A DNA stretch of 64,000 nt from Hemerocallis citrina (lineage: Eukaryota > Streptophyta > Magnoliopsida > Asparagales > Asphodelaceae): positions 186,001 to 250,000 of the forward strand of contig JACEHZ010000374.1 in NCBI GenBank assembly GCA_017893485.1. Reading direction: 5' to 3'. Each line of letters begins with the position of its first letter. Position 1 is the first letter of the stretch. Position numbers and translations under genes: made by a program. The notes below the pieces were generated by a model. That model saw only the letters and a list, made by a program, of their open reading frames with translations. It was not told the origin of the DNA and searched no databases. This document shows, piece after piece, positions 1 to 64,000 of this stretch.

Positions 1-933
1 AGCAAAACAGCAACTCTCCCATCCCTCCTGGCCCCCTCTATCTATCTTCACTATGCTCCTAACCACACTCACTCTCCTACCATAAAACTTTTCAACTCCC
101 TGGGCTCCTCTTTTGAAATGAGAAAATCCTTGCTCTCCTTTGCTTTCCTTCCTCACTGAAGCTCACTAATGTGAGCCACATCACTAAGCATACTAAAACA
201 AAGGAACAATGTGAGCCACATCACTAAGCATCTGAATTATACTGTAGCGCTTAGCACTACCACAACCTTGTGGCAATGTTGCACAGACATGAAACACGGA
301 TACAACAGAACACGCAAGCAGCAGCACAACAGTTTTTAAAAACAAAGGATATGCGGAACTGATCACATAAGTTAGGGTGTACAAATGTATTTCACCTTAG
401 TGCTTGTCTATAAAAGATATTTTGTACATATCCGTGTGTTCTTCAAATGTTTTACATAAATATTCATCTTCAGTTCTTCTTAATACAAACTAAATTTATA
501 ATGAACTTTAATAGATAAAGCATAACTACCTTATATTGAAAAATTAGTAACTAGTAAAGAACTTTTTTATTTTAGCACCATTCATGCAAATAAAACAATG
601 ATAAATAAAAATAGAGTTGGACAGTCAAGGTTAATAACAGTACCCTTTGGTGTTTTGAAGGAGGTTAACCAAAGAGGCTACTTATTTATGCATGGCCGAG
701 TGTGCAGGATAAATACACGAGGATGCTATTTGTTAGGGACTGATACAGCATAACATAAATTATATGATGCAGTCACTTTCCAATAACTTGTAACTGACTG
801 ATTTATGTATGTTCAAACTAACCTAAAAACACTAAGGATATGTACTAAAAATATACAAAAGGAACGAACAACTGAATTTCATTAACGCAAAGACATATAT
901 GTGTGCTGAAGTACTCATAATACTATATATATT
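1..933. other. AT-rich spacer, no gene seen
   Basis: No convincing coding sequence on either strand. The only structure I see is a 24-bp direct repeat at 168-191 and 208-231 (period 40 bp) containing the text gtgagccacatcactaagca. The short open frames here are chance frames in AT-rich DNA. Confidence 0.6.
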
Positions 934-992
934 ATATAGTATAGATATTATATACTATATAATAAATATAGTATATAATATCTATACTATAT
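934..992. repeat. perfect AT-rich palindrome
   Basis: Two 27-bp arms (934-960 and 966-992) are exact reverse complements separated by the 5-nt spacer aataa. The arms are only A/T plus a few G/C, so this may be a small MITE relic or simple-sequence DNA able to form a cruciform. No target duplication is recognisable. Confidence 0.8.
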
Positions 993-998
993 GATCTA

Positions 999-1385
999 GA
1001 TTACTCGTTGATAATACTATATATATTATATATATGATGTATATACATGATTACATGTTTGTACTAATACTTCATAGTCATCCTTACCCTAGTTAGCATA
1101 GATTACTCGCTGATAATACTATATATATATTATTGGGAAAAGGGGTATGAGCAACTTGCTCATTTAGTAAATAAGCAATTGATGATGTGGCATACATGTG
1201 ATTGGAAAAGCCTTAAAAGGGTTAGTTGTCCAATGTATCACATGCATGCCACATAATCAATTGCTCATTTACTAAATGAGCAAGTTGCTCATATCCCTTT
1301 TACCCATATATTATATATATGATGTATATACATGATTACATGTTTGTACTAATACTTCATAGTCATCCTTACCCTAGTTAGCATA
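999..1385. repeat. tandem duplication of ~100 bp interrupted by a MITE
   Basis: Positions 1021-1100 and 1306-1385 read as the same 80-bp sequence. Both units also share the lead-in gattactcg(t/c)tgataatact (999 and 1101). The second unit is split at 1134/1306 by the fold-back element at 1135-1305, so the duplication came before that insertion. Confidence 0.8.
1135..1305. mobile_element. fold-back MITE with ~57-bp terminal inverted repeats
   Basis: A 171-bp element. Its left end (1135-1193) is almost the exact reverse complement of its right end (1249-1305), both carrying the motif gagcaacttgctcatttagt. It has no coding capacity. It sits in AT-rich DNA, so the target duplication cannot be read with confidence. 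A truncated, inverted relative lies at 57820-57919. Confidence 0.85.
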
Positions 1386-1610
1386 ACTCCTAAGGCCCTA
1401 ACCTTAACTTACCTCTCTCATTCCTAACCACATCTGATGTTACTTTCATGTTTCCCTCTCACTCACCCCTCTATTCTCAGAAATTCAATAAACGTATCAT
1501 GTGCATTTTGCAGTCAATCAACACAAATTAGAACAAAACATAATATTTTGCTAAATTTGGGAACAGAAGAAAACTATTTAATGCATGTTCGCATAAATAC
1601 ACATGCTAGG
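1306..1610. other. spacer
   Basis: Holds the right half of the tandem duplication and then ordinary non-coding sequence. The small plus-strand frame 1437-1631 has no recognisable protein features. Confidence 0.5.
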
Positions 1611-2361
1611 CAGTTAAAATCGGTTTTTTGAACTAATTGGTCTAGGAGCGATTAATGATTAATCGGTTAATCGAAAAATAATCGAAGATTAAATCGGAAA
1701 AATCATAATATATATAATTAAAAAAAAGTTTTATCCTCGTTACCTAGCAACACTAAATTCTAACATAAAACTATTATGAGATTATCAAATAGGAACATAT
1801 AGTTATAGAGAAAAAAAAAATACTTAGTTTAAGCTGAGTTTGGATTCTGGATGTACGTCGGGTCGGATTTGCTGGTCGGTTCTATCAAACAAAAACAATT
1901 GGGGAGGAACAGTGCGAGCAATAAGGAGAAGGTGCAGATGCGGGCCGGGTCAAGTATCCGACCGTACGGGGTGAGCGACAGCGGGTCGGATTTAGGTTTG
2001 CTCGAGGAAAAAGAAGAGAATCAATTTGGGTTTGGGTTTGCAGGAGGAATAAGAAGAGAGCGGCGATATGTCGGGTTTGGGTTTGCACGAGGACCAAAAG
2101 GGATTTGAATTTTGAATTTGAATTTTGGATTTTGGCCGAATTGAGCCCAAATAATGCAAACGAGAATGAAAATTAGAGGAAGAGATTTAATCAGCTAATC
2201 GGCCACTTAAAATCGGCCGATTAACCACTAATCGGCCGATTATTTCCGATTAAATTGCTAACTATTGAAATATTATAAATCGCTAAAAACAATAATCGCT
2301 TAGCTTCCGATGAGCGATTATTAATCGGGGATTAATCGGGCGTAATCAAAAATTTTAACTG
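1611..2361. mobile_element. hAT-like non-autonomous element (putative)
   Basis: The ends are a perfect 10-bp inverted repeat, cagttaaaat at 1611-1620 and its complement at 2352-2361. Inside both ends are many short subterminal copies of self-complementary motifs such as gattaatcgg and aatcggccgatt (1648-1700 and 2190-2345). CA-starting termini with dense subterminal repeats fit hAT-type elements, but no clean 8-bp target duplication is visible (flanks atgctagg and cttagtac). The open frame at 1851-2108 has no recognised domain. Confidence 0.5.
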
Positions 2362-2458
2362 CTTAGTACACATGATCTAGTAAATAGATCTGCATTGCTG
2401 CGAAATGCCTATATAACATGAATAGGCAAGTCACAAGTGATGTAACTAACAACACTTG

Positions 2459-3454
2459 TGATGTAAAACTAACCCTAAATAGAGGATTTCCAAGAATCTT
2501 AAAGGATTAATTTTACCAACATGTAATGCGGATCAAAGTCAGAATTTTAAACAGTTAATCGGTTTGATGGATTTTCAAGAACTGAATCACGTTTAACAAT
2601 CTCAATTAATAATTCAATTCTAACAATCAATAATTAAATTCCTAAGCGTTCTTAGCAAGTAAAAAATTCAATACTGATTGGTACTCTAATTAGGTAGGTG
2701 GAACGCTCACTCTCAATATTTGTGGTCGACAGTTAAATCGAATAATATAATAAGAGATAATAAAGTAGTATCACACAAATATTTGAAAAAAAGTGAAAAG
2801 AGTACCGAAGGTTCGTAGAACAATTGGCATGACCGAAGATGAAACCACTATTGGAAGAACAGCCCGCAGGATCTGGCGATGGGTGGTGCGTCGGCTGGCT
2901 ACGTCTGCCTCGGGGGTGCTGGGCGGCAGTGACAACAGGGGTGCTGACGACGGGAGGTCGCAAGGGCGGACAGCACTGATTGCGTCGCGGAGGCACGACA
3001 GGAAGAGGGGACCAGGGGGGTGGTCGGGCTGGGGTTGGGGTAGGAGGAAGAAGACGATGGGGAGAAGGAAGGGGAATTAGGGTTTGAGTTGTTTTTATTT
3101 GGGGATTTTTTAAATTTGGGGGTAAATTTTGAAGTTAATCACTAACCCTAAAATTGTATTGAGATTTATCACAAACTCTAATAAGTTGGATCTCAATTGT
3201 ATCATACAAAGGAGAGATGAAGAGAAAAACTCAACACAATAATTTTTTTAATCAAGAATAGCATATCTTTCTCATTAATATCAGGCCCTATAGATAGGCT
3301 CAAACAAAATCTTGATATAAATCTGAAAAGATTCTAAAAATTTCAAAAATATTCTAATGCGAAAAGAAAGATTACATATGGCTATAATTGCCAAAATAAA
3401 CAAATATGGTACTGAAATGAAATACTAAATTAAATAGAATTGATGTCCTCATCA
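2459..3454 (-). repeat. 3' LTR of the chromovirus
   Basis: 996 bp, starting TGATG and ending CATCA on the plus strand (5-bp inverted ends). It is close to identical to the right LTR once the insertion in the latter is removed. The GC-rich open frames at 2733-3080 lie inside the LTR and I treat them as non-genic. Confidence 0.9.
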
Positions 3455-3741
3455 TTCTCACCGGGTGGGAGAGAGCTCAACCCAGTCGAGTCAAAACAAA
3501 TGATCCTGTCATGGTGCTCCAAAATATCTGGATTCAGTTGCGGGAGCCCCTTACGATCACTGCAAGTGTCATCCAGCTTCGGCTTGTTCTTCCACCTCAC
3601 CAAATACTTGTGCATACCACCATCTCTTGTAGAGATTATCTGATCATCTAAAATATTATTCAATTTTTCTGTCGGTGGGTGAATAGTATCAGGTAAAGGG
3701 ATAAATATGGGACTCACCATTAGGCTGCAGGGTAGGCTCAT
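3430..3741 (-). pseudogene. chromodomain remnant of chromovirus integrase
   Basis: The 103-codon frame contains an eroded chromodomain at about residues 30-75, with the landmark text RDGGMHKYLVRWKN followed by LNPDILEHH. In chromoviruses this module sits at the C-terminus of integrase and is thought to direct integration to chromatin marks. The usual tryptophan of the middle strand region is not evident (DDTCSDRKG). The frame runs 25 bp into the LTR before its stop. It is out of frame with the integrase tail upstream (3689-4606), so the two are separated by a frameshift. Confidence 0.75.
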
Positions 3742-4606
3742 CTATAAGAAAATTTCTAGGGTTGAATTTTGAGCCTTCATAAAGTACTAGATCCTCAATA
3801 TTGAAAGTCTTACTTCTGCCAAAGCCTTCAGGAAGGTCAACGACATAGGTTTTAAATGGACTTGCAACACGTATGTTCAAATTCTTAACGGATCCAGATG
3901 GAAACTGTTCCGGATGAACCCGAACCATCACTTCGTCACCAACATCAAGAGTTTTAAATTTTCTTTTTGTATCTGTTATTAACATGTAGTTAAAATTATT
4001 CTCATTAATTTCCTTGGAAATTTCTCTATGCAAATCATGAATGCAGAATGAAAATGTGGATGCAGACTCTGTGACTTTGTGATGTTCTAACACAGGGGTA
4101 AAATCTATGGGTTGCCAAGTGACTTGGGAAATGATGGGTGACTCGGGTACACTCAATGGAGGTGAATGGACAGACTGAATACAATTAAGAGACTGGTCAT
4201 CCTCTTTTTCATCAAAGTCATTACTTACATTAGGTTCATAGGTAAACTCATTGTCGGGCTCATCAGCGATGACTGCGGTACCCTCTACTATATTGATCCG
4301 ACTTGGGCTGGGACAGTTGCCAGCAACATGGCCGTATCCCTTACATTTAGTGAGAGAATCAATTTTAGAATAGTCTCTTTCGGTGTTCTTACCCGTATTG
4401 TCATTTCTAAGTGAATAGGAATTTGAAGTATGTTTGTTTGGGTAAGACTTTTTAGGGTACTGAGGAAAGGAGTGCTCAGGTCTAAAGGGATCAAGGGGAT
4501 TCATTCTGGATGAATGATCCATCCAATCGCTGGACTTGTAATGAGAACTTGCTTTAAGAAAATCCATATCGAGAACGAGAACATAAGCTGCCGCTAATGA
4601 GTCCAC
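3689..4606 (-). pseudogene. gag C-terminus fused to integrase C-terminal domain
   Basis: The 305-codon frame starts in the middle of gag. Around residues 86-98 is a decayed zinc knuckle, CKGYGHVAGNC, which keeps C..GHxxxxC but lacks the first cysteine. From about residue 175 the text changes to the integrase tail: PIDFTP, then IHDLHREIS, then VGDEVMVRVHPEQFP, then VVDLPEGF and FNIEDLVLYEGS. These are the expected landmarks of the GPY/F-like C-terminal module. Everything normally between gag and this module is missing, so a large internal deletion joined them in frame. Whether the element was copied in this form cannot be told from one copy. Confidence 0.8.
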
Positions 4607-5342
4607 ATTTCTATGAATTAGCTCGTTCCTCAGATCGGCTCGTAATCCAGCCCTGAACCTAGAGAGAGTTTGTTCTTCACTCTCTTTGCCTAAAGCATTG
4701 CACCGAATAAGGAAGTCATCAAATTTATCAACATATTCTTGTGTGGATTTGCTTCCTTGATACAGTTGGTTCTATGAATCTAGCAATCGGGTGTGGAACG
4801 ATAACGGTACATATCTCTTAGTGAGCTCTTTCATGGCTTTCCAAGTGGCTATGGGTGCCAGGCCTCGACCTCTGCGGGCATGTTCAAGATTGGTCCAGTG
4901 TTGTTGAGCTTTACCCGTCAATTTCATAATGACATTTAACTTTCAGGACTTTGCTCATGTCAAACCACACAAAGTAGTGGTCCATCGCACGGATCCAATC
5001 AAGGTAAGCTTGGGGTTCCATGTGGCCTTCAAAATGGGGAACATCAGCCTTAACGTTCTTCTTATATTGTTCGTCAGCGTCACGTTCTTGACATCGATCG
5101 TCACGAACATTCCCTTGAGGGATCTGACGATCAGCGTGAAGCTCAGGGGCAACAGTTTGATTTAATTCCACTTTCTCAAGCCTCTGATTGATATTGGCAA
5201 GAGTTGCTTGAATGACAGCTAGGGTAGCGGAAATATCAGAGTTGTCCATCTCAGTTCGGAAAGGTCTAGGGTTCCTAGTTGGGTGATTTGGAAGGGATAA
5301 GAAAGGCTCTTCAGGATCTGGGATGGTGCTACGAAGACGCAT
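4607..5342 (-). pseudogene. gag N-terminal half (chromovirus), frameshifted
   Basis: The frame 5342-4911 begins MRLRSTIPDPEEPF. It contains a polar helical stretch and then VPHFEGHMEPQAYLDWIRAM, the usual start of the retrotransposon gag domain (xFxGxxxxxxYLxWxxxM). Translation of 4910-4607 on the same strand continues recognisable gag text (WTNLEHARRGRGLAP, LIRCNALGKESEEQTL, FRAGLRADLRNELI) but needs a frame change and crosses an in-frame stop near 4770. Gag would coat the RNA in virus-like particles; this copy is broken. Confidence 0.75.
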
Positions 5343-5510
5343 TCACCAAAAGTGGAAAACTAAGAGTCGTGTGTGCTAGTGTTTTTTTTTTAAATAATAA
5401 ATCTGAAATGATCTTAAATAAAGAAAGAAAAAATAAAAGACTACACGATCCTAAATGAATGCAAAAATTGATGTCTAAATGATGCAAGAATTAGGGTTTT
5501 AAGAATCTTC

Positions 5511-5522
5511 GCTCTGATACCA
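5511..5522 (-). promoter_or_regulatory. primer binding site 1 (initiator-Met type)
   Basis: On the minus strand this reads TGGTATCAGAGC, the standard match to the 3' end of plant initiator methionine tRNA. It is followed on that strand by the gag leader. It lies next to the truncated extra LTR end (5526-5706), not next to the full LTR. Confidence 0.85.
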
Positions 5523-5525
5523 AAA

Positions 5526-5706
5526 TAATGTAAAACTAATCCTAAATAGAGAATTTCCAAGAATCTTAAAGGATTAATTTTACCAACATGTAATGCGGAT
5601 CAAAGCTAGAATTTTAAACAGTTAATCGGTTTGATGGATTTCTAGAACTGGATCACGTTTAACAATCCCAATTAATAATTCAATTCAAACAATCAATAAT
5701 TAAATT
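5526..5706 (-). repeat. extra truncated LTR end inside the element
   Basis: About 180 bp matching the first ~180 bp (plus strand) of both LTRs. It is followed by a second copy of the leader (about 5707-5754) and a second primer binding site. On the element's strand the order is full 5' LTR, primer site, leader, LTR end, primer site, leader, gag. This is a ~244-bp duplication of LTR end plus primer site plus leader. Confidence 0.8.
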
Positions 5707-5754
5707 CAAAATTAATGCCTAAATAATGCAAGAACTAGGGTTTTAAGAACCTTC

Positions 5755-5766
5755 GCTCTGATACCA
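5755..5766 (-). promoter_or_regulatory. primer binding site 2, adjacent to 5' LTR
   Basis: The minus strand again reads TGGTATCAGAGC, 3 nt from the end of the full 5' LTR at 5770. This is the normally placed primer site; the copy at 5511-5522 is the duplicate. Confidence 0.85.
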
Positions 5767-5769
5767 CAA

Positions 5770-7422
5770 TGATGTAAAACTAACCCTAAATAGAGAATTT
5801 CCAAGAATCTTAAAGGATTAATCTTACCAACATGTAATGCGGATCAAAGTCAGAATTTTAAACAGTTAATCGATTTGATGGATTTCAAGAACTGAATCAC
5901 GTTTAACAATCTCAATTAATAATTCAATTCTAACAATCAATAATTAAATTCCTAAGCGTTCTTAGCAAGTAAAAGATTCAATACTGATTGGTACTCTAAT
6001 TAGGTAGGTGGAACGCTCACTCTTAATATTTGTAGTCGACAGTTAAATCGAATAATATAATAGAGATAATAAAGTAGTATAACACAAATATTTGAAAAAA
6101 AGTGGAAAGAGTATACCGAAGGTTCGTAGAACAATTGGCACGACCGAAGATGAAACCACTGTTGGAAGAACAGCCCGCGGGATCTGGCGATGGGTGGTGC
6201 GTCGGCTGGTTGCGTCTGCCTCGGGGGTGCTGGGCGGTAGTGACGACATGGGTGCTGGCGACGGAAGGTCACGAGGGCGGACGGCGCTGATTGCATCGCG
6301 GAGGCGCGACAGGAAGAGGGGACCAGGGGGTTGGTCGGGCTGGGGTTGGGGTAGGAGGAAGAAGACGATGGGGAGATGGAAGGGGAATTAGGGTTCGAGT
6401 TATTTTTATTTGGAAATTTTTTTAATTTGGGGGTAATTTTTAGAGTTAATCACTAACCCTAAAATTGTATTAAGATTTATCACAAACCCTAATAAGTTGG
6501 ATCTCAATTGTATCACACAAAGGCACTGTTTTAAATTTCCTCCGATATGGCCGAAATTTCGGCCGATATTTCGTTTCGGCTAGCTTGCCGATACGAAATC
6601 ACATATTTTATACTCTACATCGTTTTGGACCGAAATGTGAAGATTTCAGCCGAAATTACCGAAATATCGGCCGAAATATTGCCGAAATTGGCGAAATATC
6701 AGCTGAAATAGACACAAATGTTATTGTAAATATATTAAAAAATTTTGTTTTACTTTTTGCATATATGTCTTTCAATATATGACCTTAAGCTAAAATAATG
6801 TGAGGATTCCGTATCGCTATTGTTTGTATATATGCAAAGTCAAGTAAGTTTATTAAGTAATACATTTTTTCTAATCAATGCAAATTCAATTTAGTTATGT
6901 ACTTATATTACATTCTCTTCTATATTATTGTTAAATTATGCAAAGATTTACCGTAATTGATTCATTTCATTAGTTACATTATACAATATTTTATATGATA
7001 AATGATATGTAGGACATATTATATCTTATTTAGTAACAAAAAATATATTTATTGAGTATATGAAATGAACATCCGATATAATCACATTTCCCCGAGATCT
7101 TCTCCGATATCTCCGATCCGATACGAAACACCCCTTGCCGAGACGAGTCCGAAATCCGAGATTTAAAACCATGCACAAAGGAGAGATGAAGAGCAAAACT
7201 CAACACAATAATTTTTTTAATCAAGAATAGCATATCTTTCTCATTAATCTCAGGCCCTATAAATAGGCTCAAACAAAATCTTGATACAAATCTCAAAAGA
7301 TTCTAAAAATCTCAAAAATATTCTAATGCGAAAAGAAAGATTACATATGGCTATAATTGCAAAAAAAACAAATATGGTACTGAAATGAAATACTAAATTA
7401 AATAGAATTGATGTCCTCATCA
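5770..7422 (-). repeat. 5' LTR of the chromovirus, with insertion
   Basis: Starts TGATGTAAAAC and ends CATCA like the left LTR. Its 1653 bp minus the 650-bp insertion and one 8-bp target duplication leaves 995 bp, matching the 996-bp left LTR. The GC-rich frames at 6000-6391 are LTR sequence. Confidence 0.9.
6524..7173. mobile_element. hAT-like non-autonomous element
   Basis: 650 bp flanked by the exact 8-bp duplication CACAAAGG (6516-6523 and 7174-7181). The paralogous left LTR at about 3210 gives the unoccupied site. Ends are imperfect inverted repeats: CACTGTTTTAAAT at the left, CATGGTTTTAAAT when the right end is complemented. Subterminal zones are crowded with copies of ccgaaat and atatcggc (6540-6720 and 7075-7160). 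The 8-bp duplication and end structure place it in the hAT superfamily. It has no coding capacity. Confidence 0.85.
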
Positions 7423-8673
7423 ACTTGAGTATGTCTTGAAACTCATTGATTCTCCAAACCTAGACCAATTTGAAGAGAATCTAAAATTCAACAAGTACAT
7501 ACATATGGATACTTGGATAAATCAAAAACAAAGAAATACTAGAAAGTTATAACTTGAAATTGAGGAGACATTTCATAGAAAAAATCATAAAAAGAGATGA
7601 CGACTAAGAAAAATGGTTATCTAGTGCACCAATATTAACCTTATAGGAACTGGAATTATTTCCTTAATTATATTTATTCAGTTTAGAAAATAAATCGCAA
7701 GTAAAGCACATTGTCTCAAGATATAACATATTAACATCCCAATTCCAAATAACAAGAGCACAAAAAAAAAAAAGGATCTTAGCAGCCTAATAGAAGATTG
7801 GATTCTATACAATCTGCTAATGCTACCATAGAAGTTCAAAGAGAGAATATTATAAAGAAACCAATCTGAATATAGAACCAATAGGCAATAATAACTAACT
7901 CTGATACGAGTTACATGACAATTTCAATTGAACCTAATCTAGTCAACAACATCCTATATCATTAGTGCTTTAATTTTAATCTTATCAATCAAAGTTGGTG
8001 AAAAGAATTTTCCATGTGTAGACTTTCTGTTGAATACCAAAAGCTATTCTGAACAAAACTTGTTTGGTTTTTCCACATATGTCAGCCAGAAATATAGAAA
8101 TTCAGTATAAGTTCCTAACAAATCACTAATCCCAAACTAGTCCTTCAATAAACTCCGAAAGTGATAAGAGCCTCAATAATAACATCATCAAAATTCTGAT
8201 CCATTTAAGAGTCTCATTCTCCCAAGCTAGTCTTTCTAGCCTTGTGACCTTATTCTATCCAGACCATTCTATTTAAGATATTCTCTTCAAACTCAGTTCA
8301 ATGGTTCAGGATTTTCATAATGTAACACTTCAGGATCACTTTTCACTTTTTAAGTGGATACACAACTAATATGAAATTAACATTTTGTGGGGAACTTATA
8401 TAGAATTTGAATATTTGAGAGGACTTGCACAGAAAAACCTATTTCATTAAAAAAAAAAAAGTAATGAGTGACAAGCAAAATATGATAAACAACTTGTCTC
8501 ATTAAATATCTTAAGCTACACACTCTTCCTACTTATTTGTCCATCTTTGTTGTAGTTTTGGCTTTAGTTTTCAATTATCCAAACACCAAGATCACACACC
8601 GTCTCCTCCAATCTAACCTCTACTTGTAATGTTGATCCATAAATATATGAGTCTTTTCTATCCCCATAATTTA
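7423..8673. other. spacer, no gene seen
   Basis: AT-rich sequence with no recognisable domain in any frame. The minus frame 7678-7881 is hydrophobic only because of T-rich complement sequence. It opens with the right-hand target duplication of the chromovirus. Confidence 0.5.
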
Positions 8674-9156
8674 TCTATATAATAAAACACAAAGAAAGCT
8701 ATCAAGTGGCTCTCCTTCAATTTTTCAAAAATCAAAGGTCCAGATCTAACCTCACAAAACATATTTTTTTCCCTAAAAGTTTTCCCCCAAAACTCAAATT
8801 CAAATCCTCCACCCAAAACAACTCCTATGTTTATTTTTTTAAAAAAAATTCCTTCTCTCTCTCCCTCCCTCTTCTATTCAAAAAATTAAGAAAATAAAAA
8901 TTTTAAAAATTTAAAAATTAAAAAAATTAAAAACTTTTTTAAAAAAATCAAAAAAATCATATAATATGCTTTTTGCTGGATCCCAAAAGTTTCTCATATA
9001 ATATGTTTGCTGCTTCAATTAATTTGCTGGACCTCCAAAACTAATTTATATGATCAAACAAGGTGCATCGCTCCGAAGACGTGCCGTAGGCACTGATCAA
9101 ACAAGGTGTACCGCTCCGAAGACGTGCCGTAGGCACGTGTCAACGGGCAAACCTAG
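8674..9156 (+). mobile_element. non-autonomous Helitron (family A, copy 1)
   Basis: 483 bp beginning TCTATATAATAAAACAC directly after an A and ending GGGCAAACCTAG directly before a T, the A|T insertion preference of Helitrons. About 10 nt before the CTAG end is a stem-loop, ACGTGCC-gta-GGCACGT (9122-9138). The last ~43 bp including the hairpin are duplicated (9052-9094 and 9095-9137). No Rep/helicase is encoded. Relatives are at 53623-54093 and 54094-55790. Confidence 0.85.
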
Positions 9157-10083
9157 TATATATATATGATAACAGATCATATCTGTAATATTTTTTCCAT
9201 TTTGCTTTTTGACTCATCAATGAATCCATTGCATAGTAATTTTGTTTCATGAAATGAAATAATTGGTCTTTTTCTTTTTAATGTAAATTCCATTTTGTTG
9301 AGTTTTTCGTTTGAATCGTACGACGTTGGTTGACTTTATTACGCCACTTCTTCGGTACTAAGTGAGACCACTTGGTCCATAAATTGTATTGAGAATGTCC
9401 CCTTAACCAACTTTTCCATTTATTCATTCCAGACTTATAAATTTTCTTAACATAATGCAGTATGCAAGACTACGCAAAACAGTCCAGTGTACCTCAGGCT
9501 GCATATGAGGTTTATATGATTTCTGGAAGACAAGAAAATTTTTATAATGATAGGAAATCGGAAAAAAAATCAAGAAAACATGTAAAAATTGTAGAAACAT
9601 GTGAAAGAATGATATCCTCATTATGCATGAATAACTAGAAAAAATAATGAGATTCTATTGTGCAGAAGCAAACATAACATGTCCACTACAAAAACCACAT
9701 AACTACTATTCTATCATACTAATGACTCGCATGCACATACTAAAATGAATATTAACGACTAACCCTTTTGGGTAAATCAAAATTATGCGCGCAAAACTGA
9801 TAACATACAGCTTGTGCACCACATGTTTGTTTATGCAGGTTTATAATTAAAGTGGACAACTGCTTTTGAATAATACGGGCCCAAAACCAGAATAATCTTG
9901 TAGGGTTTACAACATTCTTTTCCACTAAATTTACTCTTGCCATCAAAGTCTTTAATTAAACATCGAGTTGTGTCTGTGGGTGTGGGTGTGGGGCCGTGGA
10001 CATCCGTGGTGGGGCATGTTAGAGAGTGGAGATGGAGATGAGCAAAAATAATTATGCCAACCTAGGGTGAAAATTGTAAGCCG
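9157..10083. other. spacer, no gene seen
   Basis: Short frames on the minus strand at 9424-9621 and 9752-9946 have no protein-family features. A GT-rich patch lies at 9970-10010. I see no RNA gene. Confidence 0.5.
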
Positions 10084-10086
10084 TTA

Positions 10087-10674
10087 GAGCATCCACAATG
10101 GTGTTTGCTATTTTTTGGCAAAAAGGCAAAATGAGAAATCGCTACACTGGTCCATTTGCCAAATTTTTTAGAAAGAATTATTTTTTTAATCGGACGGAAC
10201 ATGTTGTCCGAGAGGTATTTTGTAATTTTTAGTAAAATTAAAATAGTGTTAGTTATTAATTAGTCATTAATTAATTAATTAACTAGCGATTAAAATAATA
10301 CTAAACCTTTATTAAATCCTTCCAAAAAGTGATTAGTGCCTTAATTAATGGGTTAGAAGTTTGAAAATGACATCTCTCTCAAACGGGACATGTTGTCCCG
10401 TTTCTCAAATTTTTGAGATCGGATACTTTTTTATAAAAAAAAATTTAAAAAAATTGGGACGAAACATGTTGTTTCGTCCAATCCTATTAAAAAAAAATAG
10501 AGACGGAACAACTTGTTCCGTCCCCTACATTTTGAGAATGCACAAATTGTTTCTCAAATATGAGAACTTACTATAGCAATTTTCTCAAAAAATGGCGAAA
10601 TGAGAAACCGGTGTGGATAAATTTTTGCCAAAATATGGCAAAATAGCAAATTTAGCAAACCCCTATGGATGCTC
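10087..10674. mobile_element. PIF/Harbinger-type MITE
   Basis: 588 bp flanked by the 3-bp duplication TTA (10084-10086 and 10675-10677). Ends are inverted repeats: GAGCATCCACAATGG at the left and GAGCATCCATAGGGG when the right end is complemented. The TTA target and terminal GAGCATCC sequence fit the Tourist/PIF-Harbinger group. Interior copies of ggcaaaa and gggacg/cgtcc type motifs form internal inverted repeats. The frame 10361-10576 is not a transposase. Confidence 0.8.
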
Positions 10675-10799
10675 TTACGGTTTCAAATGTGGAAAAAGGA
10701 GAAAATGCGGGGACCAACTCTTTTTAAAAGATCAAGGGCATGAAGGTAATAATCTGAGCCCTTGATCTTCATTTTGAACATTAACTGGTACAAGTAGAT

Positions 10800-12280
10800 T
10801 TTTAAAACAACCAAGGCAAGCAAATGTCAATATAAAACTAGCATACAAAAAATAAAATAATGTACACATTCACATAGCCACTAGACAAGACTTAACAAAT
10901 AACAATCCAAAAATCCTCACAAATCCTCACAGAAGCTAACATACTCATTCATTGAACCACACATCAGTATTTAACCTCTTCCTTCCATTTTTTCTCCTAC
11001 TTAGTAGTTAAGTTAGCAAACAAATCCATTCAGGAATATATAGCTTAAGCTTTCCCGCCAATAAATTACAGCTAATAGGGTTTACAAAAAACTAATAATC
11101 ACAAGAAGTCGACATCTAATTAAGAAAATGAAGCATAGGAAAAATAAACTAATGACTAATGTGCACATTCACATAATCATTCTCCCACACTCACAAGACA
11201 AAACTAGCTAACAAGACGCATTAACCCTCTCAAAATCTATCATACACAAATGCAGTGAAACACACATTACTATTTAATCTCTTCCTTTCATTTTCTCCCC
11301 TATTGAGTATTACCCCAAGTATCCAAGGAAACCAATTTAGATATATAGGTTAAGTTTTCATCCAAATAACTATATCCAGTACTGATAAGCAGAAATAAGT
11401 ATAATTAAAGAAATGATGCATACAAAAAAAAGTGACTAATGTACACATTCACCCCCCACCCCCACCCCCACCGCCACATTACAAAAAAAAAGTGACTAAT
11501 GTAAACTAATGACTAATGTGCACATTCACATAATCATTCTCCCACACTCACTAGACAAAACTAGCTAACAAGACGCATTAACCCTCTCAAAATCTATCAT
11601 ACACAAATGCAATGAAACACACATTACAATTTAATCTCTTCCTTTCATTTTCTCCCCTATTGAGTATTACCCCAAGTATCCAAGGAAACCAATTTAGATA
11701 TATAGGTTAAGTTTTCATCCAAATAACTATATCTAGTACTGAGAAGCAGAAATAAGTATAATTAAAGAAATGATGCATACAAAAAAAAAAGTGACTAATG
11801 TATGCATTCACCCCCCAGCCCCACCCCCACCCCCACCCCCACCCCCTACAGATAAATAGCTAAAGATGACCATAACTCCTAAGAAATAGCCCAAATTATT
11901 CATCCAATTAATTACATAGACAAATGCAACAAAGTAAAGTCTTCCTTCCAGTCATTGCAAAAGCCCAAGATTCCAAAGAAACAAATTTACGGTTACAACT
12001 TAAGTTTTTCATCCAATTAATTACAAATAATTAGGGTTTACAAAAAACCAATAAGCAGAAGAAATCAAACATTTAATTAAGGAAATGAAGCACGTCTCAT
12101 AAAATCTATCAGACAAAACTGCATTGAACTGATTACTATACAAGCTTTCCTCCATCTCTCTATATTTAGTACTAACCCAAGTTTCTAAATAAACCAATTT
12201 AGAAATATAGATTAGTTTCTCATTTAGCTAATTAGGGTTTATAAAAAAACCAACATCTAATTAAGGAAATGAAGGCATAT
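10800..12280 (-). repeat. degenerate ~300-bp tandem repeats in intron-2 position
   Basis: About five diverged units recur. Each contains versions of the text cacattcacataa, cccacactcac, cttccttccattttctcccc, ccaattaattac and catctaattaaggaaatg. A recent duplication of ~357 bp is clear: 11149-11455 and 11505-11812 are nearly the same. Two C-rich microsatellites (11449-11475 and 11808-11847) lie in it. On the minus strand the block directly follows exon 2 of the broken SCE1 copy, so it corresponds to intron 2. No exon 3 is visible. Confidence 0.65.
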
Positions 12281-12282
12281 AC

Positions 12283-12532
12283 CCCAGCTTTCCTAGAATA
12301 GTGAAATTCCACTCCATGAAATTAACAGATCCATTCGACAAAATCACGGGTTTTGCCATAAAACCCTAGAATCAAAACTCCCACAAAGAAATGAGTCACC
12401 AAAATTTACAGTAACAGTAAGATTAGGGTTAAATTAAACAGAAAAAGAAGGAGATTACAGACGTGAGGGTGGTCTTTTCTCCATGATTTTCATTCTTCAG
12501 CTAATCGCCCACCCACGTGCAATACTGGACAT
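12283..12532 (-). pseudogene. SUMO-conjugating enzyme (UBC9/SCE1) 5' fragment, broken copy
   Basis: Exon 1 lies at 12532-12463 and exon 2 at 12365-12283 on the minus strand. They align with the intact exons at 16370-16124, with the same splice positions (GT after exon 1 and exon 2, AG before exon 2). Exon 1 begins ATG but has extra bases after codon 7, which shifts the frame into a stop (MSSIARGWAIS then TGA). Exon 2 is 83 nt, one base shorter than the 84-nt intact exon, so it is also out of frame. It keeps recognisable text such as NGSVNFMEWNFTI. The upstream region shares the GGCCCA promoter motif with the other copy. It is a dead duplicate. The rest of the catalytic fold, including the active cysteine, is not encoded nearby. 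Confidence 0.8.
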
Positions 12533-13265
12533 CGTCGTGATTCTCTTATTTCTCTCTTTCACTCTCGCTCTAATAAGTACCGATTAATTAGTTTTTTTTG
12601 CTCAAAAAGTTTTGGGGTAATTGGAATTTAAATGCGAGTTTTTAACCAGTCTGAAACTAGGCCGAGCCTGTCACTACTCAGCCGGCCCACTATTTTACTG
12701 AACCTAGCCCTGCTACCTAATCTGATTAGAATCGTTAGATGTGCAGGTGACTAGGTGTGACGGAAAGCCCAAGTCAAAATAAAAATTAAGTACATAATGA
12801 TATTTTAGTTTTCTTGCTATTTGTTCTTTGTAAATATTGTCTTGGTCGAAAAGGCCCCACATTCTCTCTTGTAGCACTCTAATGTCTTGTCACAACAAAA
12901 GAACAAATGTGGGACTTTTGGAATCAATTTGACTTTCATTTCTAAGTGAGAGAGTTACAAAAATTTCTTTTTGCATTTTCCACTATTGCTGGTCCTAATT
13001 TACCTCTTTGGGTTCTTCGCAGAAAATCATAAATATAGATAATATTTTATTAGTTATTACATATTTTCTATTATAATTAAGGAGCTAAATATTAGCCATA
13101 TGGATATCGGATGCATACGTAAGTTGCATATTAATTATGATCACTATATATACAGAAATTAAATAGAACTCTTCAAGACAAAGAAAGTACAAGCATTGCA
13201 AGCACTAGTTATTGACTTCTCTCATCTCATTTACCACAAAATTAAAACCCTTCTACATCCACCAA
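12533..13265. other. upstream region of the broken SCE1 copy and spacer
   Basis: Contains a GGCCCA motif at 12684-12689, 152 bp upstream of the relict start codon, matching the site II motifs upstream of the second copy. Beyond about 12780 the sequence is AT-rich with no gene visible. Confidence 0.5.
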
Positions 13266-14649
13266 TGAAATCAATAAAATAATCACATTACAAGCACAAT
13301 TGTAATAGACTAATAGTAAAGCCCCATAGGTCTGTGCTCAAATCCTGCTTGCATAAACTAGGCCTACTATAAGAAAAAGTAAAATAAAATAAACTAATCA
13401 CAATAAAGAAGTTCCTCTAGTTTGCATCAAAACATCACCACCACCACCACCACCACCACCACCACCACCACTACCAGACTCATCATCCATTAACTACTAA
13501 TTCCCATCGCATAAACCAATTACCAGAAAACAACACTCCCGCAATCAAATCAATAGAATAATCACTAAAAGTATCACCCTCCCCTACTTGCACCAAAACA
13601 TCATTATCACCAATACAACCACCTTATCACCAATACAACCACCTAGTCACAACTCAAAACCATAAATGTTCTCAATCGCTAACGTGGTCCACTCCACCCT
13701 GCCACCAGAGCCGGACGTGCCCACACCATGGCCACCCTCACAGCCCCTCCTATTTAGTTGTAGCTCAAATTTCCAAATAAATACATCTATTAAGATTAAC
13801 AAACCAATAACCATAAACAAAATCAAAAACAAAATCAATAGAATAACCACACTAAAAGAAATGAAGTATGCCACAGTAATCTAATGTGCACATCATAAAT
13901 AAATATCCCAAACCCGCTAAACAAAACTAGCTAAAATAAATCATTACCTCACAAAATTTTACACACAAATGCATCAACCAAGGTTTACTATTTAATATCT
14001 TCCTTCCATTTTCTTCCCTGTTGTAGGCGCCTACATTTACAAAATTTTCTTGATTTTTACTACTACAACTGAATAATCAGTTAAGCATAAGAAATCAAGA
14101 AGCAGTGAAGCACACCAAAAATAAACTAATGGCTAAAGAACAAATCCACATAACCATCCCCTCACTCCCACTAGACAAGTGTAGCTAATAATGAACCATA
14201 ACCCCTCACAGAAGCTAACCTACACAATGCATTGGACTCTTCCTTCCATTTCAACCTCCTAATTATTAGAATTCCAAGTGTCCAAAGCAACACATTTATG
14301 AATCCAGCTTAAGTATTTCATCCAATTATCTACACCTAACTAGGGTTTTAAAAAAACACAAGAATAAACATCTAATTAATGAAATGAACCATGCCAAAAA
14401 AAACTAATTTACACATTCACATAACCATCTTCTCACACTCACTAGACAAAGCTAGCAAATAATGAACCATATCTCCTTACAAAAGCCTACAACCACAAAC
14501 GTTACGTCCTCCCATTTCTTCCCTATTTAGAAACATAGTACTAAAAACCTTTAAAAAAGTGTTGCTTAAGTGTTAAAAGGCAAGGCACCGTTAATTTATG
14601 AAGAAGAAGTTCAAAAAGCATTAGGAGCTGATTTTACAAAATCTAGCTC

Positions 14650-15183
14650 ATAGTGTTCTAAAATCTATGCGCCGCATAAGCGCCATGAAGTGATAAATCG
14701 CTTTTTTAAGGCCACATATACACTATTCTGTCAAAATAATATGATAATTCGCATATTTAATATGTGCCCACATTTATCGAGTGCATGCCTACATATTTTG
14801 AGTGGGTAGTTAGGTCTATTTGAACTAATATGAATATTTTTTTGTATTGGGATGAATAGGTTTTCAAGGACCTATTACCTATAGCTAATTAGTTATATAT
14901 ATTTTTGATTGTTGTAGAAATAGCTATACTACTTCATCTATGCTTTATGTCTTTGTGCAAGGCTTTAAGGAATTTTTATTTTTATTTCGCAAGAAGACTT
15001 TAACTAATGTTGCAAACTATTCTAATAGTTGTTTTTATGTCTTTGTTAAATTGTTTGTACGGAATTATCATATTTTGCACTTATGCTATTTTATTTCAAA
15101 GACAGTCTTTTTCATTAAAACATATTTTTTCCGACTTTTTAAATTTTATCTGATTTTTAAAATAATGTATCTCAGAGTTTTGA

Positions 15184-15244
<61 letters not shown>

Positions 15245-15342
15245 AAAATAAAAAAAAAACGAACCGCATGCGTAGTATATGCGGAATATGGCCAAGAATC
15301 GCATAGTTCTGCATAATGCCTTCTAATACTGCCGGTTCAACA
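14650..15342. mobile_element. possible hAT-like non-autonomous element
   Basis: Left end text tagtgttctaaaatc and complemented right end cagtattagaaggc are similar. Subterminal zones carry copies of gcgccgcataagcgcc and cgcatagttctgcataatgc. The arrangement resembles the elements at 1611-2361 and 6524-7173. Boundaries are uncertain because I find no clear target duplication. Confidence 0.35.
15186..15240. repeat. (CT)n microsatellite
   Basis: About 50 bp of alternating CT on the plus strand. It generates a spurious serine/leucine repeat in one frame. Confidence 0.95.
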
Positions 15343-16123
15343 AAGCACTCAAAGCGCACCTAAGTGGCTCAAAGATGAGTTAGCGTTAGTTTTGGGTTTT
15401 AATGAAATTGTTATTGGATTAATTGCTTATCTTTTTCTAATCTGTACGCGATCCTTAAATATGCATACATATGCTCCTAATTCGCTTATCCTATTTAATT
15501 AAAACATAATAGCTTAACACTTTCTTTTGCTTAACCTACACTTACACCGACTTAAGCAAAAACGGTGGTCCACCACTTTCTCCTGCTGAGATCTTTTTGA
15601 AACTATGTTCAGTAGTAGCCCACCAGGTTTCCAAAGAAACACATTTAACTAATCTAGCTTAAATTTTCAATCCAATTAATTACGTCTATTAGGGTTTACT
15701 AAAAAAGGGCAAATCCTAAGAATCCAAACATCTAAATAAGGAAATGAATCATGTTAGCACATAAATGTTAAACCCTCAATCTTTTAAAGAAATACCGCTG
15801 GTTTTAGTCCAGGTAATGGCCCACAAAGACGGCCCTCAAGGCTTGTTAGAATATATAAGTTTTAATCAAACCCTCAGCTCTTACCCCAAACTTCAAGGTT
15901 TTGGTCTAATGGTAGGGTCCTTCACAAACAATAACCCTCACAAAATCCTACATACACAAATGAACTGAAACACTCATTGCCAGTACTAACCCAAGTTTAC
16001 AAACAAACCCATTTAAGACCACACCTCCATTTCCACATCTACTCAACTAAATCTAACTAGCATTTCCACACAGAAAAATAGAAGAAGAAAAAACCCAACA
16101 AAAATCATAAAATTCATGCATAC

Positions 16124-16370
16124 CCCAGCTTTCCCGGGAATGGTGCACTGCCACACCATCAGATTCACCGATCCATCCGACAGCGTCTCCGGCTTCGCCA
16201 CGAAACCCTAGAAAATCAACCCATGAATTTGAGTAGCACGAAATTTACAGCAAACATAGACAAACTGGGCCCGAAATGAAGAGGAAAAGGAGGAGAGTAC
16301 GGACGTGGGGGTGGTTCTTCCGCCATGACTTGCGCTCCTCGGCTAATCGGCCACGCGCTATACCCGACAT
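16124..16370 (-). CDS. SCE1: SUMO-conjugating enzyme E2 (UBC9/SCE1-like), exons 1 and 2 only
   Basis: Exon 1 (16370-16305, 22 codons) reads MSGIARGRLAEERKSW then RKNHPH. Exon 2 (16207-16124, 28 codons) reads GFVAKPETLSDGSVNL, then MVWQCTIPGKAG. This is the N-terminal helix and first strands of the SUMO E2, which accepts SUMO from the E1 and passes it to lysines of target proteins, mainly in the nucleus. Both introns are phase 0 with GT/AG borders, and exon 2 ends where the known plant gene is also split, before the TDWEGG segment. The remaining exons, with the catalytic cysteine and HPN motif, are not visible leftward to position 1. It is therefore either a truncated duplicate or the 5' end of a gene with a very long intron leaving the window. 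The reading frame itself is undamaged. Confidence 0.8.
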
Positions 16371-16562
16371 CGTCGTTTACCTTTAACACTGGCTCTATAA
16401 TAAAGTAGGGAATGGTTTAATTGGACTATGGAAAAAAGAGTGGGTTTTTTTTTTATTTTTTTATTATTTTTATTTTAAGGTGTTGGTGGGATTTTTTATG
16501 TGGGAGTTGGCGTGGACTACACGCGAGGTTTGGGTCAAATCGGAAACGGGCGGGCTTTTTAA

Positions 16563-16574
16563 TGGGCCGGCCCA
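16563..16574 (-). promoter_or_regulatory. site II-type promoter motif (palindromic TGGGCC/GGCCCA)
   Basis: TGGGCCGGCCCA lies 193 bp upstream of the SCE1-like start codon at 16370. TGGGCC/GGCCCA motifs are typical of plant housekeeping promoters. A matching GGCCCA stands 152 bp upstream of the broken copy. Confidence 0.5.
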
Positions 16575-16863
16575 GCCCGATATTGTTAACGGCCTGCTTA
16601 GACGGTGACCCACTATTGTTGGACTTTGGAATCTTTGGATGTGGTAGTGGTGGGCAAGAAAGCCCAATATGAAATTAAAATGCACATATTTGTTTGTAAG
16701 TTTATACAGGAGATTATTTATCTCCTCAATTCGTCGATCAATATGGGACGAGTGACGTGGGTTTTGGGGCCGCACTTAAATTCATTCACATAATCGCAAA
16801 TGAGGGGTCACTTATCATTAAAGGCGATTCAAAGTATGTTATTGATCAGGTAACCTTTGGATC

Positions 16864-18772
16864 GGTAACCTTTGGTAACTTAAACCAAGAGTATAGAGAG
16901 AGAGAAGCTCCTCCAAAGAAAACTCAAAAAGAAAACCCTAGATCTAGATCTGAGTTTGGAGGGGTAGCGGCTAGAATTTCGCCGCCCCCTCCCCGTTCGC
17001 CCTTCACCCTTCACCCACCTCCACTATCTCCTTCTCTCCAACTACGAACTACTCCAAATCAGGGGTTTCTCTCTCTAGTTTTCTAGAGAGAGAAACTCTC
17101 TCCAAAAATTTCCAAAAGAGGAAAACCCAAATCTCAGATGATGGGGGGTGGCGGCACGGGCTCGTCCCCCCAACCCGCCGTCGAGCTTTTCCCCGTCGTC
17201 CATCATCAGATCTTTCATCCGTGCTCGACTCCGCATCCGCTCTAGCCCAAAACCCGACTCCACCACCTCATCCAACTCCACCTCCACTTCCCCGACCTCC
17301 ACCATCCCCGACCTAGAGCGCTCAACAAGTTCGACTCCAACGGTGACGGCAAGATCTCCTCCATCGAGCTCGCCGCCATCTTTGTTTCCCTTGGCCACCA
17401 CGCCACCCCCAACGAGATCGCTTGCATGATGGTCGAGGCCGACATCGACGGCAATGGATCCATCAGTCTCCAGGAGTTCATCGACCTTAACACCGCCTAA
17501 GGATCTGAACCATCCGTGTTCGATCTAGACCGGAACGGGTCGATCTCGGTGGAGGAGGTGGCACGGGTTTTCAGGAGTTTAGGGGAGGAGGTGTCGTTGG
17601 AGCAGTGTAAGAAGAAAATCGAGGGAGTGGATAAGGATGGGGATGGGATGGTTAGCTTCAAGGAGTTTGATGACTAATGGCGGAGGATTCAGATCGCGTT
17701 AAGATCTATGATGATGGCGAAGCCGGAGTCAAAGGCGGTAGCACACGGTAGTGGGGCTTGGGCCTGAAGACGGGGTCCCCCCATGAGATGCACCCACTTA
17801 TTGCAGCACAGTTGTGGGGCTTGGGCTTGCAGACAGAGTCCCCCCATGAGGTGAGCTGAGTGGAAATGTAGAGTTGGAGGTGTTAGGAATTTTTGGTTGC
17901 TAGTGTATGAGTCACACCCTGAATTCGATCTCCTTTAACCAAATATCATAGGCTCCGCGACAGCACCACCACTATGCCCTCACCATTGAACCTAAAATCT
18001 ACAACGTTCACCACCCGCAGGGGCGAAAAGAGAAGGTGATGCTTCAGTTAGTTGTGATTTGTTTTAGTTTTTTGAGTGAGAGAGAGAGCGAGAGAGTGAA
18101 GATGTTGTTTCTCACTACTCTATGCAGGTGTATGTTTGTGTTTGTGAGAAATCACTTGAGAGAGTAAAAGCATGGGAGAGGCGAATGTATCCTCTTCATG
18201 GTTCCCTCTTTGACTATGCCCGTGGTTAAGAGTGAGAGTTGTATTTGGTAAGAAATCGCTTGAGAGAGCTAAAGCATGAGAGAAGTGAAAGTATCCTTTC
18301 CACAACCCTCTTTGTGGTTGTAACTTTGACTGGGCCAAATGTGAGTCTGTTTTGGTGAGTTAGTGGGAGAGAGGGAGGAGAAGGATGGGTGCGGCAAATA
18401 TCTAAATCAAGCTTGATTTGCTTCAGGTGGGTGTGCGCGTGCCGGGGAGGCGGTGCACGAAGCTTATTTGACGTACATACAATTAGTTGGTCCTTGCTCT
18501 GTGATTGGGCCCAAGATGGGGTCTAGTACAGTATTGTTGGAAGTCAGGTGGATGGTTCGACCCAGCCGATTGTGGGTTGTTGTTTTTTGGTTTGTCGGCC
18601 CACCCTTTAAGGGTGTTGGAGTGAGCTCTGATTGTATGTACTGGTCATGTCGCTTCATGGTCTATTTTTTTCTGTTTGTAGTTTGTAATTTGGCCCAATA
18701 TGTTGGGTTTGTTTGGTTAATTTCTTATTAATAAAACAGGGTGGCCATACTCCACCTTTTCCTTAAAAAAAA
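16864..18772 (+). mobile_element. retrocopied transcript (processed pseudogene) with poly(A) and target duplication
   Basis: The 12-bp sequence AACCTTTGGATC flanks it (16852-16863 and 18773-18784). The inserted DNA ends in AATAAA (18730-18735) followed about 30 nt later by a run of A (about 18765-18774). This is the signature of a cellular mRNA copied by LINE machinery. The insert carries the EF-hand pseudogene below, about 220 bp of 5' leader and a long 3' part. The frame 18453-18731 in the 3' part has no recognised domain. Confidence 0.8.
17138..17677 (+). pseudogene. calmodulin-like EF-hand protein (CML), retrocopy
   Basis: Four EF-hand loops are readable in order: DSNGDGKISSIE, DIDGNGSISLQE, DLDRNGSISVEE and DKDGDGMVSFKE. 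This is the four-loop layout of plant calmodulin-like calcium sensors, with a Ser/Thr/Pro-rich N-terminal extension (about 17170-17315). Damage: an apparent frame change in the G-run just after ATG (17138), a second near 17321 just before the first EF-hand, an in-frame TAA at 17498-17500 between loops 2 and 3, and a stop at 17675-17677 right after loop 4. Each loop keeps its D at position 1 and E at 12, so the source gene was probably functional. It is unlikely to make protein here. Confidence 0.85.
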
Positions 18773-19289
18773 AACCTTTGGATCAGGAAGAAATCCTATT
18801 TATCGAGACATCAGACGTCTCTTCAGTGCAACAGTATAACATTTGTTTCGTGAGGGCAACATGAGTGTCAATACAGTAGGTAACAAAGGTCGGACCTTTT
18901 TGGTTGATTTTTTTGGGTTTCTATTACAGCTAGGGATGGCAACCGGGCCGGACTGACCCGCGACCCACTCGCCAAAACCTGGCCCGTTAAGAAACGGTTC
19001 GGGTCCGGGTCGAACCCGCGAGCCTAAGCGTGTTGACCCGGGTCGTCTAATTTGGGTTTCCAACCCGTTCAACCCGACCCGTTAACCCGGTGAACAGTGC
19101 CCAACCCGCGGGTCGACCAATGGGTTTCAAACCGTTAGACCCGTACGGGCCAAACGTTCGACCCGCGCGGTTCGTTCGACCCGCGCGGGTCGACCGTTCA
19201 ACCTGCGGGTCCAACGGAAGAAAAAAAAAACAGAGGCTTGCTATTCTAGCCATTTTTTTGGGTTTTTTTGGTTTTTTTTGTTTTTTCCC

Positions 19290-19297
19290 TATAAATA
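19290..19297 (+). promoter_or_regulatory. TATA box of the hAT transposase
   Basis: TATAAATA about 30 bp before the CT-rich leader (19320-19345). The Tat-like element sits 48 bp downstream, so promoter and coding region are now 10.3 kb apart. Confidence 0.55.
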
Positions 19298-19345
19298 TCC
19301 CCTTAAACCACTCTAAAAATTTCACATCTTATTCTCTTACTCTCT

Positions 19346-20140
19346 TGATGCGGTTTATTTCTGGGAGACGTGCAGATGCACCAGGTGTGAGTTCGGACTC
19401 GATTTGTATTGAAGGAGAAAGCTGCTTGTCAGACGACCCTCTGAGTGACCTGGCGGCTCCTGCGACGGGCTCGGAGTGAGGTGGATGCCTCGGCTCGGAT
19501 CAGAGGGTTCGAATCCGAGGTCTTGTGTACCTGCAGACGGCCCTGAAACACCGGGGTTTATCCCGGTGGAGGACCCTCCGACGATCTAGTCAGTCTCTGT
19601 GAGAGAGTAGCAATAACTAGGTGAATTTAAGTGGCAAAAGATTGGTCACCTCAAAAGGTGGGTGAGGGTCTAGTATTTATAGAGAATTCCAACCAGGTTT
19701 GGATCCGCTTGGGGGCCGGGTCTAAACCCGAAAGCCCATGGGCCTGACGTGGCAGAAGGCCCAGGGGGTTTAGGGCTGACGTGGCAGTACCAGGAGTGGT
19801 AAAGAGCTGACGCGGCAAAGCCCTTGGTGGTATTTGGAGATGACATGGCAGATCATGGGGCTTCTGTGCTTCTGGGAGAATCTGGTGGCGTAGGGTGTGC
19901 CAAGTCATCTTCATTCTACACCAGGATGGGCGGACGGCCCGGAGGGCTGTCGTGGATCGGAGGCCGAGGGCCATCACCGCTCATCGGATACGAGGAGACC
20001 AGATCTGTGGGGGTGAACTTTGAGGTTCGGCGCTGACCCTGCAGTGGCTCGAAGCCGAACTAGACTGCTGTTTCTACCATTTTTGAGTGAGAGTTGTATT
20101 GGGCCCTGGTTGGGCCCCAAGCCATTTTTACCCTACCACA
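19346..20140 (-). repeat. 3' LTR of the Tat-like element
   Basis: 795 bp, TGATGCGG...CTACCACA on the plus strand. About 98% identical by eye to the right LTR. The minus-strand neighbour just inside (20141-20165) is G-rich, AGTGGGGGGCTTG, the expected polypurine tract. Confidence 0.9.
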
Positions 20141-20159
20141 CAAGCCCCCCACTCCTGCG

Positions 20160-21480
20160 GGGGTGCGGGAGCTAGCCGTGGAGGAGTGTTTACGGTTGTA
20201 GAAATGGGATGGCGAACCACTGGGCCTTCATGAGGGGGTTGTCCTGATTGTTTAGAGCGATCCTCGAGCCGGGAGAGTTTACGGGCCGGCAAGGGTGATG
20301 GCGAACTGTTTGAGACTTCCTGAGAAGATTACCCTGGTGCCAGACCTAACCTCGAGCAGGTGAGGGATTATGGGTCGGCAAGGGTGATGGCGAGCCGTTG
20401 AGCCTTCCTGAGAAGACTACCCTGGTGCTAGACCTGACCTCGAGCTGACGAGGGATTACAAGTTAACAAGGGCGATGGCGAGCCGTGGAGCCTTCCTGAG
20501 AAGACTACCCTGGTGCTAGACCCGACCTCGAGCTGGCGAGGGATTAACGGGCCAACAAGGGTGTTGGCGAGCCGTTGCGGCTTCCTAAGAAGACTACCCT
20601 GGTGCCAGACCTGACCTCGAGCTTGGCGAGGGATTATGGGTCGGCAAGGGCGATGGAGAGCCGTAGAGCCTTCCTGAGAAGACTACCCTGGTGCTAGACC
20701 TGACCTCGAGCTGGCGAGGGATTACGGGCCAACAAGGGTGATGGCGAGCCGTTCAGCCTTCCTGAGAAGACTGCCCTGGTGCCAGACCTGACCTCGAGTT
20801 TGGCGAGGGATTACGGGTCGGCAAGGGCGATGGCGAGCCGTGGAGCCTTCCTAAGAAGACTACCCTGGTGTTAGACCTGACCTCGAGCTGGCGAGGGATT
20901 ACGGGCCAACAAGGGTGTTGGCGAGCCGTTGAGCCTTCCTGAGAAGACTACCCTGGTGCCAGACCTGACCTCGAGCTTGGCAAGGGATTACGGGCCGGCA
21001 AGGGCGATGGCGAGCCGTGGAGCCTTCCTGAGAAGACTACCCTGGTGCTAGACCTGACCTCGAGCTGGCGAGGGATTACGGGCCAACAAGGGTGTTGGCG
21101 AGCCGTTGAGCCTTCCTGAGAAGACTACCCTGGTGCCAGACCTGACCTCGAGCTTGGCGAGGGATTACGGGTCGGCAAGGGCGATGGCGAGCCGTGGAGT
21201 CTTCCTGAGAAGACTACCCTGGTGCTAGACCTGACCTCGAGCTGGCGAGGGATTATGGGTCAACAAGGGTGAGGGTGAGTCGTTGAGCCTTTCCGAGAAG
21301 ACTATCCTGGTGCCAGACCTGATCTCGAGCCGGCGAGGAATTACGGGTTGGCAAGGGCGACGGCGAGCCGTTTGAGCCTCCCTGATATGACTACTCTGGT
21401 ACTAGACTTGGCCTCGAGCTGGCGAGGGGTTACGGGTCGACAAGGGTGGGGGCGAACCGTTGTGCCTTAGGAATGTTGAG
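20160..21480. repeat. ~88-bp minisatellite with ~177-bp dimer structure
   Basis: About 15 units of 88-89 bp, each containing ccttcctgagaagactaccc, then agacctgacctcgagct and gcgagggattacgg. From about 20600 to 21410 two unit types alternate: one with gtgccagacc and agcttggcgaggg, the other with gtgctagacc (or gtgttagacc) and agctggcgaggg. That gives about five ~177-bp dimers. It lies in the 3' untranslated part of the element, between the antisense gene promoter and the 3' LTR. Confidence 0.9.
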
Positions 21481-22403
21481 CAGGGTAGCCCGCTGTCTTT
21501 GTGGAGCATTGAAGGCGCTCCGGGATCTGTGTGATGTTCCAATTTCCCAGGGGCCTTAATTGCGCCGCCTAATAAATGCATGGTGCATGGGCTTCCGTCG
21601 TTTGGTTTTCCCCACGTCATAAAGGCCGGCCTATGGGGGAGGCTATAAGTACCCCTCCCTCCGCAGTGGGTTGGATCACAGCAAGGGTGGTCTATTGGCC
21701 ATCAGAGGTGTCTGCTCCGGCGGACGTCTGTCTCTTGCAAATTTTTACCCCCGGTCGTGTCGGAGAGGTGGTTTCTCTGTCGCCCGGATCTTCTCTTGGA
21801 TCTGATGGCTCTGATACGGTAGCCAGATCTAGGGGAGATCAGGGCAAGAGGGGTAACGACCGAAATCCGGACCGGTAGATGAGGAGCCTCGGATTGGTGG
21901 TGGCTCTGCCGTCTGGATCCTTTTTCAGGTCAGACGACCCTGATATGGTTGTTTGGCCCGAGAGAGATCCAGACGGGAGGGGCATCAACCACATTCCGGA
22001 CTTGGGGCTGAAGAGCCTCGGATAGATGGGTCGTCTCCGATTGGAGGTTGGCCAATCTGTCTTCCAATAGGGCTCCAGGTGATGGCGGTTTCTGTCTCAC
22101 CCTCGAACAGTTCGGGGTTTCGGCTGTCGAGGCTGTAAGCCCCGAGCTGCTCGCGGGTGAGAGGGGAACCGACCGAGCCCTGGAGCCCGGGGCGTCTGTC
22201 GAAGGACGGCGCCTTAAATCTTAAGTAAAATGTTCTCTCCGCCGAATACCCCATCCGACCCGACCCCTGCGTTAGACTGCCAGCCTGGCACTGGATGACG
22301 TCAGCGGCGCACGTTTCGAGGACGTGGCGTGATTTTCCAGGCGGCAGTTGCACGTCAATAGGTGAACAGTAATTGCGGAAATCGAGGAGTCGTTTTCATC
22401 TTC
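21481..22403. other. non-coding part of the Tat-like element
   Basis: GC-rich sequence between the minisatellite and the antisense gene promoter. Frames at 21576-21878 and 21985-22353 have no recognised domain. It may hold the upstream regulatory sequence of the plus-strand gene. Confidence 0.5.
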
Positions 22404-22411
22404 TATAAATA
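22404..22411 (+). promoter_or_regulatory. TATA box of the antisense gene
   Basis: TATAAATA followed by a C/T-rich leader (22412-22445) and the start codon at 22569. The position is right for a start site near 22435 and a 5' leader of about 130 nt. Confidence 0.65.
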
Positions 22412-22568
22412 TTCCCCCTCTCCCCCTTTCGCCCACTTCTTTCTCGCGGCTTTCCTTTTCAAAAAATCTCCCAACACTTCAGCGCTCGTCCCTGCAGTTG
22501 GCTGTACTAGGCTTGTCCTTCCGAAGTGACCCCAGGTTAGTTGGTAAGTCTGTTTAGTTTAGGCACAG

Positions 22569-25500
22569 ATGGATAGGGCTCAGTCTGGCTCGTCAGCGTC
22601 GACGTCTAGGGGGGAAGTGAAACCTGTCTCCAAATCGACGTCGTGGGAGGAGCTCGTGCTTGAGGAGGAGTCAGTACACGTTGCGGAGCCTTCCGATTCG
22701 GTTTCATGGGAGGAACCAGTAGGTGAGGAGGAGGAGGTACATGGTGCGAGGCCGTTACGCTCTCGACGTCCCTTCGTGGTGGAGAGTAGCGAGTCGGAGG
22801 AAGCGAATGATGGTTCGGACGGCGTCCGTGTTCTGGAGTTGACTTCCGAGGAGGAGGGAGGCGAGGGCGGCACAGTAATGAGATCCACAGTTCAGGGTAT
22901 GGGTCCGAGTTCCATGCCGACTGGTCTGGGGCCATTATCTACTCCCTCGCCGGAGTGAACCAAGAAGAGGAAGAAGGCTCCGAGGAAGGCAGGACCGAGG
23001 ACTGGTGGTTCGAGCCAGGCGCCTGTTTATCGCAATTTGTTGACAGGTTCGCCCGTGCAGCCGAAGCCTTTTTGTCAGTATCCCGACGACCTATCTGACA
23101 AGGAGCTCTTCGGCGTGCAGGCCTCTTCGCCGAGTCGGAAGAGGGTGATGATGGACGCGATTCCGACCGTCTTGGAGGGTGGGGACTTGGAGGTTTTGCA
23201 GCTGGCGTACCACATAGGTCCTGGCTACGAATTGATGCTGCCGAGCTCTACTCTGCGCCCAACCGATCCCCTATCTGCTTGGTATTACGTCTTCCCAGTG
23301 GACGCCTTCATCTCTGGACTGAGGCTGCCAGTCCACCCGTTTGTTCGGGAAGTGCTGAACTGGGCCTCCTTGGCGCCGATGCAGTATAGGCCGAACTCTT
23401 GGAAGCAGATAATTTGTTTTGTACTGATGTGCGAGGAACAAAAGGTACCCCTGCGGTTGAATGTGTTCCGAGCGATGTTGATGATCAGCTCGGCGGCCGA
23501 GGGTGTTTACTATATCTCCCCCCGGAGTAAGGGGAAGGTCGTTCACAGCCATCCGGACTCCATCAAGGATTGGAAGAAAAAATATCTGGTGATCCAGAGT
23601 GAAGAGCCCTGGGACATTCCTACTCGATGGAACCACTCTAAGCCGAGCTATCAACCGCCGAGGCCGAGGGATTTGACGGCCGAGGAGTGGGGGTTTGTCG
23701 AGCGCCTCCGTCTGTCCCCTAGTATCGATTGGACGAAGGTGACGGAGGCCCACCTGGCGAGCGTTGGACTGAGCCCAGCCGTTCTGCGTATGTAGTTATT
23801 TCTTTTCTCTCGATCTTTTCGTACTTTCTTGCTCATTGCTCTTAATGGTCTTTTCTGTAGATATGGATGAAGCATCGATCAAGGCAAGGAGGCTCGCCAT
23901 GAAGAAGGAGAACGCCGAGAAGAAGAAGGGGGAGGCGACGAAGAAGCCGAGGGAGTCGTCCCTAGTTATCTCGGAGGCCCCGCTCGAACCGAGGGCTAAG
24001 AGGACTCGCTCGGAGACGAGCAAGGGGGTGGCCCTTTCGAGGGGCAAGGGCCAAGCGAGAGCACCCGATCTCGACAAGGGGAAAGGTCCCTTGGTAGAGG
24101 TCGAGGAAGAGGACCCGATGGTGGAGATGTTGAGGCAACGGTGGGCACCGGACTGGTCGATTCGGATGGGCGACTGTCTGACTGAGGAAGCCCAGGCCGT
24201 TGAGGTGGTGGAGAAGTTGGCGACCCCTCGCGATCGCCAGGTGATGGAAAGCGAGCCCGTAGAGGTGGCGTTTACGCGCCTGGCACAGGCCACCGTGCTG
24301 GTAAGCTTGTCGAACTTATCCCTCTTGTTAATCTTGCTTCGGGAGTCTTTTTCTTATCTGTGCTTGTCGGTCGCAGGCTTGTATGCAGGGAGCTAACGTA
24401 AAGAACCTCTACGAAGCATCCCTGTCACAAGAGAGAGCTCGGGCGGATAAGAGCGAGCGGGAGATGAAGGAGATGCGGATCGAGCTCGAGGACTCGCACA
24501 AGAGGGAGCAGCAGATGAAGCTCGAGCTCGAGGCCAAGGATGCGGAGTGGGGGAAGAGGGTGGTCTCCTTGAAGAAGAAGTTTGCCAAGGAGAAGGAGGA
24601 GTTGACGATTGCGTTCGCCAAGGAGAGGGAAGAGCTGACGGATGCGGGTCAGCGGATGGTGATCAAGGCCCAGGACGAGTGTTACGCGAAGGCCCTCAGT
24701 CATGTGCGGCACTTCTACCTGATCGTCGACCTGTCCAACTTTGAGTATGACATGGAGATCGAGGGGACACTGAAGACTCCTGGCGAAGAAGGGCCCGTTG
24801 ATAACCCGGCTATCGACCCTCCTGCGAACCCGATCGATGCTGAGGTGGGAAAACAAGTTGTATAGTTTTATCTTTCTTTTTTCTCCCTCTCGATTGTATT
24901 TGCCTTCCGCGGACTGGCCACCGCATTTTTTGTAGGAAGCAGCTCAATTTATAAAAAAGTATTTTTGACCGGCCAAGTGTTTTGACCTCGGATATTTCCG
25001 AACCTCCTTGCTTATGTGTGTTGAGTTGGGTGGTTCTCTTGTAGGTTGTGGCTTCCCTTCCCGAGGCGGACCCCCGTCGTTCTGACGTGGCGTGGCTCCG
25101 GAGCAAGGTTGAGGCATTGGAGGCCACTTTGGTTCGGTACCGTAAGGGGGCCCGTAACACTGATGCGGCCTTTAATTATTACAGGAACATGTCCGAATCC
25201 CTTGGTGAGGAGGCAAGCCGGCTGAGGAGGGCGATGGTGGATCGGGAACTCATGGGTGTCGGACTCGGATGTACAATGTCGAGTTCCTCGGTGCAGAGGC
25301 CCTCCTCTGAGAAGCTACTTCGCGATGTGATAGTGGAAAAGGAGGTGGAGATACACCGTTACCGGACGATGCTGGGCATCTCGACACCTTTCTCGGGGGG
25401 TCGGCGAGCAGAGGTGGTACCCTCTGCGCTGCTGCTTATGGAGCGTATGCGACCCGTTGATGCCCAGAGTTCCGTGGCCGGTGTGTCGACCGTGGCCGAA

Positions 25501-25584
25501 CCGAAGGACCATTATGACAAGGAGAGAGTTCCAAGTTGTTCGATTGGAGTGATCCCGCCATTCGTCGGACCAGAGGGGCTCTGA
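22569..25584 (+). CDS. spliced antisense gene in Tat-like element, putative gypsy-type transposon protein (PF04195-like)
   Basis: Four exons: 22569-23787, 23861-24300, 24377-24844, 25045-25584, all with GT/AG introns (73, 76 and 200 nt) and matching phases. The total is 888 codons plus stop. Residues about 1-130 are acidic and Ser/Glu-rich. At about 170-350 is a domain with GLRLPVHPFVREVLNW, then RPNSWKQIICFVLMC, then GVYYISPRS and IKDWKKKYLVI. This matches what I know of the 'putative gypsy type transposon' family. From about 410 to 700 the protein is Lys/Glu-rich and coiled-coil-like (KKKFAKEKEELTIAFAKERE). One in-frame TGA (22956-22958) interrupts exon 1. Its role is unknown; such accessory genes are reported in Tat-lineage elements. 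It converges tail-to-tail with gag. Confidence 0.75.
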
Positions 25585-25660
25585 GAGGGCGGCTTCCTAC
25601 ATTTTGAGATGAGAGGAGTGTTTCTGTAACGGTCTTTGTTTGTTTTCTCATAACCCAATA

Positions 25661-25666
25661 AAGGAG
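25661..25666 (+). terminator. poly(A) signal of the antisense gene
   Basis: AATAAA, 77 nt after the stop codon of the plus-strand gene, in an AT-rich patch of otherwise GC-rich DNA. Confidence 0.6.
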
Positions 25667-26002
25667 TATGAATAAGGAATTCATTTCACTCTTTGCTCTG
25701 GTTGATAGTGTAAGGAATGATGAAGGGAGCGCGGTTCGGCCCTGTCGGTCCGTGAGGGATCGGCGTGGGGTGTTGTGAAGCCTCCCGGGCCTGAGGTCGG
25801 GTCGGTCCTACCGAGGCGTCGGGGATGATACCGGGGAGAAGACTTGGGTGACGATCCCCTTGTCTGGTATTAGGTCGGATCTGCCGAGACGTTTGGAGTA
25901 TAATACAAAGAGATTTCTTTCGTATAAGATAGGGAGGGCCGCTAAAACGGCCCTTTACATACGAAAGCTTTACAAAAGATTTACTTCTAGCCAAGTTAGA
26001 AC

Positions 26003-28360
26003 CTATGCTCGGCCCTCAAGGAACTTCACTAGGTGCTCGGCGTCAAATGGGAATTCCTCCAGCTCGACGGCAGGTCCGGGAGCAGGGCCGTCCCTTTCTG
26101 GTTTGAACTCGACGGCGTCGAGGGGGAACACCCCTCCCCCGACGGTGGTCATGTAGCACGATCGCGCTGCTTCTTGGCTACCTCGGACGATGCCGACTCC
26201 TTGCGGGGTGAGAAATTTAAGTTTCAGATGGTAAGCCGAAGGCACCGCTTGGAGAGAGCATAGCCCGGGTCGGCCGAGTATGGCGTTGTAAGCCGCCTTG
26301 ACATTGACCACCATGAAGTCCATAGACTCGGTCCTCTTGATGGGAGCCGACCCTGCGGTAACGTCGAGGGTAACAATCCCTTCTATCACGACAGGGACGC
26401 CGGAGAACCCATGCAAGGTGTATCCGGCCGGCTTGAGTTTGCCTCTAGGTAACTTGAGATTCTCGAAGGCTTCGAGGAAAAGGATATTAACCGAGCTGCC
26501 GTTGTCTACGAGGATTCGGCAAACTTCACAATTAGCCATGTGGAGGCTAATGACGAGGGCATCACAGTGGGGCAGGCGAACGCCTTCGAGGTCCTCCCCT
26601 GAGAATGAGACCGGCATTGGCTGTAGCTTGGGCGAGGGGTTGTCTTGGACAGCGTTCACCTCTTGGATGAAGGCTTTTCGGGAAGTATTCGATTCTCCTC
26701 CCATTGGCCCTCCGTGGACACAGTGCAAGATGAATGGCGTATCCGTGGCTCCCTCGGACTCGGGATCCCGACCCTGGATGCGGTTCGGCGTAGGGTTCGG
26801 AGGCGAGAGCCTCCGGTTCCTAGTATCTCGCCGATCCCGTGGGACTTCTCGGGTGAATTCTCGGAGGTACCCCCTGGAGATGAGTTCCTCAATCTCGTCT
26901 TTCAGGGCCCGGCATTGGTCGGTTTCGTGCCCATGATCTCTGTGGAAGCGGCAGTAGAAGCGCTGATCTCGGTTCTTGCTGTTGTTAGGTCGGGGAGGTA
27001 GTCGAACAATGTCTTTGTCTTCGATTTCTAAGAGGATGGCGGACACGTTATGCGTCAAGGGAGTGTACCTCTCAAAGCGGGGGACCGGCGGGATCTTCTT
27101 CATGGCCCCCGCGTCCCTCGGAGCCTTCTTTGATGGTTCGACTTCTTCGGCCTTCCGTTTTCCCTTCCCGGTGGCCTCCCTAGCATCTTCGGGGCTAAGG
27201 GCCTCTTCTGCCCTAATGTATTTCTCGACCCTGTTGAGGAGGTTGGGAAAGTCGACGGGGGGTCTCTTCGCCAAAGAAGCTTTTAGCTGTCCATGACGGA
27301 CGTTGTGCCGAAATGCCGCAGAGGCGACGCCTGGATCAAGAGAGGAGACCGACCTTGCCTCCGCGGTAAACCTCCGGACGAACACTTTGAGTGACTCTCC
27401 TTCTATCTGTCTGAGCCCGAGTAAAGAGGCGCTGGTCCTTTCCGCCTTTCGGCTGGTGACGAAGTGGGCAAGAAAATTGCCCTCTAGCTGGTCGAAGGAG
27501 TAAATGGAGCCGGGGGTGTGTTTCGAGAACCATTCACGAGCCGGACCCCGAAGTGTGGCGGGGAAGGCTCGGCATAGCAGGGGATCCGAGGCGCTGTGAA
27601 TCATCATGAGGGTTTTGAAACCCTCCATGTGATCAGCGGGATCTCCCTCGCCGTCGTAGGTCTCGAATTGAGGTGGTCGGAAATTCCTGGGTATTTCCGC
27701 TTGGAGGATGGGGGCGGAGAAGGGAGGACGGACAGGTCTGTACCCCTGAGCCGCTCATTGGTCGCCGTCTCCTATATGATCGAGGCGATCCTCCATTTCT
27801 TGGAGGCGCCTTAGGAGTACGCCATCGTCTTCTGGCTGGATTGTTGACGGGCGCGACACGCTGGCCTCGGCATCCGACCCGGTTTGGGAGTGGAGGGCTT
27901 CCTCCCTGGGGGCCCGTCGGAGGGCCCCGAGAATTTCTCTCCGGAAGTCTTGGAACTCTTTGTGAGTGACGGGGGCTCCCTCGACCCTGTTTGGTCGGTC
28001 TGAAGGTTGCCTTCCGATGCGGCTGAGTGCTGGCCTCCGTCCCTCGGGCTGCGGTCTTGGATGGTTCGGGGCCGGGTTGGAAGCGGCCCTTCCCCTGCTG
28101 CGGCTAATCTGTCGGTTGACGATTACCCCCCGGAGGTCGGGCTGGACTTGACGGGTGACGCTCCTTTGGGACCCCTGATGGGGAGCCCTGTGTTTTGAAG
28201 TGTGTGGACCGGCATTCGCGGTTGGTGGGGGCGAGTCCCGTCGGTTGACGGAGGAAGCAGCCCCCTTGCCCTTGGAGGCCATGAGAGTTCGGCTGTCGAG
28301 GTGCCTTGATGGTCGTGCTCGGGTCGGCTTCTGAAGCAGTGTTCCCACAGACGGCGCCAA
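26003..28360 (-). pseudogene. gag-protease of the Tat-like element, one in-frame stop
   Basis: One reading frame runs from 28360 to 26003, broken only by a TGA at 27755-27757. The N-terminal ~200 residues are basic and Pro/Arg-rich. After the stop comes the gag domain (RGPAREWFSKHTPGSI, FLAHFVTSRKAERTSASLL). The zinc-binding segment reads CRFHRDHGHETDQC, with C226, H229, H234 and C239 counted from the Met at 27628. Then comes an aspartic protease-like motif ILVDNGSSVNILF (residues 372-384). DNG rather than DTG is usual for this group. The frame ends soon after the protease with no polymerase. The product would form particles and package RNA; readthrough of the TGA would be needed for a full protein. 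Confidence 0.85.
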
Positions 28361-28362
28361 CC
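28340..28362 (-). promoter_or_regulatory. primer binding site of the Tat-like element
   Basis: On the minus strand, directly after the 5' LTR, the sequence reads GGTTGGCGCCGTCTGTGGGA. The TGGCGCC core is the common Tat/gypsy primer site start. I do not assign the tRNA with confidence. Confidence 0.65.
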
Positions 28363-29157
28363 TGATGCGGTTTATTTCTGGGAGACGTGTGGATGCACCA
28401 GGTGTGAGTTCGGACTCGATTTGTATTGAAGGAGAAAGCTGCTTGTCAGACGACCCTCGGAGTGACCTGGCGGCTCCTGCGACGGGCTTGGAGTGAGGTG
28501 GATGCCTTGGCTCGGATCAGAGGGTTCGGATCCGAGGTCTTGTGTACCTGCAGACGGCCCTGAAACACCGGGGTTTATCCCGGTGGCGGACCCTCCGACG
28601 ATCTAGTCAGTCTCTGTGAGAGAGTAGCAATAACTAGGTGAATTTAAGTGGCAAAAGATTGGTCACCTCAAAAGGTGGGTGAGGGTCTAGTATTTATAGA
28701 GAATTCCAACCGGGTTTGGATCCGCTTGGGGGCCGGGTCTGAACCCGAAAGCCCATGGGCCTGACGTGGCAGAAGGCCCAGGGGGTTTAGGGCTGACGTG
28801 GCAGTACCAGGAGTGGTATAGGGCTGACGCGGCAAAGCCCTTGGTGGTATTTGGAGCTGACATGGCAGATCATGGGGCTTCTGTGCTTCTGGGAGAATCT
28901 GGTGGCGTAGGGTGCGCCAAGTCATCTTCATTCTACACCAGGATGGGCGGACGGCCCGGAGGGCTGTCGTGGATCGGAGGCCGAGGGCCATCGCCGCTCA
29001 TCGGATATGAGGAGACCAGATCTGTGGGGGTGAACTTTGAGGTTCGGCGCCGACCCTGCAGTGGCTCGAAGCCGAACTAGACTGCTATTTCTACCATTTT
29101 TGAGTGAGAGTTGTATTGGGCCCTGGTTGGGCCCCAAGCCATTTTTACCCTACCACA
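28363..29157 (-). repeat. 5' LTR of the Tat-like element
   Basis: 795 bp with the same ends as the left LTR and followed by the target duplication TCTCT. Confidence 0.9.
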
Positions 29158-29586
29158 TCTCTCTACTATTACTACTCAATTCTTTGAATTTTGTCAACAA
29201 AGAAGCTAGTAACATTATAGAAGCGACAAATTCCGATCGTATTGAATTCAACATTCAACTACGTCTACTTCAAGTCTTCAACTCCTCTAAGGCTCCAACA
29301 AATAAGCTCTCTTTCTATCTATATACAAGCCTGGACTTCTACTTGTACTTCTACTTTTATTTTTACTCTCATTCAATATACGAGTATCCGTGAAGTACAA
29401 TATCAAAATTTCACAACCCTCTTATTGTCTTTATATTTTTTTGTAGTTTAATTTTTTTGTATCATATTAGTTTGTTGGTTTTTTGATCTTCTCTCTCACA
29501 ACCCTCTTATTGTTTTCTAGATTTTTTTTTAAAACTTATCTCGCCTAGATTGTATTTAATTTTTTCACATACACTACTATATCAAC

Positions 29587-31371
29587 ATGTCTAGATCACG
29601 AGGAAGTAGCCGTAGCCAAAGTGGACAAGATTCCACCAGCACTTCTCGTAGGCCTCCTATTGTCCCACAAAATGAGCTCGCCGAAGAGTACCCTATGACC
29701 GGACACATTGGTACACACGATGTATTTGTGGGAGACATAGACATAGAAGAAAAACCACAAACACAAGCAACTGAAACAACACAACCGGGTAGTAGTAGGA
29801 AAACTAGAGGGAAAACTAGTGATTGCCATAAATTTTATGATTATATTCCGGACGAAGAAAATTCGGGTGTTGGTATAAAAATTTATAAAATATGTTCGAA
29901 GGCATACAAATGGAAGAAGAGTGAGGGGACGGGTACAATAAAATGACACATTCAAAATGTACACAAAGAACTTCTTGTAGACCTACCCAGCCAACAAAAA
30001 GTCCACCCTAGGAGCGGTGATACATTGAAAATGTATCACTTGCCGTGTTACCCTATCCCCATAGTGGTAATGAAATCGCTAATCGTATTTTAGAAATTTG
30101 TGATGTTTTTCATATTCGTAATAAAATTATGTGTATAAGTTTTGATAATATATCTAACAACAATGCATCAATTAGTATATTACAAATTGCATTAAACCCT
30201 CCATTTGACAATATTTTTCATATTAGATGTGCATGTCAAATTTTAAACTTATGTGTTCAAGATGCATTAAAAATAGCCGACCCATATATAGTTAACATTA
30301 GAAATTGTGTACATTTTATTGCATTAAGTGGCCCTATATTTCAAGAATGGAATGCATGGTGTAGGCTAAAAAAATGTACATTTTAGAAAATTTTCAAAGG
30401 ATGTTAAACACCGATGAAACTCTACTTATGATTTGCTATATGTTGTTACAGAATATAAAGCATGTATAAATGATTTTTTGTATTGAAAAAAAATATGCCA
30501 AATTTTCAAATGACTCTCGAAGGTTGGTTTTATGCCGATTTTTTGTTAAAATTTTTAGAACCTTTTAAAACCGCAACTTTAAAATTTTCAAAATTTTATG
30601 AATCTACTTCTAGTAACATTTTTATGTCAATAGTTACTATGATGCAAACTTTCAAAGAAATGATTGATGATGCTTTTATTGGTCATATTGTGAAACCTGC
30701 ATACACCAAAATTTTGAAGTATTTTAATCCTCCTCCTATGTTGTATTGTATTGCAACTGTGATGGATCCTCGTATCAAATTAGAAGGTATGAAGAGTTTG
30801 ATTGAAATTTTTTTTACTTTACTTGGGGAAGATGAATCTGAAATTGATTGCGAAACATTTTTAGCTAAATTTGAATCGACATTAAATAACTTGTATGATT
30901 ATTATGATAGAAGTTTTGCATCTAGTAGTACAACTACTTTAGTTACTTCTTCTTCTGCTACTTCTAAAGGTAAGGGTACGAGTAAATTAGATGAAGCCAC
31001 ATTTAATTTACTTGCTAAAATTCAATCAAAAAAATGCTAGGACTAATCAACCAAATGAATTACATTGGTATAATCAACAAGATTCTGAAAGTTTTACTTC
31101 TTCACTAGATATTTTATACTGGTGGAAAGACCATAAACATACTTATAGTATTCTAAAATATATGGCTAAAGATCTACTAACTCCTTCTGTCTCTGCAGTT
31201 GCTTCAGAAAGTGTGTTTTCTACAAGTGGCAGAGTTCTAACTGATTACAAGAATCGCTTGAAGCCCCAATCGTTGGAGATACTCGTCTGCACGGAAGATT
31301 GGATGAAGGCTGAAGATAGGACTCAAGGAAAAGAGTTCGACATGTCTACAAGTGGAAGCAACTCGCCGTAA
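29587..31371 (+). pseudogene. hAT transposase, degenerate
   Basis: The N-terminal piece (29587-29946) ends in a BED-type zinc finger region (KFYDYIPDEENSG, ICSKAYKWKKSEGTGTIK), cut by TGA where an arginine is expected. It continues HIQNVHKELL. After about 30000 there is a jump: most of the linker and the first catalytic region are missing. The middle piece (30045-30386) has ISFDNISNNNASI and FHIRCACQILNLCVQDALK. The next (30483-31040) has PNFQMTLEGWFYADFLLKF and the conserved region up to the Ser-rich linker. The C-terminal piece (31085-31330) has the dimerisation domain (DILYWWKDHKHTYSILKYMA, ESVFSTSGRVLTDYKNRL). Transposase would bind the ends and catalyse cut-and-paste; this copy cannot. 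Confidence 0.9.
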
Positions 31372-34300
31372 CGCCTCGACCAATAAATAAAATTAGAAAT
31401 AAGTGGCACAATTCCCAGCATCAACTTCAATTTGCAATATTAACATAGTATAAACACAGAGAAAAAATAAAAAATTCTCATTTCATTAACTCTCTTTACA
31501 ACAGCACAACGGAATTAAACACTTTAAATTACAATTCTTTTTACAACACAGTGGTATTTTAAAAGCACCATAAATACAATTTTCTGTTTACAACCATTCC
31601 GTTCACAAAATATGCATAACATTAAATATTCTACCACATGCATCCATTTCTATATTAATGGTACCTACCTGTAAACATGAGGTTAGAGATATCCCTAACC
31701 CCTAAAACTACATGGGTCAGCCATAACGGTGTAAGTGATATTCAAAAGAAACACAAACTTAAATGAAAACATAAAAAATAAAATTATAAATCAACAAGTG
31801 AAACATATTAACACAGTAATAACATATGGAACATGAATTAACAGTAACTAAAACATAAATCATCAAGTGAAGCTAGGCTAAGTGTCAAGTGTAAGGAAAC
31901 AAGAAAACAAGCATGCATAATATAAGTCAAGAAAACACTATGTTTATGATGATTACTAATGCATACTTGTCAGATTCTATGCATCCCATAATACATAGGT
32001 CCGGTGCAAGCCCTTATCATTCTCCACTTGATAGGATTCAGTCCCACGTTTATGCAACTAACATACCACAGTAACTACTATAAGATTTACTGTGGTATGT
32101 TAATCTCATATTAATGCAACAATACCCCAACAGTTAACAAAAATAGTTTATTAAATAAATAGTTAACAAACAGTTTAATTAATAAACAGTAAAAACTTAA
32201 TTATAAACAATTAACACAAAATCCAACAGTTTAAATTAATAATCAGTTCACAAAACCAAACAATTTGATTAAACAAAAACCACACAGTTTGATTAACGGT
32301 TAACATAACCAAATAGTTTAATTAATATTCATTAACGAAACAGTTTAATAATGATCATTAACAAACAGTTTAATAAAAATCATTAGCAAAACAAATTAAT
32401 ATCAATTGTTGATATTATTAACAAAACAAATTAATTTTAATCATTGACAAACGATTTAATAATAATCGTTAACAAGGCAATTAATATTAATCATTAAGAA
32501 AACCCCCCTTTTAACAAAAGGTTGAATTAATAATACAACCAACCTCGCACCACTTTTCCTATAAAAGTTTAGATACCCGGTGAGTATCTAGCCCATGCCC
32601 CGGTATTTAGTGGAATCAATCCCCAACGCAAGTGTTCGGATCAGCTCCTCACACCCCGAAGGTCAGGTAATGAAACTCACACCGCAAGTCAAATGGTACC
32701 TCATTACGCAGATATCACATGAGCATCGCCTCGATCCCGATAATTAAGAAGACTAGCCACATCGCAAGTGATTGGATCTCTTCCTCACACCCCGATAATC
32801 AGTGAAACCATCTCCCACCGCAGATCATATGAGGCCCTCCTACCCATATTTCCACTTCTTTCGTGACATCTTAAACTAGTGCCTGCCCTTATTATTTTTT
32901 TTTTAGGACAACCACAGTCACCTAGAGCTAGTACACCCTACCAGACTTAATACCACAAAAAAAAGGATAAATAGCCCCACTGGCTTACCCCCAAAATTCA
33001 ATTAATCCACATGCCGGTAAACAGGATCATACTCTTTCTCTAGAGCTACAAGACTAACAAGTTTATAATCATTTTCTACGGTTCCTCATACCAACCCTAA
33101 ATATCAAACAGAACCACAACTGGGTTCATTAACAATTCATTCATTTTCAATTACTCGTCTTCAAAACATAAAAGCTCTTAACAGCCTAATTAATCTCATA
33201 TTAATGCAACAATACCCCAACAGTTAACAAAAATAGTTTATCAAATAAACAGTTAACAAAATAGTTTAATTAATAAACAGTAAAAACTTAATTATAAACA
33301 GTTAACACAAAATCCAACAGTTTAAATTAATAATCAATTAACAAAACCAAACAATTTGATTAAACAAAAACCACACAATTTGATTAACGGGTAACACAAC
33401 CAAATAGTTTAATTAATATTCATTAATGAAAACAGTTTAATAATGATCATCAACAAACAGTTTAATAACAATCATTAGCAAAACAAATTAATATTAATTG
33501 TTAACAAAAAACGATTAATTTTTAATCATTGACAAACAATTTAATAATAATCGTTAACAAGACAATTAATATTAATCATTAGGAATACCCCCCTTTTAAC
33601 AAAAGGTTGAATTAATAATACAACCAACCTGGCACCCCTTTTTCTATAAAAGTTTAATTAATACTAAACTTCAATTAAGTAAACCTCAAAAGCCAATCAG
33701 AAGCCAAAAGAAAGTCAATCAGAAACCAAAAAAAAGGTCAACCAGGAAACCAAAAATAAAATAAAAATAAAAAACCACCCCCAAGCTTCGAACGAGGGAC
33801 CTAGAGAGTTTGATTAAACAAAAACCACACAGTTTGATTAACGGATAACACAACCAAATAGTTTAATTAATATTCATTAACGAAAACAGTTTAATAATGA
33901 TCATTAACAAACAGTTTAATAACAATCATTAGCAAAACAAATTAATATTAATTGTTAACAAAAAAAGATTAATTTTTAATCATTGACAAACAATTTAATA
34001 ATAATCGTTAACAAGACAATTAATATTAATCATTAAGAATACCCCCCTTTTAGCAAAAGGTTGAATTAATAGTACAACCAACCTGGCACCCCTTTTTCTA
34101 TAAAAGTTTAATTAAAACTATACTTCAATTAAGTAAACCTCAAAAGCCAATCAGAAACTAAAAGAAAGTCAATCAGAAACAGAAAAAAAGGTCAACTAGG
34201 AAACCAAAAATAAAAATAAAAATAAAAAACCCACCCCCGAGCTTCGAACGAGCGAGCTAGAGAGTGAGGCAGTGTGGCAACACTGGAGCTCACGCTAGCC

Positions 34301-36004
34301 ACTTGGGGCGAGTGCTCTATCTACTTACTTACGAAGCTAATCCCTTTTTAAATCTTTGGTCACTGTACATACCTTAGGTCTGTAGAGACCGATCTGCCTT
34401 CTTCCTTCTCAAACTAAAAAAAATATTTTTACAGTTTACTTAATAACTGTACAAAATAAATCCGAAAAAATATATTCAAAACATTTAAAAATTATTTATA
34501 CCATGTATGTGTCCATCATAACAATTTCTAGGATTCAAATCACAAAATCCATTTTTTGCTAGAATGATAGATACATCTCAAGATCTCCTTTTTTTTAAAC
34601 AACTAATAAAAATCAAATATTAGATCATTCAATCTGAATCATGGCATATTAAAAATACCCATTATTCCAAGATCTAAATACATCTATTCATATACACATA
34701 TACAAAGGATCTAAATCATCCAAACTTTAATTTTTCAAGGCAATAATAAACTCCAAGATTCAATCTTTTTTAAATGATCAATTAAATATTTAAGATCTAA
34801 AATATCTACACATACATACAAATTTATTTAACCAATTTCATAGATCTAAGATAGATCTATCATGCCATAATATTTTACATCACACAAAGATCACCATGTA
34901 CATGAACATCAAACTATAAAAATTAGATTTTTATTTCATGATGCCAATGATTTTTAATTAACAATTTTCTTCGTTCATCTCATGATAAGAATCAACAATG
35001 CATGTTGTTCATTCAATAGATCCACATCCAAAACCTAGCACATTAATCTATTCTACCATGGAAACACAACAAGGAAATTCGAATAACTACTCACCTCAAT
35101 TTGAAGAAGTCCCAGGTTGAAGAAAATAAAAAAAAAGATTTAATCATCCTTAAGCGAAATTGGAAGAAAATCAACGAGCCGTCAAAAACTCCAACTCTGA
35201 AGCCTCCAAGGTTCAAAACAGAAAAGAAGAAAAGATGCTACTGTATAAATACAGTCGGGCTCAGATTTTTAGGGTTTCAGGTAATTTTGCACTTTAGCCC
35301 CGCAAAATTACAATATTTGCAAATATGTATATATTGACCCAAAATCTTTAATAATATGTACATAAATAAAAATCCATACTTTCTGACCATATGTGGACCG
35401 AAATCCAAGATTTCCAGGGTTTGTGCACTTTTGCACAAAAGCCCTACTAAAAATTCATATTTGCAAAAATACTCTTTTTATTCAAATTTTCATCATTTCA
35501 AATATAAATAATTTGAAATTAATTTTATCTTCAAATAATGATCCTGGCTAGCCCTAATTGGAGCAAAAACGGATTTATGTTATTTGTTTGAGGTCCAATC
35601 GTCTTTTTACGAAAAAGCCCCTCACTTTCGAAAAAATTTGCAAACATGGTTTTCATTATTCAAAAAAATTCCATAAATAAGAATTGTTATCTAAAATAAA
35701 GGATTAAATTTTCCAAGTGAAATTTCTAACTTTCATATCCAAAAATATTTGCACGTGTAAAATTGACAAATTCATAAAATAATCAAATTAATTTAAATAA
35801 GTATGAAAAATTAAAATATCATAAATAAATTAGGAAAATTAATTATTAAAAATAAAATTTTAGGAATTCAAAATCTTCTAACTTTGCACGTGTGTTGCAC
35901 ATGCAAAATTGCAATTTCATGAAAACAGTTAAAATAGTCAACTCTACCCATTTAATATTATTTAGTAATGTAAAATAAATCATTTTATTTTGCCGGGTGT
36001 TACA
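31367..36004 (-). repeat. ~4.6-kb LTR of a chromovirus-like element
   Basis: The right edge GGGTGTTACA (35995-36004) is followed by a purine-rich tract on the minus strand (AAAGGGGAAGTGA), so this is the 3' LTR of a minus-strand element. The left edge is a decayed cgtaacgcctcgacc where TGTAACACC is expected, immediately after hAT sequence. It has the same layout as the LTR at 44939-48104 (both have gattctatgcatcccata(a/c)tacatagg) but is a different family. It contains internal repeats listed separately. No gene is seen. Confidence 0.7.
32100..34240. repeat. three diverged repeats inside the 4.6-kb LTR
   Basis: Homologous blocks at about 32100-32565, 33191-33800 and 33810-34250 are made of aacagtttaattaa and caaacaatttgattaa-type text. 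The second and third are in tandem with a 454-bp period and share a tail (aagcttcgaacgag). The first is 1091 bp to the left of the second. Confidence 0.75.
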
Positions 36005-39000
36005 TCACTTCCCCTTTAGTATAGTTCTGTCCTCATAACTACTCTAACTAAAAGAAAAACAAAATACAAAACTTACAAGAGAGTTTCGGAAAATTACTCT
36101 ATGATTATTTTATAGTTAGATTTAATTAAGAATAAAACAAAAATAACATATAATTATAGCTCGAAGAGTAAAAGGTGGAAACTGACATGGCAAAAGTATA
36201 AAAAATCCAATTGAATACACAATAAATCCCAAACATAAGAATATAGTAAGACTATTCTTATAGAATAAGAAGTCAAAAGTGAAGAGTTAAAACTCAAACA
36301 TTATCAAAAGTTAATAACAATACAAACAACGAAGAAACACAAACTTTAAAGGTTATGTAAAATAGATTTGGGAAAATTACCAGTCAAAGATACATAGAAT
36401 ATGAACAAATTTAGCTAAGTAAGGAAAAATATTAATAACAATGAATGTACAAAAGAAAACAAAAGAATAATGAGTATACTAGTGAATGTTGACATTATAA
36501 TCAATACTCTAAAAACACATTAAAAGGTAACAAGCAAAATGGACCAAAATATATATACAAAAGACTTAAAAGAATTATATTGAATATTATAAATAAGTAG
36601 AAAATCTCTTTTGTTGTGGGTTCGCCTCATTGATGTCTAGCTGTAGACTTGCTCCTTAACATCAAGTTGCAGATTTGTCTCCACGACATCAGATTGCAGG
36701 TTGCCTTCTAGATACTTGGTTGCACATTTTGCCTCCCCGACATCCAGTTACAATTTGCCTCCATTGACATCTAGTTGCATATTTGCCATCTCGACATCAG
36801 GTTGTACCGAAATGGTTAAATGAAAGATGTAACCTTCCATATGCACAGGGCACTGGACATTTAATTTAAGTATGATGTTATGTTTTAAAATTCGTGATAT
36901 AAAAATAGTAGCAAAGTAAGAAATGGAGTAGAATGTCTCACGATGGAATTTTAAAATAGATGTATAGATTATAAATATCAAACACAAATAGTACAAATTA
37001 GTAGTAGTAAAAATAATTTATAAAAGTAAGGAGAAAAACAGAATAAAATACATGCATAATCATAAATGCGAATGTGAACGAGAAAATAAATATGCATTGT
37101 AGTAAATTTACACAATAAATATATTATAAAATATACAGTAATGTAGGAATTAAACAAGTGTAAAATGATATGCATAGTAAGTATGTTGAAATATACGGTA
37201 CATATATAGTAATTAGTAGGAAGTACATGTAGAAATCAAGAATGTAATGATAGTAAAAAATTGAAATAAAGTAAAATATAAGTAGTGAGTGCATATGGTA
37301 CATTCGCGAAGTATAAAGCAACAAAATTAATAAGTAGCTGTAAATGGTGAAAAGTAAATATAACAAAAGCAGTAAACAGTAAGTAATAATAAAGATATTG
37401 AATATAAGGTGCAAAAACGTAATTAATAATAAAAATTTAAATGTGCAGAGATATATCATATTTATATGAGTATAATATCACAATCAAGTTTAAATGCTCC
37501 AAAATAAATAAGACATTACAAAATAATGGAAAATATAGTATCGAAAAATCCAAGTATATATAAAATGAAAGTAAATATGCAAAAATCAAATTTAATAATA
37601 TAGTAAAAAAAATAATGAAAGAAAATAGAAGTAGCAATAATAACTTAACACGTAGTAATTCAAAACTTAATGTAATATGTAAAAGTAATAGCAAAATATA
37701 TGAGTAACGTAAAAGTGCATGAAAGTAAGAAGGATAAAAATGTCAAGAAAAAAATGAGTAAGAGTTGCAAAAAAAAGAGCTTGTGAAATGCTAAAGGATG
37801 CACTGTTGAATTACAGCAAAAATTGCAAAATAATAATGTGGACAAAAGAATAAAAAGTAAGAACCAATAGTGAGGTCACAGAATTTTTTTTAAAAGGAAA
37901 ACAAGACGATTAGTGAAAGCTTAATGATTGTACAAGTGAATAGAAATAATATAACTCGGTTAGAGATACAGAAACTAAAAATAAAATCAATCACTGACAA
38001 TAAAAGAAACCAAATAAAAAGTAGAAATAAGTTAATTACACAGAAGTTATCTAGTAAGCAAACAAATGTAAAACAGTAAAAGTGATGGGATACAAGAGTG
38101 AGAACTACAAAACTAAGAAACATTTAAAAAATATGAGAGAATAAATAATTAAAAGAATGTAGCGGAAGATAATTAAATTTAATAACTGAAAATAATACTG
38201 GCGAAAATCATAGAATCCAAAAATTATACACAATGAGTAAAATAGGAAAAAATATAGTGAACATTAGTAAGTATGATAGAAAAGATACAAGTTGAAGGGG
38301 TAATACCTTACATAATAAAATATCAAATGCAGAAAGCGGACAAAACAGGTCAAAAAAAGCTAGTGGAAAAAGTATATGCTTTATGCAAAAATTATGTATG
38401 CCCGTGGGCACGTGCCTACAACACGTATTCGGAACGATACAACATATGAAAAATCATGTAAACAGTAAGGGATGATTTATATAGATGTTTATTTGCTAGT
38501 AGAGGTTGATGTATTGATGTACTTTGAAGTAGGATTATGAAGTGATCTTGATGTTTATTGGTTTGTATATTGCAGGATTATTTATCAGCAGCTCGGGATT
38601 CAAAAATAGTATTGTGAATCTACAACAGTAGTAAATCGCAAATTCCTTGTTATGTATGGCATGAGCATAAGAGATTTCTTTTTTGATTTGGGGTCTAACA
38701 TAAGTAGAAATTCATTTTCTAACTGCATGAGTTACAATTAACGTCTCAAACTGCATGAGTTAGTTCCCTCTTGTTCTTATGTAGTTAACCATGTATGAAT
38801 TTAAAAGAGAAATTTTTTTGTGATGTATATGTGAAGTGAAATTGTAGCAAAATAGATTAAGGTACAATTTTGCATCTACAAAAATCCGAAATATAGGGAT
38901 TAAGTATGGATTTGTCCGTAAAAGCACGATCAAGCGAGTCAATTAAAGAATTTGCAATGATCTTTCAAAGCAGCAAATGCCCAAATATTCAATAATAATA

Positions 39001-39262
39001 ATCCGAAATTGCATAATAAAAAAAGCATTCTAATCAAAATTAACTTAGTGAAGTGTTCTAATCTAAAACAATTACTCAGTGAAGTAATTAAATGGATGTG
39101 AATGTTATTGAGTTATTAAAGCATAATCCGAAGAAAAAAAACATAATAAAAAATTTGAAATAATAAAAAAACATAATATATTTTTTGACATACCTAGATT
39201 AAAAAAAAGTGATGAAAGAGAAAAATAATTATGAAAAAGGAGAAAAGAGGGGGAAAAGAGAG
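36005..39262 (-). other. internal region of the 4.6-kb-LTR element, little coding content
   Basis: Directly right of the LTR edge, so it should be the 3' internal region of a minus-strand element. On the minus strand it is T-rich and gives hydrophobic chance frames. No gag, protease, polymerase or integrase motif is visible. The one protein-like trace is the nonapeptide repeat at 36625-36815. At 39262 it passes abruptly into a fragment of another LTR family. Confidence 0.5.
36625..36815 (-). repeat. 27-bp tandem repeats encoding a 9-residue motif
   Basis: About six units of roughly 27 bp with the text gacatcnagttgca and tttgcctcc. Read on the minus strand in frame with 36996-36748, they give repeated versions of LQLDVxExN (MQLDVNGGK, LDVGEAK, LQSDVVETN, LQLDVKEQV), interrupted by two stops. 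This looks like a relict repetitive protein segment; I cannot identify the protein. Confidence 0.55.
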
Positions 39263-40228
39263 AGAGAATCCCACGCACTGACATGACGCATCATGCAAGC
39301 AATCTATGGACAATTCAGCCTCCATCGTGGAATGATGGTACCACCCGTAGTCACCAAACACCCCATGAGCGTCGCCACCGGGACAATAATTCTGGAGTAG
39401 TGCTCATGTCGTGTCATGACGCATCAAGCAGACAATCTGTGAATCACTCTCACACCGCCAATCCAATGGCCCCCATACTCATGTTTTTCTCTCACTTTCA
39501 TCACATCACCACTATGTGTCTAGCCCTTAATTATTTGAATCATGAATAAAATCAATCTCCGAGAGTTAGCACTTCCCCTTTATATCGGTCTTAAACATCA
39601 ATCAATAGTATGACCAGACTTGGTCTTTTCCTTTCAATAACTCATCTCAAGAATATCTTTCAATGCCGGTATAAGGCTAAGCTACCCTTTAGCTTTCAAT
39701 TCCATTTCATATTCATAGCATTTGTGTATTCATATTCATAAGACCTTTCATAATTCATCATGATATTTGATTTCACTTTCATGTACGATTTCATGCATAG
39801 AATAAATTTCATTTATCACATTCACAATTCATTCTTTCCACATGATTCTCTTATTCCCATTTTATCAATACTAAATCTAAAATTCACACTTTCGATTTTC
39901 CATTATCAAAATCTCTTTTCAAAACTCTTTTAAACAATACAAAAGACTTTTAAAACTTGAAACCCAACAGTCAGGACAGTCGATTGTTAACGCATAGTCA
40001 GTCGACTGTTCTGCGAGGATTTAAACTCGAAACTAAACAGTCAGGGCAGCCCACTGTTAAAGCACAGTCAGTCGACTGTTCTGCGAGGATTAAAACTCGA
40101 AAACTAAATAGTCAGGACAGTCGACTGTTAACGCATAGTCGGTCGACTGTTTTGCGAGGATTAAAACTCAAAGAACTAAATAGTCAGGAAAGTCGACTAT
40201 TAAAGCATAGTTGGTCGATCAACCTCAA
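39262..40228 (-). repeat. LTR fragment of the 3.17-kb LTR family
   Basis: Matches 45523-46540 of the complete LTR nearly base for base, in the same orientation. It is cut at both ends. At about 40228 it joins directly to the integrase C-terminus of the element on its right, so the end of integrase, the purine tract and the first LTR part are deleted. Its last ~265 bp are four ~62-bp tandem repeats. Confidence 0.85.
39958..40225. repeat. ~62-bp tandem repeats with GTCGAC palindromes
   Basis: Four units built on cagtcaggacagtcgactgt, taacgcatagtcggtcgac and gcgaggattaaaactcg. The homologous array in the complete LTR (46228-46556) has about five units, so copy number differs between the LTRs. 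Confidence 0.85.
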
Positions 40229-43200
40229 ACTCTTGGTAGGTGAAACCTTCAGAAAGACAAAGTCACCAACCTCAAACTCAAGGTCCCTCCTCCGGTTGTC
40301 TGCATAGCTCTTCTGCCTACTCTGAGCATCCACCAACCTCTTCTGGATCAGATCGATCTTTTCAGAGGTCTGCTGCACAATCTCAGGCCCAAACATCTGC
40401 CGCTCCCCAACTTCAAACCAACAAACAAGTGTTCTACACTTTCTGTCATACAGAGTTTCGTACGGTGCCATCCCAATACTAGTCTGAAAACTTTTGTTGT
40501 AGGCAAACTCTACCAGAGCTAGATGCCTTTCTCAACTGCCTCCAAAATCTAAAACACAACACCGAAGCATATCCTCAAGAATACAGTTGACTCTCTCGGT
40601 CTGCCCATCGGTCTGCAGATGAAAAGTAGTACTGAAATCCGTCTTGGTACCTAAAGCTGTCTGAAGACTCCTCAAGAAATGCGAAGTAAACTGCACATCT
40701 CGATCAGACACTATGGTTAACAGAATACCATGAAGCCTGACGATCTCTCCAACGTACAGCTCGGCCAACTTATCCATAGACGAAGTGAGTTTCATCGCCA
40801 AGAAGTGAGCGGACTTGGTTAGTCGATAGACTATGACCCAAATCGCATCATTGCCCTTTGAACTCTTGGGCAAACCCGTGATGAAATCCATACTAATGTT
40901 ATCCCACTTCCATTCCAGAATAGGTAATAGTTGCAATAGACCTCCAAATTTCTGATTCTTGACTTTGACCTGCTGACAGATCTCACACTTTGCCACAAAC
41001 TCGACCACATCCTGCTTCAAACCTGACCACCAGAAATGTTACTTGATGTCCTTATACATCTTGGTACTCCCAGGATATACAGAAAAAAGAGTAGCATGTG
41101 CCTCTTGAAGAATGCTCTCCTGCAATTCTGCTTGATCCGGAACACATAGCCTCTCTCCAAACCACAACACTTCATGCCTGATCTGAAACTCTGACAACTT
41201 GCCAGCACCAACCAGCTCCTTCATCTTCAGAATCTCTACATCTTCCTTCTAACTTGTTATAATCCTTTCATTCAGCGTTGTTTGGAGCCTCAACTAAGCT
41301 AAAGATGATCCCAAGCCTTGCAAAGCAACTTCAATACCAGCCCGATCCAACTCCTCTGAAAGCTGCCTCTGAGTTGAAATCAAACTAGCCATACTGCTCT
41401 TGCAGCTAAGTGCATCAGCAAAAACATTAGCCTTCCCAGAGTGGTACTTAATCTCTGGACGAATGTCCTCAAGTACTTCCAGCCATCTTCGTTGCCTCAG
41501 ATTCAGGTCTTTCTGCTGATGCATGTACTTCAAGCTCTTATGGTCCGTGTACATGTTCAGCTTCTCACCATACACGTAGTGTCTCCATTGTTTTAAGGTA
41601 AAGATAATCGCAGCCAACTCTAGATCAGGAGTCGGATAATTCTTCTCATACGGTCTTAGTTGCCTAGACCCATAAGCGATCACTTTTCCTTCTTGTATTA
41701 AGACACAACCAAGCTCACGATGTGAAGCATCGCTGTAGACATCATACTCAATACCTGCTCTAGGAAAAACTAAAATAGGAGCAGTAGTCAGTTTCTCTTT
41801 CAACTCCTGAAAGCTTGCCTCGCACTGCTCAGTCCATTTGAAGTTCACATTCTTCTTGGTCAGACCAGTGAGTGGCATGGCTATCTGAGCATAACCCTGA
41901 ATAAATCTCCTGTAGTATCCAGTTAGCCCAAGAAAACTTTTGATTTCCTTCATTGTAGTAGGCCTTGCCCAATCCTTCACCGCCTCTATCTTCTGCGGAT
42001 TAGTTGCCGCTCCCTCCTTAGAAAGGATGTGACCTAGAAATGTCACTTCAGATTTCCAGATATCACACTTGGACAACTTGGCATACAACTCATGCTCCTG
42101 AAGCTTCCTCAAAACCACTGTCAGATGCTCTGTGTGCTCCTCCTCCGACTTGGAGTACACAAGAATATTATCGATAAACACCACAACGAAAGAATCAATA
42201 AACGGCCTCAGAACTCGATTCATCATATCCATAAAAATTGCAGGTGCATTCGTTACTCCAAACGGCATAACTAAGAATTCGTAATTCCCGTGTCGAGTTC
42301 GGAACACAGTCTTATGCACATCTTCAGCTTTTACTCGAACCTGATGGTATCCTAATCGAAGATCTATTTTGAAGAAAATAGTTGCTCCTTGTAGACGGTC
42401 GAACAAGTCTTCATTTCGGGGAATAAGATACTTGTTCTGAACAGTGGCCATATTCAGCTCTCGGTAATCGGTGCACATCCTCATCGAACCATCCTTCTTC
42501 TTTACCAACAGCACCGGTACTCCCCAAGGTGACGCATTCGGTTAAATAAAGCCTTTCTTCAACAGTTCCTCAATCTGTCGTTTGATCTCATCCTGCTCCA
42601 CAGACGCCATCCTATACGGTGCCTTGGAAATTGGTGCACTCCCTGGCTGAATAGTGATGCTGAACTCTACATCACGATGCGGGGGTAACCCAGGCAAATC
42701 TTCCAAGAATACGGTCGGATAATCCCGAACCACTGGAATTTGCTGCACCTCTACAAGAATCCCCTACTTCCTTCTGATAGGAGCAACCAAGCCTGAACAT
42801 CTTCTTTTCCCTTGGAAAGTGACTTTAGGTCCACCTGGAGCCTTCACTGTTACTTCTTTGGTCTTGCACTCGATGCTTGCACTGTACACCGATATCCAAT
42901 CAATGCCAATAATAATATCGACTCCCAAGACATTCGGCTCGATCAGATCAATCCCGAAAATTCTATCTCCAATCACGATTTTGCAGTCCGTATAGTACCG
43001 ATCAGTGGTTAAAGTCTCCCCTGATGGAATAGCTACTGCAAAAACCTTGCCTGGAAAGACTTTCGGTTCGACTCCCAAAACTTTAGCAAACTTAGGTGAT
43101 ACAAAAGTGTGAGAGGACCCAGTATTGAACAAAACAACAGCTTTCTTTCCATTCAAATAAAGTTCTCCTGTTACATAACACACACTCGTTACATAACAGT

Positions 43201-43255
43201 TTACTAAATAGGAGGGAAAAAGAAAACAACAGAAAACACTCCTAAACATCCTCAC
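40184..43255 (-). pseudogene. pol of a long-LTR chromovirus (protease, RT, RNase H, integrase)
   Basis: One reading frame spans 43255 to 40184, with point stops (at 42764, 42542, 41294, about 41250, 41039 and 40532) and no frameshift. In order: protease with VLFNTGSSHTFVS (the catalytic DTG is NTG); RT from about 42750, with [27 protein letters not shown] and FIDNILVYS (the second catalytic Asp is Asn); RNase H around 41700 ([14 protein letters not shown]); the integrase zinc region around 41150-40990; the core with MDFITGLPKSS, VSDRDVQFTS and QTDGQTERVN; then part of the C-terminal domain (EVGDFVFLKVSP). The frame ends at the deletion junction. Two catalytic substitutions and six stops make it inactive. 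Confidence 0.9.
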
Positions 43256-43300
43256 TCGTACCAGTGATGACGTGATCCACCTCTTCAGCGTCAGCTTCAG

Positions 43301-44247
43301 TCAGGAAAAATACTTGTCCCTGCTGGTACGGCTTCTTCCCGGCCTGCTGAGTTGGTCCTTTATGGACAAAACTTGCAACTTAGGGCACTGGGATCGGAAG
43401 TGACTCGACTCCCCACAGTTGTAACAATGCACCATCGGAGGTCTCACCCACGCATTCCCGGGTCTCCTAGCCACACTGACCGCGTTCGCCTTTGTCGGTT
43501 TGAACCTTTGGGCCGGCGGCTGTCCCCTGACATTTTCAGCAACTACGGGCCTCTTCCCCACATTCCAGTTGTTCCTTCAATTCTGAACAGCGTGGAACTG
43601 CTCCATTCCACCTAAGTGGTGCAGCTCGTTTGACCAACTTGTCAAACCTCCTGATGCGGAGGGGTATCATCCGCGATCTCAGACTTGGCCTCAAACCATG
43701 CTCGAACTTTTGAGCCTTCTTTGCCTTGTCCATCACCAATTCGGGATCATACCTCGAGAGCTGAGTGAATCTTGTCTCATACTCCCTAACCGACATGCCG
43801 CCTTGCTGCAGCACAGAAATTCCATGGCCTTCTTCTCCTGAACGTCTGATGGAAAATAATGACTACGGATTTCCTCCAAGAATTCCTCCCAGCCAAGAAC
43901 AATATCTCCCATCATCCGCTTCATCGACTGCCACCACACAGCCGCATCCTTCTTAAACTGCAGTGCATCCAACTTCACCTTGCTGCCCTCCGGAGTCTCC
44001 AAGACTTCGAAGATGGTCTGATCTGTCGGATCCAATTTTCAGCCGCGTCAGGGTCTGACTTCCCCTCAAACACGGGTGGCTTCATCCTTTTGAATGATTC
44101 CACGAGTTTGATTGCTTCGGGTACTGGATTCACAAGCACCCTCCCTTGGTTCTGATTCATGGCAATGGCATTGAGTGTCTGATAGACCCTCGCTAACTCC
44201 GTTTCCAAGTCCAGACCTTCTCCGCTTTGAGCTCTTCTTTCGGCCAT
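43301..44247 (-). pseudogene. gag of the long-LTR chromovirus, frameshifted
   Basis: Four overlapping frame pieces (44247-43975, 44035-43733, 43814-43536, 43561-43301) make one gag broken by at least three frameshifts. Landmarks: MKPPVFEGKSDPDAAENWI, then FKKDAAVWWQSMKRMMG and FLEEIRSHYFPSDVQ, then MSVREYETRFTQLSRYDPEL, and last a complete CCHC knuckle, CYNCGESSHFRSQC. The last piece is in frame with pol. The product would be the particle structural protein. Confidence 0.85.
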
Positions 44248-44532
44248 ATTCTAATACAAAAGATCTATTAAATTCGAAGTAGAAAACATGAATTAATCAA
44301 CTTTTCATTTCATTGAATTCTAAACTTTATACATTTGAATTTAAAACATTTCTGACATCAAATGAAAGCAATAAGAAGATACAACATTCTAGTTCCTTTT
44401 GGCTTCTCGAAGCTCTTCCCATAATTTCTCCACTTTCTCCTTCAGTACATCGTACATGTTTTTCCTCTTCTCGAGTTCCCAAACACGATGATTGAGAGTG
44501 ACAATGCTCAAATTGCACTTCGCACAATGTGC

Positions 44533-44823
44533 CTATAGCAGCTCTACTCCCTGCCTCTGAGTCTCTACCTGCCTCTGAAGAAACACAATGAGACTAATCG
44601 GAACTGGTTCTTCCTTGTCGGAGGAATCATCAGATGAATCCAGAGGTGGAGTGATCTCTCTGGACTCAGGCCATTCCTCTTCGAATTCTTCAGGATCTTC
44701 TTCGTCTGAATCAGCTTGCCCGGGGTAGTAATAATTCTCAACTATGTGCCATTCATCACCTATAGCTGGGTCGAAGTGGTCCGCCATCTTAGAGAAAGGA
44801 GAAGAAGAAGCATAGAGCAACAC
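44533..44823 (-). CDS. small acidic ORF upstream of gag
   Basis: A 96-codon frame between the primer site and gag, rich in Asp/Glu (DSDEEDPEEFEEEWPESRE). No known domain. It may be the first part of the gag polyprotein or a leader ORF. Its initiation codon lies about 115 nt inside the element. Expression is doubtful in this decayed copy. Confidence 0.4.
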   Translation of the reverse strand: MLLYASSSPFSKMADHFDPAIGDEWHIVENYYYPGQADSDEEDPEEFEEEWPESREITPPLDSSDDSSDKEEPVPISLIVFLQRQVETQRQGVELL

Positions 44824-44919
44824 AAATGTAAGTGACTTACATTTAAATCTCTAGACTCAACACACACTCTAATGTCCACTCTAGGGTGTCGTTCCTTATA
44901 AATTTGTACAACTTGGAAG

Positions 44920-44938
44920 CCTGGCTTTGATACCACTC
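44920..44938 (-). promoter_or_regulatory. primer binding site next to the 3.17-kb LTR
   Basis: On the minus strand, 3 nt after the LTR end, the text is TGGTATCAAAGCC. This is the initiator-Met-type site with one difference from TGGTATCAGAGC. Confidence 0.8.
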
Positions 44939-47900
44939 TGTAACACCTTGAATTCCAAAACAGACTGAATTAGAAGTTCCACAGGATTTTTACACTTCTC
45001 TTCGTACAATTTTACAAGGATATTAAAACATTTATTACATCAGGGTTACAGCTTAGATTACATTTAAATAGTGGAAGCAATTTACAATAATTACATGAAT
45101 AAACTGTACAACACTTGAAACATTCTTTATGCAGCATGCATACTTTAATCTTGTCAATCTCTTTATCTTGCACAGAAACTGTAGGCTCGTCAGTTTATTC
45201 AACTGATGCACGGATATAAAACATCAATTTTCTCCAACTTAGAAAGCACATACTTATCACAAGCAAACTACGGAGACTATCCTATAGATGTCGTGTTGTG
45301 CTGTGCACTTAGTCCTTAATGCAGTTGTTTATATTACATGACACTAATGTGCACTTGTTCGGATTCTATGCATCCCATACTACATAGGTTTGAAGGCAAG
45401 TCCTGAATTGTACTTCATCTTGTAGGGTTCAGTCCCTCGCCATGACTTAGACTACTACGGTAACTACGGTAAGTATCCTAGATGTTCTATGGATTACGAG
45501 CCCATGTCCAGACAATTTGGAGGGGAATCCCACGCACTGACATGACGCATCATGCAGGCAATCTATGGACAATTCAGCCTCCGTCGTGGAACGATGGTAC
45601 CACCCGTAGTCACCAAACACCCCATGAGCGTCGCCACCGGGACAATAATTCTGGAGTAGTGCTCATGTCGTGTCATGACGCATCAAGCAGACAATCTGTG
45701 AATCACTCTCACACCGCCAATCCAATGGCCCCCATACTCATGTTTTTCTCTCACTTTCATCACATCACCACTATGTGTCTAGCCCTTAATTATTTGAATC
45801 ATGAATAAAATCAATCCCCGAGAGTTAGCACTTCCCCTTTATATCGGTCTTAAACATCAATCAATAGTATGACCAGACTTGGTCTTTTCCTTTCAATAAC
45901 TCATCTCAAGAATATCTTTCAATGCCGGTATAAGGCTAAGCTACCCTTTAGCTTTCAATTTCATTTCATGTTCATAGCATTTGTGTATTCATATTCATAA
46001 GACCTTTCATAATTCATCATGATATTTGATTTCACTTTCATGTACGATTTCATGCATAGAATAAATTTCATTTGTCACATTCATAATTCATTCTTTCCAC
46101 ATGATTCTCTTATTCCCATTTTATCAATACTAAATCTAAAATTCACACTTTCGATTTTCCATTATCAAAATCTCTTTTTAAATCTCTTTTAAACAATACA
46201 AAAGACTTTTAAAACTTGAAACCCAACAGTCAGGACAGTCGAATGTTAACGCATAGTCGTCAAATGTTCTGCGAGGATTTAAACTCAAATCTAAACAGTC
46301 AGGGCAGTCGACTGTTAAAGCATAGTCGGTCGACTGTTCTGCGAGGATTAAAACTCGAAAACTAAATAGTCAGGACAGTCGAATGTCAACGCATAGTCGG
46401 TCGACTGCGAGGATTAAAACTCGAAGAACTAAATAGTCAGGAATGTCGACTATTAACGCATAGTCGGTCGACTGTTCTGCAAGGATTTAAACTCGAAACT
46501 AAACAGTCAGGGCAGTCGAGTATTAACGCATAGTCGGTCGACTGTTCTGCAACTAAAATCCGGAATTTAGAATTTATACAGTAACTAAAGATTTTAAAAA
46601 CCATTTAACTCTCATTTTTCCCATATAAAAGTATATTCTTTTATTTGTACAAAATTGGTCACAAAAAGCTTTATGTCCTCTTAATTGTTTTCTTTTCAAG
46701 GAGAAAATTTTAGTTTGATAATTCTCAAATGGGTTACTCTTTATTAAACTAATGTTTTCCTCCTCTTCTTCTTTCATCAATAAAAACCAATATTTTTCTT
46801 AACTTAGTCCTAACTACAAAATGTTCATTTCTTCTTTCTTTCCAACAAAACAACATGTAAATTTAGGGATTTTTGTATCAATCTTACTAAAAATAAACAT
46901 GTATGATTGTTTAATCATTCTACTTTCATAACATGTAGAATTTCTCATAGTTCACAACATAAAAACAACACATTTCTTCATATTGCACATTTCCACATTC
47001 ATGAATAACTCAACATAAAGATTCATATTTTCTTAATTAGCAAACAAGCATATTATCAAGTTATCACCACAATATTTCTATTCACATAATTCAGTCAATT
47101 TTACTACTTATTTCATACAATTTCACATGAGTTCATTTTCAACTTAAACATGGTACTAACATAAAGTAATATTTTCTTTTTCTTGTTTATTTTAGCATGA
47201 TCACACACATAAACCTAGCATGATAACTAGTTAGAAGTTGGAGAAAATTGCCCACCTTATTTGGAGAGAAAACAAAATGAACTCCTAAGAACTCCTAGAA
47301 TGATCAAAAGAGGTATTCTTCTCCTAGTTTGAGCCACCACAAGTCGTCTCCTCCTAGCTTGACGCAAACCCGAGCTCTCCTTTTGCTTCTTGAAGAAATG
47401 CTGGCCTCCAATGGGAAAGAGCACACACAATGGCACACCACTCAAACTTTTGAACTCACTACTCTCTCAATCTTTTACTCTCTAATTGTTTTTCTTTATC
47501 TTTCTCTTTTGATATAGATTAGGTACAAGGATAACTAATGTAGGAGGGGTATTTATACAAATTTTTAGTGAGAATAGAAGGCTAGAATTAGATCAAGTGG
47601 TTAAGGATCAAGGGCCTAGATGAATTAGGGAGTTGCCATAACTTCCCATGATGGAGTAAGCACCTCTCCACCTCATCCACTCTCCCACTCCCCTTGATAC
47701 AATCCGGCATAGGGTAAAAGTGTGTAATGCACACTCTAGTGCATGCACGTGCCAACTAGTGTCCCCGACTTACAAGTTGTTCATGTTAGTTTAATTAATT
47801 GTCTATTATTTGAGTCTGCACTACAAGTTAGGCTAAAATAAAGAAAGAATTAAATTAAATGGGCTTACTAATAGGCGAAAAGACCATGAGCTCTATTAAT

Positions 47901-48104
47901 TTAATTAATTAATTAATTAATTTGGGCTACAAAGAGGCAAATTGGCCTAGGATTAAATTAGGCTTTCTAAAAAAAGAAGAATAATTGGGATTACTAGTTT
48001 ATAAAATATTTTTAGAGAAATACATGCATAAATTTACAGGTGCACAACACGTAAAATCAAACAACTCCAAATATAAATAAGATTTAAAAATCTAGGGTGT
48101 TACA
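44939..48104 (-). repeat. complete 3.17-kb chromovirus LTR shared by two internal regions
   Basis: Bounded by TGTAACACC and GGTGTTACA, a perfect 9-bp inverted pair. To its left on the plus strand lie the primer site and gag-pol of one copy, so it acts as a 5' LTR. To its right lie the purine tract (AAAGACGGAGTGC on the minus strand) and the integrase end of another copy, so it is also a 3' LTR. TATAAATA on the minus strand at about 47549-47556 fits a U3 promoter and implies a leader of over 2.5 kb. No gene is seen in it. Confidence 0.9.
46228..46556. repeat. ~62-bp tandem repeats in the complete LTR
   Basis: About five units of the same GTCGAC-containing repeat as at 39958-40225. Confidence 0.85.
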
Positions 48105-48256
48105 GCACTCCGTCTTTAGAATAGTTCCGTCCTCGGAACTACACTTAAAGGGTGATAAAGCAGAAGTACAACAAGAAAATAAGAAAAGAAATGGAAAGAA
48201 GATACAAATCAAACAAAGTGCTCTGGATGATCCTTCATCATCCTTTCCTCAGATTC

Positions 48257-50640
48257 TTAAGTAGTCTCTTCAACTAATTGGTTTCTCCAGACTACTTTGA
48301 CCATCGGTATCGTCGTGTTTCTCAAGACATTCTCCCAACGATCGACAATCTCAACCGAAAGCTCAATGTAACTCAGATCCAACTGCAAACCCTCCAGCAC
48401 TTCGGGCAAATGATGACTCGGATCTGGAATGTACCATATCAGCATAGACACATGGAAGACATTGTGCACCTGAGACAACTCTTCCGGCAACTCCAATCGG
48501 TAAGCAGTTTTTCCAATCCGCTTCAATATCTTGTACGGGCATATGAACCTCAGGGCTAACTTCCCACCTCTGCCGAAGCGAATCACACCCTTCTTAGGTG
48601 AAACCTTCAGAAAGACAAAGTCACCAACCTCAAACTCAAGGTCCTTCATCCGGTTGTCTGCATAGCTCTTCTGCCTACTCTGAGTATCCACCAACCTCTT
48701 CCTGATCAGATCGATCTTTTCAGAGGTCTGCTACACAATCTCAAGTCCAAACATCTGCCGCTCCCCAACTTCAAACCAATAAACAGGTGTTTTACACTTC
48801 CTGCCATACAGAGTTTCGTACGGCGCCATCCCAATACTAGTCTGAAAACTTTTGTTGTAGGCAAACTCCACCAGAGCTAGATGCCTTTCCCAACTGACTC
48901 CAAAATCTAGAACACAACACCGAATCATATCTTCAAGAGTACGGTTGATTCTCTCGGTCTGCTCGGTCTGCGGATGAAAAGTAGTGCTGAAATCCGTCTT
49001 CGTACCCAAAGCTGTCTGAAGACTCCTCAAGAAATGCAAAGTAAACCACGCATCTCGATCAGACACTATGGTTAACGGAACTCCTTGAAGCCTGACGATC
49101 TCTCCAACGTACAACTCGGCCAACTTATCCATGGACGAAGTGAGTTTCATCGCCAAGAAGTGAACGGACTTGGTTGGTCGATCGACTATGACCCAAACGC
49201 ATCATTGCCCTTTGAACTTTTGGGCAAACCCGTGATAAAATCCATACTGATGTTATCCCACTTCCATTCCGGAATAGGTAACGGTTGCAATAGACCTCCG
49301 GGTTTCTGATTCTCGGCTTTGACCTGTTGATAGATCTCACACTTCACCACAAACCCGGTCACATCCCGCTTCAAACCTATCCACCAGAAATGTTGCTTGA
49401 TATTCTTATACATCTTGGTACTCCCAAGATGTACAGAAAAAAGAGTAGCATGTGCCTCTTGAAGAATGCTCTCCCGCAATTCTGCTTGATCCGGAACACA
49501 TAGCATCTCTTCAAACCACAACACTTCATTCCTGATCTGAAACTGTGACAACTTGCCAGCACCAACCTGCTCCTTCATCTTCAGAATCTCTGCATCTTCC
49601 TTCTGACTTGCGATAATCCTTTCATTCAGCATTGGTTGGAGCCTCAACTGAGCTAAAAATGATCCCAAGCCTTACAGAACAACTTCAATACCAGCCCGAT
49701 CCAACTCCTCAACAAGCTGCCTCTGAGTTGTAATCAAACTAGCCATACTACTCTTGCGGCTAAGTGCATCAGCAACAACATTAGCCTTTCCAGGGTGGTA
49801 CTTAATCTCTGGAAGAATGTCCTCAAGTACTTCCAGCCATCTTCGTTGCCTCAGATTCAGGTCTTTTTGCTGATAGATGTACTTTATGCTCTTATGGTCT
49901 ATGTACATGTTCAGCTTCTCACCATACACGTAGTGTCTCCATTGCTTTAAGGCGAAGATAATCGTAGCCAACTCTATATCAGGAGTTGGATAATTCTTCT
50001 CATGCGGTCTTAGTTGCCTAGACCCATAAGCGATCACTTTCCCTTCTTACATTAAGACACAACCAAGTCCATGATGTGAAGCATCGCTGTAGACATCATA
50101 CTCAACACCTGCTCTAGGAAAAGCTAAAATGGGAGCAGTAGTCAGTTTCTCTTTCAACTCCTGAAAGCTTGCCTCGCACTGCTCAGTCCATTTGAAGTTC
50201 ACATTCTTCTTGGTCAGACCAGTGAGTGGCGCGGCTATCTGAACATAGCCATGAATAAACTTCCTGTAGTATCCAGTTAGCCCAAGGAAACTCTTGATTT
50301 CCTTCACTGTAGTAGGCATTGCCCAATCCTTTACTGCCTCTATCTGCGGATCAGTTACCACTCCCTCCTTAGAAAGGATGTGACCTAGGAATGCTACTTC
50401 AGATTTCCAAAAATTGCACTTAGACAACTTGGCATACAACTCATGCGCCTGAAGATTCCTCAAAACCATTGCTGGATGCTCCGCGTGCTCTTCCTCCGAC
50501 TTGGAGTACACAAGAATATCGTCGATAAACACCACGACGAAAGAATTAATAAACGGCCTCAAAATTCTATTCATCATATCCATGAAAATTGCAGGTGCAT
50601 TCGTTACTCCAAATGGCATAACTAAGAATTCATAAATCTT
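48257..50640 (-). pseudogene. truncated second pol copy (RT to integrase/chromodomain region)
   Basis: Related to 40184-42514 but a separate copy. RT starts mid-domain at about 50640 ([17 protein letters not shown]), with the catalytic FIDDILVYS intact. RNase H has [17 protein letters not shown] to the integrase zinc region (50694-49186) shares one frame with stops. A frameshift near 49170 precedes the integrase core (VSDRDAWFTLHF). The C-terminal part (48694-48257) is fuller than in the left copy: FEVGDFVFLKVSPKKGVIRF, then FHVSMLIWYIPDPSHH and the chromodomain-like VEIVDRWENVLRNTTIPMVK. The 5' part is lost at a messy junction. Confidence 0.85.
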
Positions 50641-51118
50641 TTTTTTATAAGTAAACGGCATTACTAAGAATTCGTGTTTGCAAGTGTAATACACGTCATT
50701 TTTTTACAAGTGCAATTAAATAGTTATCTCTAATATAAATTAATAGTTATCTCTTATTATAATATTAGAGATAACTATTAATTTGCAAGTGCAATACACG
50801 TCCTTTTTTTTTAAGTAAACACTATGACGTAGTATAGCCTCAAACATGAGATCTTCCTTTACCCATCCCAAACCCTTACCATACTCTTTACAAATTATCC
50901 TTAGTGGATCTAATTTTTATTTTATATGAGTGACACTTTTGCAAATAATTATGTCATAAATAAATTTGAACTTTGAGGGTATTAAGCTAACTAACAACAG
51001 TTGAGTAAATTGATGGTTAATATAACTTCCATTTAAAAATGAATACTTGAAATTATATGGTTGGTTTTCTACAGATTATACAACCCCTTATAGTACACAC
51101 ACACACACACACACATAG
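50641..51118. other. junction sequence and spacer
   Basis: Between truncated pol and the MITE. Short repeated pieces: ggcattactaagaattcgtg echoes pol text just to its left; tttgcaagtg(t/c)aatacacgtc occurs at about 50675 and 50782; tagttatctctaatat has an inverted partner near 50765. This looks like filler DNA from end joining plus AT-rich spacer. A (CA)n run lies at 51095-51114. Confidence 0.5.
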
Positions 51119-51167
51119 AGTCCGCTTCCGTTGTGCACTAGCCATGGTGTGTCCTCCGTGTCCACTC

Positions 51168-52572
51168 TGTTGGATCCTATATGCAAGGCAAATAACACTA
51201 GAGGGGGGGTGAATAGTGTTGTATAAAAAAAAATCAATAAATTGAACTTTTCAGACTATTAAGTTGACTGAAAATAGAAGGCAGTCGACTGAAGCGTCAG
51301 ATAAGAAGAGTAATTTAACAGAAGAGTTACAAGTATGTTAAGTCGAATTAGAGGGTAAAGCAGTCGATTGACTAGACTCGATTTACACAAGAAACTCAGA
51401 GAAATTAAAAATGCAAGTTTAGAGAATACAACCACAGAAAGTCAACACAACAAACACCACAATGTATCCTGGTTCGGTCCTCCCAACCTACATCCAGTCC
51501 CCAAGCAACCCACTTGAGATTTTCCACTATTCTTAAAAAAAATATAAGAATACTCTACGGCCTTTGACAACAACTATGTCAAATCCGTAGACCTCTCTCA
51601 CCACTAGAGAGAGAAAAACCCACTCTACACCCTAGAATGAAACCGAATCTAAACCAAGAGTCCTACTCTCCAAACGAGAGGACCACTCTCACAACCTGAG
51701 AGTGAAAAAAGAAAGATTTACAACAACCTAAAGCCTTGTATGTGAAAGTGCTTTTTGTATATTGGCTATAGGTCGACTTTTGACTTTAGTCTAGAACGAA
51801 TTCAATGTTATACAAGACTGAAAATCAGAGAACCAAGTCTTAAAGAAAGTATTTGCTTTTTAAACTTGTTCTTTTTCTTCTCAAAAGCAAAAGACTTGAA
51901 TCAAAAGTTTAGTAAGTTTTTGGAACATTTTCCAATTGGAATTTATACTCTTTTTATAGAGTTAGATTCTCTGGGACATTGAGAAATAGTATCCTAACTT
52001 CCATACAACGGCAGTAAAAGTTTGAATTTGAAAAACAAGTTTTAAATTCAAAAAACTGTCAAAAACTGCTTGAACAGTCGACTGTGTTGGCATATGAGTC
52101 GACTGGTCAGAGCTTGTATGAGTTCAGTCAGTTTCGTACTATAATAGTCGACTGGTTCCAAGAATAAGTCGACTAGTACTCAATCAGCTGAACTTATGTA
52201 GGCCTTGTTTTGACATTTTGAGTTTGTAAAACATTTTCTTTATGTAGGGAATGTATGAGTCTGTGTGTGACAAGGCTTTTACAAGATTCTAAGACTCACA
52301 AATAATACAAATAGTATTAAAAGGCTTTTGTTCAATGTAGCTAATCACTTGAAGCACTTGAAAGTCTTGAATTGAAAGCTCTTGAAAGTCTTGAAATTGA
52401 ACTTGAGTCTTTGTGGCTTGAGCAAATTCTTTTGAAAGCTTCATCACACTGTATTGGCTTTGAATGCTTCATCATGGTATTGACCTTGAACACTTTTGAT
52501 ACATACTGCAAAAGATATGTAATATAGAACAATTGTGCATTGTGTTGTAGTCATCAAAATCAAGAATCTATA
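51168..52572 (-). repeat. left LTR of the Sirevirus-like element
   Basis: 1405 bp. Contains the unoccupied version of the Helitron target (gattttccactattcttaa at about 51515-51534). It includes several GTCGAC-type motifs (for example 51287, 52078, 52103). The frame 51755-51982 is not a known protein. Confidence 0.85.
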
Positions 52573-52949
52573 TTCTCCCCCTTTTTGATGATGACAACAC
52601 AATAACTTAAAATAATATAGACATAAAATTTACATATGATGATACTCACACAAAATTTGAAAAGATATACAATTGTTATAAGCTCCCCCTGAATAAAGTA
52701 CTATATGCACAATATGCACAAACATTCACATGCACAAAAAACATATTTAAACCATATTTCTCCCCCTTTGTCATCAACAAAAAATAAGGAGGAAAGACAA
52801 GCCATAGAAGAAAAAACCAACATTGCATAAATATAAAACATGGATATATGATAAGTCAAGTACATTGTTCATTAAGTGAAGATAGAACAACATGAGATCA
52901 TAAAACATAATTTCAAAATCACAAAAACAAAACAAAAAATACATCAATC

Positions 52950-53300
52950 GTCTTCTTCGTCTTCATCATCAATGTTTGAGGCAGGATGGGGTTGTGGAAA
53001 CTGCCTAACAAACATTTGAGTGAGGTTAGCAATGGTAGCCTCAAGAGAATCCTGTCGACCTAAGATGAGATCAGTACGATCCATGAGATAATTAACAGAC
53101 GTGTAAACAATCTTAGGATCAGAAAAACTAGCTCTAGGATGAGAACTAGAGGACGAACTAGAAGCAGACGACCGATAAGGAACAGAAGTAGCCAGAGGAA
53201 TAGGAGGTGTATTTCTTTAAGGAGACCGAGGGGGAGTTAAGAATTTTCATTCGTGCTAGACTTACATGATCAAAAGATTTATAACGAGTAACAACACTCG
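52950..53300 (-). pseudogene. C-terminus of an ORF in the Sirevirus-like element
   Basis: On the minus strand from about 53300: TRYKSFDHVSLARMKILNSP, a frame break at about 53215-53225, then NTPPIPLATSVPYRSS, a serine run, SDPKIVYTSVNYLMDRTDLI, and an acidic end (NIDDEDEEDD) before the stop at about 52948-52950. It resembles the tail of proteins carried by large non-autonomous plant LTR elements ('putative plant transposon protein' type), but that is a guess from style. The N-terminal part is deleted. Confidence 0.5.
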
Positions 53301-53622
53301 ACGGTGAATAGTGTTGTATAAAAATTAATCAATAAATTGAACTTTTCACACTGTTAAGTCGACTGAAAATAGAAGGCAGTCGACTGAAGCGTCATATAAG
53401 AAGAGTAATTTAACTGAACAGTTACAAGTATGTTAATTCGACTTAGAGATTAAAGCAGTTGACTAACTAGGCTCGATTTACACAAAACTCAGAGAAATTA
53501 AAAATGCAAGTTTATAGAATACAACCACAGAGAGTTAACACAGCAAACACCACGATGTATCCTGCTTCGGTCCTCCCGACCTACATACAGTCCCCAAGCA
53601 ACTCACTTGAGATTTTCCACTA

Positions 53623-54093
53623 TCTATATAATAAAACACAAAGAAAGCTATCAAGTGGCTCTCCTTCAATCCCCCCAAAAATCAAAGGTTCAGATCTAAC
53701 CTCAAAAAACATATTTTCCTCCCAAAAAGTTTTCCCTCAAAACTCAAATTCAAATCTCCCACCCAAAACAACTCTTATATTTATTTAATTATTTCTCTCT
53801 CTCTCTCTCCCCCTCCCTCTTCTATTCAAAAAATTAAGAAAATAGAAATTTTAAAAATAAAAAATAAAAAAATAAAAAACTAAAAAATTAAAAAATTAAA
53901 AACTTTAAAAATAATTCAAAAAAATCAAAAAAAAATCATATAATATGTTTTTTGCTAGACCCCCAAAAGTTTCTCATATAATATGTTTGCTGTTTCAATT
54001 AATTTTCTGGACCTCCAAAATTATTTTATATGATCAAATAAGGTACACCGTTCTGAAGACGTGCCGCAGACACGTCTCAACGGGCAAACCTAG
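53623..54093 (+). mobile_element. non-autonomous Helitron (family A, copy 2)
   Basis: 471 bp, TCTATATAATAAAACAC...GGGCAAACCTAG, inserted between A and T. The 3' hairpin is gacgtgccgcagacacgtctc (54058-54078). Immediately followed by copy 3. Confidence 0.85.
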
Positions 54094-55790
54094 TCTATAT
54101 AATAAAATACAAAAAAAGCTATCAAGTGGCTATCTGTCAATCCCCCCAAAATCAAAGGCCCAGATCTAACCTCACAAAACTCATTTTCCCCCAAAAAGTT
54201 TCCCCCCAAAACTCAAATTCAAATCCCCCACCCTAAACAACTCCTTTATTTATTTAATTATTTTTTTCTCTCTCCCTCTCTCTTTCTCTCTTTTATTCAA
54301 AAAATTAAGAAAATTTAAAAATTTTAAAAATAAAAAAATAAAAAAATAAAAAAATTAAATATTTAAAACTTTTAAAATAATTCAAAGAAAATAAAAAAAA
54401 TCAAAAAATAAAAAAAATTTAAAAGTATTTTAAAATATATTTTTTAAATATTTAAAAATTTTTAAAAAATTAAAAAAAAATAAATTTTTCATAATTTTTA
54501 AAATTTTTAAAATTTTAGAAATTTTAAAGATTTTGAAAATTTAAAAAAATTCAAAAAATAAAAAAAATTTAAAATTAAATTTTTTTAAAAAAAAAATTAA
54601 AATTTTGAAAATTTGAAAATTTGAAAATCTCAAAGCAAATCCAAATCCAAATCCAATATCGAACCTCAATCAAGTGGTCATCGCCGATATCTGATCCGTT
54701 GCAGATTCTGTATCGATGACTTCCTTCCACCGAATCGAGAGCCTCAATATGCGATGCGACGACTCTAATTTCATCTCATTAACCAAATTCTCATTCTAAT
54801 TTTTAATTTTTTGTGTGTAAGGGATTACTCAATTTTTTGCTGACTCGAATTTCGTATGTGCATGAGATTTAAGTTCAGAGATGTATGATTATTTTATTTT
54901 TTGGTTTAAAAAATTTTAATTTAGTGATTTATTTGATGATTTTTTTGTTGGTTTTGATTTCATGTGTACGCAAGTGAGAGACGGATTATTTGGTGCCCTC
55001 AATTTGGGCTTTCAAACCATAGCAGGATAGGTAAGCTGACTAGCAACCTAAAATAAATATGCGACATTAATTTCTTTAGTACAAGAGAAAATACTATCGT
55101 GAAGTGTTCCCTTCACTAGTTATTAGAAGCCATGTATAACTTAACATATAAGAGCTTTGAGTATATTTTTGGATATATAGGATTGGGATGACAGAAGTTT
55201 ACCAATGAAGGGTGCAAACTTTCCACTTAAGAAAGACAACTAAAGTAAATTTGTTATTTATCCATTTTGGTTTTTTTTATAAAGGTGCAATGGGGAGACA
55301 AATAGCTTGGATTAGAGTTTTGAGAACGTCATGTATTTCATTTTGGTTGAAATAATAATAAGAGCTATTTCAATCGCGAACTGAGTCTCAGACAAACAAA
55401 TGTTTAGATTATTGGTATTGTAGATACCTTCACACATGCATTTGCGTTACCATTGTATTTAGACATGCTCATAGTGGTTATGAGATTAGAGTAAGCTCTA
55501 TAAAACTATATGATAATGTCCTTACATAATTATTACAAACATCTAAAAGTGATGCTGAAGTTAAAAAAAACTCTATGCAGTGTTTCTAACAAACTATATG
55601 CATTCCAGGTAAGTTAAAGCTAATGATCAAGAAGGCGATGATTGAGCTTAAAGGTAGATATACTGCTTTCTCATATAATATGTTTGCTACTTCAATTAAT
55701 TTGCTGGACCTCCAAAACTATTTTATATAATCAAACCAGGTGTACCGTTCTGAAGACGTGCTGTAGGCACGTGTCAATGAGCAAACCTAG
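54094..55790 (+). mobile_element. non-autonomous Helitron (family A, copy 3) with ~1 kb of extra sequence
   Basis: 1697 bp, starting TCTATATAATAAAATAC directly after the CTAG of copy 2 and ending GCAAACCTAG before TTCTTG. The 3' hairpin is ACGTGC-tgta-GGCACGT (55757-55772). Between family-specific ends, about 54640-55670 is extra. It contains splice-like borders (ggatag|gtaagc near 55030, cttaaag|gtagat near 55651), suggesting captured gene pieces. I cannot name the source. Confidence 0.8.
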
Positions 55791-57095
55791 TTCTTGAAAA
55801 AATACAAGAATACTCTACGGCCTTCGACAACAACTATGTCAAATCCATAGACCTCTCTCACAACTAGAGAGAGCAAAACCCACTCTACACCCTAGAGTGA
55901 AACCGACTCTAAACCAAGAGTCCCACTCTCCAACCGAGAGGACCAATCTTACAACCCGAGAGTGAAACAACAACAAAAAGAAATTTACAACAACCTAAAG
56001 CCTTGTATGAGAAAGTGCTTTTTGTATATTGGCTATAGGTCGACTTCTGACTTCGGTCTAGAACGAAGTCAATGTTATACAAGACTGAAAATCAGAGATC
56101 CAAGTTTTAAAGAAAGTATATGCTTTTTAAACTTGTTCTTTTTCTTCTCAAAAGCAAAATTCTTGAATCAAAAGTTTAGTAAGTTTTTGGAACCTTTTAC
56201 AATTGAAATCTATACTCTTTTTATAGAGTTATATTCTCTTGTACATTGAGAAATAGTATCCCAATTGCCATACAACGACAGTAAAAGTTTGAATTTGAAA
56301 AACAGAAAACTGTCAAAAACTGCTCTAACAGTTGACAGAGTTGCCATATGAGTCGACTGGTCAGAGCTTGTATGAGTTCAGTTAGTTTCGTACTATAACA
56401 GTCGACTGGTTCCAAGAATAAGTCAACTGGTACTCAATCAGCTGAACTTATACAGGCTTTGTTTTGACATTTTAAGTTTGTAAAATATTTTCTTTATGTA
56501 CGGAATGTGTGAGTGTGTGTGTGACAAGGTTTTTACAAGATTCTAAGACTCACAAATAATACAAACAATATTACGAGACTTTTGTTCAATGTAGCTAATC
56601 ACTTGAAGCACTTGAAAGTCTTGAATTGAAAGCTCTTGTAATTCTTGAACTTGAACTTGAGTCTTTGTGGCTTGATCTTGTCTTTGTGGCTTGAGAAAAT
56701 ACTTTTGAAAGCTTCATCACATTGTATTGGCTTTGAATGCTTCATCATGGTATTAACCTTGAACACTTTTGATACACACTGCAAAAGATATGTAATATAG
56801 AAAAATTCTGTATTGTGTTGTAGTCATCAAAATCAAGAATCTACACACTCGGCCTTCGGGCCTTTGTATCGACGATTCGAACCGTTCATATTGATCTACA
56901 CGTTTAAATTTGTCTAAATATGTAAAAATAAGTCATTTGAAAATCATTTGCACATGCATTGAAGTGTTACAAAATTGTATGGCTGAATATCATTTTTTTA
57001 TAATGACTTGATTTTACATATTTAGACTAATTTAGATGTGTAGATCAATGTGAACGGTTCGGAGTGCACACCATGGCTAATGCACAATGGAAGGG

Positions 57096-57099
<4 letters not shown>

Positions 57100-57156
<57 letters not shown>
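57100..57156. repeat. (AT)n microsatellite
   Basis: About 57 bp of AT repeats between the MITE and the next Helitron. Confidence 0.95.
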
Positions 57157-57159
<3 letters not shown>

Positions 57160-57804
57160 TATACTAATAGCAGAGGGAGTCTACCCCTTCCCTCATCTCT
57201 CTAATTTGAAATAGAGAAAGGAGAGGAAAAGCAGAGATTCCTATTTAACTAACACTGCACTACACACGTGTTTAATAAAAAACAAAACAAAATAAAACCC
57301 CAATCCCTTAAATATAGTCTCTTCCCCTCCTACTTTCTTAATCTCACAAAATCTTACATCACTTTCCAAACACACCCCTATCCCCTAACTTATAATTAGA
57401 TTTTTAAGCAACAATTCATAAATTTTTTTAATATGATTTTCTTAGTCTATCATCTTTATCCTAACATGTGTTATAATGCATGAGTTATAATGTATAACTT
57501 ATTTACTGAATGTTAATGATGTTATAATATACATGTTAACACAAATTAGTTGAATTTGCAATATCTTTTCATTGCATGCATTTTTTAGCTTTAGTATTAA
57601 TCAATTGGATAACATTATGGTTTGACAGTGATTCTCTAAACCATCCACTTATATGAGGATGATAATGAAGATTTCAGTAATTCCGGTAGGGATGATATTC
57701 ATAAGTTTCTCTCAATTCTCTCACTTTTTTTTTGGAGTTCTATATAATTTTATGAGTCCCTCAAAACTATTTTAGGCTGTGCAATTTGCACAGGGTAACA
57801 CTAG
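57157..57804 (+). mobile_element. non-autonomous Helitron (family B)
   Basis: 648 bp, starting TCTTATACTAATAGCAGAG after A and ending GGGTAACACTAG before T. The terminal hairpin is CTGTGC-aattt-GCACAG (57777-57793), about 11 nt before the end. Its interior differs from family A. No protein is encoded. Confidence 0.8.
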
Positions 57805-57819
57805 TATATATATAGAAAA

Positions 57820-57919
57820 ATGGGTGTGAGCAACTTGCACATTTAGTAAATGAGCAATTGATGAGATGACATGCATGTAATACTTTGAACAACTAACCAA
57901 TTTTAAGATTTACCAATCA
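57820..57919. mobile_element. truncated relative of the MITE at 1135-1305
   Basis: Shares gtgagcaacttgc(a)catttagtaaatgagcaattgat, then gcatgtaata and caactaacc...caatcac, which is the inner text of the first MITE read from its other end. It is cut before the second terminal repeat. Confidence 0.7.
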
Positions 57920-57937
57920 CTATCTCTTTTACTCTTA

Positions 57938-57993
57938 TATATATATATATATATATATACATATATGTATATATATAAGTAAAAGAGGTTGAT

Positions 57994-58081
<88 letters not shown>

Positions 58082-58086
58082 AGATC
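57938..58086. repeat. (AT)n-rich microsatellite tract
   Basis: Two long AT runs around ataagtaaaagaggttgatc. They give spurious Tyr-Ile repeat frames. Confidence 0.95.
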
Positions 58087-58152
58087 ACACTTATATAAGA
58101 TCACTATCTCTTTTATATATAAGTGTGATCTTATATATATATATATATGTAT

Positions 58153-58572
58153 ATGAGTAATGTGAGCCTCATATTTGTATGAGGAAATTTTCCTCATACA
58201 AAGTGATTATACTCATACAAAGTGATTATACTCACTTGGTGGGACTCTTATGGAAGATCCAGTCCGTCCATCATTTTTATCATGCTAATAGATGTATATG
58301 TAGAAAAAATCAAGTGGTTTGGAGGTCATTCACCCATGCATCATGTGGATCCAATTTATGGTTCGATTTGTATTGCTGTTGAAATCGTTCATTTTTCATG
58401 ATGCATGGGTGAATGACCTTCAAACCACTTGATTTTTTCTACACATACATCCATTAGTATGATAAACATGATGGACGGAGTGGATCTTCCATAAGGACCC
58501 CACCAAGTGAGTATAATCACTTTATATGAGGAAAATTTCCTCATACTCTATATGAGGCTCACTTTCCTCTAT
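58153..58572. mobile_element. fold-back element with ~180-bp inverted arms
   Basis: The left arm (about 58153-58350) and right arm (about 58395-58572) are near-complementary over most of their length. Shared text includes gagcctcatat, gaggaaattttcctcat, cttggtgggac(t)c and cacccatgcatcatg. It is non-coding, with a ~45-bp centre. No target duplication can be read in the AT flanks. Confidence 0.85.
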
Positions 58573-58595
58573 GTATATATATATATATATATATA

Positions 58596-59130
58596 TAATG
58601 GATGGGCAAATAAATTCCAAATGAGTTGATTTTACATATTTAGACTAATTTAAACGTGTAGATTAATGTGAACGGTTCGGATCATCCATGTGCACTCCGT
58701 GTAAAAAGTTCACACAGAGTGCACACGGAGGGTGGTGCACAAAGGAAGGGCCATATATATATAGTAATGTTCCATTGTAGGCCTCTGTGTGCACTCGTCT
58801 GCACTCGTATGCACTTGACCTTCTCGCTTTCATGTCGATGATCTGAACCGTTCACATTGATCTACACATCTAATTTAGTCTAAATATGTCAAATCAAATC
58901 ATTTGAAATTTATTTTTCCATCTATTGAAATGTTACAAAATTGTATGACTGAAAATTGTTGTTTTTTTATAGTCACATGATGGATGTGCAAATAAACTTC
59001 AAAGAATTTGATTTTACATATTTAGACTAATTTAGATGTGTAGATTAATGTGAACGGTTCGGATCATCGATATGAACGCCCGAAGGCGAGTGCACACGCC
59101 GTGTGCACCATGGGTGAAAGGAAGGTTTTT
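58596..59130. mobile_element. two further MITE copies of the 51119-57099 family
   Basis: A partial copy (58596-58760) and a larger one (about 58780-59130) share ttacatatttagactaattta, gtgtagattaatgtgaacgg and tgtgcac ends with the split MITE. The larger copy is roughly palindromic: gaaccgttcacattgatctacaca near 58850 is the complement of text near 59040-59060. Confidence 0.7.
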
Positions 59131-59500
59131 CTATATGTCACGCCCCGCTTCCCAAAAGTAATACAGAATACGAGTGCGTGACAAAGCCCAGCTAATGATT
59201 TTCATCATTCATAAGCTGTAGGATCGACTCAACATTATAACAAGAAATATAACAAAATATATTCAACCACGCATGCATGAATAATTTATTAATCAACAGA
59301 AAATATTTGAAATAAATATAAATATCCTAAATAAATTCAAGATCTGGATCAAAAGTAAAAACTTCGGGACTACAAGCTTGTTACAAGTTTTAAATACAAC
59401 AAGAATTAAATAACTCAAATACAAATAACCGAAGCAAGCTTTCCCAAGCGAAGCCTAGAAAGTTTGCTCACCAATTCCAGCAGGCAACTCGTCGACGAAG

Positions 59501-59557
<57 letters not shown>

Positions 59558-60069
59558 AAAATAGAGTAACAAAGACAAACACACTTAGTGCAAGTTCGGG
59601 CCGCAAGTAGTACAAGCAAGGGTATGAAAATAAGTGCAAGAAAATATGAAACAAAGATATGGAATCAAGAATATACAACATGATTTGACAAGGATGCAAC
59701 AGGTAGTGAAGTTCAAGAGACTAGATAGCAAGTGAAACAATCAAGTAACATGATCGGGTAACAAATACAAGTAGCAGAAATATGTGACAAGTGAGCATGT
59801 AATATGTATCAAGTATTAGGTAGCAAGTATCAAGTAACGAGTCTCAAGTAACAAGTAACATGTAACATGTAACAAATAGCAGGAACGGGTAACCAGAATG
59901 TGCCAGTGAACATGTTATACTTAAGTCTGTTGTTTAATTCTATCTAGGTAGCACTTCATGCGTCCCATTTATTTACCACATGGTTGCTACTTACAAACAA
60001 ATTACTTTTAGGCCTAGTGATGGATTTTATAGGGCCATGTACTCAGGTCATGTAGAAAATACGAGCATG

Positions 60070-60300
60070 TGTTCAAACCATGGGCACTAGAGGTGGCCCC
60101 CGTGAACCCCTGACGTGGCACTTAGTTCTACGAGACACTTAGTTCCATTTAATTGCAAACACATATCATGTAATCATATAATGGGCACTAGAGGTAACCC
60201 CCGCAGGCACTAGAGGTGGCCCCCGTCAACCCCTGACGTGACACTTAGTTCTGCATGACACTTGGTTCCATTTAACACAAATTCATGGTAAACACAGGCC
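60070..60300. repeat. short duplicated segment in the LTR
   Basis: gggcactagaggtggccccc...acccctgacgtg and tagttctrc...gacactt occur twice (about 60083-60150 and 60181-60280), with an extra partial copy at 60181. Confidence 0.7.
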
Positions 60301-60544
60301 CCCTTTCGAGTACACTTACCTATATTGTCCACTACTATGGTCAATATGGCAAGTAGAACCCCGATTGTTATTTTTTATTATTATCAAGACAAGCATGAAC
60401 ATCAAGCGAGGCATAAAAAATAACGGATCCCGGGCAACGAGAACAACACAACGATCACGAACACCAAGCAAATCTTGATGAAATGATCACAACCAGGCAC
60501 AGATCTCGATGTGGATGATCAAATAACGATCGGGCAAATCGACA

Positions 60545-60625
60545 CGAATCTTGATGATGATCAAGATCAAGATCAAGATCAAGATGATCGAATCCAAGAT
60601 CAAGATCAAGATCAAGATCAAAAGT
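60545..60625. repeat. (GATCAA)n repeat
   Basis: Repeated gatcaa blocks; on the minus strand they give the spurious LDLDLDLD peptide. Confidence 0.9.
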
Positions 60626-60846
60626 GATCGACGACTCAGATCTGATGATGATGAAGATGATAATCACGATCACGATCGGTTGATTAGACGATCCAGATCA
60701 AGAAATCAAGTTCAGATCTGATGATGATCACGATCATGATGAAAGATCAGATGGCCTAGATCTCCCTGATGATGAAGATGATGATCAAGAGGAGATCAGA
60801 TGGCCCAGATCAAGAGATCAAGATCAGATGATGGCGATAATCACGA

Positions 60847-61590
60847 TCAGATCAAATGAACAGAATTCAAAGTGATCAATTCCCTCATCCGATCAATAAT
60901 AGCGGCACTGGTGGCAGTGGCAGCTTCGACTGGTGGTTGGCAGGGGCAAGACGGTAACGGCATTGAGGGGATCGACTGGATGGCGACGGTCGACGAAGGG
61001 CAAGCTACGGTGATGGGTGGTCTGAGGGCGTGCTCTGCTTCGATGGGTAAAACAAAGGAGAGAGGGCGACGGGTGGCAATGGCGACGAGCTCGGGGAAGG
61101 AGCAGTCGAGGAGGTGGGCTGGCTTGACGGGGGGCTTCGGCTGTCGATGGGTTTGACGAGAACCCAGAGGAAGAAGAAGATGATGGAGGTGCTCGATGGA
61201 GACGAGTGCAATGGCAGGAGGCCAAGGCAAGAAGGTGGTCGACTGCGGAGGATCACTGGTGATGAAGGACTGGACGAGAGCGGTCGACTGGAGGAAGTGG
61301 AGTTGTGGTGGCGCTCAAGGAACTCGAGCGACGACTGGATGGGGGTGCAGCAGAGCAGCGAGGGGACGGTGGGGATGCAGGGGACTCGACGAGGAGGAAG
61401 GTCTGAGCAGGAGGCTGGTGACGATGGCGAGGTGAGGCTGGGAGAGATGAAGGGCGGTGGGATGAGATGGGGAGACAAGTCGACGGAGGTTTGGGTTTGC
61501 AAAGAACAGAGGGGGGGAGAGATTAGGGAGGCGGCTAAGTGTGGAGGGTTGAACAGTGATCTTATGGTTAGGGTTTCTAGGGCAGGTTAG
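60847..61590. other. GC-rich zone with long overlapping frames, not assigned as a gene
   Basis: Frames on both strands (minus 61502-61005 and 61230-60847; plus 61114-61590) are composed of Ser/Pro or Gly/Arg-rich low-complexity text without domains. Its position within the LTR matches the GC-richer zones at 35100-35340 and 47230-47520 of the other long LTRs, so I read it as leader/R-region sequence. Confidence 0.45.
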
Positions 61591-61810
61591 GGTTTGATAT
61601 AGTATAGGGTGAGGGTTTGGGTTAATGGGTAGTATAAGATAGGATCCAATAAGAGAATAGGGTATAGGGTTTTTTTGGGTTATAAATAATTAATAGGTTT
61701 AATTTCAATAGAGGAAAAATAATAAGCATTATAGGGGTTTATAAAAGATATATATACATATACATTAAGTCAAATGGTGAATACATATAAAATAGAGTAT
61801 GTTCGGCTTA

Positions 61811-61889
<79 letters not shown>
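61811..61889. repeat. (TAA)n microsatellite
   Basis: About 79 bp of AAT/TAA repeats. It is the origin of poly-Asn and poly-Leu frames. Confidence 0.95.
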
Positions 61890-62215
61890 TTAACAATAAA
61901 AATAATGATACTGCAAATAATAACACTAACAAAAATAATACTGGTAATAGAAATAATAATAATATATGGATATCAAAATGCAAATTCGAGTTTAACAGGT
62001 TTATTAAAATAATCCAAACAATATATAATATAAATAGTCGATCAAATAGAAATAGAAATTAAAGTTAAAATATACAATTATTCGAAATAAATAAAATTTC
62101 CGATCAGAAAATAATTTAATAGAGAATCCAAAACGAATTTAACCCAAAAAAAGAATTTATAAATAATCAAAGTACAGAGAATATTTAGAATATATGTATT
62201 TACGGAAACATGGGT

Positions 62216-62218
<3 letters not shown>

Positions 62219-62258
<40 letters not shown>
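62219..62258. repeat. (AT)n microsatellite
   Basis: About 40 bp of AT repeats. Confidence 0.95.
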
Positions 62259-62261
<3 letters not shown>

Positions 62262-62274
62262 AAAAACATCCTTG

Positions 62275-63260
62275 ATCTATGAGGCAAAAGTCTTTAACCC
62301 CATAAACTATCGGTCAAAATGATAAACCCCCTAACTACGAAGCACAATCAACTACTGTACGGAAACCCTAAAAATATATATGAAATGTCCAAATTTCCCT
62401 TATTTCAATACACCATTAAAAAAAAAAGAAATCAGATCCTAATCAAAATCAAAATCAAAATCAAAATCAAAATCAAAATCAAAATGCAAAATCCAAATCA
62501 AAATCCAAATCAAAATCAAATCCCGATCATCTCCTCATCATCACCATGGATCTCCACCACCACCACCATCATCACCACCGACCTCCACCACCATCATCAT
62601 CTTCTGAAAATTAAACCCATAAATTAAACCCATCTTATTAAACTTATCCAATCCATCTTATTAAACCCATCTTTAATCCATCTAAACAAAAAATTAAACT
62701 CATCTTAAATTAAACTGAAAATTAAACCCATTTTACTATCAGCCATCGTATTAAATTCATCAAACCCCACAATCCGGAAATTGGGATTTTTATTTTGATT
62801 TGAGATGGGGCTGAAGTCGGGGTTGTCGGTGGTGGTGGTGGACATCGGGGTTGACAGTAGTGGTGATGACGATGGTGATGGAGGCCGGTGGTGGTGATTA
62901 TGATGGTGGTGGGTGGCTGTCGATTTTGGCGAAGATAGTGTGTGAAATTTGTGATTTTTTAAAAAAATTTGGATTGGGATTTGGGATTTAGGATTTTGAT
63001 TATGATTCTCATTTGGATTTTGATTTTGGATGTTGGATTTTGAATTTGGATCTGTATTTGGTAAGTTCTGAATTTTTTAGGGTTTTTTTTGTATTAAAAA
63101 TAACAGTAATTTGGTTATTTCACACCCACTTTTAGGTTTTTTGTACAGGATTTCACCACGATTCGTAGTTTTTGGGGGTTTATCACTGATATGGCTAGAA
63201 ATAGAGTAAAATTGGGACCGATGAAATTGGGTACGAATCTCAAAGCTCTCAGGGGTAAAA
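62275..63260. mobile_element. possible terminal-inverted-repeat element
   Basis: The left text atgataaaccccctaactacga (about 62317-62338) and the complement of right text near 63155-63190 (gtgataaacccccaaaaactacga) match. Similarity extends in patches to ...tgtac and ...ctaaaa. The interior has (TCAAAA)n at 62441-62484 and CCA/CAT repeats. Boundaries and superfamily are uncertain; long imperfect arms could suit a Mutator-like element. Confidence 0.35.
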
Positions 63261-63858
63261 TGGTAATTTTCAGTACAAACGGGTCCAAAAATGGGAACTG
63301 GGTCTTTTCCAATCCCAATAACCCAAAAAGGAGGCTGCTTTACTAGGATAGGGTGACAGCCCATTATAAATAAACCATGGTCATTTAAAGAGTTATTTAA
63401 ATTCATGATTATCTCTAGAAGACGGTTTAAACCAAATATAACCCCTGTTCCCGTAAATAAATATTTTCTGTACTTCGATTATTTATAATTTACTTTGTAT
63501 TAAATTCATTTTGGATTCTATATTAAAATATTTTCAAACCGAAAATTATATTTACTTCGAATAAGAGTATATTTTAATTTTATTTTCTACTTCTAATTAT
63601 TCGACTATTTATATTTTAGTCAAATGAAATGTAAACTTACTATTTGAATTATTTTAATAAATTGTTAAAACCAAATCTTATTTTTGTATTTGATTAACTA
63701 TTAATATTATTAATGTTATTTCTTGATGGTTTATTTAAAATCTACTCCTATTCGTTAATCGTATTTGTAGTTATTTTCAAATAATTTCATATTGTAATAT
63801 AATCTTATTTTGCATATGACATTGCTATTGTTACTATTATTAGCTTTGATTGTTCATG

Positions 63859-63862
<4 letters not shown>

Positions 63863-63917
<55 letters not shown>
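63863..63917. repeat. (AT)n microsatellite
   Basis: About 55 bp of AT repeats close to the window end. The remaining sequence from 63260 on is AT-rich with no gene seen. Confidence 0.95.
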
Positions 63918-63920
<3 letters not shown>

Positions 63921-64000
63921 TTATCAATCCTATTCTATTTAATTATCTCCCTATTGGATTTAAACCAGATAGCCTATTATTTTTCTTATTGGACCCAACC

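Follow-up and report, generated by a model that had tools for sequence, protein, structure and literature searches.

The locus described here raises the question of why an LTR retrotransposon that appears to lack pol should carry a gene with predicted introns on its opposite strand, and whether that gene is kept for its protein. The window is a stretch of 64,000 nucleotides from Hemerocallis citrina (contig JACEHZ010000374.1, positions 186,001 to 250,000), taken from a genome of 3.78 Gb in 701 contigs. The element occupies positions 19346-29157 on the minus strand, and the 795-bp LTRs and the TCTCT duplication given for it in the original prediction were both recovered. The 3' LTR (19346-20140) and the 5' LTR (28363-29157), each of 795 bp on the minus strand, are 97.9% identical, with 17 mismatches and no gaps. 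The target site duplication TCTCT is present on the left (19341-19345) and on the right (29158-29162). The polypurine tract that adjoins the 3' LTR as a purine run on the minus strand (20141-20160) and the minus-strand primer binding site (28342-28359, beginning with TGGCGCCGT), which we take to be of the tRNA-Asp type, were assigned from the sequence only.

Between the LTRs, gag-protease lies on the minus strand at 26003-28360 in two open frames of 541 and 201 amino acids, and this region presumably includes a protease motif. The Pfam search agreed with the claim of a minus-strand gag (Retrotrans_gag, PF03732, E 1e-12), and it likewise gave no sign of pol: none of 17 translations from the window, all of them open frames at least roughly 100 amino acids long, matched a reverse transcriptase (RT), RNase H or integrase family. 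A plus-strand gene (22569-25584) occupies the space between the end of gag and the 3' LTR, together with a tandem array (20262-21468) that consists of 13.6 copies of an 88-bp unit with a 177-bp double unit. The two LTRs differ at 17, 12, 12, and 17 places in four copies of the element. At a substitution rate of 1.3e-8 per site per year, as used for LTR dating, these four insertions would be roughly 0.6-0.8 million years old.

All parts of the antisense gene are on the plus strand. Its predicted promoter is a TATA box, TATAAATA, which was present at 22404-22411 as foreseen and is identical in 27 of the 29 other copies of the family described below. Exon 1 (22569-23787) contains the TRP28 domain, and the suspected membership of this domain in the PF04195 family was supported by a profile match (Transposase_28, E 6.9e-15, 55.5 bits with a cut-off of 26.2), antisense to gag. 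It is followed by intron 1 (23788-23860, 73 nt, phase 1), exon 2 (23861-24300), intron 2 (24301-24376, 76 nt, phase 0), exon 3 (24377-24844), which is charged and probably encodes a coiled coil, intron 3 (24845-25044, 200 nt, phase 0), which has a stop near its donor and contains the motif GCGGACTGGCCACCGC at 24909-24924, and exon 4 (25045-25584), whose stop codon (25582-25584) is kept in 29/29 other copies. The AATAAA hexamer, a predicted poly(A) signal, is also found in 29/29 other copies; its position is 25657-25662 and not 25661 as first given.

The borders 23787/23861, 24300/24377, and 24844/25045 have GT and AG exactly as claimed. Plant introns are expected to be T-rich, and the three introns contain 53, 42, and 39% T, respectively, which is more than in any exon stretch of equal length (0/2594, 0/2591, and 0/2467 stretches). 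A search with the gene listed 40 places at 94-100% identity, of which the best 30 were taken, including the window (L009); therefore, the set leans to close and young copies. In all 29 other copies the GT and the AG of each intron are intact, that is, all six splice dinucleotides, with a background of 51.6% fully conserved among the 446 GT or AG dinucleotides of the gene span (the six splice ones included). Overall, the four-exon model, as a prediction from sequence, holds in the family.

The 888-codon gene stands as an exon model of the family; the window copy itself is not open. Its codon 130 is TGA (22956-22958, in exon 1), and this stop is absent from 29/29 other copies. A further stop at 27755-27757, absent from all four other copies that cover the place, is the reason why gag-protease is divided into two open frames. 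Both premature stops had been missed in the earlier reading. Therefore, it is the family, rather than the window copy, that is of interest.

The original prediction had argued from the introns that the frame is under selection as a gene, and the pattern of changes among the copies favours this. Changes were classed by the number of carrier copies, with natural copies only (30 copies, 777 events, 65 columns skipped). Antisense-gene changes carried by a single copy give an omega (dN/dS) of 0.91 (0.77-1.10), which is what would be expected once a copy has inserted; leaving out C>T lowers the value to 0.65 (0.47-0.90), hence these changes are not wholly neutral. At a minor count of two, omega is 0.62 (0.45-0.90), with 7 stops vs 3.9 expected, and at a minor count of three or more it is 0.40 (0.29-0.56), with no stops vs 3.2 expected. 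For shared changes without C>T, omega falls to 0.25 (0.17-0.37). Two wrong frames read over the same columns gave 0.95 and 1.03 for changes seen once and 1.34 and 1.24 for shared changes. Recurrent C>T is a concern, as the tree requires at least two changes at 195 of the 280 shared two-letter sites; omega is 0.32 (0.20-0.49) where a single change suffices and 0.59 (0.44-0.77) at the remaining sites. Transversions gave 0.25 (0.12-0.56) when shared vs 0.91 (0.58-1.61) when seen once.

When C>T is left out, the shared changes put each of the five exon parts below 1 (0.12-0.41, 12-23 events each), including exon 2 at 0.12 (0.03-0.29, n=18), exon 3 at 0.32 (0.11-0.98, n=12), and exon 4 at 0.41 (0.18-0.92, n=23). 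With C>T included, exon 4 gave 0.58 (0.33-0.97) and the first 129 codons gave 0.74 (0.40-1.36), which is not clearly below 1. Gag was compared over 396 codons in 29 copies, L017 being left out since gag is deleted there; with 36 columns skipped, the 288 events give an omega of 0.16 (0.07-0.33) for shared changes without C>T and 0.64 (0.33-1.24), not clearly below 1, at a minor count of three or more. Overall, the shared changes in the antisense gene show purifying selection, with single-copy changes near neutral. Two of the outcomes named in the original prediction as refuting it, dN/dS near 1 and splice sites that vary among copies, were thus looked for and did not occur. Therefore, the antisense protein is likely needed by the element to spread.

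The same layout was found in the other copies examined, as the antisense gene joins the end of gag without pol in 30/30 copies, window included. The match runs on through the covered part of gag in 29/30, most of gag being deleted in L017, and the best 80 gag places have open frames of 554-856 amino acids, too short for a fused gag-pol. With many copies of one structure that lacks RT and integrase, the family can be described as a non-autonomous LTR family. A 16.5-kb LTR pair, considered as a pol-bearing partner, held a nested insertion and a deletion instead, and no donor of pol was identified among the loci examined. Since one junction is common to the copies, the shared changes most simply arose after the loss of pol, and we infer that selection acted on both the gag and the TRP28 proteins in the pol-less state. 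It is possible that exchange with pol-bearing relatives was a source of shared changes.

The antisense gene had been described as standing in place of pol, which does not agree with its relatives in the same genome. At the locus of L007 and L055, an RNase H of the RVT_3 type (PF13456) and then an integrase zinc domain (PF17921) face an antisense TRP28 gene that lies beyond them, and a match to rve is just under the cut-off. PF13456 at L055 may be the additional RNase H that precedes integrase in the Tat clade, which the window element lacks along with pol. TRP28 identity to the window is 34-40% among the five other rows aligned (L005 was dropped for a stop). The introns of L007 are 76, 109, and 216 nt vs 73, 76, and 200 in the window, with the same phases and with exons 2 and 3 equal modulo 3; the intron-3 donor assigned there is a weak one, selected by visual inspection. 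The intron-1 donor is at the homologous place in L006, L007, and L008, and the intron-2 donor in L001, L005, L006, L007, and L008. L001 lacks the intron-1 donor, L004 has only a variant of the intron-2 donor, and L002 and L003 have neither. A second family thus has this gene next to RNase H and integrase, which makes a replacement of pol by the gene unlikely. The gene is older than the pol-less family, and it was probably kept while pol beside it was lost.

The family likely belongs to the Retand lineage (Tat clade, Ty3/gypsy) as judged from its features. As in the TRP28 elements of Retand (PMC11963269), its PF04195 gene is antisense, near the 3' LTR and between it and the coding region, a tandem array is present (20262-21468), the target site duplication is 5 bp long, and the LTR size in the window is within the range reported there. 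Searches for more distant relatives gave none among 804 candidates in the protein collection at E 0.001 and no match in the PDB, where a six-row profile gave two matches at chance level (E 0.39 and 0.42). There were no Rfam matches up to E 1, a single-sequence fold of the TRP28 part had a mean pLDDT of 39.9, and on neither strand does the region of the intron-3 motif outperform shuffled sequence in folding (z 0.48 and 0.28).

Other explanations of these observations need to be weighed. The antisense frame may have been inherited from an ancestor with pol, have no function in the pol-less family, and look intact only because the copies are young. All four exons can be read without interruption in seven of the 30 copies, two of these being shorter by one codon, which is more than chance would give and speaks for the gene. 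The remaining 23 carry one or more stops or frame-shifting indels in the gene, which favours the leftover view; so does the loss of exons 2-4 in L048. L020 and L022, which at 38 differences in 3,322 bases are closer than any other of the 435 pairs, also have two gene stops in common. A copy whose gene was already broken may therefore have been replicated with help, if the shared stretch is not simply a duplication. Replication of a broken copy in this way may count against a strictly self-serving protein. However, a role-free frame does not account for the depletion of amino-acid changes among shared changes and hardly among those seen once, nor for the lack of such a drop in the wrong frames, so that this explanation is already strained and appears quite improbable. 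A signal of selection that predates the loss of pol, or that came from exchange with pol-bearing relatives, would be silent on the pol-less state. Some of the shared variation may be old, and pol-bearing elements with a near-identical gene could be missed since only the best places were listed; but the one pol-less junction of all 30 copies is most simply explained by one loss followed by divergence, and there is no fused gag-pol frame in the best 80 gag places, which makes an older or exchanged signal unlikely.

It is also conceivable that the antisense unit acts mainly as RNA, pairing with the genomic RNA and tuning silencing or packaging, with the protein being secondary. The full minus-strand RNA overlaps the entire antisense gene, and dsRNA effects have been proposed for such units in a review (PMC7264820). 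We give this little credence, since the constraint follows codons and one frame, and the introns are as diverged as the exons among the copies. A shorter main product, made of three exons and ending at the stop in intron 3 (24863-24865) with exon 4 optional, would be in line with the presence of this stop in 26/29 other copies and with a stop soon after exon 3 in L007 and L001 as well. Since exon 4 in frame is below 1 with or without C>T, and all 29 other copies keep its stop codon, the acceptor of intron 3, and the poly(A) hexamer, the short form is rather unlikely as the main product. The predicted introns, TATA box, and poly(A) signal resemble those of a host gene, which the family could have captured in antisense. 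However, the domain and the intron places are common to other TRP28 loci of the same genome at 34-40% identity, and TRP28 is present in 97% of Retand clusters (PMC11963269). Therefore, any capture would be ancient, and a capture by the window family itself is highly improbable.

Overall, it is probable in our judgement that the window element is a decayed copy of a numerous pol-less LTR family, likely of Retand, in which a predicted four-exon antisense TRP28 gene shows purifying selection on its protein, presumably a nuclear one, and in which the enzymes would be borrowed. In this scheme, an LTR-driven minus-strand RNA would encode gag-protease and be packaged, and RT and integrase would come from a pol-bearing relative. 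On the opposite strand, a second transcript would begin at the TATA box (22404) and be spliced three times as predicted; in intact copies it would encode an 888-residue protein that combines the TRP28 domain with basic stretches and a charged tail. The packaged RNA contains the introns in antisense orientation, so that splicing is not expected to remove them and they would persist through retrotransposition. The unspliced 32-base border of exon 1 and intron 1 was found at 1,807 genome places with up to 3 mismatches, which may include incomplete or pol-bearing elements, vs no genome place for the spliced border of exons 1 and 2, a count that says nothing direct on the splicing of the antisense transcript. 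These counts fit a gene that is antisense to the packaged RNA and whose introns are not removable there.

The most likely site of action of the TRP28 protein is the nucleus, where it would regulate either LTR transcription or integration by acting on DNA or RNA of its own family; this view draws partly on the protein of gene23 in maize Grande, which is reported to be nuclear (PMC7264820). Such a protein would be hard for a pol-less element to obtain from other families. A broader and more tentative scheme, which we put forward as possible without favouring it, is that the TRP28 gene is both ancient and spliced, that its introns are preserved solely through its antisense orientation to the copied RNA, and that it encodes a family-specific factor which the element must bring, pol being borrowable and gag and TRP28 not. 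If true, TRP28 would be an essential and self-recognising part of Retand replication. A family that has dispensed with pol and still guards gag and TRP28 would separate what can be borrowed from what must be carried, and would make the function of TRP28 testable by comparison. It would also be a case of a multi-intron gene kept inside a retroelement, in contrast to the general lack of introns in plant LTR elements, to which a 2025 review names few exceptions (PMC12786077). Annotation based on ORFs only would report such spliced genes in pieces.

Several parts of this arrangement are known from other systems. The 2025 survey of Retand found antisense TRP28 ORFs in 97% of the clusters and describes tandem arrays, predicted DNA binding, and clusters without some domains (PMC11963269), and PF04195 has been given for 23% of Retand elements elsewhere (PMC6317226). 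Two Alopecurus clusters in the survey resemble the window family in having gag and protease without RNase H or integrase (PMC11963269). However, the survey is ORF-based, the word 'intron' does not occur in it, and no selection test in a pol-less family was seen there; it is anchored on intact RT, and therefore an RT-less family escapes it (PMC11963269). TR-GAG elements also keep gag without pol, and one of them transposes in Arabidopsis, but they have a single ORF, for GAG, whereas the window family keeps a second, antisense gene under selection (PMC8704663).

The own promoter, which had been considered the unusual part of the element, has a precedent in maize Grande, where gene23 is an antisense accessory gene transcribed from its own promoter and encodes a nuclear protein (PMC7264820); that of the window element is predicted. 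Grande is described with gag and pol, whereas the window family is pol-less. Introns within plant LTR elements are known from Ogre and EVADE, but these are in the sense RNA and regulate gag-pol expression, whereas the introns of the window belong to a separate antisense gene (PMC12786077, PMC6317226). The hbz and aph genes of HTLV are likewise spliced antisense genes of an LTR retroelement, and several such genes are nuclear regulators; their promoter is in the 3' LTR, whereas that of the window gene is predicted to be internal and its splicing is predicted as well, and no sequence relation is claimed (PMC10186651). In the freely accessible literature that was searched, neither a conserved multi-intron structure of this gene nor selection on its protein in a family that lacks pol was found. 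Antisense TRP28 ORFs and the promoter of Grande were already published; what is new are the introns, conserved among copies, and the selection that acts on the protein although the family has no recognisable pol.

A stop codon lies close downstream of the donor of intron 3 of the antisense gene (window 24845-24865), and it is kept in 26 of the 29 other copies of the element family. L001 and L007 (the latter forming one locus with L055), which carry TRP28 genes elsewhere in the same genome, likewise show a stop shortly past exon 3. The antisense protein may thus also exist in a shorter version made when the intron is retained. Intron 3 also contains a GC-rich motif, GGACTGGCCACCGC (window 24909-24924), which is matched perfectly in 25 of the 30 copies L009-L038, a set that includes the window copy.

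Some copies of the family have been reduced by deletion. L017 lacks most of gag, from the window equivalent of 26145 to 28342 (L017 5065-5086), and L048, a further locus, lacks exons 2-4, from the window equivalent of 23859 to 25621 (L048 3558-3565), with an overlap of eight bases at the join. L020 and L022 resemble each other more than any other two copies do, and they have two stops of the antisense gene in common; either an element with an already broken gene was copied again, or the stretch that carries it was duplicated. In L047 (3630-5366), on C4, a different element with its own gag-like frame of 578 aa is nested within one family copy. Elsewhere in the window (41294-42514, minus strand), a separate open frame that matches RT and RNase H families (PF00078, PF17917, PF17919) is part of another gypsy element.

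PF04195 is abundant genome-wide, with 150 places scored from 41,509 first-look candidates. Many of the scored places have the same score and a 357-aa open frame, a uniformity pointing to another young TRP28-bearing family in this genome. The GGACTGGCCACCGC motif is also present 3' of exon 3 in L001 (3022-3035) and L055 (5307-5320), two TRP28-bearing loci whose proteins have 36-40% identity to that of the window.
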